Counted from the first letter of the stretch, positions 1 to 38,244 are shown. The stretch: DNA of 38,244 nt from Nitrospirota bacterium (GCA_027021335.1 JALUUO010000067.1:1-38244); one strand, 5' to 3'. Numbers and translations: made by a program. The notes: generated by a model from the letters alone, not told the origin.

Positions 1-270
1 CTTCCCCTTCGAAGAATAAGCATGAGCAATGCCTTTTAGAGCAAAATTATTCGACTCGGTACCAGATGATGTAAAGATCAGCTCTTCTGGTGTGGAGTTG
101 ATCAACATGGCTATATCATTGCGTGCTTCGTTCATGGCCATCTTTGACTTCCAACCGGGTTCATGATCGCTCTGCGGGTTGCCATAGATCTCACTGAAGT
201 ACGGCAGTACCGCCTTTGTCACTTCAGGGAGACACGGTGTCGAAGCGATATAGTCCAGGTAAACATCCAT
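1..270 (-). CDS. Cysteine desulfurase (NifS/IscS-like), N-terminal 90 residues, cut by the window edge
   Basis: This is the start of a class V, PLP-dependent aminotransferase-fold protein of the cysteine desulfurase type. Such enzymes take sulfur from L-cysteine for Fe-S clusters and tRNA thiolation. The translation begins MDVYLDYIASTP, matching the family's YLDxxATTP start, and continues with YFSEIYGNPQS (family GNPSS) and the FTSSGTESNN segment that contacts PLP phosphate. The PLP lysine and catalytic cysteine loop lie outside the window. A purine-rich GGGGGTGA stretch sits about 10 bases before the ATG. The upstream promoter overlaps an IscR-like box, which fits Fe-S homeostasis. The subgroup (iscS, nifS or sufS-like) cannot be settled from this fragment. 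Confidence 0.88.
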   Translation of the reverse strand, partial: MDVYLDYIASTPCLPEVTKAVLPYFSEIYGNPQSDHEPGWKSKMAMNEARNDIAMLINSTPEELIFTSSGTESNNFALKGIAHAYSSKGK

Positions 271-327
271 AATGATTTCACCCCCAGAAAGTTTTCCAGA
301 ATAAAATAATACGGTACATCTACATAC

Positions 328-356
328 ACAATAATATACTCTAGCAATTTAGTCAA
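328..356 (-). promoter_or_regulatory. Sigma70-type promoter for the cysteine desulfurase gene
   Basis: On the minus strand a TTGACT -35 element (351-356) is followed after 17 bases by TATTGT (328-333). It lies about 60 bases before the desulfurase start codon. The -35 falls inside the IscR-like palindrome at 336-360. The -10 is imperfect, so the exact start site is uncertain. Confidence 0.5.
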
Positions 357-360
357 GTAC
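336..360 (-). promoter_or_regulatory. IscR/Rrf2-type operator
   Basis: Read on the minus strand, this 25-base site (GTACTTGACT, then AAATTGCTAG, then AGTAT) agrees at 21 of 25 positions with the type 1 IscR consensus ATASYYGACT-RWWWY-AGTCRRSTAT, recalled from memory. It covers the -35 and spacer of the desulfurase promoter, the usual position for repression by holo-IscR. No Rrf2-family regulator gene is in the window. Confidence 0.6.
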
Positions 361-486
361 TCTTGACAAGCCCATGAATTTTCCAGTGACTTGAAGATTT
401 AGAGCCCTTTCTATTATCTTTAACTTTGGGACATCTTGGGATTTATGTTTAAGGCTTAAGAATAATAAAGGACTGTTGGAACCGGG

Positions 487-1521
487 ATGCAGAAGCACAA
501 CTTTTTTATGAACCATCTGAAACAAGGTTCTTCCGGGTTGACACTAGCAGTTTTAATAGGAGTCTTAAGTTATGGGATCAGGGTATTAACAAAAGCTTCT
601 TTTGCCGATCCATTACTGGTGGCAATGGTTATCGGAATAGTGGTCAGAACAACAGGAAGCAGGGCCAACCTTAAGCCAGGTTTTACACTTGCCCCTATAA
701 TATTTATTCCGGCAGGCATTGTTTTTTATGCAGCCAACAATCTGAATTTTATAAAATTAGCAGAAGTCGAAACAAGTATGATAGCTCTTTTAATGGTTAT
801 CATGCTTGTTTACTTTGCAACCGTACTACTTCTTGGCAGACTGCTTGGACAGAGAAAGCAGATAACTTATTTAACCGCCACAGGCTCTGCCATATGTGGA
901 GCATCTGCCATAGCCATAACCTCGCCGGCAGTAGAAGCCGAACCGGATGATATATCAATTTCACTATTGTCTGTGGCCTTGGCAGCGCTGGTCGGTTTAT
1001 TCATAATACTCCCGTTTCTGGGCACATTGTTCGATATAACAGACAGGAGTTACGCTCTGCTTTCAGGGTCGGTTATGCAGTTTACCGGCTTTGTGAAAGT
1101 CGCCGCTCTTAAAATCCCCTTCTTGAGAAAAGAAATACCGGGAGAGGACCTGGTGTTTCTTGCTCTGTCTGTAAAAGCGGTAAGATACCTTGGTTTACTG
1201 ATAGCCATTCCGCTTTTTGCCAGTTTAACAAGAAAAAGACTCTATTTTTCATGGATACTATGGATTTTTCTTGGAGCCGGGTTATTGGGGACGTGGTGTT
1301 CTGTAGCTCATGAAAGTTTTTACAGAAACTCTATAATCCCCTTTTTAAAGCCGGTTTACAACATCTCCTGGTCGATAGCCATGGCAGCAGTGGGCTTGAA
1401 TGCAAATGTGAAGAAATTGCTGAGTGACAATGGAACCAAAGCCCTTTTAATGGCTTTTGCGGGATTCTTCACAGCGACCGCAGCATTTTTTGCAGGGTTA
1501 TACGTCATACAGGTGTTTTGA
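487..1521 (+). CDS. YeiH/UPF0324-family putative sulfate exporter-type membrane protein
   Basis: The 344-residue protein is strongly hydrophobic, with about ten predicted membrane segments. It carries the YeiH-family signature ATGSAICGASAIA near residues 130-142, followed by an acidic loop (VEAEPDDIS). The family is annotated as putative sulfate or sulfonate exporters, but the substrate is experimentally weak. The family's second conserved region (HDTSQVVAA-type) is replaced here by GSVMQFTGFVKVAALK near residues 196-211, so this is a divergent member. The ATG follows a poor ribosome site (TTGGAACCGGG). A histidine kinase gene starts 24 bases downstream and is probably co-transcribed, which suggests the transporter supplies or shares a signal. 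Confidence 0.75.
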   Translation: MQKHNFFMNHLKQGSSGLTLAVLIGVLSYGIRVLTKASFADPLLVAMVIGIVVRTTGSRANLKPGFTLAPIIFIPAGIVFYAANNLNFIKLAEVETSMIALLMVIMLVYFATVLLLGRLLGQRKQITYLTATGSAICGASAIAITSPAVEAEPDDISISLLSVALAALVGLFIILPFLGTLFDITDRSYALLSGSVMQFTGFVKVAALKIPFLRKEIPGEDLVFLALSVKAVRYLGLLIAIPLFASLTRKRLYFSWILWIFLGAGLLGTWCSVAHESFYRNSIIPFLKPVYNISWSIAMAAVGLNANVKKLLSDNGTKALLMAFAGFFTATAAFFAGLYVIQVF

Positions 1522-1545
1522 GCAATTAAGAAGCAGTAAAACACG

Positions 1546-3543
1546 ATGACATACAAAATCAAACATCCTAAATCAAGCCTGAGAAACAATATTATGGTGA
1601 TCTTTTTCCTGATCATAGTAATTTGGGGAACAATTATCACCGGTCTTTTTCAATTTATACTCCAGGATATATTGACTAAAGAGGGGTTGAACGAAACCGT
1701 TGTTGATAGCATCGCCAGGCACTTTACGCTTATCAGTACGGGACTTACAATTGTTGGTATCTTTTTTGTTTTATTCATAGGATTTATTTTATCAAAAACC
1801 ATAACAGGACCTGTAGAGAAGTTGACTAAGGGGGTAATGGAGATAGCCCAGGGCAGGCTGAATGTAAAGATAGATATTGACAGCAAAGATGAGCTGGGGC
1901 AGTTAGCCGAAGGATTCAACTTCATGACAAGCCAGGTTCGGGATTCCTTACAAAAAATCGCGTCGGCTAAAGAATATACAGATAATATCGTGGCAACAGT
2001 GCCTTCGATTCTGGTTGTCTTAAACAACCGGTTGGAAGTGCTTAGCGCCAATGTAACGCCTGAAAAACTGCCCTACCCCATCGTACTCGAAGAATTTGTA
2101 ACATTGCTGAAAACCGAAATAAAAACATGCATGGAAACAGGAAGGTCACTAAACAAAGAAATAGTTCTTGGCGTAAAAGGCACGGCAGAAGCAGTCAGCC
2201 CGGCTTTCTCAGTTGTGGTGTCTCAGATAAAAATTTCAGAAAATAACGGGGTCCTTCTGACAATAACCGATATCACAGAGAGTAAACAGGCGGAACTGCA
2301 AAGCCGACGATATCGTATTGGACTGGAAAAGCTGGACTGGTGGGTACGCAGACTATTGCTGGTAACGACTGATGAACAGTATTTTTATGAAGCTGTGGCA
2401 AAAGCAGCACTGAATCTTGTAAATGCCGACCTCGCTATGCTGGCTATGACCGACAGGTCCGGAACTCACTTTATCTATAAATCAGCAGCCGGAAGTAAAA
2501 CGCATACAGCATTGGACGTCATGGATTTGCAAAGTGGAAAAACCTGTGAATGGGTGCCTGAAAACGGTGATCCGATGTTAATCACGGACCTGTCATCCAA
2601 TAGTCCGGATGTCTTAAAGGAATTGGCCGGAAAATTTGACGTAAATACGGCTGTGTTGAGTCCCATTTGTCCAGGCGACAGAGTAATTGGTTGTCTGGCC
2701 GCTTTTCGTAAAGGTCCCTCCTTCGACAAGGTGGATGAACAGGTCCTATCTCTTTTCAGCCAGAGGATATTAATAATTCTTGACAATCTCCGACTTCTTC
2801 TTACTCTGGAAGAGCGGGTTATAGAACGCACCGCAGAACTCAAAAGTGCAAATAAAGAGCTGAAAAGTTTTGCGTACGTAGTCTCGCATGACCTTAAAGC
2901 TCCATTACGGGCAATAAGCCAGCTGGCGGGTTGGATATCTGAAGATTACTCTGAAGAGTTAGATGACGAAGGCAAAAACAAAATAAAACTGCTTTTAAGT
3001 AAAGTCAAGCGGATGTACAGTCTTATAGATGGAATTCTGGACTATTCAAAAATAGGACGTGTGCAAGAGGAAAAAATGCAGGTTGACCTGAATCAGCTTG
3101 TACGGGATGTTACTGAGGCGATTGCACCGGCAGATAATATCAGGGTTACAATCAGCAACACATTGCCTGTAATTGTTTGTGAGAAAACCCGCATGGAACA
3201 GGTGTTTCAGAACCTGCTCGGCAATGCTGTAAAACATATGGATAAAACCAGTGGAGAGATAAAAATATCATGTATCGATGATGACGGGTACTGGAGGTTC
3301 AGCATAGCTGATAACGGGCCTGGAATCGAAGAGAAGTATTTTGAAAAAATATTCCAGCTGTTTCAACAGGCTACGCTTAAGGCTAAACCGGCTCTGCCGG
3401 ATAATAGATATGAAAGCACGGGCCTGGGCTTAACTATTGTAAAAAAAATTGTTGAACTTTATGGTGGTGAAATTTGGGTGGAATCAGAAGTAGGAAAAGG
3501 CAGTACATTCTTTTTTACACTGTCCAAAGCTGAAACAGCATAG
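1546..3543 (+). CDS. Membrane sensor histidine kinase (HAMP-PAS-like-GAF-HisKA-HATPase)
   Basis: The protein has 665 residues. Two membrane segments (about 16-38 and 63-85) flank a very short periplasmic loop, so sensing is probably cytoplasmic or within the membrane. Then come HAMP (about 86-138, ITGPVEKLTKGVMEIAQG), a PAS-like region (about 145-250, ending LTITDITESK), a GAF domain (about 268-412), a coiled coil, and HisKA with phospho-acceptor His448 in VVSHDLKAPLRAIS. The HATPase_c domain shows the N box (QNLLGNAVKH), G1 (DNGPGIE) and G2 (STGLGLTIVKKI). The HisKA region resembles the phytochrome-type kinase subfamily. No response regulator is adjacent, so the partner is encoded elsewhere. 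It likely shares a transcript with the upstream YeiH-like transporter. Confidence 0.88.
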   Translation: MTYKIKHPKSSLRNNIMVIFFLIIVIWGTIITGLFQFILQDILTKEGLNETVVDSIARHFTLISTGLTIVGIFFVLFIGFILSKTITGPVEKLTKGVMEIAQGRLNVKIDIDSKDELGQLAEGFNFMTSQVRDSLQKIASAKEYTDNIVATVPSILVVLNNRLEVLSANVTPEKLPYPIVLEEFVTLLKTEIKTCMETGRSLNKEIVLGVKGTAEAVSPAFSVVVSQIKISENNGVLLTITDITESKQAELQSRRYRIGLEKLDWWVRRLLLVTTDEQYFYEAVAKAALNLVNADLAMLAMTDRSGTHFIYKSAAGSKTHTALDVMDLQSGKTCEWVPENGDPMLITDLSSNSPDVLKELAGKFDVNTAVLSPICPGDRVIGCLAAFRKGPSFDKVDEQVLSLFSQRILIILDNLRLLLTLEERVIERTAELKSANKELKSFAYVVSHDLKAPLRAISQLAGWISEDYSEELDDEGKNKIKLLLSKVKRMYSLIDGILDYSKIGRVQEEKMQVDLNQLVRDVTEAIAPADNIRVTISNTLPVIVCEKTRMEQVFQNLLGNAVKHMDKTSGEIKISCIDDDGYWRFSIADNGPGIEEKYFEKIFQLFQQATLKAKPALPDNRYESTGLGLTIVKKIVELYGGEIWVESEVGKGSTFFFTLSKAETA

Positions 3544-3576
3544 GAAAAAATATAGTTTCCTGCCTATAATAGCTCC

Positions 3577-3661
3577 CAACTCAATACGGAACCGCCAAGA
3601 TAAAAAACTAAAAGAAGCTTATCTTTAAGGCATATTTAATCCGTATTTTTGTCCTGAGTTG
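3577..3661 (+). ncRNA. Nested hairpin in the rpmI leader (structured leader or terminator)
   Basis: Four nested pairings occupy 85 bases: CAACTCA 3577-3583 with TGAGTTG 3655-3661; ATACGGA 3584-3590 with TCCGTAT 3640-3646; GCC 3594-3596 with GGC 3629-3631; and AAGATAA 3597-3603 with TTATCTT 3619-3625. A T5 run directly follows the second stem's 3' arm. It ends about 120 bases before rpmI. It could be a ribosomal-protein autoregulatory leader (L20 type) or a terminator for the kinase gene. I do not recognise a known RNA family. Confidence 0.45.
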
Positions 3662-3783
3662 CGCATTGATGCCTGAAAACATATGACTACAGAAACCTGC
3701 CACTTGCACAAAACGAGATAAATGTAATATTATTCTATGTTTTGCTCAAATTAAAACGCCTGTTTTTCTAAGGAGGATATAAT

Positions 3784-3978
3784 ATGCCTAAGATCAAGAC
3801 ACACAGGGGGGCTGCTAAGCGATTTTCACTTACCGGGTCGGGAAAGGTAAGGAGAAACCGGACCAATAAACGGCACCTGATGACCGGAAAACCATCCAAG
3901 CGAACCAGAAGACTAAGAGTTTCCACAATTACGGACAGTGCCAACAGGAACATAAAAAGGCTTATTCCCTACATGTAA
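3784..3978 (+). CDS. rpmI: 50S ribosomal protein L35
   Basis: This 64-residue, highly basic protein starts [14 protein letters not shown], the canonical L35 N-terminus, and has the usual family length. A perfect AAGGAGGATATA ribosome site precedes the ATG. L35 is a small protein of the large ribosomal subunit. rplT follows after 91 bases, as in most bacteria. infC, which normally precedes rpmI, is not upstream here; a sensor kinase is. Identification is secure. Confidence 0.97.
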
Positions 3979-4069
3979 TGGGATCTAATACTTGCATAAG
4001 ACTTTTGTATAAAATTTCAGACTGAAACCGCTTATTGAATAAGCGTTCAAGCGTTGGAGGAAAAATAGC

Positions 4070-4429
4070 ATGCCGAGAACAAAAGGTGGAATAAAAACTA
4101 GAAAAAGGCACAAAAAGGTTCTTAAGGCCGCCAAAGGATTTATAGGCGGACGGAGCAGACTTTACCGCCAGGCAAAGGAGACTCTTGATCGTGCGGGAGT
4201 GTTTGCTTACCGGGACCGCAGGGTGAAAAAACGAACCTTTCGCAGGTTATGGATTCTTAGAATCAATGCTGCAACCAGGTCCATGGGCCTTACTTACAGC
4301 CAGTTCATGAACGGCCTTAAGAAAGCTAATGTGGAGTTAGACAGAAAAGTCATGGCCGACCTGGCAGTAAACGACTCCAAAAGTTTCAGCGAGCTTGTGG
4401 AAACTGCTAAAAAAGGCCTTGCCGCCTGA
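4070..4429 (+). CDS. rplT: 50S ribosomal protein L20
   Basis: The 119-residue protein has the L20 hallmarks: an N-terminal basic helix ([19 protein letters not shown]), then [20 protein letters not shown] and [21 protein letters not shown]20 binds 23S rRNA early in 50S assembly and, in several bacteria, represses its own operon through the leader RNA. A GGAGG ribosome site lies 9 bases before the ATG. Its 3' end is 19 bases from the pheS start, so the two are probably coupled. Confidence 0.97.
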
Positions 4430-4448
4430 CACTGCCGGGCCGATCATA

Positions 4449-5492
4449 ATGAAGGACGAGGTCCGGGAAATCTGTGACAGGGCGTTTGAGGAACTGTCAT
4501 ATCTTAAAAGCCTAGAAAACCGAAAGGACCAAAAGAATCAAAAAAACCTCCAGGATCTTCGGGTAAAATATCTCGGAAAAAAAGGACTTCTTACCGTACT
4601 CCTGAAGTCCCTCGGTAAACTGCCACGTGAAGATCGGCCTGCAGCAGGAAAAATCATTAACGAGGCCAAGGCACGGTTAGAATCAGCTATAGAGGATACA
4701 GGCAGGAGCGTTAAAGCACTCCAAGAGAAACGCGTAATCGAAAGCCGGCGGATAGATGTAACTCTGCCCGGCTTTTTTATTCCACAAGGCAGGCAGCATC
4801 CGATTAACCAGGTTCTGGACGAGGTATGCGAAGTTTTTACCTCTATGGGTTTTAGAGTTGAAGAAGGACCGGAAGTCGAAGACAATTATCATAACTTCGA
4901 GGCTCTGAATATCCCTAATGAACATCCTGCCCGTGATATGCAAGACACTTTCTACGTGGCAGGAGGCTTTGTTCTTCGCACACACACATCGCCGGTCCAG
5001 GTGAGGGTCATGGAACGTGAAAAACCTCCGGTTCGTGTTGTTGCGCCGGGCAAGGTCTACCGTTGCGACTCGGACCAGACTCATACCCCCATGTTTCACC
5101 AGGTCGAAGGTCTTTTGGTGGATCGCAATATCTCAATGGCCGACCTTAAGGGCGTTCTTGAAGCCTTTGTTCACTCAATTTTCGGTTCTAAAACTCCGGT
5201 CAGGCTCAGACCGAGTTATTTCCCTTTTACCGAACCTTCAGCCGAAATCGATATCGGTTGCGTAATATGTGGAGGAGCTGGTTGTGGGGTCTGCAAAAAA
5301 ACAGGGTGGATAGAAATCTTGGGCGCAGGAATGGTAAATCCGAAAGTATTTGAATTTTCCGGTTACGACCCTGAAGAGTATACCGGTTTTGCCTTTGGTT
5401 TGGGCATAGAGAGGGTTGCGATGCTTAAGTACGGAATTGACGATCTTCGCCTCTTTTTCGAAAACGATATTCGTTTTTTGGAGCAGTTTTAA
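4449..5492 (+). CDS. pheS: Phenylalanine--tRNA ligase, alpha subunit
   Basis: PheS is the catalytic subunit of the alpha2-beta2 synthetase that charges tRNA-Phe. The N-terminal coiled-coil arm (about residues 1-90) is followed by the class II core: the VTLPG(F) entry, [20 protein letters not shown], the motif 2 region ([20 protein letters not shown]) and motif 3 ([18 protein letters not shown]). [18 protein letters not shown] segment near residues 275-291 adds extra cysteines. I chose the ATG at 4449 ([10 protein letters not shown]), giving 347 residues, because an upstream in-frame ATG at 4395 lies inside rplT and adds a non-conserved tail. There is no strong ribosome site, which fits coupling to rplT. 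Confidence 0.95.
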
Positions 5493-5635
5493 TATAACTA
5501 AATATTGAGATCTAACTCGAAGGCAGGATAGCTTTCAACTCGGGTATAATAAATTCTCTTCAAAAGCAATCTTCGCATTATGTTTTTTAAGTCGTTCTCG
5601 AAAACAACATTAATTTTATGGAGAAAATATAAATC

Positions 5636-7717
5636 GTGCTTGTTTCTGTCGCTTGGTTAAAAGATTTTATAGACACCGGTCTTTCCGTGGATAAGCTATG
5701 TCATGCGCTCACCATGGCAGGTCTTGAAGTCGAAGGTCTTGAGAGCGAGAAAGAAGGTGCTAAAGATACTGTTATCGAAATAAACGTAACACCTAACAGG
5801 CCGGATTGGTTAAGCGTGTTTGGAGTAGCCAGGGAGCTTGCCGCGATATTGGGGGCAAAACCTCTTACTGTGCCTGCCGCCGATATTCGTGAGTCTGAGA
5901 AACCGGCCGAAGTTCTGGTTGAAGTAGCAGTTCCAGACCTCTGCCCACGCTACGCAGCCAGAGTTATCAGAAATGTCAAGGTAACGCCCTCTCCCGAATG
6001 GCTTGCCAACAGGCTGAAAACTGTTGGCATCCGGCCTATAAACAACGTGGTGGACATAACCAACTATGTGCTTATGGAATTCGGGCATCCTCTGCACGCA
6101 TTTGATCTTTCTAAAATTTCTAAAAGCCGCATACTGGTGGATCTTGCCCGTGAAGGAGAAGTGTTTACCACACTTGACGGAATTGAGCGGAGCCTTTCGG
6201 CTCAGATGCTTACGATCAGGGATGCTGCAGGACCTGTTGCACTGGCAGGAATTATGGGAGGACTTGATTCCGAAGTTACAGGGGATACAGTAGATGTTTT
6301 TCTTGAATCAGCATACTTTGACCCTGCCTTAATACGAAAGACATCGAAACTCCTTGGTTTGCGGTCGGAATCATCCTATCGCTTTGAACGTGGTACGGAT
6401 ATAGAGGGGCTGATACAAGCTCTCGATCGGGCTGCATCGCTTATAGTTCAAGAAGCCGGCGGCGAAATATGCGGCGGCAGAATTGATGTTTATCCTACAA
6501 TCAATAAATATACACCTTCGGAGATAAAACTGACTACTGAAAAAACAAACCGAATACTAGGCATTAATCTATCTACAGCGGACATAGAGTCTATTATAAA
6601 AAGGTTGAACTTCGATGTTTGCATGAAGGGGGATGATTTGGTCGTCACCCCTCCAACATACAGGCGTGATGTCATGCACGACATTGATCTTATTGAAGAT
6701 ATCGCACGCCTGTACGGCTACAACAATATACCGGTAAAACTGCCTGAAGGTACTATGCCTGCCGGACGTATCAATAAACGCCGTAATCTGATCCAGAGAA
6801 TAAAAACCTTGCTAAGGAAAAACGGTTTTTCTGAAGCCATAAATTACAGTTTCATGAACACAGTCCACCTGGATGTCCTTGGAATAGGTGAAAGTGATTA
6901 TCGCAGAACGGCTGTAATAAATCTTCTAAATCCGCTCAGGGCGGAAGAGGCGGTTCTGCGCACCACCCTGGTCCCGGCTCTTCTGGAGAATCTGGGCAGG
7001 AACCTAAACAGGGGAACTAGTGGCCTAAAACTTTTCGAGCTCTCCAAAGTGTTTGTCCGCAGCCAGGGTAAGCAACTTGCAGATGAGCGGCTGCATCTTG
7101 CTGCTGTACTGTCTCCGGAAACGGCAAAGACGCTTTACCAGCCGCAGGTAAACGGATTTTACGAATTAAAAGGCGCCCTGGAAACTATTTTTCATGACTT
7201 AAAAATAACCGGCACTTCATTTAACGCCTCTGATTCAGAGAATTTTTTACAGGTTGGCCAAGCAGCTGAAATACGCATTGCAGACAAAACAATCGGCTTT
7301 ATCGGCAGGATAATTCCGGATGTTTTAGAGCACTTTGGAACTCAGGCTGGAGAGGCTTATGTTTTTGAGCTCGATGCTGATGGTTTGCTCGGCAGTATAA
7401 GCCTGGAAAAAGTCTGTTTCAGGCGCCTGCCGCGTTTTCCGCATGTAGACAGGGACATGGCACTGCTGGCACCGGTAAGCCTTCCTTCGGATAAAGTTAT
7501 AAAAGCTGTAGAGGAATTTTCGAATGACCTGATAACTCATGTACGTATTTTCGATATGTACCAGGGTAAGGGTATCCCGGAGGGAAAGAAAAACCTGGCA
7601 TATTCAGTACGCTACCAGTCAGCAGAGAGAACCCTGACTGTCGCCGAAGTAGACTCCATACACGTTTCTCTTATAGAGCATATCAAAAAGACTCTGGGCG
7701 TGGAGTTAAGAGAATAA
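5636..7717 (+). CDS. pheT: Phenylalanine--tRNA ligase, beta subunit, lacking the tRNA-binding insert
   Basis: PheT partners PheS; it contributes editing (B3/B4) and tRNA recognition. It starts at GTG with a GGAG ribosome site 12 bases upstream. It has 693 residues against roughly 790-800 usual. After LTMAGLEVEGLESE (about 26-39) the sequence goes almost at once to IEINVTPNRPDWLSVFGVAR, skipping the roughly 100-residue EMAP/OB-fold tRNA_bind domain normally inserted there. B3/B4 follows (about 95-270, INNVVDITNYVLMEFGHPLH), then B5 (about 290-365), the core, and a full FDX-ACB domain (about 600-693, PRFPHVDRDMALL). The frame is intact, so this is a compact form rather than a pseudogene. It is separated from pheS by 143 bases. 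Confidence 0.93.
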   Translation: MLVSVAWLKDFIDTGLSVDKLCHALTMAGLEVEGLESEKEGAKDTVIEINVTPNRPDWLSVFGVARELAAILGAKPLTVPAADIRESEKPAEVLVEVAVPDLCPRYAARVIRNVKVTPSPEWLANRLKTVGIRPINNVVDITNYVLMEFGHPLHAFDLSKISKSRILVDLAREGEVFTTLDGIERSLSAQMLTIRDAAGPVALAGIMGGLDSEVTGDTVDVFLESAYFDPALIRKTSKLLGLRSESSYRFERGTDIEGLIQALDRAASLIVQEAGGEICGGRIDVYPTINKYTPSEIKLTTEKTNRILGINLSTADIESIIKRLNFDVCMKGDDLVVTPPTYRRDVMHDIDLIEDIARLYGYNNIPVKLPEGTMPAGRINKRRNLIQRIKTLLRKNGFSEAINYSFMNTVHLDVLGIGESDYRRTAVINLLNPLRAEEAVLRTTLVPALLENLGRNLNRGTSGLKLFELSKVFVRSQGKQLADERLHLAAVLSPETAKTLYQPQVNGFYELKGALETIFHDLKITGTSFNASDSENFLQVGQAAEIRIADKTIGFIGRIIPDVLEHFGTQAGEAYVFELDADGLLGSISLEKVCFRRLPRFPHVDRDMALLAPVSLPSDKVIKAVEEFSNDLITHVRIFDMYQGKGIPEGKKNLAYSVRYQSAERTLTVAEVDSIHVSLIEHIKKTLGVELRE

Positions 7718-7722
7718 AAAGC

Positions 7723-8658
7723 TTAGTTTAGAGCGTATTCATCAACCATGTTGATTAGATTAGGCAGGTCCGGTTTTGTGATAATATCTTCCGCCCCGAT
7801 ATCTTTCCACTTCATCTTATTATCTTCGCTGGCCATTGAGGAGAAGATCAGAACCGGCAAAGTCTTTAGAGCGGCGTCTTCTTTTATGCGTACTGTAAGG
7901 TGAAGCCCATCCATTCTGGGCATCTCCACATCAGTAATGACAAGTGTCACAAAATCCTCAAGTTTTTTATTCTGATTTTCCGCCTGCTGCTTTATATCAA
8001 CCAGAAGATCCAAGGCTTCTTGGCCGTCAAAAGCTTCGAGCACTTGATAACCGGAGTCAGACAAGGATGCCTTGATGTTTTTGCGGATAAAGCCTGAGTC
8101 ATCAGCTACAAGTATGGTATTGGTTGAACGCCGGCTTTTGAGTTCCTCATGCCCGTTACCGGAAGGCATTTTTAACGAAGTTTCCGGACATATCTGCGCA
8201 ATGATTTTTTCAAAATCAAGAATCATGATAATTTTGCCATCCATTTTTACAAGGCTTGTCACCAAGCCGTCGTCAATCATATTTACGGGCGGCTCCACTT
8301 TGGTCCAGGAAATCCGATGTATGCGGGAAACGGAATGAACCATGAATCCGACCTGTATATTATTGAATTCCATGACAATGACCTTTGAGGGCTTGAGATC
8401 ACCGGTGTTTTTCTCAAGAAAACGTGCTATGTCAACTATTGTTATTACTTTGTCACGCAAAGTCGTAATACCGGCCACAGCATATTGACTTTCAGGAACC
8501 GCGGTAAGCTTCGGGATGTTGATGATCTCCCTTACCTTTCCGACATTTACACCATAGTAACAGGGCTTGATGTTCTCGGACGGGCCTAATTCGTCAATAC
8601 GGAACTCTACAATTTCTAGTTCGTTTGTTCCGCTTGCAAGAAGAATGTCTGATTCCAT
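7723..8658 (-). CDS. cheV: Chemotaxis protein CheV (CheW-like coupling domain plus receiver)
   Basis: CheV couples chemoreceptors to CheA and adjusts sensitivity by phosphorylation of its receiver. The CheW domain (about residues 10-145) begins ILLASGTNELEIVEFRIDE, which is diagnostic of CheV, and includes GVNVGKVREIINIPKLT. The receiver domain (about 180-305) contains ILVADDSGFIRKNI, the phospho-acceptor Asp in LVITDVEMPRMDG, and FSSMASEDN with the switch Ser. I chose the ATG at 8658 (311 residues, typical) over an upstream TTG at 8718 that adds 20 non-conserved residues. It is convergent with pheT (5-base gap) and divergent from the sulfotransferase gene. A chemoreceptor lies 7 kb away on the same strand. 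Confidence 0.92.
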   Translation of the reverse strand: MESDILLASGTNELEIVEFRIDELGPSENIKPCYYGVNVGKVREIINIPKLTAVPESQYAVAGITTLRDKVITIVDIARFLEKNTGDLKPSKVIVMEFNNIQVGFMVHSVSRIHRISWTKVEPPVNMIDDGLVTSLVKMDGKIIMILDFEKIIAQICPETSLKMPSGNGHEELKSRRSTNTILVADDSGFIRKNIKASLSDSGYQVLEAFDGQEALDLLVDIKQQAENQNKKLEDFVTLVITDVEMPRMDGLHLTVRIKEDAALKTLPVLIFSSMASEDNKMKWKDIGAEDIITKPDLPNLINMVDEYALN

Positions 8659-8723
8659 AATCTCAGTATCGGAACAATAATCTCCAAACTTTAAGAGTTT
8701 GGAAAAAATGCACGTCAAGCTTT

Positions 8724-9767
8724 ATGATAGAACCCATAATGATAAAGCAAGACAATCTTGAAGGTCCTATTTTTGTTGTAGGAAACAGCCGCAGCGGCAC
8801 TACTATGATGGGCAATATATTAAGGAATCATCCGATGATTTTTACCCTGCATCACGAAATACATTTCTTCGAACAGCTATGTGAATCAAAGAATTTCAGC
8901 TGCTATTTATCTATTGACAAAGCAGTGAATTTAATGGCAAGGCTTTTATGCATTAACCATGACAGTTATTGGACACAGGGAGATCCCTCCCGTTTTATAC
9001 AGGAGGCTGCAACAGTTGTTGGTTCAATGGAGAGCAAGGCAGTTAGTCCGGCAGGAGTATTTGAACAGTTTCTTCGTTATACAGCCATGAAAAACGGTAA
9101 AACAGTTCCATGCGATCAGACACCGCGGTATGTTCTTTATATAGATGAGATACTTAAACTGTACCCTGGCTCACGTGTTATCAACATGGTTCGCGATCCA
9201 CGCGCTGTTTTACTGTCTCAAAAAAACAAGTGGAAAAGGCGATGGATGGGATACAGTAATTTTCCTTTGAAAGAATCCATTCGTACTAAAATAAACTACC
9301 ATCCTATCACTATAAGCATGATCTGGAACGCCTCTGTGCGTGCTGTCAGCCGCTTTGCCGATCATCCCAGGGTTTTGCTGGTGAAGTACGAAGATATAAT
9401 TACCAATTCCGAATCGGAAGTGAGAAAAGTTTGTAGTTTTCTAGGTGTACAATTTCATAAAGAAATGCTTGACATTCCACAAGCCGGCTCTTCGTTAACC
9501 AGGTTTTCATCAACTGGAAAAGGCATAGACAGTAGTAAAGCAGAGACATGGCGAAAAGGTGGGCTTAACCCTACTGAAATATATATCTGTCAGAAGATTA
9601 CAGGAGCCTTAATGAAACTTTACGGGTATCAACCCATACATGTCCGTACGAACCCTTTAATGCTCATATGGTATCTCCTATTATTCCCTCTAAAGTCAGC
9701 CATGTCGCTCCTTTTAAATCTTAAAAGGATGAAAAACATCGCAGAAGCCATTAAAAGAAGACTTTAG
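8724..9767 (+). CDS. PAPS-dependent sulfotransferase family protein
   Basis: This 347-residue protein has the two PAPS-binding signatures of the sulfotransferase fold. The 5'-phosphosulfate loop GNSRSGTTMMGN is near residues 20-31, and the 3'-phosphate motif INMVRDPRAVLLSQ is near residues 153-166. A later LLVKYEDIITN block matches the family's L.YEDL motif. It would transfer sulfate from PAPS to a carbohydrate, lipid or other acceptor; the substrate is unknown. The C-terminus (LLFPLKSAMSLLLNL) is hydrophobic and may associate with the membrane. It is divergent from cheV with a short shared upstream region. An ATG at 8739 is an alternative start. Confidence 0.85.
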   Translation: MIEPIMIKQDNLEGPIFVVGNSRSGTTMMGNILRNHPMIFTLHHEIHFFEQLCESKNFSCYLSIDKAVNLMARLLCINHDSYWTQGDPSRFIQEAATVVGSMESKAVSPAGVFEQFLRYTAMKNGKTVPCDQTPRYVLYIDEILKLYPGSRVINMVRDPRAVLLSQKNKWKRRWMGYSNFPLKESIRTKINYHPITISMIWNASVRAVSRFADHPRVLLVKYEDIITNSESEVRKVCSFLGVQFHKEMLDIPQAGSSLTRFSSTGKGIDSSKAETWRKGGLNPTEIYICQKITGALMKLYGYQPIHVRTNPLMLIWYLLLFPLKSAMSLLLNLKRMKNIAEAIKRRL

Positions 9768-9787
9768 TTTCGATTCCCGGACTAAGA

Positions 9788-12700
9788 TTAACTGCTTATT
9801 CCTCCGAGTCTTTTTGTTGTAAAGCTTCTGACCTCACTTTCAGTCTGCTGCCCACGTCCGTCTGACGCCACGACTTTCCAGTAATATGTAGTATCAGGCT
9901 GAAGACCGGTTGCAGTATAAGAAATTGAACTTTCTGTATTTATAATAGTAGTTTTATCAGTGCCTGTTTTGTCTACACCGGTACTTCCCTTGTCCCCTCC
10001 CCCGCACTGAGTAAGAAATAAAGAGCCGGTTATCAGAAGAGCTATCAGGAGTGCATCCCTTTTTCTCTTGGGGAGCGTTCCTACAACAGCAAACCCCAGC
10101 AGAAGCATTGTGCCTGGCAGCACACCAAATGCTTTGACGTATGCGGCATTGCTGGTGGAAGTGTTATTGGAAGCTGAAGAGGCTATATCAATTACTTGAG
10201 TGTCTTCTCCCTGAAAGTCTAGACTCGTTCCATAGTACAACCTGTAATTTACTTTATCTCCGTCTTTATCTTTGGATCTCTTCCAGATAAAGTCCACGGT
10301 TGTGGCAAGATCCCTGGAGTTGGCATCAGGGCTTACAAGAAGAGGCTTTGAGGGAGGACTGTTTTCGGGAGATATGGTCATAAAACTCCAGTTGTAGTCG
10401 GCCGCAAGAGGATTTCCGGCTAAATCCCGTACTTCCGTGGTTATGGAAGCGGTACATTTAGTGCCGGCAATCAAGCCGGTATGGTTGAAGGTCACAGACG
10501 TTCCCTGGTAATTAATATCAAAGGGGATATCACTTTCATCACAGCTCAGCATTAATGTTGAAGTAGTTAAAGTGTCCGGATCCATCGGCTCTGAAAAATC
10601 AGCAACAATTGGTACGTCAAGAGGCACACTAGCATTACCTGCTACAGGAATTACAGAAACAACTGTAGGATATATCTCGTCAGTTGCTGTTCCTGTCCTG
10701 AAACTCCATGAGTAATTGTTTGCCATAGCATTGCCGGCCGGGTCGCTTACTCCGGCTGATACCAGGACCAGGTAATCCTGGTTGAACTCGAAATCGTCAG
10801 ATGGCGTAAATGTGGCGGTTTTGCCGCTGTAGGTCACTGTGCCCGGCAGATTATGTCCATCAGCGCTTATTCTGAATGTGCTGGTAGTAATAGTTGAGTC
10901 ATCAATCTCTTCCGAGAACGTAACACTTACCGATGTGTCTATTGCCACACCGCTTGCATCAGGAAGCGGACTGGTAATTGTCACTACAGGCGCGGTTGTA
11001 TCAAGAGTATCTACAGACACCGTTGATTTGGCAGACTCATTGCCAAGTGCGTCGTAAGCTGACACCTGGTATAAATAAGTAGTCTTGGCGTTCAGGCCGC
11101 TATCCGAATAACTTGTGCTTGTGGAAGTGCCTACGAGTTCTTCGTCACGAAAAATTTTGTACCCTGCCACAGCAACATTACCTTTTGGGGGCTCCCATGT
11201 GAGCTCCACGCCTGTTTCTGATACATACAAAACAATAATTAGGCCGACAGGTGCTGGCGGAGTGCCATCCGAAGATGGAGCACTTGTTGAAAAGCTCCAG
11301 CCATAGCTAGATGCCATTGGATTGCCTGCTAAGTCCTGGACGGCTGAAGATATTATGGCTAGATAGCTTTGGCCGCTTACCAGGCTCTCAGATGGCGTAA
11401 ATGTGGCGGTTTTGCCGCTATAGGTTACTGTGCCCGGCAGATCACTGCTGTTGACACTTAAGGTAAATGTAGCCGTTGTAATGGTTGAAGCATCCATCGG
11501 TTCTGAAAAAGTGACTGTTACTTCTTTATCTAATGCCACTGCACCTGAACCCGGTAAAGGACTTGTGTTGGTAACCAGAGGTGCGGTCGTGTCAAGAGTC
11601 TGTACCGGCAATGATGACGATCTGCTTGATTCATTATTGGCTGCGTCGTAGGCTGATACCTGATAGTTGTAAGTAGTTTTGGCGTTAAGGCCGGTGTCGG
11701 AGTAGGTTGTGGATGTTGTTGTGGCCACATATTCTCCATTGCGAAATACCTTATATCCTGTTACACCTACATTGTCTGTTGGGGCAACCCATGAAAGATC
11801 GATTTCCGTCTCTGAAATAGCTGTGCCGCTTAGTTTTTTCACAGTCTTAGGAGCTTCAGTATCGGCTTCGGTTGTAAAGCTCCAGGAATCGGAGGATGTT
11901 TTCGCGTTGCCTTCAAGGTCACTTATGCCTGCTGTGACTGTAGCTGTATAAGTGGTACTGTAATCAAGGCTTACGTTTGGTGTAAGTACCGCTCCGGTCT
12001 CGAAGCAGTTTATGGTTCCGGAAACACCACTTATGTAGAAAGTGCTTGAGTTTACTGTTCCACAGTTCAGGATTTCAGAGAAGCTCACACTTACGGTGGT
12101 ATTGACCAAAACACCTGTGGCGGAATCAGCAGGAACAGTGGAAGACACCGAAGGAGGCGTGACGTCCGGCGGCGGGAGCGCAGCAACAGTTGTGAAACTC
12201 CAAGAATAATCTGATGCGATCGCGTTTCCTGCAGTGTCTTTTACTCCTGTTGTAACAGTGGCGGTGTATATAGTGTTGTTATTGAGTCCTCCGGAAGGTG
12301 AATAGCTTGCAGTACGGGAGTTGGAGTCATAAGTCACGGTACCTGTGGCTCCGTTATCCAGCATAAATGTTGATGCGGCAATGGAAGATGCATCCATCGC
12401 CTCACTAAAGACAACTGTGATAGGTGTATCGATAGCAACATCAGTACTGCCATTGGCCGGATTCACAGAGGTCACTGTTGGCGCTGTTGTGTCAGAACTG
12501 CCTGTACCAGTGCTCACCACGTTTGAGTAGCCGCTCTCCAGGGTCCCCTTGTATGCCGTAACTGCAAAATAGTATACAGGTCCATCAGGTAATCCGGTTA
12601 TACTGAATGTTGTTACATTCTTAACATCAATGGGTGAAGGGCCCTGGTCTGCGCCTGTGCCGTTAAATGGAGGTCCTGCGGTATCAGCCTGGTAGTAAAT

Positions 12701-12841
12701 CTTATATCCATCCACTGCTTCGGCATTGGGATCCCATTCAATAGTCACATTAAGGGCCTCACTGCTGTTGGCTATGCATAGTAGTAGAAGAGCCGAGCAC
12801 AACCATATAAAACTTTTGATTTTGACCGAAAAGGTTTTCAT
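9788..12841 (-). CDS. Large secreted FN3 / Big_5 (SbsA Ig-like) repeat protein
   Basis: The protein has 1017 residues. A signal peptide (about 1-29, ending SSEA) is followed by FN3 (about 30-115), Big_5 modules (about 118-220 and 226-325), FN3 (328-415), Big_5 (417-518), FN3 (524-610), Big_5 (612-715 and 722-822), and a final FN3-like region (about 830-1010). The Big_5 modules repeat the motifs VTFSEPMD, GNPMAS and YSWSFTT. The last FN3 is interrupted near 891-970 by two hydrophobic segments and a lipobox-like LFLTQCGGG (Cys946). A GGAGG site precedes the ATG. Upstream is a c-di-GMP-I riboswitch with a terminator, so expression should follow the motile/sessile switch. It is probably a cell-surface adhesin or matrix protein; the ligand is unknown. 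Confidence 0.85.
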   Translation of the reverse strand: MKTFSVKIKSFIWLCSALLLLCIANSSEALNVTIEWDPNAEAVDGYKIYYQADTAGPPFNGTGADQGPSPIDVKNVTTFSITGLPDGPVYYFAVTAYKGTLESGYSNVVSTGTGSSDTTAPTVTSVNPANGSTDVAIDTPITVVFSEAMDASSIAASTFMLDNGATGTVTYDSNSRTASYSPSGGLNNNTIYTATVTTGVKDTAGNAIASDYSWSFTTVAALPPPDVTPPSVSSTVPADSATGVLVNTTVSVSFSEILNCGTVNSSTFYISGVSGTINCFETGAVLTPNVSLDYSTTYTATVTAGISDLEGNAKTSSDSWSFTTEADTEAPKTVKKLSGTAISETEIDLSWVAPTDNVGVTGYKVFRNGEYVATTTSTTYSDTGLNAKTTYNYQVSAYDAANNESSRSSSLPVQTLDTTAPLVTNTSPLPGSGAVALDKEVTVTFSEPMDASTITTATFTLSVNSSDLPGTVTYSGKTATFTPSESLVSGQSYLAIISSAVQDLAGNPMASSYGWSFSTSAPSSDGTPPAPVGLIIVLYVSETGVELTWEPPKGNVAVAGYKIFRDEELVGTSTSTSYSDSGLNAKTTYLYQVSAYDALGNESAKSTVSVDTLDTTAPVVTITSPLPDASGVAIDTSVSVTFSEEIDDSTITTSTFRISADGHNLPGTVTYSGKTATFTPSDDFEFNQDYLVLVSAGVSDPAGNAMANNYSWSFRTGTATDEIYPTVVSVIPVAGNASVPLDVPIVADFSEPMDPDTLTTSTLMLSCDESDIPFDINYQGTSVTFNHTGLIAGTKCTASITTEVRDLAGNPLAADYNWSFMTISPENSPPSKPLLVSPDANSRDLATTVDFIWKRSKDKDGDKVNYRLYYGTSLDFQGEDTQVIDIASSASNNTSTSNAAYVKAFGVLPGTMLLLGFAVVGTLPKRKRDALLIALLITGSLFLTQCGGGDKGSTGVDKTGTDKTTIINTESSISYTATGLQPDTTYYWKVVASDGRGQQTESEVRSFTTKRLGGISS
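10798..10851. repeat. Internal direct repeat, copy 1 (in Big_5 module)
   Basis: This 54-base segment is repeated at 11389-11442 with two differences and lies 591 bases (197 codons) from it. It encodes the LPGTVTYSGKTATFTPS part of a Big_5 module. It marks duplication of an FN3-plus-Big_5 unit inside the surface protein. Confidence 0.9.
11389..11442. repeat. Internal direct repeat, copy 2 (in Big_5 module)
   Basis: This is the partner of the 10798-10851 segment, identical except at two positions. It encodes the equivalent strand of the preceding Big_5 module, in the same reading frame. Confidence 0.9.
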
Positions 12842-12920
12842 CCGGCAACCTCCATAGTTACTACATTTGCTATTTCAGTGTTATTGTTCACCAATCAATA
12901 ATAATATCTAAAATTCAAAC

Positions 12921-12954
12921 AAAAAGCCGCCAGAAGCATGTTACCTCTGGCGGC
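12921..12954 (-). terminator. Intrinsic terminator, expression platform of the c-di-GMP riboswitch
   Basis: On the minus strand a 9-base stem (GCCGCCAGA at 12946-12954 with TCTGGCGGC at 12926-12934) is followed by TTTTTG. It sits between the riboswitch aptamer and the FN3/Big_5 gene. The aptamer's 3' strand runs into the left arm of this stem, so aptamer folding and terminator formation probably compete. Confidence 0.8.
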
Positions 12955-13048
12955 TCGGCGAACATAGGGCAAAATAAATCTTGTTTTCAGCCCCTTAGTC
13001 CCGTTGCTCTGCGTCACAGGGTTTCCCCTGTTTTGCTCTGAGCAGAAG
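12950..13048 (-). promoter_or_regulatory. Cyclic di-GMP-I riboswitch (GEMM-I)
   Basis: The minus strand shows the GEMM-I layout: GAGCAAAA, a CAGGG-GAAA-CCCTG hairpin with its tetraloop, the hallmark GACGCAGAGC directly after it, ACGGGACTAAGGGG, a variable loop, then TTTGCCCTATG and CGCCGAGCC. These match the conserved GAAA loop, GACGCAAAGCC block, CCTAA and ATG-containing 3' part of class I c-di-GMP aptamers as I remember them. It lies about 110 bases before the FN3/Big_5 surface protein, with an intrinsic terminator between. Whether c-di-GMP turns expression on or off cannot be read with certainty. Confidence 0.85.
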
Positions 13049-13309
13049 AGTCTCTGTTATGATCCATTTATCGGCAGACAACAGGTAAAACTTTAATTGC
13101 CGCACTGCTAGAGACAATAATAATCTTGATGATATCAAACTAGCCGCAAAGATTCAAGGCAACAGGCAAGTTGAGTTAGTAAAATCACCCCAAACCTGCC
13201 TCATAATTAGAAGGACCAAAACCAAAAAATCTAATCATATGATAATATATCCGATTGTTTTGGCTTATGAGCCTTTTGTGGAGTCAGAAAATAAGGAGGT
13301 TTGTGAAAA
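13049..13309. other. Intergenic region between the riboswitch and leuB
   Basis: This region must hold the riboswitch promoter (minus) and the leuB promoter (plus). I see an AT-rich stretch with a CCAAAAC...GTTTTGG inverted repeat near 13217-13263, and a good AAGGAGG ribosome site 12 bases before leuB. I could not assign convincing -35/-10 pairs. Confidence 0.4.
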
Positions 13310-14374
13310 ATGGGAAGAACCTATAATATTGCTGTCGTTCCAGGTGACGGCACAGGGCCGGAGGTTGTAACGGAAGGGCTTAAGGCTCTTGATTCCGCCT
13401 CGAATAAATTCGGCTTTAAGCTGGATCTTCATAGACTGGACATAGGAGGGGACAGATATCTTAAAACCGGTGAGGTTCTGCCGAAAGGAGCTGTGGATGA
13501 ACTACGGCAGTATGATGCCATATATTTAGGCGCAATCGGCCACCCGGACGTAAAACCGGGAATTCTAGAAAAAGGAATACTGCTCAAACTCCGATTCGAA
13601 CTCGACCAGTATATTAACCTAAGACCCGTTAAACTCTATCCAGGAGTGGAATGTCCTCTTAAGGACAAGCAGCCCGAAGATATAGATTTTGTGGTTATTC
13701 GTGAAAACACTGAGGGACTTTACGCTGGCGCAGGCGGATTTCTTAAAAAAGAAACGCCGGACGAAGTGGCGATACAGGAATCTATAAATACCCGAAAAGG
13801 CGTGGACAGGTGCCTGCATTACGCTTTTGATTATACAAAAAAACGTAACAGGAAAAAAAACCTCACTTTATGCGGAAAAACCAATGTGCTCACCTTCGCA
13901 TTTGACTTGTGGGAACGGGCATTTCGCGAAATGTCTCTAAAATATCCGGAAATCAAGGCTGACTACGCCCATGTTGATGCTATAACCATGTGGTTTGTAA
14001 AAAATCCGGAATGGTTTGATGTAATCGTCACAGACAATATGTTTGGCGATATCATTACCGACCTCGGTGCAATGATTCAGGGAGGAATGGGAATAGCCGC
14101 TGGTGGAAACATAAACCCAGAGGGTGTCTCCATGTTTGAACCTATAGGAGGATCTGCTCCCAAGTACAAGGGACAAAACCTTATCAACCCGTTGGCGGCG
14201 ATCTGTGCTGCCGGTATGATGCTTGATCATCTCGGAGAAGAAACCGCCGGACGAAAAATTGAACAGGCTGTCATGGATGTTACAAAAAACAGGATAAAAA
14301 GCCTTGCGGCCGGAGCAATGGGCTGTTCTACCACGGAAGTCGGCGATATGGTTGCTGAACTAGTGGCAAAGTAA
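13310..14374 (+). CDS. leuB: 3-isopropylmalate dehydrogenase family enzyme (probable LeuB)
   Basis: This 354-residue protein belongs to the isocitrate/isopropylmalate dehydrogenase family, which oxidatively decarboxylates a beta-hydroxy acid with NAD+. It has the GDGTGPEV start, the substrate block [14 protein letters not shown] with the catalytic Tyr, the Lys of LCGKTNVL, the metal-binding aspartates of [20 protein letters not shown], and the [16 protein letters not shown] adenine region. I favour leuB because asd follows directly, an order often seen in Desulfobacterota, and the length fits. A related activity (homoisocitrate or tartrate type) is possible, since the family is hard to split by eye. 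leuC and leuD are not in the window. Confidence 0.8.
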
Positions 14375-14435
14375 AAGGTCAATGGCTGAAACCTGAGAAT
14401 CATATAAAAATTCACTTTAGCAACGGAGTCTGCTT

Positions 14436-15458
14436 ATGCTCAAAAAGAAAAACAACTATGTGGTGGCTGTGGTAGGGGCCACAGGCGCTGTAGGAAACGA
14501 AATGATAGCGACGCTTGAATCACGTGAATTCCCTGTGAAGGAACTCAAGCTGTTTGCATCAAAAAAGTCAGAAGGAAAAGAGTATGAATTCCATGGAAAA
14601 ACAGTAATCGTAAAAGAGCTGAATGAGGATGTATTTGACGGTATTGATATAGCCCTCTTCTCTGCAGGTGGGGAAAGGTCGAAAATATTTGCTCCTGCAG
14701 CGGCTCGTGCCGGCTGCGTGGTTATAGATAACTCGTCCCAGTGGAGAATGGACCCGGAAGTGCCCCTGGTGGTCCCTGAAGTGAACCCTCAGGACCTTAA
14801 GCGGCACAAGGGGATCATAGCAAACCCAAACTGCTCGACCATCCAGATGGTCGTGGTGCTCAAACCTGTTCACGACGCCGCCGGCATCAAGCGGGTGGTT
14901 GTGACCACTTTTCAATCGGTATCCGGCACCGGCAAAAAAGCGATGGACGAACTCTTTAACCAGACAGCCGATATTCTAAACATGAAAACGGTTAATACAA
15001 ACGTATACCCGCACCAGATCGCATTTAACTGTCTTCCTCATATAGACGTTTTCCAGCCGGACGGCTACACCAAGGAAGAAATCAAGATGATAAAAGAAAC
15101 AAAAAAAATACTGGGTGATGATTCCATAAAAATTACTGCTACTACGGTAAGAGTCCCGGTATTCAGATGTCACTCGGAAAGCCTCAATATCGAGACCCGA
15201 AAAAGAATCCACCCTGATGAGGTTCGCGCAATCCTGTCAGAAGCTCCCGGCATTATCGTCTTTGACGCTCCGGAGAAAAACGTCTATCCTTTGGCCGTGG
15301 ACGTGGCGGGCAAGGATGAAACCTACGTAGGGAGAATAAGACATGACGATTCCATCGAAAACGGAATCAACATGTGGATAGTTGCCGATAACCTGCGTAA
15401 AGGCGCGGCGCTTAACGCCGTGCAGATTGCTGAAAAGCTGGTGGAGATGGCAGGTTAA
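14436..15458 (+). CDS. asd: Aspartate-semialdehyde dehydrogenase
   Basis: This enzyme makes aspartate 4-semialdehyde from aspartyl phosphate for Lys, Thr, Met and diaminopimelate synthesis. The N-terminal NADP-binding Rossmann motif is VVGATGAVGNEMIATLE. The catalytic Cys133 is in NPNCSTIQMV, followed by TTFQSVSGTGKKAMDEL, and the active-site His246 is in VPVFRCHSES. The length of 340 residues is standard. It lies 61 bases after leuB, with CAACGGAG as ribosome site, and is probably co-transcribed. A small hairpin follows the stop codon. Confidence 0.95.
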   Translation: MLKKKNNYVVAVVGATGAVGNEMIATLESREFPVKELKLFASKKSEGKEYEFHGKTVIVKELNEDVFDGIDIALFSAGGERSKIFAPAAARAGCVVIDNSSQWRMDPEVPLVVPEVNPQDLKRHKGIIANPNCSTIQMVVVLKPVHDAAGIKRVVVTTFQSVSGTGKKAMDELFNQTADILNMKTVNTNVYPHQIAFNCLPHIDVFQPDGYTKEEIKMIKETKKILGDDSIKITATTVRVPVFRCHSESLNIETRKRIHPDEVRAILSEAPGIIVFDAPEKNVYPLAVDVAGKDETYVGRIRHDDSIENGINMWIVADNLRKGAALNAVQIAEKLVEMAG

Positions 15459-15466
15459 CCCAAACC

Positions 15467-15486
15467 AAAGCCGGTCGGCTTTCTTT
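15467..15486 (+). terminator. Putative terminator after asd
   Basis: AAAGCC and GGCTTT form a 6-base stem around GGTC just after the asd stop, followed by CTTTATT. It lies between the convergent asd and chemoreceptor genes. The U-tract is short, so strength is doubtful. Confidence 0.5.
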
Positions 15487-15532
15487 ATTACTCTACCCGG
15501 TAACCATTGACAGAAGTACAGTTATTGATAGT

Positions 15533-17623
15533 TCATGTAACTTCTTGCAGGTCAAGACTGTATCCTTCTGGCTCGGACGTGCTAACTAGGCCGTTTACAT
15601 TTTCAGAGGAATCCTCCAGCCTAAACCAAGATACTATTGTCATCAACTCATTGGCAACACCTGCAAGATCAGTGGTCGCTATATTGATCTGAGAGACCGC
15701 TTCTCGAGATGTTCTGAACGTGTTCGAGACATTTTCCATGCTTGTAGAAACTTCGTCAACAGCCGTCGACTGCTGCTCCGTAGCAGTTGCAATAGATTGA
15801 ACCATATCCAGACATCTCTGAGAGGCTTCAACGATTTTATCAAGTGAGGCTCTGGACTGTTTCACCAGTTTTACGCCCTCTTCCGCTTCTTCTCTGTTTT
15901 TATTCATACTCTGGACTGATGAAGCCGTATCCTGTTGTATTTTTTTAACCATCTCAGTGATCTCTCCTGTTGCACCGCTTGTTTTTTCCGCAAGTTTTCT
16001 TACCTCGTCAGCCACAACAGCAAACCCTCTCCCCTGTTCTCCAGCGCGGGCCGCTTCTATTGCGGCATTAAGAGCAAGGAGATTAGTCTGACCGGCAATG
16101 TCATTAATTACATCGATAATATCTCCTATCTGCTTACTGCTTACTCCAAGTTTCTCTATAATGCCTGATGATTTTTCGATTGATTCGGATATATTCATCA
16201 TACTTGTAACAGTCCGGTCGACAATTGTTTTTCCCTCATTGGCGATTTCGGCGGATGTAGTGGCGGAATTTGACGCCTCGGCAGTATTTTGTGCAACATC
16301 TACAATAGTCTGAGAAACCTCTGTAGCCGCTGTTGCAGACTGTTCAATCTGCTCGGCTTGTTCATTAATCCCTGTACTTATCTCGCCTGATGTTGCAGAT
16401 AACTCCTCGGAGCTACTTGCTACTGTCATTGAATGTTTGCTTACCTTGTCTATGATTTCCCTTAAATTTTTGACCATCTTTTTTGTTGATGCATATACAC
16501 CGACATCATGTTTTTTATCCGATGTGAATTCCACAGACAGGTTGCCGTCCGCAATTTTTTCAGCTATATTCGCAAGGATAGACGGTTCAGCTCCTAACTG
16601 TTTCAAGATTATGCGGATTAAATAAAAAGCCCACAATGCAGTTATAAGTGTAATACTTATCACTAACGCTAAAAACACAACTACTTGCCCTGTGGCTTTA
16701 CTGTTTATAGTTTTTGTTTCTAATTTCAAGTTAGATGACAGGCTGTCTTCAATCTCTTTTAAGAGATTGATCTTTCCTGTCTGCATATTGAACCAATACG
16801 TAGGTTCAACTCCAAAATCACTCTGATTGATAAGGTTGCCCTTCTCAAGAGCGATACTCCTGAGTCTTTTTGTTTCATCAACAAACTTTCCTGACATTTT
16901 TTCATGATAAAATTTTACCTGATCAGGCATAGCAAGCGATAAAAACACCTTTAGGTAAGTATCCTGTGCGCTTATCAAATAAAGCAGTTTATTATACATC
17001 CCCGGAGAAAACCGGTTTTGTGCAAAGGTGTTACTTAAAACAGCCCTCTCTATTCCAGCTCTTTCTTTGCTTTGTAAAAAAGCGACATATGCGGATGTTC
17101 TATTTGCAAGTTCTGCAGTAGCGTTTAGTTTAGACATATAGGAGATTGTTTCGAGAAATTTTGCATTCATTTTAGTGTAATAACCAAGAGCTTCAGACGA
17201 AGACATATTCAAAGAGCTTATGGATTCTCTTTGGCTGTTAATCTTGTCAATATCTCTGAGTGCGCTGTCTAGAAGATTCTTAAATTCTTTCCCGATATTT
17301 TCACTGTCGAAGTCATTTAGGAATTCATCCAACTGTTCCTTCTTTTTGTCAGTTTTGATCCTCTGCATCGGAAGTTCCGAAGCAAACTTGATTCCTTTGC
17401 TGCCCAAAAATCCGGCCGTCATCCCCCTTTCTTTTTGTGATTCATGGACCAAAGAACTTATTTTACTTGCAAGCACAGAAAGCTGAAAGCTACTTTCCGC
17501 CTTGCTTGACAAAATGAGCTTCTCTCTCATACCGTTAATGGAAAGAGCAAGAAGACCCAGAAGAGGCACTAGAACCAAGCATAGCAACATAGTTTTTAAC
17601 TTCATGTTTTCTATCAGTTTCAT
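15533..17623 (-). CDS. Methyl-accepting chemotaxis protein with NIT sensor domain
   Basis: This 696-residue receptor has TM1 (about 9-27), a NIT-type all-helical sensor (about 40-290), TM2 (about 313-336), HAMP (about 340-390) and the cytoplasmic signalling hairpin. The NIT domain, named for nitrate/nitrite sensing, is indicated by [20 protein letters not shown] and by a later [12 protein letters not shown] block. The hairpin tip is [20 protein letters not shown] followed by [18 protein letters not shown]. There is no C-terminal CheR-docking pentapeptide. I chose the ATG at 17623 ([10 protein letters not shown]), preceded by GAGGA at good spacing, over an in-frame start 15 bases upstream. The ligand is a prediction only. 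CheV and other sensors nearby fit a chemotaxis network. Confidence 0.9.
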
Positions 17624-18078
17624 AACATTTCCTCGCAACTTATAATTTTTTACCCCGCATTCGAGTTACCATAGGGGGAATTCAAGGCTAATAACGGTTA
17701 AAACCCTAAGAGCGCAAGTCGCCTTACTTATCTGTTGCAAGAGTTTAAAACTTTAATTTTAACTATTCAGCTACTCATCTTCCCTTTTGCAAGGGGGAGA
17801 TGTCTGAGCACTTACAATTATTTTTCGGAAAGAAATAAAGAAATAAAGAATGGGTAGGGCTTAACCTGTTATGAGGCTACAAAAAGTATTTTGTTTTTTT
17901 GGGAGTCTGTTCTTGCTGCGGCTTATCCTAAAAAGTCTGGAAAAGTTTTTTGTCAGTTCAGTGAAAACAGAAAATCCGGTTCTTTCAAGTAATTTTAGAT
18001 ATGCTATCTATGGGTTTACGTTTCCACTGAACTGACTATTTCCTACAAGTCCATCAGGTTATTTTTTAGAAGATCAGC
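17624..18078. other. 455-base gap between chemoreceptor and clpC; contains an inverted repeat
   Basis: No convincing gene is present. The part near 17820-17850 is A-rich with repeated AAATAAAG units. The notable element is the pair of inverted arms at 17952-18036, listed separately. The MCP promoter must lie here but is not obvious. Confidence 0.5.
17952..18036. repeat. 85-base element bounded by inverted repeats
   Basis: GTCAGTTCAGTG (17952-17963) and CACTGAACTGAC (18025-18036) are perfect 12-base inverted arms. With one mismatch the match extends inward to about 17 bases (AAAAC against GTTTC). The spacer of about 50 bases has no gene. Neither side is followed by the T-run of an intrinsic terminator. 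It could be a short non-autonomous transposon relic or a palindromic repeat family member. Confidence 0.6.
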
Positions 18079-20517
18079 CTATACACCGGCTAAGGCATCC
18101 ACTTCACATTCGACAAAGATGGGTTCACCGTCAACAAGTTCCAACCTTATTTTGGATGTTTCTTTGAAACGACCGGAAAGTATTTCATCCGAAAGCGGAT
18201 CTTCTATAGTTTTTTGAATAGCCCGTCTCATCGGTCTGGCGCCGTAAGTGGGTTGGTAAAACTTCTCAAGTATCCATTCCTTGCACTCATCCGACAACTC
18301 AACATTCAATTCCTGATCTATAAGCCTGTCGTTAAGCTCGGAAACAAGCAGGTCGATAATGTCTATCAGGTGTTCCCGCTCAAGAGGTTGAAAGACCACT
18401 ACATCGTCCACCCTGTTTAAAAACTCAGGGTTGAATGTCTTTTTCAGCTCTGAAAGAACATTTTCCTTAATCTGGTCGTATACTGTTTCTTCAGAGGGTT
18501 TTTGGAAACCAAGCGGGGCATTCTTATCTATAACACGAGCTCCGAGGTTCGAAGTCATTATGATAACCGTATTTCTGAAGTTGACCTTTCTGCCAAAGCT
18601 GTCTGTAAGCTGTCCTTCGTCAAGAACCTGAAGCAGGATATTGAAAACGTCCTGGTGTGCCTTTTCAATTTCATCGAGCAAGACAACGGAGTAAGGCCGT
18701 CTGCGCACCTTCTCCGTCAACTGGCCTCCTTCTTCATAGCCAACGTAGCCTGGCGGTGCACCGATCAGCTTGGAGACATTAAACTTCTCCATAAACTCCG
18801 ACATATCCACTTTAATAATGGCATTTTCATCGTTGAACAAAAACTCTGCAAGCGCCTTGGCAAGCTCTGTCTTACCGACACCGGTGGGGCCCAGGAAAAA
18901 GAAAGAACCTATCGGCCTGCTTCGCGATTTAAGCCCTGCTCTTGACCTGCGTACGGCTTTTGAAATGGCTGTAATAGCCTCATCCTGGGCAACTATTCTT
19001 TTATGTAGTTCTTCCTCCATGCGAATGAGTTTTTCCGATTCCTTTTCTTCAATTCTAAAGAGAGGAATACCGGTCATTTTAGAAACAGTGTAGGCAACAT
19101 CTTCCTGCCCTAGAACAGGAATCTCTTTTTCCTGGTTTTCCCGCCACCTCTTTTCTATGTCATCACGGATCTGCCTGACTTTCCTCTCCTCCGTCCGGAT
19201 TGAAGCAGCTTTTTCAAAGTCATGAAGTTTAATGTATAGGCTTTTCTCTTTTTCAAAGCGTTTCAGCTCCTTGTCCAGCTCACGCAGTTCAGAAGGTGCC
19301 ATATATCGCTTTAGTTTGATCCTAGCCCCTGTTTCGTCAATAACATCAATAGCCTTGTCCGGTAAAAATCTGTCCGTAACATATCTGTCAGCGTACCTGG
19401 CAGCTATTTCCAGGGCCTCTTCATTGATTCTAAGCTTGTGATATGCCTCGTATTTACTGCGGATGCCACGTAGTATTTCTACCGTCTCTTCAACCGTGGG
19501 AGGTTGCAGGTATATGGACTGGAAGCGCCTTTCAAGAGCTCCGTCCTTCTCTATGTATTTTCTGAACCCTCCGGGTGTGGTTGCACCTATACACTGAATT
19601 TCACCTCTCGAAAGAGCCGGCTTCAACATGTTGGAGGCGTCTACAGAGCCTTCTGCGGCCCCGGCCCCTACAAGGGTGTGTAACTCGTCAATGAACAGGA
19701 TTACGTTATCCGACTTGGTAATCTCTTTCATCACCAGTTTCAACCTCTCTTCAAACTGACCGCGATATTTTGTTCCGGCGATAAGAGAACCCAGGTCAAG
19801 AGCCACAATACGATGGTTTAAAAGCCCCTCAGGCACCTCTCCCAGCACTATTTTCCGGGCAAGCCCCTCTACAATCGCAGTTTTGCCCACTCCCGGTTCG
19901 CCAATAATCGCCGGGTTATTCTTTATCCTTCTGGATAAAACCTGCAAGACCCTCTCTATTTCGCTATCACGTCCGATAACAGGATCGAGTTTATTTTCCC
20001 GGGCCAGGCGTGTAAGATCCCTACCGAACTCATCAAGAGCCGGTGTCTGGCTTTTTCTTTCCTTTGTTGCCCGCGATTGGCCTCTTAGCGAAAGATTAAT
20101 GGCTAACTGACGAGCACCGAGCAGGTTGGCGCCGAGACTTCTTAGTATTTTGCCTGCAATACCATCGTCTTCACGTATGATTCCCAAGAGGAGGTGTTCG
20201 CTGCCAATATAACTGTGTCCTAACAGTCTTGCCTCTTCCACAGCAAGTTCCAGTACTTTTTTGGCTCTGGGAGTAAATGGGATGTCGCCAAAAGTGAGAA
20301 TATTAGAGCCAGTGGGCAGATTACGTTCCACCTCAACCTTAACCTCGTCAACAGAAATACCCATTTTTTTCAATATGGCCACCGGAAGAGCCTCGCCGTC
20401 TCTTAAAAGAGCAAGCAACAGGTGCTCAGAGCCGAGATAGTCGTTCTGTCTTCTCTCTGCTTCTTCCCGCGCGTAGACAATGACTTTACGGCCTCTTTCC
20501 GTGAATCGTTCAAACAT
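18079..20517 (-). CDS. clpC: ATP-dependent Clp protease ATP-binding subunit ClpC
   Basis: This is an 812-residue class I Clp/Hsp100 unfoldase that feeds proteins to ClpP. Two N-terminal Clp_N repeats (about 4-150, each with GSEHLLL) precede AAA-1 with Walker A GEPGVGKT (about 206-213) and Walker [16 protein letters not shown] coiled-coil motif (about 417-452, [20 protein letters not shown]) distinguishes ClpC from ClpA and ClpB. AAA-2 has Walker [15 protein letters not shown] (about 541-554) and [11 protein letters not shown], and a C-terminal D2-small domain follows. Length and layout are typical. McsA/McsB/CtsR partners are not adjacent, so regulation differs from Firmicutes. A good sigma70 promoter lies upstream. 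Confidence 0.95.
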
Positions 20518-20567
20518 CGCAAACTCCCATTGTGAATTATTACAAAAAAGGATTATAAACTATCTAA

Positions 20568-20597
20568 ATTTTATGTTTAGGCAGAGTCGATTGTCAA
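20568..20597 (-). promoter_or_regulatory. Sigma70-type promoter for clpC
   Basis: On the minus strand a perfect TTGACA (20592-20597) and TAAAAT (20568-20573) are separated by 18 bases, about 50 bases upstream of the clpC start codon. I see no CIRCE element beside it. Confidence 0.65.
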
Positions 20598-20894
20598 GCC
20601 TCGTTAACGTAATATTATTGAATTTTAAACGAAAACCCTTCACAATACTCCTTCCGAAGATGTTCTTGATATAGATATGAAACAATCTGTTATGATAAAC
20701 ACCTGTAACTATGGGCAGATAGACTGAATAAGGATACCGCGCAACACAGGCGCTTGCGCAGTGTAAGGCTGCCAGAAAAAATTTTTCAAAAAAAATAAAA
20801 AAAAGAAGGATTAGTTTTAATACGATATACATTAGAATCAGTTTTTAACCTAAATACCTAAATATAATTATTAATCGGCACTATTGGAGTTAGA
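20598..20894. other. Intergenic region between clpC and pdxJ
   Basis: No gene is recognisable. It holds a GCGCAA...TTGCGC inverted repeat near 20740-20760 and a long A-rich run at about 20777-20812, probably curved DNA, upstream of pdxJ. The pdxJ promoter is not clear by eye. Confidence 0.4.
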
Positions 20895-21632
20895 ATGAAA
20901 CTTGGTGTAAATATTGATCATGTAGCGACACTGCGTGAGGCCAGAAAAGGTGTTGAGCCTGAGCCTGTAGCAGGGGCTGTTTTAGCACTGCTTGGTGGTG
21001 CTGACGGCATTACGGCACACTTAAGGGAGGATCGCCGCCATATTAACGATAGGGATCTTACTCTTTTACGTAAGGTTGTTCATACGGAGCTAAACCTGGA
21101 AATGGCAGCCACGGCAGAGATGATTCGTATAGCCAAAAAAATAAAACCCGACATGGTGACTCTTGTGCCTGAAAAGAGACAGGAGCTGACCACGGAGGGA
21201 GGGCTCAACCTAAAAAAGAATTTCAAACAGATCTCAGGAGCGGTAAAAAAACTCAAAACATCAGGACTGTATGTAAGTCTGTTCATTAATTCCGAAGAGA
21301 AAGATATTACTCTTTCAGCTGACACAGGAGCTGATGCGGTAGAGATTCATACAGGCGGCTACGCCAACGCGCGTGGGCGCAATCAGGCCAGGCAGTACAA
21401 ACGTGTGGCATCGGCTGTGGAGACAGCCTTAAAACTTGGTCTGGATGTAAACGCCGGCCACGGCCTCAACTATGAGAACGTAAAAAAAATAGCATCGATT
21501 ACAACAATACGTGGTCTATATATCGGGCATAGTATCGTCTCTCGCGCAGTACTGGTCGGTATGGAACGCGCAGTGCGCGAGATGCGGCAGCTTATCCGGG
21601 ATGCAGCAGATGATAATCGGAACAGGAATTGA
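20895..21632 (+). CDS. pdxJ: Pyridoxine 5'-phosphate synthase
   Basis: PdxJ condenses 1-deoxyxylulose 5-phosphate with 3-amino-2-oxopropyl phosphate to give pyridoxine 5'-phosphate. The 245-residue TIM-barrel protein begins MKLGVNIDHVATLREAR, the diagnostic start. It has GADGITAHLREDRRHI with the catalytic His/Glu region, TLVPEKRQELTTEGGL, VEIHTGGYA, and GLDVNAGHGLNYENV near the C-terminus. The length is standard. It overlaps the start of acpS, an arrangement also found in many proteobacteria. Confidence 0.96.
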   Translation: MKLGVNIDHVATLREARKGVEPEPVAGAVLALLGGADGITAHLREDRRHINDRDLTLLRKVVHTELNLEMAATAEMIRIAKKIKPDMVTLVPEKRQELTTEGGLNLKKNFKQISGAVKKLKTSGLYVSLFINSEEKDITLSADTGADAVEIHTGGYANARGRNQARQYKRVASAVETALKLGLDVNAGHGLNYENVKKIASITTIRGLYIGHSIVSRAVLVGMERAVREMRQLIRDAADDNRNRN

Positions 21633-21978
21633 TATTGTTCATCTGCCTCGATTCGAGAAAATAGTAAAAAAATGGGAAAACCATTTTCTGGACAGGATTT
21701 TTACACCAGGCGAAAAACAGTACTGCTATAGAAAGCGCGATCCATATACTCCACTGGCGGCCAGGTTTGCTGCGAAAGAGGCGTTTTTCAAAGCATCAGA
21801 GCTTAAAACTCCTCCTCCTTGGCATGATGTTGAAGTCATCAATGAGCCCAGCGGCAGGCCGGTTTTCAGGCTTTACGGAAACTCCGCCGCAACACATGCC
21901 AAAGATCGTATATTCCTTAGCCTAAGCCACGACGGAGACCACGCTGTAGCACAGGTGGTTATCGATAGGGAACCATGA
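21610..21978 (+). CDS. acpS: Holo-[acyl-carrier-protein] synthase
   Basis: AcpS transfers 4'-phosphopantetheine from CoA to acyl carrier protein. The 122-residue protein starts MIIGTGIDIVHLPRFEK, with the metal-binding Asp of GIDIV, and has RFAAKEAFFKA with the conserved Glu and Lys, then IFLSLSHDGDHAVAQVV at the end. I chose the ATG at 21610 because the family starts with this IGxGIDIV block. An ATG nine bases upstream is also possible, and longer in-frame extensions lie inside pdxJ. It overlaps pdxJ by 23 bases and the next gene by 4 bases, so the three are translationally coupled. Confidence 0.95.
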   Translation: MIIGTGIDIVHLPRFEKIVKKWENHFLDRIFTPGEKQYCYRKRDPYTPLAARFAAKEAFFKASELKTPPPWHDVEVINEPSGRPVFRLYGNSAATHAKDRIFLSLSHDGDHAVAQVVIDREP

Positions 21979-23543
21979 AGATCTGTACAGCAGCCCAGAT
22001 GCAGTCTATCGACCAAAGGACCATTCAAGAGTATGGCATTGCCGGAATGATCCTTATGGAGCGTGCAGGTTTGGCTGTATGCAGGGCGATTCTCTCTCAC
22101 ACTCCACCCCCGGAGAGCGCCGTTATCGTGGCAGGCACGGGAAACAACGGCGGGGACGGCTTTGTTGTCGCCCGGGAACTCCTGAACCAAGGGCTGACAG
22201 TACGTGTTTATATCCTTGGTGACCCGAAAAAGCTGAAAGGTGACGCCCTCTCTAATTTCGAAATTCTGCGCAGGTTGGCAATAAGTATCCGTGTAGTGCG
22301 CTCTGCCGCCTCCATACGCCTCCAGGCGCTGCCGGAGCGAGCCATTATCGTTGATGCCATATTCGGTACAGGACTGCATCGCGAGGTCATAGGGTTGCAC
22401 CGGCAGGTGATCGGAAAGATTAACCGCTCGGGCCGCGCCGTGGTATCTGTGGATATTCCCTCCGGCCTTTCCTCCGACACCGGTCATATTCTTGGGGAAG
22501 CGGTAAGGGCTGAGAAAACAGTTACGTTTGCTCTTCCAAAGCGAGGGCACTTTCTATATCCGGGGGCGCTGTATTGCGGCCATCTCAGCATAGCCGACAT
22601 CGGTTTTCCCCGAAAAGCAATAGATAGCGAAAATATCACTCTCCAGACGATCGAGCCTAATGCTGTAGCAAAAAAACTTACGGAACGTCCCTCAAACGGA
22701 CATAAAGGAACATTCGGGCATCTTCTTGCCATTGCCGGATCCAGGGGTAAAATAGGGGCCGCCTCACTTGTCGGCCTTGCTGCACTCAGATCTGGCTGCG
22801 GGCTGGTAACCCTGGCAGTACCTGAAAGTTTGAGCTCGTCAATATCAAGAAAGTTTCCAGAGGCTATGACGTATCCACTGCCGGAAACCACGCAAGGCAC
22901 TATATCGGCAGCGGCTGTATCAGAACTCATACGTTTTTCCAAAGGAAAGGTGTCAGCAGTTGCTATCGGGCCCGGAATTTCTGTAAATAGAGACACGATG
23001 GAACTTGTGCGGGAGCTTCTTAGCGGACTTCAAAAACCAACAATAATTGACGCTGATGCAATAAACACGCTTATGGGTGATGCGGAATTTTTAAAACGCC
23101 TTAAACGTCAGATCATCCTGACTCCACACCCTGCCGAGTTCGGCCGCCTGATAGACCGTGAAACCATAAAGGTTCAATCGGACCGTATCAGTGTGGCGGA
23201 AAGTTTTGCAAGAAAATACGGACATGTGCTTGTGCTTAAAGGTGCAAATACTATTGTGGCGGAGCCAAAAGGAGAAGTGTTTATGAATCTGACGGGAAAC
23301 TCGGGAATGGCTACTGCTGGAAGCGGCGATGCATTGACCGGCATTATCGGAGCAATGCTGGCTGCGGGCATGCCTCTTTTGCCGGCAGCGCTGGCAGGTG
23401 TCAGTATCCACGGAACTGCAGGAGATATCGCGGCCGGGAAGAAAACGGAGCGCTCAATGACGGCATCAGACATTATTAACGCTCTTCCAAGCGCGTTTCA
23501 AAAAGTGCAACAGGTAGATTCAACCAAACACTCAGGTGCATAG
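21975..23543 (+). CDS. nnr: Bifunctional NAD(P)H-hydrate epimerase / ADP-dependent NAD(P)H-hydrate dehydratase
   Basis: This 522-residue enzyme repairs hydrated NAD(P)H. The N-terminal YjeF_N epimerase half (about 1-215) has AGTGNNGGDGFVVARELL, VDAIFGTGL and VSVDIPSGLSSDTG. The C-terminal ribokinase-like dehydratase half (about 228-515) has AGSRGKIGAASLVGLAALRS, TPHPAEFGRL, VLKGANTIVA and the catalytic NSGMATAGSGDALTGIIGA block. Both halves are complete. The ATGA overlap with acpS indicates coupling. It ends 15 bases before a kinase gene. Confidence 0.95.
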   Translation: MKICTAAQMQSIDQRTIQEYGIAGMILMERAGLAVCRAILSHTPPPESAVIVAGTGNNGGDGFVVARELLNQGLTVRVYILGDPKKLKGDALSNFEILRRLAISIRVVRSAASIRLQALPERAIIVDAIFGTGLHREVIGLHRQVIGKINRSGRAVVSVDIPSGLSSDTGHILGEAVRAEKTVTFALPKRGHFLYPGALYCGHLSIADIGFPRKAIDSENITLQTIEPNAVAKKLTERPSNGHKGTFGHLLAIAGSRGKIGAASLVGLAALRSGCGLVTLAVPESLSSSISRKFPEAMTYPLPETTQGTISAAAVSELIRFSKGKVSAVAIGPGISVNRDTMELVRELLSGLQKPTIIDADAINTLMGDAEFLKRLKRQIILTPHPAEFGRLIDRETIKVQSDRISVAESFARKYGHVLVLKGANTIVAEPKGEVFMNLTGNSGMATAGSGDALTGIIGAMLAAGMPLLPAALAGVSIHGTAGDIAAGKKTERSMTASDIINALPSAFQKVQQVDSTKHSGA

Positions 23544-23558
23544 ACTGAGGATTGCGGC

Positions 23559-25361
23559 ATGAGTAAAAAACGCCTTATCTGGCGACTTTTCCCCTCCTAC
23601 CTTTTAATCACATTGACAGCTTTGTTGATTGTTACCTGGTATGCTTCAAAGATCACACGACAATATTATATCCAACAAAAAGCCGCTGACCTGCAACAAA
23701 TAGCCCGTGTTATAGAAAATCAGATAGTTCATGGCATACTCTCGTCCGATTTCGGCTCTATCGATTCCCTTTGCAAAAGCCTGGGCAAAAAATCTGAAAC
23801 CCGTATCACCGTGATTCTTCCTGGTGGTGAAGTAATCGGAGACACAGAAAAAGATGTCTGGAAGATGGACAACCAGATGGGGCGCCCGGAAATAATCGAA
23901 GCCCTTAAAGGAAAGGCCGGGGTTTCCATAAGGTACAGCAGCACAGTACATAAAAATATGTTGTATGTTGCCTTGCCTGAATATGAGACTGAAAATGACA
24001 ACAGCAAGCTGATAGGTTTTTTGAGACTTTCAGTTCCAATCACCTTTATTGAAAGTTTCGTTAACTCTATTCGTTGGAAAATAGGCCTTGCCGGTCTTCT
24101 GATAGCCTTATCAGCAGCATTTATCAGCCTCTTGGTTTCATGGCGAATAAGCCGGCCGCTGGAAACAATGAAACGCGGAGTGGAAAAATTTGCAGCAGGC
24201 GATCTTTCTTTTCGTTTATCACTTCCACATACTGACGAGATGAGCCGGTTGGCCGAGGCACTTAACCACATGGCAAGCCAGTTGGATGAAAAAATAAGAA
24301 CCATAATCAGGCAGCGCAATGAACAGCAGGCTGTTTTTGAAAGCATGTCCGAAGGTGTGATTGCGGTTGATAAGGAAGAACGTCTTATCAGTATCAACAA
24401 GGCGGCGGAAAAACTATTTAATATCGAAACAACACGGGCCGCAGGCCGCAGTATTCAGGAGGTAATAAGAAACACAGAGCTGCAACAACTTATCCTAACC
24501 GTACTGGAGGGCAATAAATCTATCGAAAAAGAAATTACTCTTTGGAGCAAAGGCGAGTGTTTTTTGCAGGTTGACGGCACGGTTCTAAAAGACACGCAAG
24601 GCGAAACAATCGGTGTCTTGGTGGTTATTAACGACATAACACGTTTACGACAGCTTGAAAACCACCGGCGTGATTTCGTGGCGAATGTCTCGCATGAACT
24701 ACGAACCCCGTTAACATCAATCAAGGGGTATGTGGAAACTCTACTGGATGGGGCGATAGACGACAAAAAAGCAGCAAGGCCTTTTCTTGAGGTTATTGCC
24801 AAGCAGGCGGAAAATTTAAGAGCTATTGTTGAGGATCTGCTTAGCTTGGCCAGGCTGGAACAAGAGGAGGATAAAACACCGGTAATACTGGAGGAAGCTT
24901 TACTTAAAAACGTGCTAAACTCAGCAATACAGGTCTGTTTACCCGAAGCGGCTGAAAAAAACATTAAAATAACCCTAAGCTGCAAAAAAGATGTTAAAGC
25001 AAAATTCAACTTTCAATTACTGGAAGAAGCGCTTGTAAACCTTATTGATAATGCTGTCAAGTACAGCGACCCGGAAACGCATATTCATGTTATGGCCGAG
25101 AAAACCGGCTCCGAGGTTATCATAACCGTTCAGGACCAGGGACGTGGTATTAAAAGAGATCACCTTCCAAGAATTTTTGAAAGGTTTTACCGGGTGGACA
25201 AAGCAAGGAGCCGAAAACTGGGAGGAACAGGGTTGGGCCTGGCAATAGTCAAACACATAGCCCAGGTTCATCACGGGAATGTTACGGTTGAAAGCGAAAT
25301 AGGAAAGGGGAGTAGATTCAGTATTAACCTTCCGGGCCAGGTATTTTCAGGAGACCAGTAA
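23559..25361 (+). CDS. PhoR-like membrane sensor histidine kinase
   Basis: The protein has 600 residues. TM1 (about 11-28) and TM2 (about 168-190) enclose a periplasmic CACHE-like sensor of about 140 residues. Then come HAMP (about 188-242, ISRPLETMKRGVEKFAAGDL), PAS (about 255-360), HisKA with His379 in VANVSHELRTPLTSIKGYVE, and HATPase_c with NLIDNAVKYS, DQGRGIKRDHLPRIFERFYR and GGTGLGLAIVKHIAQVH. This is the PhoR architecture, but no phoB or pst genes are adjacent, so a phosphate role is not shown. The stop overlaps the next gene's ATG (TAATG), linking it to the MacA-like adaptor. Confidence 0.9.
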   Translation: MSKKRLIWRLFPSYLLITLTALLIVTWYASKITRQYYIQQKAADLQQIARVIENQIVHGILSSDFGSIDSLCKSLGKKSETRITVILPGGEVIGDTEKDVWKMDNQMGRPEIIEALKGKAGVSIRYSSTVHKNMLYVALPEYETENDNSKLIGFLRLSVPITFIESFVNSIRWKIGLAGLLIALSAAFISLLVSWRISRPLETMKRGVEKFAAGDLSFRLSLPHTDEMSRLAEALNHMASQLDEKIRTIIRQRNEQQAVFESMSEGVIAVDKEERLISINKAAEKLFNIETTRAAGRSIQEVIRNTELQQLILTVLEGNKSIEKEITLWSKGECFLQVDGTVLKDTQGETIGVLVVINDITRLRQLENHRRDFVANVSHELRTPLTSIKGYVETLLDGAIDDKKAARPFLEVIAKQAENLRAIVEDLLSLARLEQEEDKTPVILEEALLKNVLNSAIQVCLPEAAEKNIKITLSCKKDVKAKFNFQLLEEALVNLIDNAVKYSDPETHIHVMAEKTGSEVIITVQDQGRGIKRDHLPRIFERFYRVDKARSRKLGGTGLGLAIVKHIAQVHHGNVTVESEIGKGSRFSINLPGQVFSGDQ

Positions 25362-26536
25362 TGGGGAAAAAACTCCGCCGTATTTTTATAGCAGTACTGG
25401 TTGTAGTCGTGGCAGTGGGGCTGGTGCGTTATTTTACACGAAAAAAACCTGTCCCTGTAGTCCTGGAGAAGGTGGAATACGGACGGGTGGAGTCTATTGT
25501 TTCCAACACCAGGGCCGGTACGGTAAAGGCATGCCGCCGTGCGCGGCTGGCGCCTGCCACAGGTGGACAGATTGCGCGCCTGGCTGTAAGCGAAGGTGAC
25601 AAAGTAAAGGCCGGCAAAGTTCTGATGGAACTCTGGAACGAAGATCTTTCCGCCCAGGTTAAGCTTGCAAAAAGCGAGGCTGCCGCTGCCATGGCAAAAG
25701 CCGAAGAGGCCTGCCTGCTGGCCGAAGTTGCAGAACGTGAAGCCGAGCGCCTGGTCGAACTGCTTAGTAAAGGAATTGCCGCAGATGACAGTGTTGACCG
25801 ATCCGTTACAAACGCAAAGGCACAGAAGGCCTCATGCCGGGCCGCCCGGGAAGGAGCTAAAGTCAGCGCCGCACGTATTGACGTGGCAGAAGCTGCACTG
25901 GAACGCACAATCTTGAGAGCACCGTTTGATGGAAGCGTTGCCGAGGTAAACGGAGAAGTTGGTGAATTCGTCACTCCCTCGCCGCCCGGAATTCCCACTC
26001 CGCCCGCTGTAGATCTAATTGATACAAGCTGCCTGTTTATATCAGCTCCTATCGACGAAGTTGACGCCTTGTCCATCAAAGCCGGTATGCAGGTGCGCAT
26101 CAGCCTGGATGCCCTTCCGGGCAAGCAGTTCCAGGGAAAAGTAACCCGCATCGCTCCATACGTGCTCGAGATTGAAAAACAGGCGCGCACAGTAGATGTG
26201 GAAGCGGCCTTTAAAAATCCTGAGGAATATGAAAACTTAATTCCTGGTTACAGCGCTGATCTCGAAATAATTCTCGAGGTTCACGGCAATGTGCTTCGTT
26301 TGCCAACAGAAGCCGTGCTTGAAGGTAACCGCGTTTTTGTTTACCAGTCTGCCGACAGCCTGCTCGAAGAGAGATCCATTAAGACCGGGCTTTCAAACTG
26401 GAAATTCACAGAGGTGACTTCAGGGCTGACTGCCGGTGAACAGATTGTAGTCTCAGTAGAGCGCGAAGGAGTAGAGGCCGGTTCGTATGCCCACCCGGAA
26501 GACTCCCCTGTTGCTGTTGCAAAGACTTACGACTGA
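25361..26536 (+). CDS. MacA/HlyD-type efflux periplasmic adaptor protein
   Basis: This 391-residue membrane fusion protein has an N-terminal anchor (about 8-25), a lipoyl half-motif [20 protein letters not shown] (about 68-87), a long Ala-rich coiled-coil hairpin (about 93-175), the second lipoyl half [19 protein letters not shown] (about 186-204), a beta-barrel (about 218-310) and a membrane-proximal domain. Such adaptors link an inner-membrane ABC or RND pump to an outer-membrane channel. Here the expected ABC ATPase and permease genes do not follow; only a short degenerate stretch does. The pump is either encoded elsewhere or has been deleted. It starts inside the stop of the kinase gene. 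Confidence 0.88.
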
Positions 26537-26736
26537 TGATAGATATCAAAGGAGCGGTCTGCTTTTCGGTTTTACCGTGCAGAACGAATTCCTTGTGGAA
26601 TATGGCCTTGATTACGACAATAAGTTCAGAAACCTGCCTTATATATCAGTCTTCAAGAAAAGCGGTTGATATAGGCGCAGACTGTCGGATTCACCCTGGT
26701 GTGTCCAGGCTTTTTTGCGAAAAAATATGCAATTAA
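26536..26736 (+). pseudogene. Possible remnant after the MacA-like adaptor
   Basis: An open frame starts ATGATAGATATCAAAG immediately at the adaptor stop codon, where a MacB-type ATPase gene would be expected to start with a similar MIxIK sequence, but homology ends there. In another frame (to 26669) the translation [20 protein letters not shown] and its short tail looks more protein-like than random. The stretch may be a deletion junction joining the beginning of one gene to the end of another. This is a tentative reading. Confidence 0.25.
26693..26717 (+). terminator. Intrinsic terminator after the pdxJ-to-MacA cluster
   Basis: CCTGG and CCAGG form a short stem around TGTGT, followed by CTTTTTT. 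It ends about 35 bases before the PHP gene start, so it probably separates the two transcription units. Confidence 0.55.
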
Positions 26737-26752
26737 GGTAATCTAGCAAACC

Positions 26753-27433
26753 ATGATTGATTTTCATACACATACTATATGGAGTGATGGTGACCTAATA
26801 CCTGCCGAGCTGGTTCACCGGGCCTTTGTTATAGGATACCGGGCAATAGCTCTTACTGACCACGTCGACGCATCAAACATTGAACATGTGGTGCCTGGTC
26901 TCGTGAGGGCGGCAGTCTCTCTTCGGGGATCCTATGATATTACAGTGCTGCCTGGGGCGGAATTAACTTATGTGCCGCCGGCTCTAATTCCCGAAATGAT
27001 TCAACAAGCCAGAAACCTGGGAGCACGCATAGTGGTGGTTCACGGAGAATCCCCGGTCGAGCCCGTACCGCGTGGCACAAATGCCGCTGCGATAAAAGGC
27101 GGCTGCGATATTCTGGCGCATCCTGGTCTAATTACAGAAGAAGATGCTGCAGAATCAGCCGAGAAAGACGTTTGCCTCGAAATCTCAGCCAGAAAAGGCC
27201 ATAGTCTTACAAACGGACATGTAGCAGCAATGGCGCTAAAAACCGGCGCAAAGTTGATATTGAACACTGACACACATAGCCCATCCGATCTTATAACCAG
27301 GAAAACAGCGGAGCAGATACTGCTTGGCGTTGGACTGGATGCCCTGGCGGTTGCCAATACCTTTAAAAATTCAGAGCATTTACTGTATGAATATGAAAAA
27401 AGTCTAAAAGAGAGTTTAAAAGAAGGAGATTAG
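26753..27433 (+). CDS. PHP-domain (histidinol-phosphatase-like) metal-dependent phosphoesterase
   Basis: The 226-residue protein has PHP-fold metal ligands: MIDFHTHTIWSDGD (His5, His7, Asp12), LTDHVD (His38 region), VVHGESPVEP, ILAHPGLI, EISARKGHSLTNGH and NTDTHSPSDL. This set defines a small family annotated as histidinol-phosphate-phosphatase-domain proteins, common in Desulfobacterota. Function beyond phosphoester hydrolysis is unproven, and histidine genes are not nearby. It ends at the ribosome site of the TPR gene, so the two form an operon. Confidence 0.85.
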   Translation: MIDFHTHTIWSDGDLIPAELVHRAFVIGYRAIALTDHVDASNIEHVVPGLVRAAVSLRGSYDITVLPGAELTYVPPALIPEMIQQARNLGARIVVVHGESPVEPVPRGTNAAAIKGGCDILAHPGLITEEDAAESAEKDVCLEISARKGHSLTNGHVAAMALKTGAKLILNTDTHSPSDLITRKTAEQILLGVGLDALAVANTFKNSEHLLYEYEKSLKESLKEGD

Positions 27434-27435
27434 TG

Positions 27436-28194
27436 ATGCCTAAAACCATCAAGAAAAAAGTCCGCAAGAAAGATGTGGATGTTAGTGATATAGAAGAGAT
27501 TCAGTCCATATTCTCAAAGGTTTTTGAGGAGCGCCGCAAGGCAGTGCTTTATGCCGTAGGTTTAATTGCCATGATTGGAATTATCGGTGTCGGTTTAACA
27601 ATATACAGCACTAAGCAGGCAGAAAAAGCCTTGTTTCTTGAAGGCCAGGCGGTTGAATCATTTTATGCTGCCGCTTCAGCTTCGGATGAAGAGGAAGGCT
27701 ATGCAAAAGCTCTTGAACTTTTTCAGCAAGCAAACAATATAAAAAAGTCAGAAACATCTCTTTTTTATATCGCAGAGTCGTACTTAAAAATGGGAGAACA
27801 AGATAAAGCCATTGAGACATACCGGAAGTTCATAAACGACTACGGACGTTCTACACTGGCCTCGGCCGTTCGTGCCAAGATAGCCAATATACGCATGAAA
27901 AACAAAGACTATACAGGCGCTCTTGCTGAGATTGAAAATATTAAGGATGATATCATCTGGAGCGATACAGCTCTTATAGACATAGCCGATATCTACGATA
28001 GAATGGGTAAAGCCGACGAGGCAAAACAAGCGCTTAATGAACTTACAACATCTTTTCCTGATTCACCGTGGGTGCTGGAAGCAAAAAACAGAATAGGTGA
28101 AGAAAAGGAGGCATCGGAATCCACTTCCGACGAGACGACAAATTCTGCAGAGCCGCAGTCAAATTCTGCAGAGCCGGAACCAATATCAAATTAG
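27436..28194 (+). CDS. TPR-containing single-pass membrane protein
   Basis: The protein has 252 residues. A basic N-terminal cytoplasmic stretch (KTIKKKVRKKDVD) precedes one membrane helix (about 38-57, AVLYAVGLIAMIGIIGVGL). The periplasmic part contains TPR-like pairs (about 78-215, e.g. LFYIAESYLKMGEQDKAIET and ALIDIADIYDRMGKADEAKQ). The C-terminus is a low-complexity tail with a duplicated NSAEP unit. The layout resembles YfgM/YbgF-type periplasmic scaffold proteins; the partner is unknown. I placed the start at ATG 27436 because AAGGAG lies 8 bases upstream; the GTG directly before it is less likely. Confidence 0.8.
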   Translation: MPKTIKKKVRKKDVDVSDIEEIQSIFSKVFEERRKAVLYAVGLIAMIGIIGVGLTIYSTKQAEKALFLEGQAVESFYAAASASDEEEGYAKALELFQQANNIKKSETSLFYIAESYLKMGEQDKAIETYRKFINDYGRSTLASAVRAKIANIRMKNKDYTGALAEIENIKDDIIWSDTALIDIADIYDRMGKADEAKQALNELTTSFPDSPWVLEAKNRIGEEKEASESTSDETTNSAEPQSNSAEPEPISN

Positions 28195-28235
28195 AACTGA
28201 ATCAGCTATGATCATTGGAAGCAACCTTCCTCCAG

Positions 28236-31200
28236 CTATTTTTTTCTTTTCAAGTCTACGCTTTTAATAACAACAAACAAACAAGGGGTGAAAAAAAGCA
28301 CATGGATGGCGGATGTGAGCATTCCACCCATGGTCGGCACAGCCATGGGCTTCATTATCTCCATACCCTGACCGCTGGAGAGCATCACGGGAAGAAGCGA
28401 AAGTATGGATGTAGAAACGGTCATGAGCTTTGGCCTCAACCGTAGGACTGCTCCATCAACAGCTGCTGTTTCAATTGCTTCCAAGCCTGTTTCTCCCTGC
28501 TCCAACCTTTCCTTAAGGGAACGATTCAAAAAGAGCACCATAATAATTCCCGTCTGGGCCGCTACTCCGTAAAGGGCGATATAGCCTATTTGCACGGCGG
28601 TGGTCAATGGATATCCCATGAGCATTTGCAGCCAGATACCACCCACAAGGGCAAAGGGTATGGATACCATAATCAAAACAGCTTCCCAGAAAGACCTGAA
28701 AGTCATTGCCAGTAGAATAACAATAGTTATCATCACAAGCGGGATAATAATAAGAAGCCTTTTCCAAACCCGGACCTGGTACATAAATTGCCCGCTCCAC
28801 TCGATGTGATAACCTTCAGGTAAGGATAGTTTCTCAGTTAGAAAACCCGAGGCTTTTTCCACATATATGGAGTCACTGACCGAGGCGGTATCAATATAAA
28901 TATATCCGGTGAGCTCTCCGTTTTCATTTCGAATCATTTCAGGTATTTTTACTGTTTCGACAGAAGCCAAATCTGAAAGAGAAACCACTTTGCCTCCTGA
29001 GGTTACTATCATAAGGTTTTTTACTTTTTCGACCGTATCGATATAATCCACTGTGTACTGAATGTTAAGTGGTACCGGTCCGGCACTGGTATTTAAGATG
29101 CTCACGTTCTCTCCTCCAAGAGCGTACTTAAGATAAAGCACGGCATCACTAACCGGTATACCATGCTCGGCCAGACGGTCATAATCAAACTTGACATCAA
29201 TAAAATACCCATCAGATATCCGTTCCGCGATAATACTTTCGGTTCCTGGAAAATCTTTGAGCAAAAACTCAATCTCTTTAGATATATCCTCTATAATCTT
29301 CAGGTCTTTACCCATCACCTTAATGCCCACAGGAGACTGAATGCCTGTTGTCTGCATATCCACTCTGGCTCTTATAGGCTGGGTCCAGGCGTTTATAAAG
29401 CCGGTCAGTTTCATCTCCTCATTCATTGCATCTATCAATTTATCCTTGGTCATTCCAGGACGCCACTGCTCCATGGGATGTAAGAGGATTGTGGTTTCCA
29501 CCATTGTAAACGGTGCAGGGTCAGTAGCTGTATCGGCTCTTCCCAATTTACCAAAAACTCTCTTGACTTCAGGAAACTTCTTCAGCTTTTTATCCATCCG
29601 GGTCAGAATCCAGCCGGCTTCTTTAGCCGGAAGCCCTGGAAGAGTAGTCGGCATATACAGAAGTGAGCCCTCTTCGAATTCCGGCATGAACGCCTTATCG
29701 AACTTCCAAAAAAAAGGAAGCGATGCCGTCATAATAAGAATGTTCACAAAAATAAAAATATATTTATGCTTAAGCGCAGCCTTAAGAAGAGGTTTGTAGA
29801 TACGAATCATAAAATAATATATTCTTCCCGGTCCTGGAAGAGGTTTGGTTCCAGATAAACTTAAGACCAATCCTGGAAGAAAGAAAAATGTAAGAACTGT
29901 AGAGAAAAACATGGCAAACGTTTTGGATAAGGCCAGAGGGTCAAACAATCGCCCCTCCTGCGCCTCTAGAAAAAATACCGGCAGGAATGAAACCATGATA
30001 ATTAAAAGTGAGTAAAATAGAGGTCTGCCCATTCCGGCGGCGGCTTTTATAATAATTTTTACTCTTTTTCTTTTTTCGTTTATCTTTCCGGCTATATTCA
30101 TCTCCGCAAGGCAATTTTCCGTCATGACAATTGCGGCGTCAGCCATTTCCCCCATGGCGAGAAACAGGCCTGCCAGAGAAAAAAGATTCAGTGTGCGTCC
30201 GGAGATGTAGACCGGAATAGAGGTAAAAACGGTTCCGAGTAAAAGTATGAGTACTGACGGCGCAGCGCTTCTTACACTGTTTAAGAAAACGCTCATAACC
30301 AGTACTACTATTAGAAGTTCATAAGCCAGAGTCTTAAAAAAAGATGATAAAGTTTTTTGTAAAAGGCCGGAGCGATCATAAACCGTTACCAGTTCTATTC
30401 CTTCCGGAAGATTATTACTCACCTGCGCCAGTTTTCTCTTGACCTTGCCCAGAAGTTCCAGAACGTTTTCATCTTGTCCGGCAATGAGAATGCCGCCAAC
30501 CACTTCCCCGTTTCCGTCTAAATCCGCTATTCCCCTTCGCAGGTCATAACCTACCTGAATATAACCTATATCTCTTATCCGAACAGGTTTACCTTCCTTG
30601 GAGTAGCCCACAAACATGGACTCCACCTGGTCAACCGATTCAAAAGAGGCTACCCCTCTTATCTGATAATCCCGGTTGGTAATCTCCAGTATTCTTCCGC
30701 CCACTTCATGAAAAGCCGCTTTTAATGCATCCACAACTTTATCCAGGGAAATGCCTGTTTCAGCCAGCAAAGGAGGATAGAGCTTTAATTGATATTGCTT
30801 TACAAGACCTCCAATGGTTGCCACTTCGGCAACACCACGCACAGACTCCAGGGCTGGTTTGATAGTGTTTTCCTGAATCAAACGTAATTCGCGTAAATCA
30901 TAAAGTCTGTCTTTATCCGACAATGCGTATTGAAAAATCCATCCCATGGCTCCCGCATCAGGCGCTACTTCAATTTCCGCGTCTGCCGGAAGCTTGTTGC
31001 GTATGGCGCTTAAGTTATCCATAACACTGCGGCGCACGGACTTTAAATCGCTTTTGTTCTCAATAATCACATAAACAAATGAATACCCCAGGTATGATAC
31101 GCCTCTTACTGTTCTGACTCCGGCCAATCCCCTCAGAGAACTGATAATGGGAGAGGTTATTTGCGATTCAAGCAGCTGCGGGCTTCTCTGCCACTTGGAA

Positions 31201-31349
31201 TAAATAATGATCTGCGGATCGGAAATGTCCGGGACGGCATCCAGGGGAGAACGTACAATAGAGTAAAGGCTAAGGCCGATAGCAAGAAAAATTATTATAA
31301 TAACGGCTTTGCGCTGCTGAATAGAAAAGTTAATTACTGACTCGATCAT
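28236..31349 (-). CDS. CusA/CzcA-family heavy-metal efflux RND transporter
   Basis: This 1037-residue inner-membrane RND pump has 12 TM helices and two large periplasmic loops. It starts MIESVINFSIQQRKAVII and has the HME-RND block PDISDPQIIIYSKWQ. TM4 has GEMADAAIVMTEN, keeping the Asp and Glu of the proton relay of CusA. The three methionines that bind Cu(I)/Ag(I) in E. coli CusA (M573, M623, M672, from memory) align with Met566 (LLYMPTTLPG), Met616 (APFTMVETT) and Met665 (RARVDMQTTG), with identical spacing of 50 and 49. So the pump is predicted to handle Cu(I)/Ag(I)-like ions. Yet it is the last gene of a unit headed by a cobalamin riboswitch. Its ATG overlaps the adaptor's stop by 4 bases. 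Confidence 0.92.
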   Translation of the reverse strand: MIESVINFSIQQRKAVIIIIFLAIGLSLYSIVRSPLDAVPDISDPQIIIYSKWQRSPQLLESQITSPIISSLRGLAGVRTVRGVSYLGYSFVYVIIENKSDLKSVRRSVMDNLSAIRNKLPADAEIEVAPDAGAMGWIFQYALSDKDRLYDLRELRLIQENTIKPALESVRGVAEVATIGGLVKQYQLKLYPPLLAETGISLDKVVDALKAAFHEVGGRILEITNRDYQIRGVASFESVDQVESMFVGYSKEGKPVRIRDIGYIQVGYDLRRGIADLDGNGEVVGGILIAGQDENVLELLGKVKRKLAQVSNNLPEGIELVTVYDRSGLLQKTLSSFFKTLAYELLIVVLVMSVFLNSVRSAAPSVLILLLGTVFTSIPVYISGRTLNLFSLAGLFLAMGEMADAAIVMTENCLAEMNIAGKINEKRKRVKIIIKAAAGMGRPLFYSLLIIMVSFLPVFFLEAQEGRLFDPLALSKTFAMFFSTVLTFFFLPGLVLSLSGTKPLPGPGRIYYFMIRIYKPLLKAALKHKYIFIFVNILIMTASLPFFWKFDKAFMPEFEEGSLLYMPTTLPGLPAKEAGWILTRMDKKLKKFPEVKRVFGKLGRADTATDPAPFTMVETTILLHPMEQWRPGMTKDKLIDAMNEEMKLTGFINAWTQPIRARVDMQTTGIQSPVGIKVMGKDLKIIEDISKEIEFLLKDFPGTESIIAERISDGYFIDVKFDYDRLAEHGIPVSDAVLYLKYALGGENVSILNTSAGPVPLNIQYTVDYIDTVEKVKNLMIVTSGGKVVSLSDLASVETVKIPEMIRNENGELTGYIYIDTASVSDSIYVEKASGFLTEKLSLPEGYHIEWSGQFMYQVRVWKRLLIIIPLVMITIVILLAMTFRSFWEAVLIMVSIPFALVGGIWLQMLMGYPLTTAVQIGYIALYGVAAQTGIIMVLFLNRSLKERLEQGETGLEAIETAAVDGAVLRLRPKLMTVSTSILSLLPVMLSSGQGMEIMKPMAVPTMGGMLTSAIHVLFFTPCLFVVIKSVDLKRKK

Positions 31350-32152
31350 TGTAAATCCGGCGACTGAACCTGTTGTTTCTGGAGCTTATATTGCGCATCC
31401 AGAAAAAAACTTCCAAATGTGACTACCTCATCTCCTAAATAGATTCCATCTATTACTCTGGTGTAAAGTTCTCCACGCATGCCTGTGGAAATCGTTACAG
31501 GAATATATTCGTAATCATCATTTCCCGTGACATATACAACACTGCCGGAGTCTTCCTCGATAATAGCTTCGTTAGGAATAGATGGATAATTCCCCATATC
31601 AACTATAATTTCCATAATGTAATAATCAGATCCCTCGTACCATGGGTCTGATATGTCTGTTTTCACGGTAGTCATACCTTTTCCCGGAATCAAACCTATA
31701 ACCTTACCTTGCAGCACCGGCTCTCTTCCAACCAGTGGGAAGACACGAACCTGTTGACCAAGCTTTATCAATTCAGCATTCTTCCCATAAACTTTCCCAT
31801 GCACTTGTTTACTGAAAGGATCTATTGCACCTGCTGTCCTTATCCATTTTTCTATTTTTTCGATCGAAACCTTTGCCTTGGTGAGAGTTATTTCATCCGC
31901 CTGTTTTTCCGAAAGCCTGACAACACCTTTTTTTGCAGAAATTTTTTTCACAAGATCCATGCCGCAAACAGGACAATCTCCCATGGTTTTAGAAACGTAG
32001 TTCGGATGCATAGGACATATATACTCCGCCGCTTTAATATCTTTTCCGTTTTTTTTGGAAGCCGACTCTTGCTCTACATATAAGAGCAAAATTAAGGCGG
32101 CAAAAACAGTCAGCCCTATAACAACCATCACTCTTTTAATAAAAATATTCAT
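31346..32152 (-). CDS. CusB-like efflux adaptor lacking the lipoyl/helical-hairpin part
   Basis: The protein has 268 residues against about 400-500 for CusB proteins. The N-terminal anchor (about 8-27) is followed by a heavy-metal-binding domain YICPMHPNYV...GDCPVCGMDLVKK (about 44-70). The membrane-proximal start (VRLSEKQADEITLTKAKV) and WIRTAGAIDPFSKQVHGKVYG then jump directly to the beta-barrel (LIKLGQQVRVF...LQGKVIGLIPGKG). The barrel and C-terminal domains (PNEAIIEEDSGSVVYV, LGDEVVTFGSFFLDAQYKL) are complete. The region that normally carries the lipoyl halves and alpha-hairpin, about 130 residues, is missing while the frame is intact. Such an adaptor could not reach a TolC-type channel in the usual way. 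The ATG follows a weak GAGTG site. Confidence 0.82.
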   Translation of the reverse strand: MNIFIKRVMVVIGLTVFAALILLLYVEQESASKKNGKDIKAAEYICPMHPNYVSKTMGDCPVCGMDLVKKISAKKGVVRLSEKQADEITLTKAKVSIEKIEKWIRTAGAIDPFSKQVHGKVYGKNAELIKLGQQVRVFPLVGREPVLQGKVIGLIPGKGMTTVKTDISDPWYEGSDYYIMEIIVDMGNYPSIPNEAIIEEDSGSVVYVTGNDDYEYIPVTISTGMRGELYTRVIDGIYLGDEVVTFGSFFLDAQYKLQKQQVQSPDLQ

Positions 32153-32197
32153 AAAATCACTCGTCTGTCTTCTTTACATTTTAATAAAACAGGTTCC

Positions 32198-32250
32198 TGC
32201 AGGATGGGCAGGATAAAGCGAGTTCGTATTCCACCCATCCTGCCGGATTT
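32198..32250 (-). promoter_or_regulatory. Hairpin between propeller and adaptor genes
   Basis: CAGGATGGG and CCCATCCTG form a 9-base inverted repeat with a loop of about 27 bases in the 108-base spacer before the adaptor gene. No T-run follows directly, so it may be an RNA processing or stabilising element rather than a terminator. Confidence 0.4.
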
Positions 32251-32260
32251 ATTCCGCCAA

Positions 32261-33439
32261 CTAGTGACAGTAGTTATCCCTGCCTTCAAGCACAAAAGAT
32301 CCCCAGGGATATAGACCGACGTCAGCAACACGTTCAAATTCATTTGTTTTGCCGTCAATAATGTAAAGTGAGTGATCCGTGGCGCTGGTTAAATACATCT
32401 TCTCTCCGTCTGCGCTTGTAGCCGCGGTTTGCAGCTCCAGGTTGGTTCCGATCTTAATCCGTCCTGCCGGTTTAAGTTTCTTTAGATCATACACATAAAC
32501 AAAACTGCTGGAATTACTGATAACAAAAGCCTTGTTATGAGAGAAATTTACTCCGACCATATCAGGTCCTGCTTCTAACGTGGCAACGACTTTATTTTTC
32601 TTGATGTCAATAATAGATATGGTTTCATCTCCGTTATTGGGTACAACCATTTTAGTTCCATCCGAACTTGGATAAGCCCGCCAGGGATCAGCTCCCACCT
32701 TAATAACCTTAACAATCTTATCCTCTCTGGTATCAATTACGCCTACAACACCTAAATCTCCGTCTGCGGCATAAAGATATCTTCCATCCCTTGTGATAGA
32801 AGCATTGGATATGCCCCTTATATCACTCAAGTATTTTTTGGGATCGAGTTTACTGACGCCAGGCACTGCTCTTATTCTTATTTTCTTTAATAATTCATGC
32901 CTTTTAACATCTATCACACCCACCCAGTGAGCTCCGTAGTTTGCAACATAGGCTTTTGAACCGTCAGGCAGAAAAGTAATATTTAACGGCTCAGCAAATC
33001 CTCTTAAATTTTTTATGAGTTTTAAGGAAACCAGGTCAATAATCGAAACAGAATCACCATCAGGGTTGCCCTGGTAGTAAAAGCGGCTGTCAGGTGTAAC
33101 GGCCAGATGTTCCGGTGCAATATCAACAGGTATTGTTTTAATCAGTTTCATAGTTGCCACATCAATAATGTAAGCCTTATTTGCCCTTGTTCCTCCTGTT
33201 ACCACCCGACGTCCATCAGGAGTCATTGCGGCCATATGCGGATTAACCCACTTACCCAAAAACACCCTTCCAACTATCTTCTTGGTCTTTAAATCCATAA
33301 AACTGATATCGTTGGAATCACGATTAACAATCACACATACGGACCTTGGATCTTTTATTACAACTTCTTCTCCAAAAGATTTCTTTAAAGGCTGACAAAA
33401 AAATAAAACAGTAAACAGAAACAGAACAACCTTCTTCAT
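32261..33439 (-). CDS. Secreted YVTN-family beta-propeller protein
   Basis: This 392-residue protein has a signal peptide (about 1-23, MKKVVLFLFTVLFFCQPL...SFG) and about seven repeats with the propeller pattern, e.g. DISFMDLKTKKIVGRVFLG, KAYIIDVATMKLIKTIPVD, SVSIIDLVSLKLIKNLRG and TISIIDIKKNKVVATLEAG. These YVTN/NHL-like propellers resemble the cytochrome cd1 d1-domain fold but usually bind proteins or metals. It ends NYCH, a possible metal ligand pair. The ATG at 33439 follows a perfect AAGGAGG; an in-frame ATG further upstream would destroy the signal peptide. It sits between the porin-like gene and the adaptor, so it is likely a periplasmic link in the same system. Confidence 0.85.
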   Translation of the reverse strand: MKKVVLFLFTVLFFCQPLKKSFGEEVVIKDPRSVCVIVNRDSNDISFMDLKTKKIVGRVFLGKWVNPHMAAMTPDGRRVVTGGTRANKAYIIDVATMKLIKTIPVDIAPEHLAVTPDSRFYYQGNPDGDSVSIIDLVSLKLIKNLRGFAEPLNITFLPDGSKAYVANYGAHWVGVIDVKRHELLKKIRIRAVPGVSKLDPKKYLSDIRGISNASITRDGRYLYAADGDLGVVGVIDTREDKIVKVIKVGADPWRAYPSSDGTKMVVPNNGDETISIIDIKKNKVVATLEAGPDMVGVNFSHNKAFVISNSSSFVYVYDLKKLKPAGRIKIGTNLELQTAATSADGEKMYLTSATDHSLYIIDGKTNEFERVADVGLYPWGSFVLEGRDNYCH

Positions 33440-33508
33440 TTCAATCCTCCTTAATTGATAAATTTCATCAGTTATAGTTTTATTTAAACAACACAAGTAG
33501 GTAAAAAA

Positions 33509-34900
33509 TTAAAAATCAACCTGCACCCTAAGCCCCGGAAGAACGTAGCTCTTCCTTGCACCACCGACATTAGAGTCAGCCAGGTACTGCAGATGAAACG
33601 AAGTCTTCAAGTTATCGGTAAGGAAGAGATTATAATATCCTTCTAAAAGTGTTTCATCTTCGCCTGATGCCATATCCGTAGACTGGAAACCTATTGCCCA
33701 TGCATCCTGAAGGCCTATAACATAAGGGGTTTTAAACTGGACACCTCCACTATAAAAATAGTCATCCCGTTTGAAATCTTTTGAAGTAAATTGTTGCCCG
33801 AATCTGCCAAACAATGTTATTGAGGGGGTTAACTTCTGATCAATACTCGTGCCCCAGGCCATGTTTTCACGCTTTGTGTTTTCGTTAAACCTGTACCATA
33901 TTCTGTAATGCCCTTCAGGCAGGCCTCCAAAATGCGACAGGTAGTCGATTTCGACGACGGAATAATTCTTTTCCGTCATATTGTTTTCCGCGTTTTCTCC
34001 GCGTTGTATACCTGCTTTAAATACTATTCCTACCTTGGGATCGAAAACCGCTGTCAACCCGGCCCCATTATTGGCAGGCGCCGCTAGGAGCGGGTTATTG
34101 ACAAGCGTATCTGTAATAAACTGTGTTGTTTCATCATTTGCAACCGTGTTGGAATCAAAATAGTTGGTAAGATCAAGGATACCGCCGGTAACAGTCAAAC
34201 GTTGACCGAGCAGCTCTGTACTCAACCAAGCTTCGCGTAAATTCATCTCCCTGCCATCTATGTCTCTTGCATCCTTTCGCCTCGCGTTGTCACTGTTTAG
34301 TCCGGAAATGTTATCTATCAGCTTATCCGGCGAGTATCCTCCTATAGCTTCTATGTCTATAAAAAACATCGTATAAAGTGCAGGTTTTGCGATAAAGAAA
34401 ACATCCATGGATCCTACACCGAACAGGTCACCATCAGCCTCATTGCTGTTTCCTTTTAATCGCACGGCTTCCTGAGCCGTCGCTGTTCCGCTGACACCTA
34501 TGCTAACCCCTTTTTTTGCTTCACCTGCCAGGACCTCCTCAATCTTTTCACTGATTGTCTGTCTCCTGTATACTTTCTCCCTCTGATACGTAAAACTCTT
34601 TACCAGGGGCAGTCCGTCCAGCGGACACTTCCCTTCACGTGCTCCGTCATATTCATGACCGTTATCACAGACCGATATCTCTTTTTGCTTGACAAGCAGT
34701 TCCGGCTCGGAAAGAACCGCTCTGGATTCCAGTTCACGTAACCGCTCATCCAAATCCCTGGTCTTTTCCTCCAACAAAAGAAATTTACTGTCATCTTTAC
34801 TGCCCTCCTTGCCACCACCTTCAGCAAAAACTAAAGATGGAAACAAAAAACAGAATATAAACAAAGCAGGTAGACAGCGTGTAACAAATGGCGCAATCAT
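33509..34900 (-). CDS. Outer-membrane porin-like beta-barrel with N-terminal coiled coil and metal-binding-like motif
   Basis: The protein has 463 residues. The signal peptide (about 1-26, ending LVFA) is followed by a short coiled coil (about 36-64, LLEEKTRDLDERLRELESRA) and a Cys/His segment VCDNGHEYDGAREGKCPLDG (about 76-95). This resembles a diverged heavy-metal-binding domain (C-x-x-x-H...CPxxG). The rest alternates aromatic beta strands and ends in VDF, the C-terminal Phe needed for Bam insertion. The barrel resembles carbohydrate-selective porins (OprB-like), but the substrate is unknown. GGAGAG precedes the ATG. It is the first gene after cobalamin riboswitch 1 and its terminator, so it is expected to be expressed when B12 is low. 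Confidence 0.75.
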   Translation of the reverse strand: MIAPFVTRCLPALFIFCFLFPSLVFAEGGGKEGSKDDSKFLLLEEKTRDLDERLRELESRAVLSEPELLVKQKEISVCDNGHEYDGAREGKCPLDGLPLVKSFTYQREKVYRRQTISEKIEEVLAGEAKKGVSIGVSGTATAQEAVRLKGNSNEADGDLFGVGSMDVFFIAKPALYTMFFIDIEAIGGYSPDKLIDNISGLNSDNARRKDARDIDGREMNLREAWLSTELLGQRLTVTGGILDLTNYFDSNTVANDETTQFITDTLVNNPLLAAPANNGAGLTAVFDPKVGIVFKAGIQRGENAENNMTEKNYSVVEIDYLSHFGGLPEGHYRIWYRFNENTKRENMAWGTSIDQKLTPSITLFGRFGQQFTSKDFKRDDYFYSGGVQFKTPYVIGLQDAWAIGFQSTDMASGEDETLLEGYYNLFLTDNLKTSFHLQYLADSNVGGARKSYVLPGLRVQVDF

Positions 34901-34930
34901 TTTTCTCTCCTTTATATTAGATTAAAAATT

Positions 34931-34949
34931 AAGGAGATAATATCTCCTT
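34931..34949. promoter_or_regulatory. Perfect palindrome before the porin-like gene
   Basis: AAGGAGATA-A-TATCTCCTT is a 9-base perfect inverted repeat 30 bases upstream of the porin-like gene, between the terminator and the start codon. It contains a Shine-Dalgarno-like core in both orientations. It could be an operator or a decoy ribosome site; function is unknown. Confidence 0.4.
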
Positions 34950-34965
34950 TCTTATCTGTTTATCA

Positions 34966-35005
34966 CAAAAAAATCCCCGGACCTTACTTGAGAGGTTCGG
35001 GGATT
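34966..35005 (-). terminator. Intrinsic terminator of cobalamin riboswitch 1
   Basis: On the minus strand AATCCCCGAACCT pairs with AGGTCCGGGGATT (one mismatch) around an 8-base loop, followed by TTTTTTT. It lies between the aptamer and the porin-like gene, and should be formed when cobalamin is bound. Confidence 0.88.
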
Positions 35006-35091
35006 CCGTTTTTATCCACGATTCAAATATACCCTCCTCCTTTATCCACGAAGAGTTGTTGAGCCTAAAAAAGCTCATTTTGGGTTTATAC

Positions 35092-35265
35092 ACTTGCAGG
35101 CAGGTCTTCTGGCTTCCGGATCATTCTACTTGCCGCGCCTTCCCGTCCAAACATAGGACAGTGGGTTTTCTACTTGCGGTTTTCGTCCCCGGTTACAGCG
35201 GCGGGTCCGCAACGGTTTTTCACCGTTTTCCCTTTTTAACAAGCCTTTTGGGGCTTCCTGCAGAT
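35092..35265 (-). promoter_or_regulatory. Cobalamin riboswitch 1
   Basis: The minus strand carries the conserved B12-box elements in order: GGTGAAAAACCGTTGCGGAC, CCGCCGCTGTAACCGGGGAC, CCACTGTCC, GGGAAGGCGCGGCAAG and GCCAGAAGACCTGCCTGC. GCAGG/CCTGC can close P1. A terminator follows about 90 bases downstream, then the porin/propeller/adaptor/pump unit. Upstream only a -10-like TATATAAA near 35270 is visible, so transcription may start here or read through from the cbtB unit. Confidence 0.95.
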
Positions 35266-35320
35266 GAGTTTTATATACTTCTAATTCTTATTTATGCTTA
35301 GAGTCTTTCTCATATCTTCT

Positions 35321-35746
35321 TTAAATATTCTTTAAATTCTTTGAAAAAGAAATCCAAAAAAAACCGAAAATCAAACCAAGAAGAATACTCAAGAGAAAAC
35401 CCTGTAAATGCTGACTGCCTTCCATATGGTATCTATCCGGCTTTAAAATATGTAATAACAAGCCTCCAGTAAAAAATAAAAACCAGATACCAACAGACAC
35501 GGTTATCGACTGAGCCATAATTGGTTGAAACGGAAGTTTATTTTTGGATGCTTCCAGAAATGCACCAAGTAAAAGACCAAAACCAGCTCCGCCTACAATA
35601 AAGACGAAAATATCATTGAAAAAACTAAAGTCAAAAGCAAAAAGTTGCGTAAATGAAGAGATAATTAAAACTAAAACCCCCCATATCATGCCTGACATGG
35701 TTCCCACGAAAATACCTCTAAGTAAATTAGTCGACCTTTGGCTCAC
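35321..35746 (-). CDS. Unrecognised 4-TM membrane protein downstream of cbtB
   Basis: This 141-residue protein has about four membrane helices (GIFVGTMSGMIWGVLVLIIS, IFVFIVGGAGFGLLLGAFLE, ITVSVGIWFLFFTGGLLLHI, LQGFLLSILLGLIFGFFWIS). A His-bearing loop HILKPDRYHMEGSQHLQ joins the last two. I do not recognise the family. Its position after cbtB suggests it takes the place of CbtA, but it is shorter (CbtA is about 230 residues) and clear CbtA motifs are not seen. I chose GTG at 35746, preceded by GAGG, because the more upstream ATG at 35794 falls inside the hairpin after cbtB. Function is inferred from context only: cobalt or metal uptake. Confidence 0.65.
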   Translation of the reverse strand: MSQRSTNLLRGIFVGTMSGMIWGVLVLIISSFTQLFAFDFSFFNDIFVFIVGGAGFGLLLGAFLEASKNKLPFQPIMAQSITVSVGIWFLFFTGGLLLHILKPDRYHMEGSQHLQGFLLSILLGLIFGFFWISFSKNLKNI

Positions 35747-35773
35747 TTTATTATCCTCACATTGCAAAATAAG

Positions 35774-35808
35774 CTGTCTCCCCTGATAGGACAAGCCTGG
35801 GGAGACAG
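35774..35808 (-). terminator. Strong hairpin between cbtB and the 4-TM gene
   Basis: CTGTCTCCCC and GGGGAGACAG form a perfect 10-base stem with a 15-base loop, 8 bases after the cbtB stop, followed by CTTATTTTG. The T-run is interrupted, so it may be a leaky terminator or attenuator that lowers expression of the second gene, or a 3' stabiliser of the cbtB message. Confidence 0.6.
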
Positions 35809-35815
35809 ATGATTA

Positions 35816-36007
35816 TTAGTGGCATTGAATGCCGATTGAATGTCTAAAATCATGAAACATATCGTGTACACCAGGCATTGCGGCATCAACCCCATAAACT
35901 ACGATTATCATAAAAACTGTCATAAAAATCGCAATCATCAAACCAGTAACAGCAAGTAACGAGTCGGTCTTACCTGAATTTCCTGTCATTAAAGCTTCTT
36001 CTTGCAT
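35816..36007 (-). CDS. cbtB: CbtB-family cobalt transporter subunit
   Basis: CbtB proteins are small, single-TM, B12-regulated partners in predicted cobalt uptake. This 63-residue protein has one membrane helix (about 17-39, LLAVTGLMIAIFMTVFMIIVVYG) and the family's His-rich C-terminus MPGVHDMFHDFRHSIGIQCH, the likely metal-binding tail. A perfect AGGAGGTGA precedes the ATG. It is directly behind cobalamin riboswitch 2 and its terminator, which is the classic setting for this family. The normal partner, CbtA, is replaced here by an unrecognised 4-TM protein. Confidence 0.85.
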   Translation of the reverse strand: MQEEALMTGNSGKTDSLLAVTGLMIAIFMTVFMIIVVYGVDAAMPGVHDMFHDFRHSIGIQCH

Positions 36008-36041
36008 TTGGTTTCACCTCCTTTTCGCTTGTTTTGTCCAC

Positions 36042-36079
36042 AAAAAAATCCCCAAACTCAGACCATGAGCTTGGGGATT
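36042..36079 (-). terminator. Intrinsic terminator of cobalamin riboswitch 2
   Basis: On the minus strand AATCCCCAAGCTCA pairs with TGAGTTTGGGGATT (one G-T pair) around TGGTC, followed by TTTTTTT. Its stem base matches that of the terminator at 34966-35005. It lies between the aptamer and cbtB. Confidence 0.9.
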
Positions 36080-36149
36080 GTCCCTTTTTTTAATCCACAA
36101 ACGTTTTTAGCAATCTTGGTTCCACGAAGATCGCAACAATTCTAATATC

Positions 36150-36310
36150 TACAGGCAGGTCTTCTGGTTTTCAGATCAATCTACTTGCCACGCCTTCCCA
36201 CCCAGTTTTAACTGAATAGTGACTTTTTGCGGCTTTCGTCCCTGATTACAGCGGCGGGCCCACTCCAGATTTTCACTGGATTCCCTATTATTCTTTTGCA
36301 AGAACCTGTG
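36150..36310 (-). promoter_or_regulatory. Cobalamin riboswitch 2
   Basis: The minus strand shows the ordered B12 aptamer elements: CCAGTGAAAATCTGGAGTGG, GCCCGCCGCTGTAATCAGGG, GACGAAAGCCGCAAAAAGTC, ACTATTCAGT, GGGAAGGCGTGGCAAG and CCAGAAGACCTGCCTGT. ACAGGT/ACCTGC-type pairing closes P1. It is a close relative of riboswitch 1, about 1.05 kb away. Confidence 0.95.
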
Positions 36311-36318
36311 ATTTTTAA

Positions 36319-36348
36319 AGTATAGTTGCCCGTTGATAAAAATGTCAA
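36319..36348 (-). promoter_or_regulatory. Sigma70 promoter for the riboswitch 2 / cbtB unit
   Basis: On the minus strand a perfect TTGACA (36343-36348) and TATACT (36319-36324) are 18 bases apart. The expected start site is just before the P1 helix of riboswitch 2, which supports both calls. Confidence 0.75.
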
Positions 36349-36376
36349 TAGCCCCGCCATGTTATACACTGAATGC

Positions 36377-36404
36377 TTGACTTTACATATTGAAATGGTA
36401 TCCT
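36377..36404 (+). promoter_or_regulatory. Possible promoter for the small Cys-rich gene
   Basis: TTGACT (36377-36382) and TATCCT (36399-36404) are 16 bases apart on the plus strand, about 75 bases before the 59-residue gene. The -10 is weak. Confidence 0.35.
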
Positions 36405-36479
36405 TTAATTATGTGGGGGATAATATTTTTGCTCCTGCGGTTTACTTCGCGATTTTTAGGCCAAGGAGATTAATACCTA

Positions 36480-36659
36480 ATGAATATAAATGAAGAGGAT
36501 AGAAAATCTTGTAAGATGTGCGGAAAAAGGCTCATAGAAAAAGAAATGTTCGGAAAAATTGAAAACGAAGGCAAAATTTACTATGCCTGTTGTCAAATAT
36601 GTTATGAGCTGCTTACCGGAAAACCTTTTAGTGGTAATCCTGAAATTAAGTTCAAATAA
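36480..36659 (+). CDS. Small Cys-rich protein, TRASH/zinc-ribbon-like
   Basis: This 59-residue protein begins MNINEEDRKSCKMCGKRLIE and has the pattern CxxC (residues 11-14), then GKIYYACCQICYELL with CCxxC (about 37-41). A CxxC followed by an aromatic GKxYY and CCxxC resembles the TRASH metal-binding knuckle found in heavy-metal sensors and chaperones. AAGGAG lies 11 bases upstream of the ATG. It is divergent from the cobalamin-regulated cbtB unit and may bind a metal. No closer identification is possible by eye. Confidence 0.65.
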   Translation: MNINEEDRKSCKMCGKRLIEKEMFGKIENEGKIYYACCQICYELLTGKPFSGNPEIKFK

Positions 36660-36773
36660 CCCCGCCTAAAAAATCTATCGCTATATTTTAAAGTAAGGAC
36701 CGGTCCCAAAATAACTTGTTTTCAAAAGTACATTTTGGAGAAGAGTGAAACTGCATTTTAAAAGGAGAATACT

Positions 36774-37703
36774 ATGCAAGGAACAAATATTAAAGGACTC
36801 AAGCTCACTAAAGTAATTGACGGTGATACTGTCAAGGTCGAAATCAATGGTGAAGTTGAATCACTCCGTCTTGCCTCCCTTGATACTGAGGAAAGCTGGG
36901 CCGGCGGCTCAAAGCCGGTAACAAATGCAGGTAAACTTGCATCCGCTTGGGCTAAGAACTACTTTGGAGTGGAAAAAGACGGTTTTCCGGCTGCAGGCGC
37001 CGAAATTAAAGTGGATATAGAATTTGATACAAATGATCCGGTTAATGTTTGCCTGCAAAAGCACAGAGGAAACTATGGAAGGTTGATCTGCTACGTATAT
37101 AAAGATGGAGCGAACTATAATCTTGAAGCAGTGAAGACCGGATGGAGCCCATATTTTGTAAAGTACGGCCGTTCCCGCCTTTATCATAACGAATTCATGT
37201 CTGCTGAAGCAGCTGCACAGGCCAAAGCTGCTGCGATCTGGAATTCTGAGACAAACGCCGGGGGCAAAACCCGTAACTATGAGGAGCTGGTGCCATGGTG
37301 GCACCTTCGGGAAAGCATTGTGCAGGACTTCAGAAAGTTTGGACTCCAGTCAGGAGTTCAATCCGTTAGGCTTGATTATGAAAACATAGTCGAGGCAGCA
37401 AAAAACGGCAATAAAATAACTGTCTTCTGTGACCTGCAGGGTGGAATAAACAAACGGCCTGGCAGTGGAGCCTTAATTTATGCAGGCTCGATCAAACATA
37501 AGTTCAATCTCTGGATTCCAGATCGCGAGTCGGCGCCTTCCCAACACATTCTGAGCCTTATAGAAAAGCGGTACTCTGGCAAAGGCCGCGGATATGTTTA
37601 TGTTACGGGCAAGGCAAGTCTCTACCCTCAAAACGAAAACGGCAAACCGCAGATCGTACTTACTGATGCCGCACAACTTTCAGACCTGCCGCCTGGCATG
37701 TAA
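36774..37703 (+). CDS. Staphylococcal-nuclease-domain protein with C-terminal extension
   Basis: The 309-residue protein has an SNase-like OB-fold at about residues 8-155: KVIDGDTVKV (Asp18), LRLASLDTEE (Arg32, Asp37, Glu40) and NYGRLICYVYKDG (Arg103). These match the calcium-binding and catalytic residues of staphylococcal nuclease (D21, R35, D40, E43, R87), so a calcium-dependent nuclease is likely. The C-terminal part (about 200-305, ITVFCDLQGGI...GRGYVYVTGKASLYPQNENG) looks like a second OB-type nucleic-acid-binding fold. There is no signal peptide, which is unusual for a secreted nuclease, so it may act in the cytoplasm. AAAGGAGAA precedes the ATG. Confidence 0.82.
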   Translation: MQGTNIKGLKLTKVIDGDTVKVEINGEVESLRLASLDTEESWAGGSKPVTNAGKLASAWAKNYFGVEKDGFPAAGAEIKVDIEFDTNDPVNVCLQKHRGNYGRLICYVYKDGANYNLEAVKTGWSPYFVKYGRSRLYHNEFMSAEAAAQAKAAAIWNSETNAGGKTRNYEELVPWWHLRESIVQDFRKFGLQSGVQSVRLDYENIVEAAKNGNKITVFCDLQGGINKRPGSGALIYAGSIKHKFNLWIPDRESAPSQHILSLIEKRYSGKGRGYVYVTGKASLYPQNENGKPQIVLTDAAQLSDLPPGM

Positions 37704-37731
37704 TACAACGCCTAAAGTCAGAAATGTCCTG

Positions 37732-37768
37732 GGGCTGGTTCTACTTGGACATCTTATAGAACTAGCCC
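37732..37768. terminator. Hairpin between convergent SNase and cupin genes
   Basis: GGGCTGGTTCTA and TAGAACTAGCCC form a 12-base stem with one G-T pair around a 13-base loop, ending exactly at the cupin stop codon. It can fold from either strand. T-runs are weak, so it is a probable bidirectional terminator. Confidence 0.55.
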
Positions 37769-38086
37769 TTAAAAAGGCGGAGCGATCGTTACCAGTATCC
37801 GCATGTCTGTTTCTGCTTTTACGCCATGTGGCTCATTAATTTCGGAAACTAAAATATCTCCAGCTTCGGCTGGTATTGCAAGACTTTTTTCTCCCAGGAA
37901 CTCTCCTTTTCCATCTATTACATGAATACTTACCTGGCCGTCTGTAGGATGAGAATGAACAGGAAAAATCTGTCCGGCTTTAAGGTTGAAATTCAGTATT
38001 CTGAAGTATGGGGAATCATGCAGCAGAAAACGTTTGAACGCCTTGTCATCAAATGTTTTTGTTTCTCTTAAATTAATCGTTTTCAT
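37769..38086 (-). CDS. Small cupin-domain protein
   Basis: This 105-residue protein is a single cupin barrel. Cupin motif 1 is FPVHSHPTDGQVSIHVIDGKG (His44, His46, Gln51, with His55) and motif 2 is AGDILVSEINEPHGVKA with the third metal-binding His. Such small cupins bind a metal and are often sensors, isomerases or dioxygenase-like proteins; the substrate is unknown. GAGAGAGG lies before the ATG. It starts 15 bases after the lgt stop on the same strand, so the two are probably in one operon. Confidence 0.8.
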   Translation of the reverse strand: MKTINLRETKTFDDKAFKRFLLHDSPYFRILNFNLKAGQIFPVHSHPTDGQVSIHVIDGKGEFLGEKSLAIPAEAGDILVSEINEPHGVKAETDMRILVTIAPPF

Positions 38087-38101
38087 TTTACCTCTCTCTA
38101 A

Positions 38102-38244
38102 TTAATGGATGCATTTTCCTGCCTTTTGCCTCCACATAAATAACATTACTGAGACAATGAACAGAGGGATGGAAAGCCATTGCCCCATGGTTAGACCTGA
38201 TTGTAATGTTTGATACTCTTTAAAAAACTCTACCATAAAACGTG
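38102..38244 (-). CDS. lgt: Prolipoprotein diacylglyceryl transferase, C-terminal fragment (cut by window edge)
   Basis: The 47 visible codons read RFMVEFFKEYQTLQ, then GLTMGQWLSIPLFIVSVMLF, and end at GKCIH. This matches the C-terminal signature of Lgt (R-F-x-x-E-F ... L-T-x-G-Q-x-L-S-I-P) followed by the last membrane helix. Lgt attaches diacylglycerol to the lipobox cysteine of prolipoproteins in the inner membrane. The N-terminal part is outside the window. Confidence 0.85.
   Translation of the reverse strand, partial: RFMVEFFKEYQTLQSGLTMGQWLSIPLFIVSVMLFMWRQKAGKCIH

Follow-up and report, generated by a model that had tools for sequence, protein, structure and literature searches.

A cobalamin riboswitch-associated porin, beta-propeller, shortened CusB-like adaptor and CusA-type pump in a Nitrospirota genome, with a possible role in cobalt supply

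The locus and its riboswitch leaders

The window analyzed here is a 38,244-nt stretch of DNA from a Nitrospirota bacterium (GCA_027021335.1, JALUUO010000067.1). It contains four genes on one strand in the order barrel, propeller, short CusB-like adaptor and CusA-type pump; these and all other features given coordinates below are on the minus strand. The first encodes an outer-membrane porin (33509..34900; PF04966, OprB, 2.5e-7); the second a secreted YVTN beta-propeller (32261..33496, with a likely start at ATG 33439; TIGR02276, 1.4e-34); the third a 268-aa adaptor (31346..32152), assigned from PF19335 (HMBD, 4.3e-12), alignment, a structure model and fold matches; and the fourth an HME-RND pump (28236..31349; TIGR00914, 830.7 bits against a cutoff of 701.45). 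Barrel and propeller are 69 nt apart and propeller and adaptor 108 nt, while adaptor and pump overlap by 4 nt. A cobalamin riboswitch and terminator ahead of four same-strand genes, as the original prediction had it, are indeed present: an RF00174 aptamer (35082..35276; 107 bits, E 5e-26), an intrinsic terminator consisting of a stem and a T7 tail (34972..35005; -17.7 kcal/mol), and the ORFs themselves. Its secreted YVTN propeller and CusA-type RND pump are likewise upheld by the profile scores above.

A second RF00174 aptamer and two ORFs directly upstream had been missed. This aptamer (36137..36324; 105.4 bits, E 1.4e-25), here numbered 1, sits with its own terminator (36047..36079; 14 bp stem, T7 tail, -21.4 kcal/mol) 1 kb upstream of the one described above, numbered 2. 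Just 5′ of it is a promoter-like site, TTGACA-18-TATACT (36319..36348), identified by consensus match only (11/12 positions). The first ORF downstream encodes CbtB, a predicted cobalt transporter subunit (35816..36007; PF09489, E 6.5e-8, 33.1 bits, cutoff 27); its C-terminus is ...IQCH, and that of the propeller is also CH. Directly 3′ is an ORF for a 157-aa membrane protein (35321..35794). Position suggests CbtA, but this is unsupported: there is no match to PF09490 (CbtA) at E<=10 in this protein or in the whole genome, and the protein has only a weak ECF-type match (0.054). Both aptamers score far above the curated RF00174 covariance-model cutoff of 31.5 bits, and a large part of the two leaders, including the terminators, can be aligned. 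No strong promoter was found between the 157-aa ORF and aptamer 2, so read-through from riboswitch 1 may feed riboswitch 2, which may then act on that transcript.

The genome has six RF00174 matches, two of them in the window. The others lie ahead of a CobU-CobT-CobS operon, ahead of a BtuB-TonB-BtuF-BtuD-BtuC-like operon and, arranged divergently as a pair, ahead of NrdD. There are also CbiD and a cbiA-cbiX/cbiC-CbiM-CbiN-CbiQ-CbiO operon (some names by sequence reading), and by this gene content the host makes B12. The window operon is the sole B12-switched operon of the genome without a known role. A classic set of CusC (OEP), CusB (626 aa) and CusA genes is present elsewhere. The ORF lists for the window contain no OEP/TolC-type gene, so the predicted lack of a TolC-type factor holds within the window, the genome's OEP gene lying elsewhere.

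Conservation of gene order and riboswitch

Related loci were found by a genome-contig scan with a propeller alignment and by searching genomes of Nitrospinota, Lindowbacteria and Acidobacteriota with profiles; taxon labels and binning of metagenome-assembled genomes (MAGs) are taken as given. The genome-contig scan with CusA as query found no relative, whereas the propeller alignment did find loci. A search with the short adaptor through about 300 genomes from the phylum yielded only ordinary CusB/HlyD-type matches: the system is rare, patchy and outside any vertical core.

Lack of conservation of the gene order or of the riboswitch link had been named beforehand as grounds for refutation; the proposal survives on both counts. 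The four-gene order, complete or broken only at contig ends, recurs in Nitrospirota, Nitrospinota, Lindowbacteria, Acidobacteriota and a Spirochaetia-labelled MAG. The run from barrel to pump was found in Nitrospinaceae (L064, the pump cut by the contig end), Nitrospina (L066, where a separate contig, L094, probably carries the remainder of the pump), the Spirochaetia-labelled MAG (L067), Lindowbacteria (L070, L147) and Acidobacteriota (L148, L149). At L065, L068 and L150 the contig stops within the adaptor; the genomes of the first two have a system-type pump at a contig end elsewhere. L069 (Gammaproteobacteria-labelled) and L151 have barrel and propeller, then a contig end.

An RF00174 aptamer above cutoff lies directly 5′ of the first gene at 17 of 24 propeller loci, a hand count of those with enough upstream sequence, with the Manganitrophus plasmids described below counted as one and L072 omitted because its propeller is operon-internal. 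An eighteenth, L067, has an RF01482 AdoCbl match just below cutoff (46.6 vs 50 bits, E 1.7e-5). From the aptamer density of the window genome ~0.0007 aptamers per locus would be expected, although related loci are not independent. The link between riboswitch and propeller is not chance, yet it is not universal: the remaining six loci, comprising all six from Acidobacteriota and Lindowbacteria, have no detected B12 aptamer. Among these, L070 has divergent CbiM-CbiQ-ABC genes upstream and L149 has a HupE/UreJ gene 3′ of the pump on the same strand, in both cases genes of cobalt/nickel transporters; the neighbors of L148 are a two-component pair of heavy-metal type, scoring below the curated cutoffs. 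T-tailed terminators follow the aptamer at a near-constant distance, 68-108 nt 3′, at 12 of the riboswitch loci and in the CbtB leader. In the other leaders, the 30-254 nt that separate aptamer and gene contain no T-run terminator, which would fit translational control.

Porin and propeller

The porin is composed of a signal peptide, a coiled coil, a Cys-motif domain (C78, C92) and a barrel of about 16 strands. Its AF2 model is of modest confidence (pLDDT 62); the best Foldseek match is OprB (4gey, E 3.4e-11). It is classed as OprB-type from a PF04966 score over cutoff together with a 16-strand porin fold in this modest model. The metal-binding-like N-terminal motif earlier ascribed to the barrel stands in part: the Cys motif is real, but it is missing from the Acidobacteriota and Gammaproteobacteria orthologs. 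Distant relatives of the barrel in other genomes of the class adjoin DUF4198-CbiM or FeoA-type genes.

An alignment of 16 propeller homologs shows H87, H130 and a YCH at the C-terminus (numbering from 33496) to be invariant. When the PDB was searched with a propeller profile, the 60 matches listed did not include 3DSM.

Barrel and propeller also occur without the pump. In three Candidatus Manganitrophus plasmids, a cobalamin biosynthesis operon is directly followed by an RF00174 aptamer, barrel and propeller (35-37% and 44% identical to those of the window, respectively), with no pump. At L071 two tandem aptamers precede barrel and propeller, and at L072 and L076 the propeller lies within cob/cbi operons. 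The Nitrospinota propellers are 34-39% identical to that of the window; most of the loci found there consist of an RF00174 aptamer, the propeller, and then cbiX cobaltochelatase, cbiC and cbiD. Some of the Nitrospinota propellers have as neighbor a TonB receptor with its own aptamer. Since barrel and propeller are found without a pump in B12-synthesis operons, the propeller, often with the porin, looks like the core of the system and the pump like an add-on. The same distribution fails to bear out the suggestion that barrel and propeller substitute for the TolC channel.

These features invite comparison with Bacteroides BtuB-BtuG, in which a beta-propeller under B12 riboswitches is paired with, and caps, an outer-membrane protein (PMC6143338, PMC10404256). 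The window propeller could thus be a remote analogue of BtuG that binds cobamides or cobinamide, with an outer-membrane partner that admits them and a pump that handles something else. A match of the propeller to DUF5074 (9.8e-8) and the riboswitch-controlled TonB receptors of some Nitrospinota are in keeping with this. BtuG, however, is a surface lipoprotein that sits on its TonB receptor, and has been reported from Bacteroidetes only (PMC6143338); the window propeller is soluble and secreted, with no lipobox seen by eye, and is found near cobalt genes, in Nitrospinota directly 5′ of the cobaltochelatase gene cbiX. Its usual partner is the 16-strand OprB-type porin (again, from a modest model), and such porins are too narrow for a corrinoid. 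No BtuB gene is beside the propeller here, the BtuB-like receptor of this genome being on another contig with BtuFCD-like genes, and a neighboring TonB receptor in Nitrospinota (L131) exceeds the cutoff of TIGR01783, which marks it as a siderophore-type receptor rather than BtuB. Corrinoid capture is therefore unlikely, if still the likeliest of three rival explanations, ahead of copper tolerance under borrowed control and then energized cobalt import.

Adaptor and pump

Aligned with four full-length CusBs, the short adaptors lack one continuous segment made up of both lipoyl halves and the hairpin. The deletion can be read in the adaptors of L147-L149 as well, and the segment is missing in every ortholog examined. 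An AF2 model of the window adaptor (pLDDT 72) has a transmembrane helix, a small metal domain and beta domains only, with no hairpin; the best Foldseek match is CusB, followed by BesA. The CusB-like adaptor without hairpin of the original prediction is thus confirmed by alignment and model, with the difference that it has lost the lipoyl domain as well. Since orthologs of several phyla share the deletion, a sequencing or frameshift artefact can be ruled out. The adaptors of the window, L067, L070 and L147 have an N-terminal CPMH...CxxCGM domain; those of Nitrospinota have no such domain, and end in HHHH.

To our knowledge, no adaptor lacking both lipoyl domain and hairpin has been described before. 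The known mode of docking to a TolC duct is closed to an adaptor of this kind. The second-best fold match, BesA of the Borrelia burgdorferi BesABC system, is likewise a natural hairpin-less adaptor, but it still has its lipoyl domain, and its partner is the TolC homolog BesC (PMC3807786), so that hairpin loss alone does not exclude a duct; the window adaptor lacks the lipoyl domain, and no duct gene is nearby.

The pump matches E. coli CusA with about 785 bits. Ten pumps of the system form one clade (support 100/100), whose sister is a CusA with a full-length HMBD adaptor. The Cu(I)-binding residues of E. coli CusA, M573, M623, E625 and M672 (PMC8092243), are kept in every system pump whose sequence covers them. 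M391, which belongs to the transmembrane Met relay, has been lost. In the proton relay D405 and K984 are kept, but Q replaces E939 in every system pump whose sequence extends to that position, and A402 is E across the clade, giving an extra E in TM4. This last change is, in this sample, specific to the clade; E939Q is not, being found also in an Acidobacteriota CusA with a full-length adaptor. The reading as a Co(II) exporter was rejected because the site residues differ from those of CzcA-type pumps. Judged by sequence, the pump is derived from a Cu(I) exporter and retains its Cu(I) site.

Two further explanations start from the pump. The operon may serve copper, silver or general metal tolerance, with B12 control in some lineages by happenstance, and with porin and propeller helping to sense or expel Cu(I). 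The placement of the pump among CusA proteins with its Cu(I) site intact, the HMBD on the adaptor, and the heavy-metal two-component genes adjoining Acidobacteriota locus L148 are all consistent with this. But porin and propeller occur without the pump inside B12-synthesis operons, the genome has a full CusCBA elsewhere, and the system has neither an outer-membrane exit duct nor the domain for docking one; tolerance seems improbable, marginally more so than corrinoid capture.

Alternatively, a reversed or re-used RND exporter might move Co(II) between porin or propeller and the inner membrane. The pump shares operon and riboswitch with porin and propeller, the adaptor carries an HMBD or a natural His4 tail, and in this clade the proton relay is altered (A402E, E939Q) and M391 of the Met relay lost. 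All heavy-metal RND pumps that we know of export, however, the Met-rich site is unsuited to Co(II), and the two-gene form functions without a pump. This is the least probable of the three.

Proposed function

The association with B12 and cobalt and the existence of the four-gene unit are well supported; the metal carried by the pump, and its direction, we infer. The B12-responsive metal transport or discrimination system originally proposed is supported in part: gene order and riboswitch link are conserved and the context is one of cobalt and B12, while the pump site is of Cu(I) type and the riboswitch not universal. The combination of B12-switched genes, cobalt transporters and cobaltochelatase nearby, and a B12-making genome points to cobalt supply. 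The reading we prefer, at a probability of about 0.5, is an envelope cobalt-acquisition module that is switched off by B12 and carries a CusA-derived, Cu(I)-removing add-on.

When adenosylcobalamin is scarce, both riboswitches would permit transcription. Co(II) would enter via the OprB-type porin with its periplasmic Cys-motif head, be held in the periplasm by the propeller (through the invariant His residues and C-terminal Cys-His), and be passed to CbtB and its membrane partner in the inner membrane, and to CbiMNQO. Cu(I) outcompetes Co(II) at most protein sites (the Irving-Williams order). In the four-gene form, the pump and the truncated, metal-binding adaptor would extract Cu(I) from the periplasm or from carriers, making cobalt delivery selective; with neither lipoyl domain nor hairpin in the adaptor, the usual TolC conduit would not be formed. 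As the Cu(I) site is kept and TolC docking lost, the simplest role for the pump would be to clear Cu(I) from shared periplasmic carriers. A genome with a classic CusCBA needs a reason for a second Cu(I) pump. From these observations we infer cobalt as the cargo and its hand-over, as well as what the pump carries, in which direction and to what end.

Several observations count against a cobalt reading. Taken alone, a Cu(I)-type site does not suit cobalt; the barrel Cys motif is not universal; and L148, with no riboswitch and a heavy-metal two-component neighbor, would fit metal stress in that organism. The propeller, being secreted, could also have an indirect role.

A bolder version, which we put forward tentatively, is a new machine: a TonB-independent porin and a metallochaperone propeller would deliver cobalt for B12, and an RND pump that has ceased to reach the outer membrane would act as periplasmic metal proofreader or uptake energizer.

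Relation to known systems and significance

Among the closest known systems is E. coli CusCBA. Homology to CusA is full-length, with M573, M623, E625, M672, D405 and K984 kept, and the adaptor is homologous to the membrane-proximal and beta-barrel parts of CusB. The window system differs in having no CusC/TolC gene, lipoyl domain or hairpin; in the pump, where E939 is replaced by Q, TM4 has an extra E and M391 is lost; and in its B12 riboswitch control and its porin and propeller partners. With CbtAB and the other predicted B12-regulated cobalt transporters it shares the logic of the regulon, CbtB being under the neighboring riboswitch, but a porin-propeller-RND set is absent from those listed (PMC2667541). 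The ECF systems NikKLMQO and CbiMNQO are linked to it through the distant barrel relatives that adjoin CbiM and DUF4198, but have neither RND pump nor propeller. In the literature searched, mostly outside subscription journals, no B12-controlled RND or porin-propeller system is described. The system may be seen as a variant on HME-RND systems and on cobalt systems under B12 control, though it stands a fair chance of being a new kind of machine.

We know of no earlier heavy-metal RND pump in a nutrient-acquisition regulon; the attached pump would be the first. The adaptor shows what remains of a CusB once lipoyl domain and hairpin are both gone. As to how cobalt crosses the outer membrane, a 2021 review noted that a cobalt-specific receptor there had not yet been confirmed (PMC7689651); a B12-switched porin-propeller pair, with the propeller beside cobaltochelatase genes, is a concrete candidate. 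The selectivity by which cobalt may be obtained, and copper not, would be testable within one operon.

Cys-His and His termini, metal-related neighbours and porin relatives

The CbtB protein of the window (35816-36007), a predicted cobalt transporter subunit, and the propeller (32261-33496) both end in a Cys-His terminus, IQCH and NYCH respectively, and the C-terminal YCH of the propeller shows no variation across 16 homologs. The short adaptors of two Nitrospinota four-gene loci (L064:3535-4248 and L066:6039-6752) carry a natural C-terminal HHHH tail and have no N-terminal HMBD metal domain. A 59-aa protein adjoins the window's cobalt locus on the opposite strand (36480-36659, plus strand), with a weak match to a TRASH-like metal finger (E 0.0016). 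One Acidobacteriota copy of the four-gene system (L148), which lacks a riboswitch, adjoins heavy-metal two-component genes (L148:11400-13579). Distant porin relatives in other genomes of the class (L009-L020) adjoin DUF4198 and CbiM genes, or FeoA-type genes; the porin family may serve several metal uptake systems.

Riboswitch arrangements and Nitrospinota operons

One porin-propeller operon (L071) is preceded by tandem RF00174 aptamers (L071:1096-1384 and 1509-1677). Contig 29 of the source genome has a divergent pair of cobalamin riboswitches separated by 120 nt (133-313, minus strand, and 434-606, plus strand), one of them preceding NrdD, the anaerobic ribonucleotide reductase. In the window, a c-di-GMP-I riboswitch (12946-13047, minus strand, 61.3 bits) precedes a secreted repeat protein of 1017 aa (12841-9788).

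In several Nitrospinota genomes (L129-L137), an RF00174 aptamer, a secreted propeller, cbiX, cbiC, and cbiD form a single operon (for example L129:5874-10278); a cytoplasmic B12 pathway is headed by a periplasmic-type protein, the propeller, directly 5' of the cobaltochelatase. Three of these loci also include a TonB receptor with its own RF00174 aptamer and a PepSY_TM-like protein behind it (L129:2720-4849, L131:7997-11994, and L133:2014-5926). The model matched by the L131 receptor is siderophore-type, not BtuB, and the receptors and PepSY_TM-like proteins of the three loci are candidates for cobaltophore uptake.
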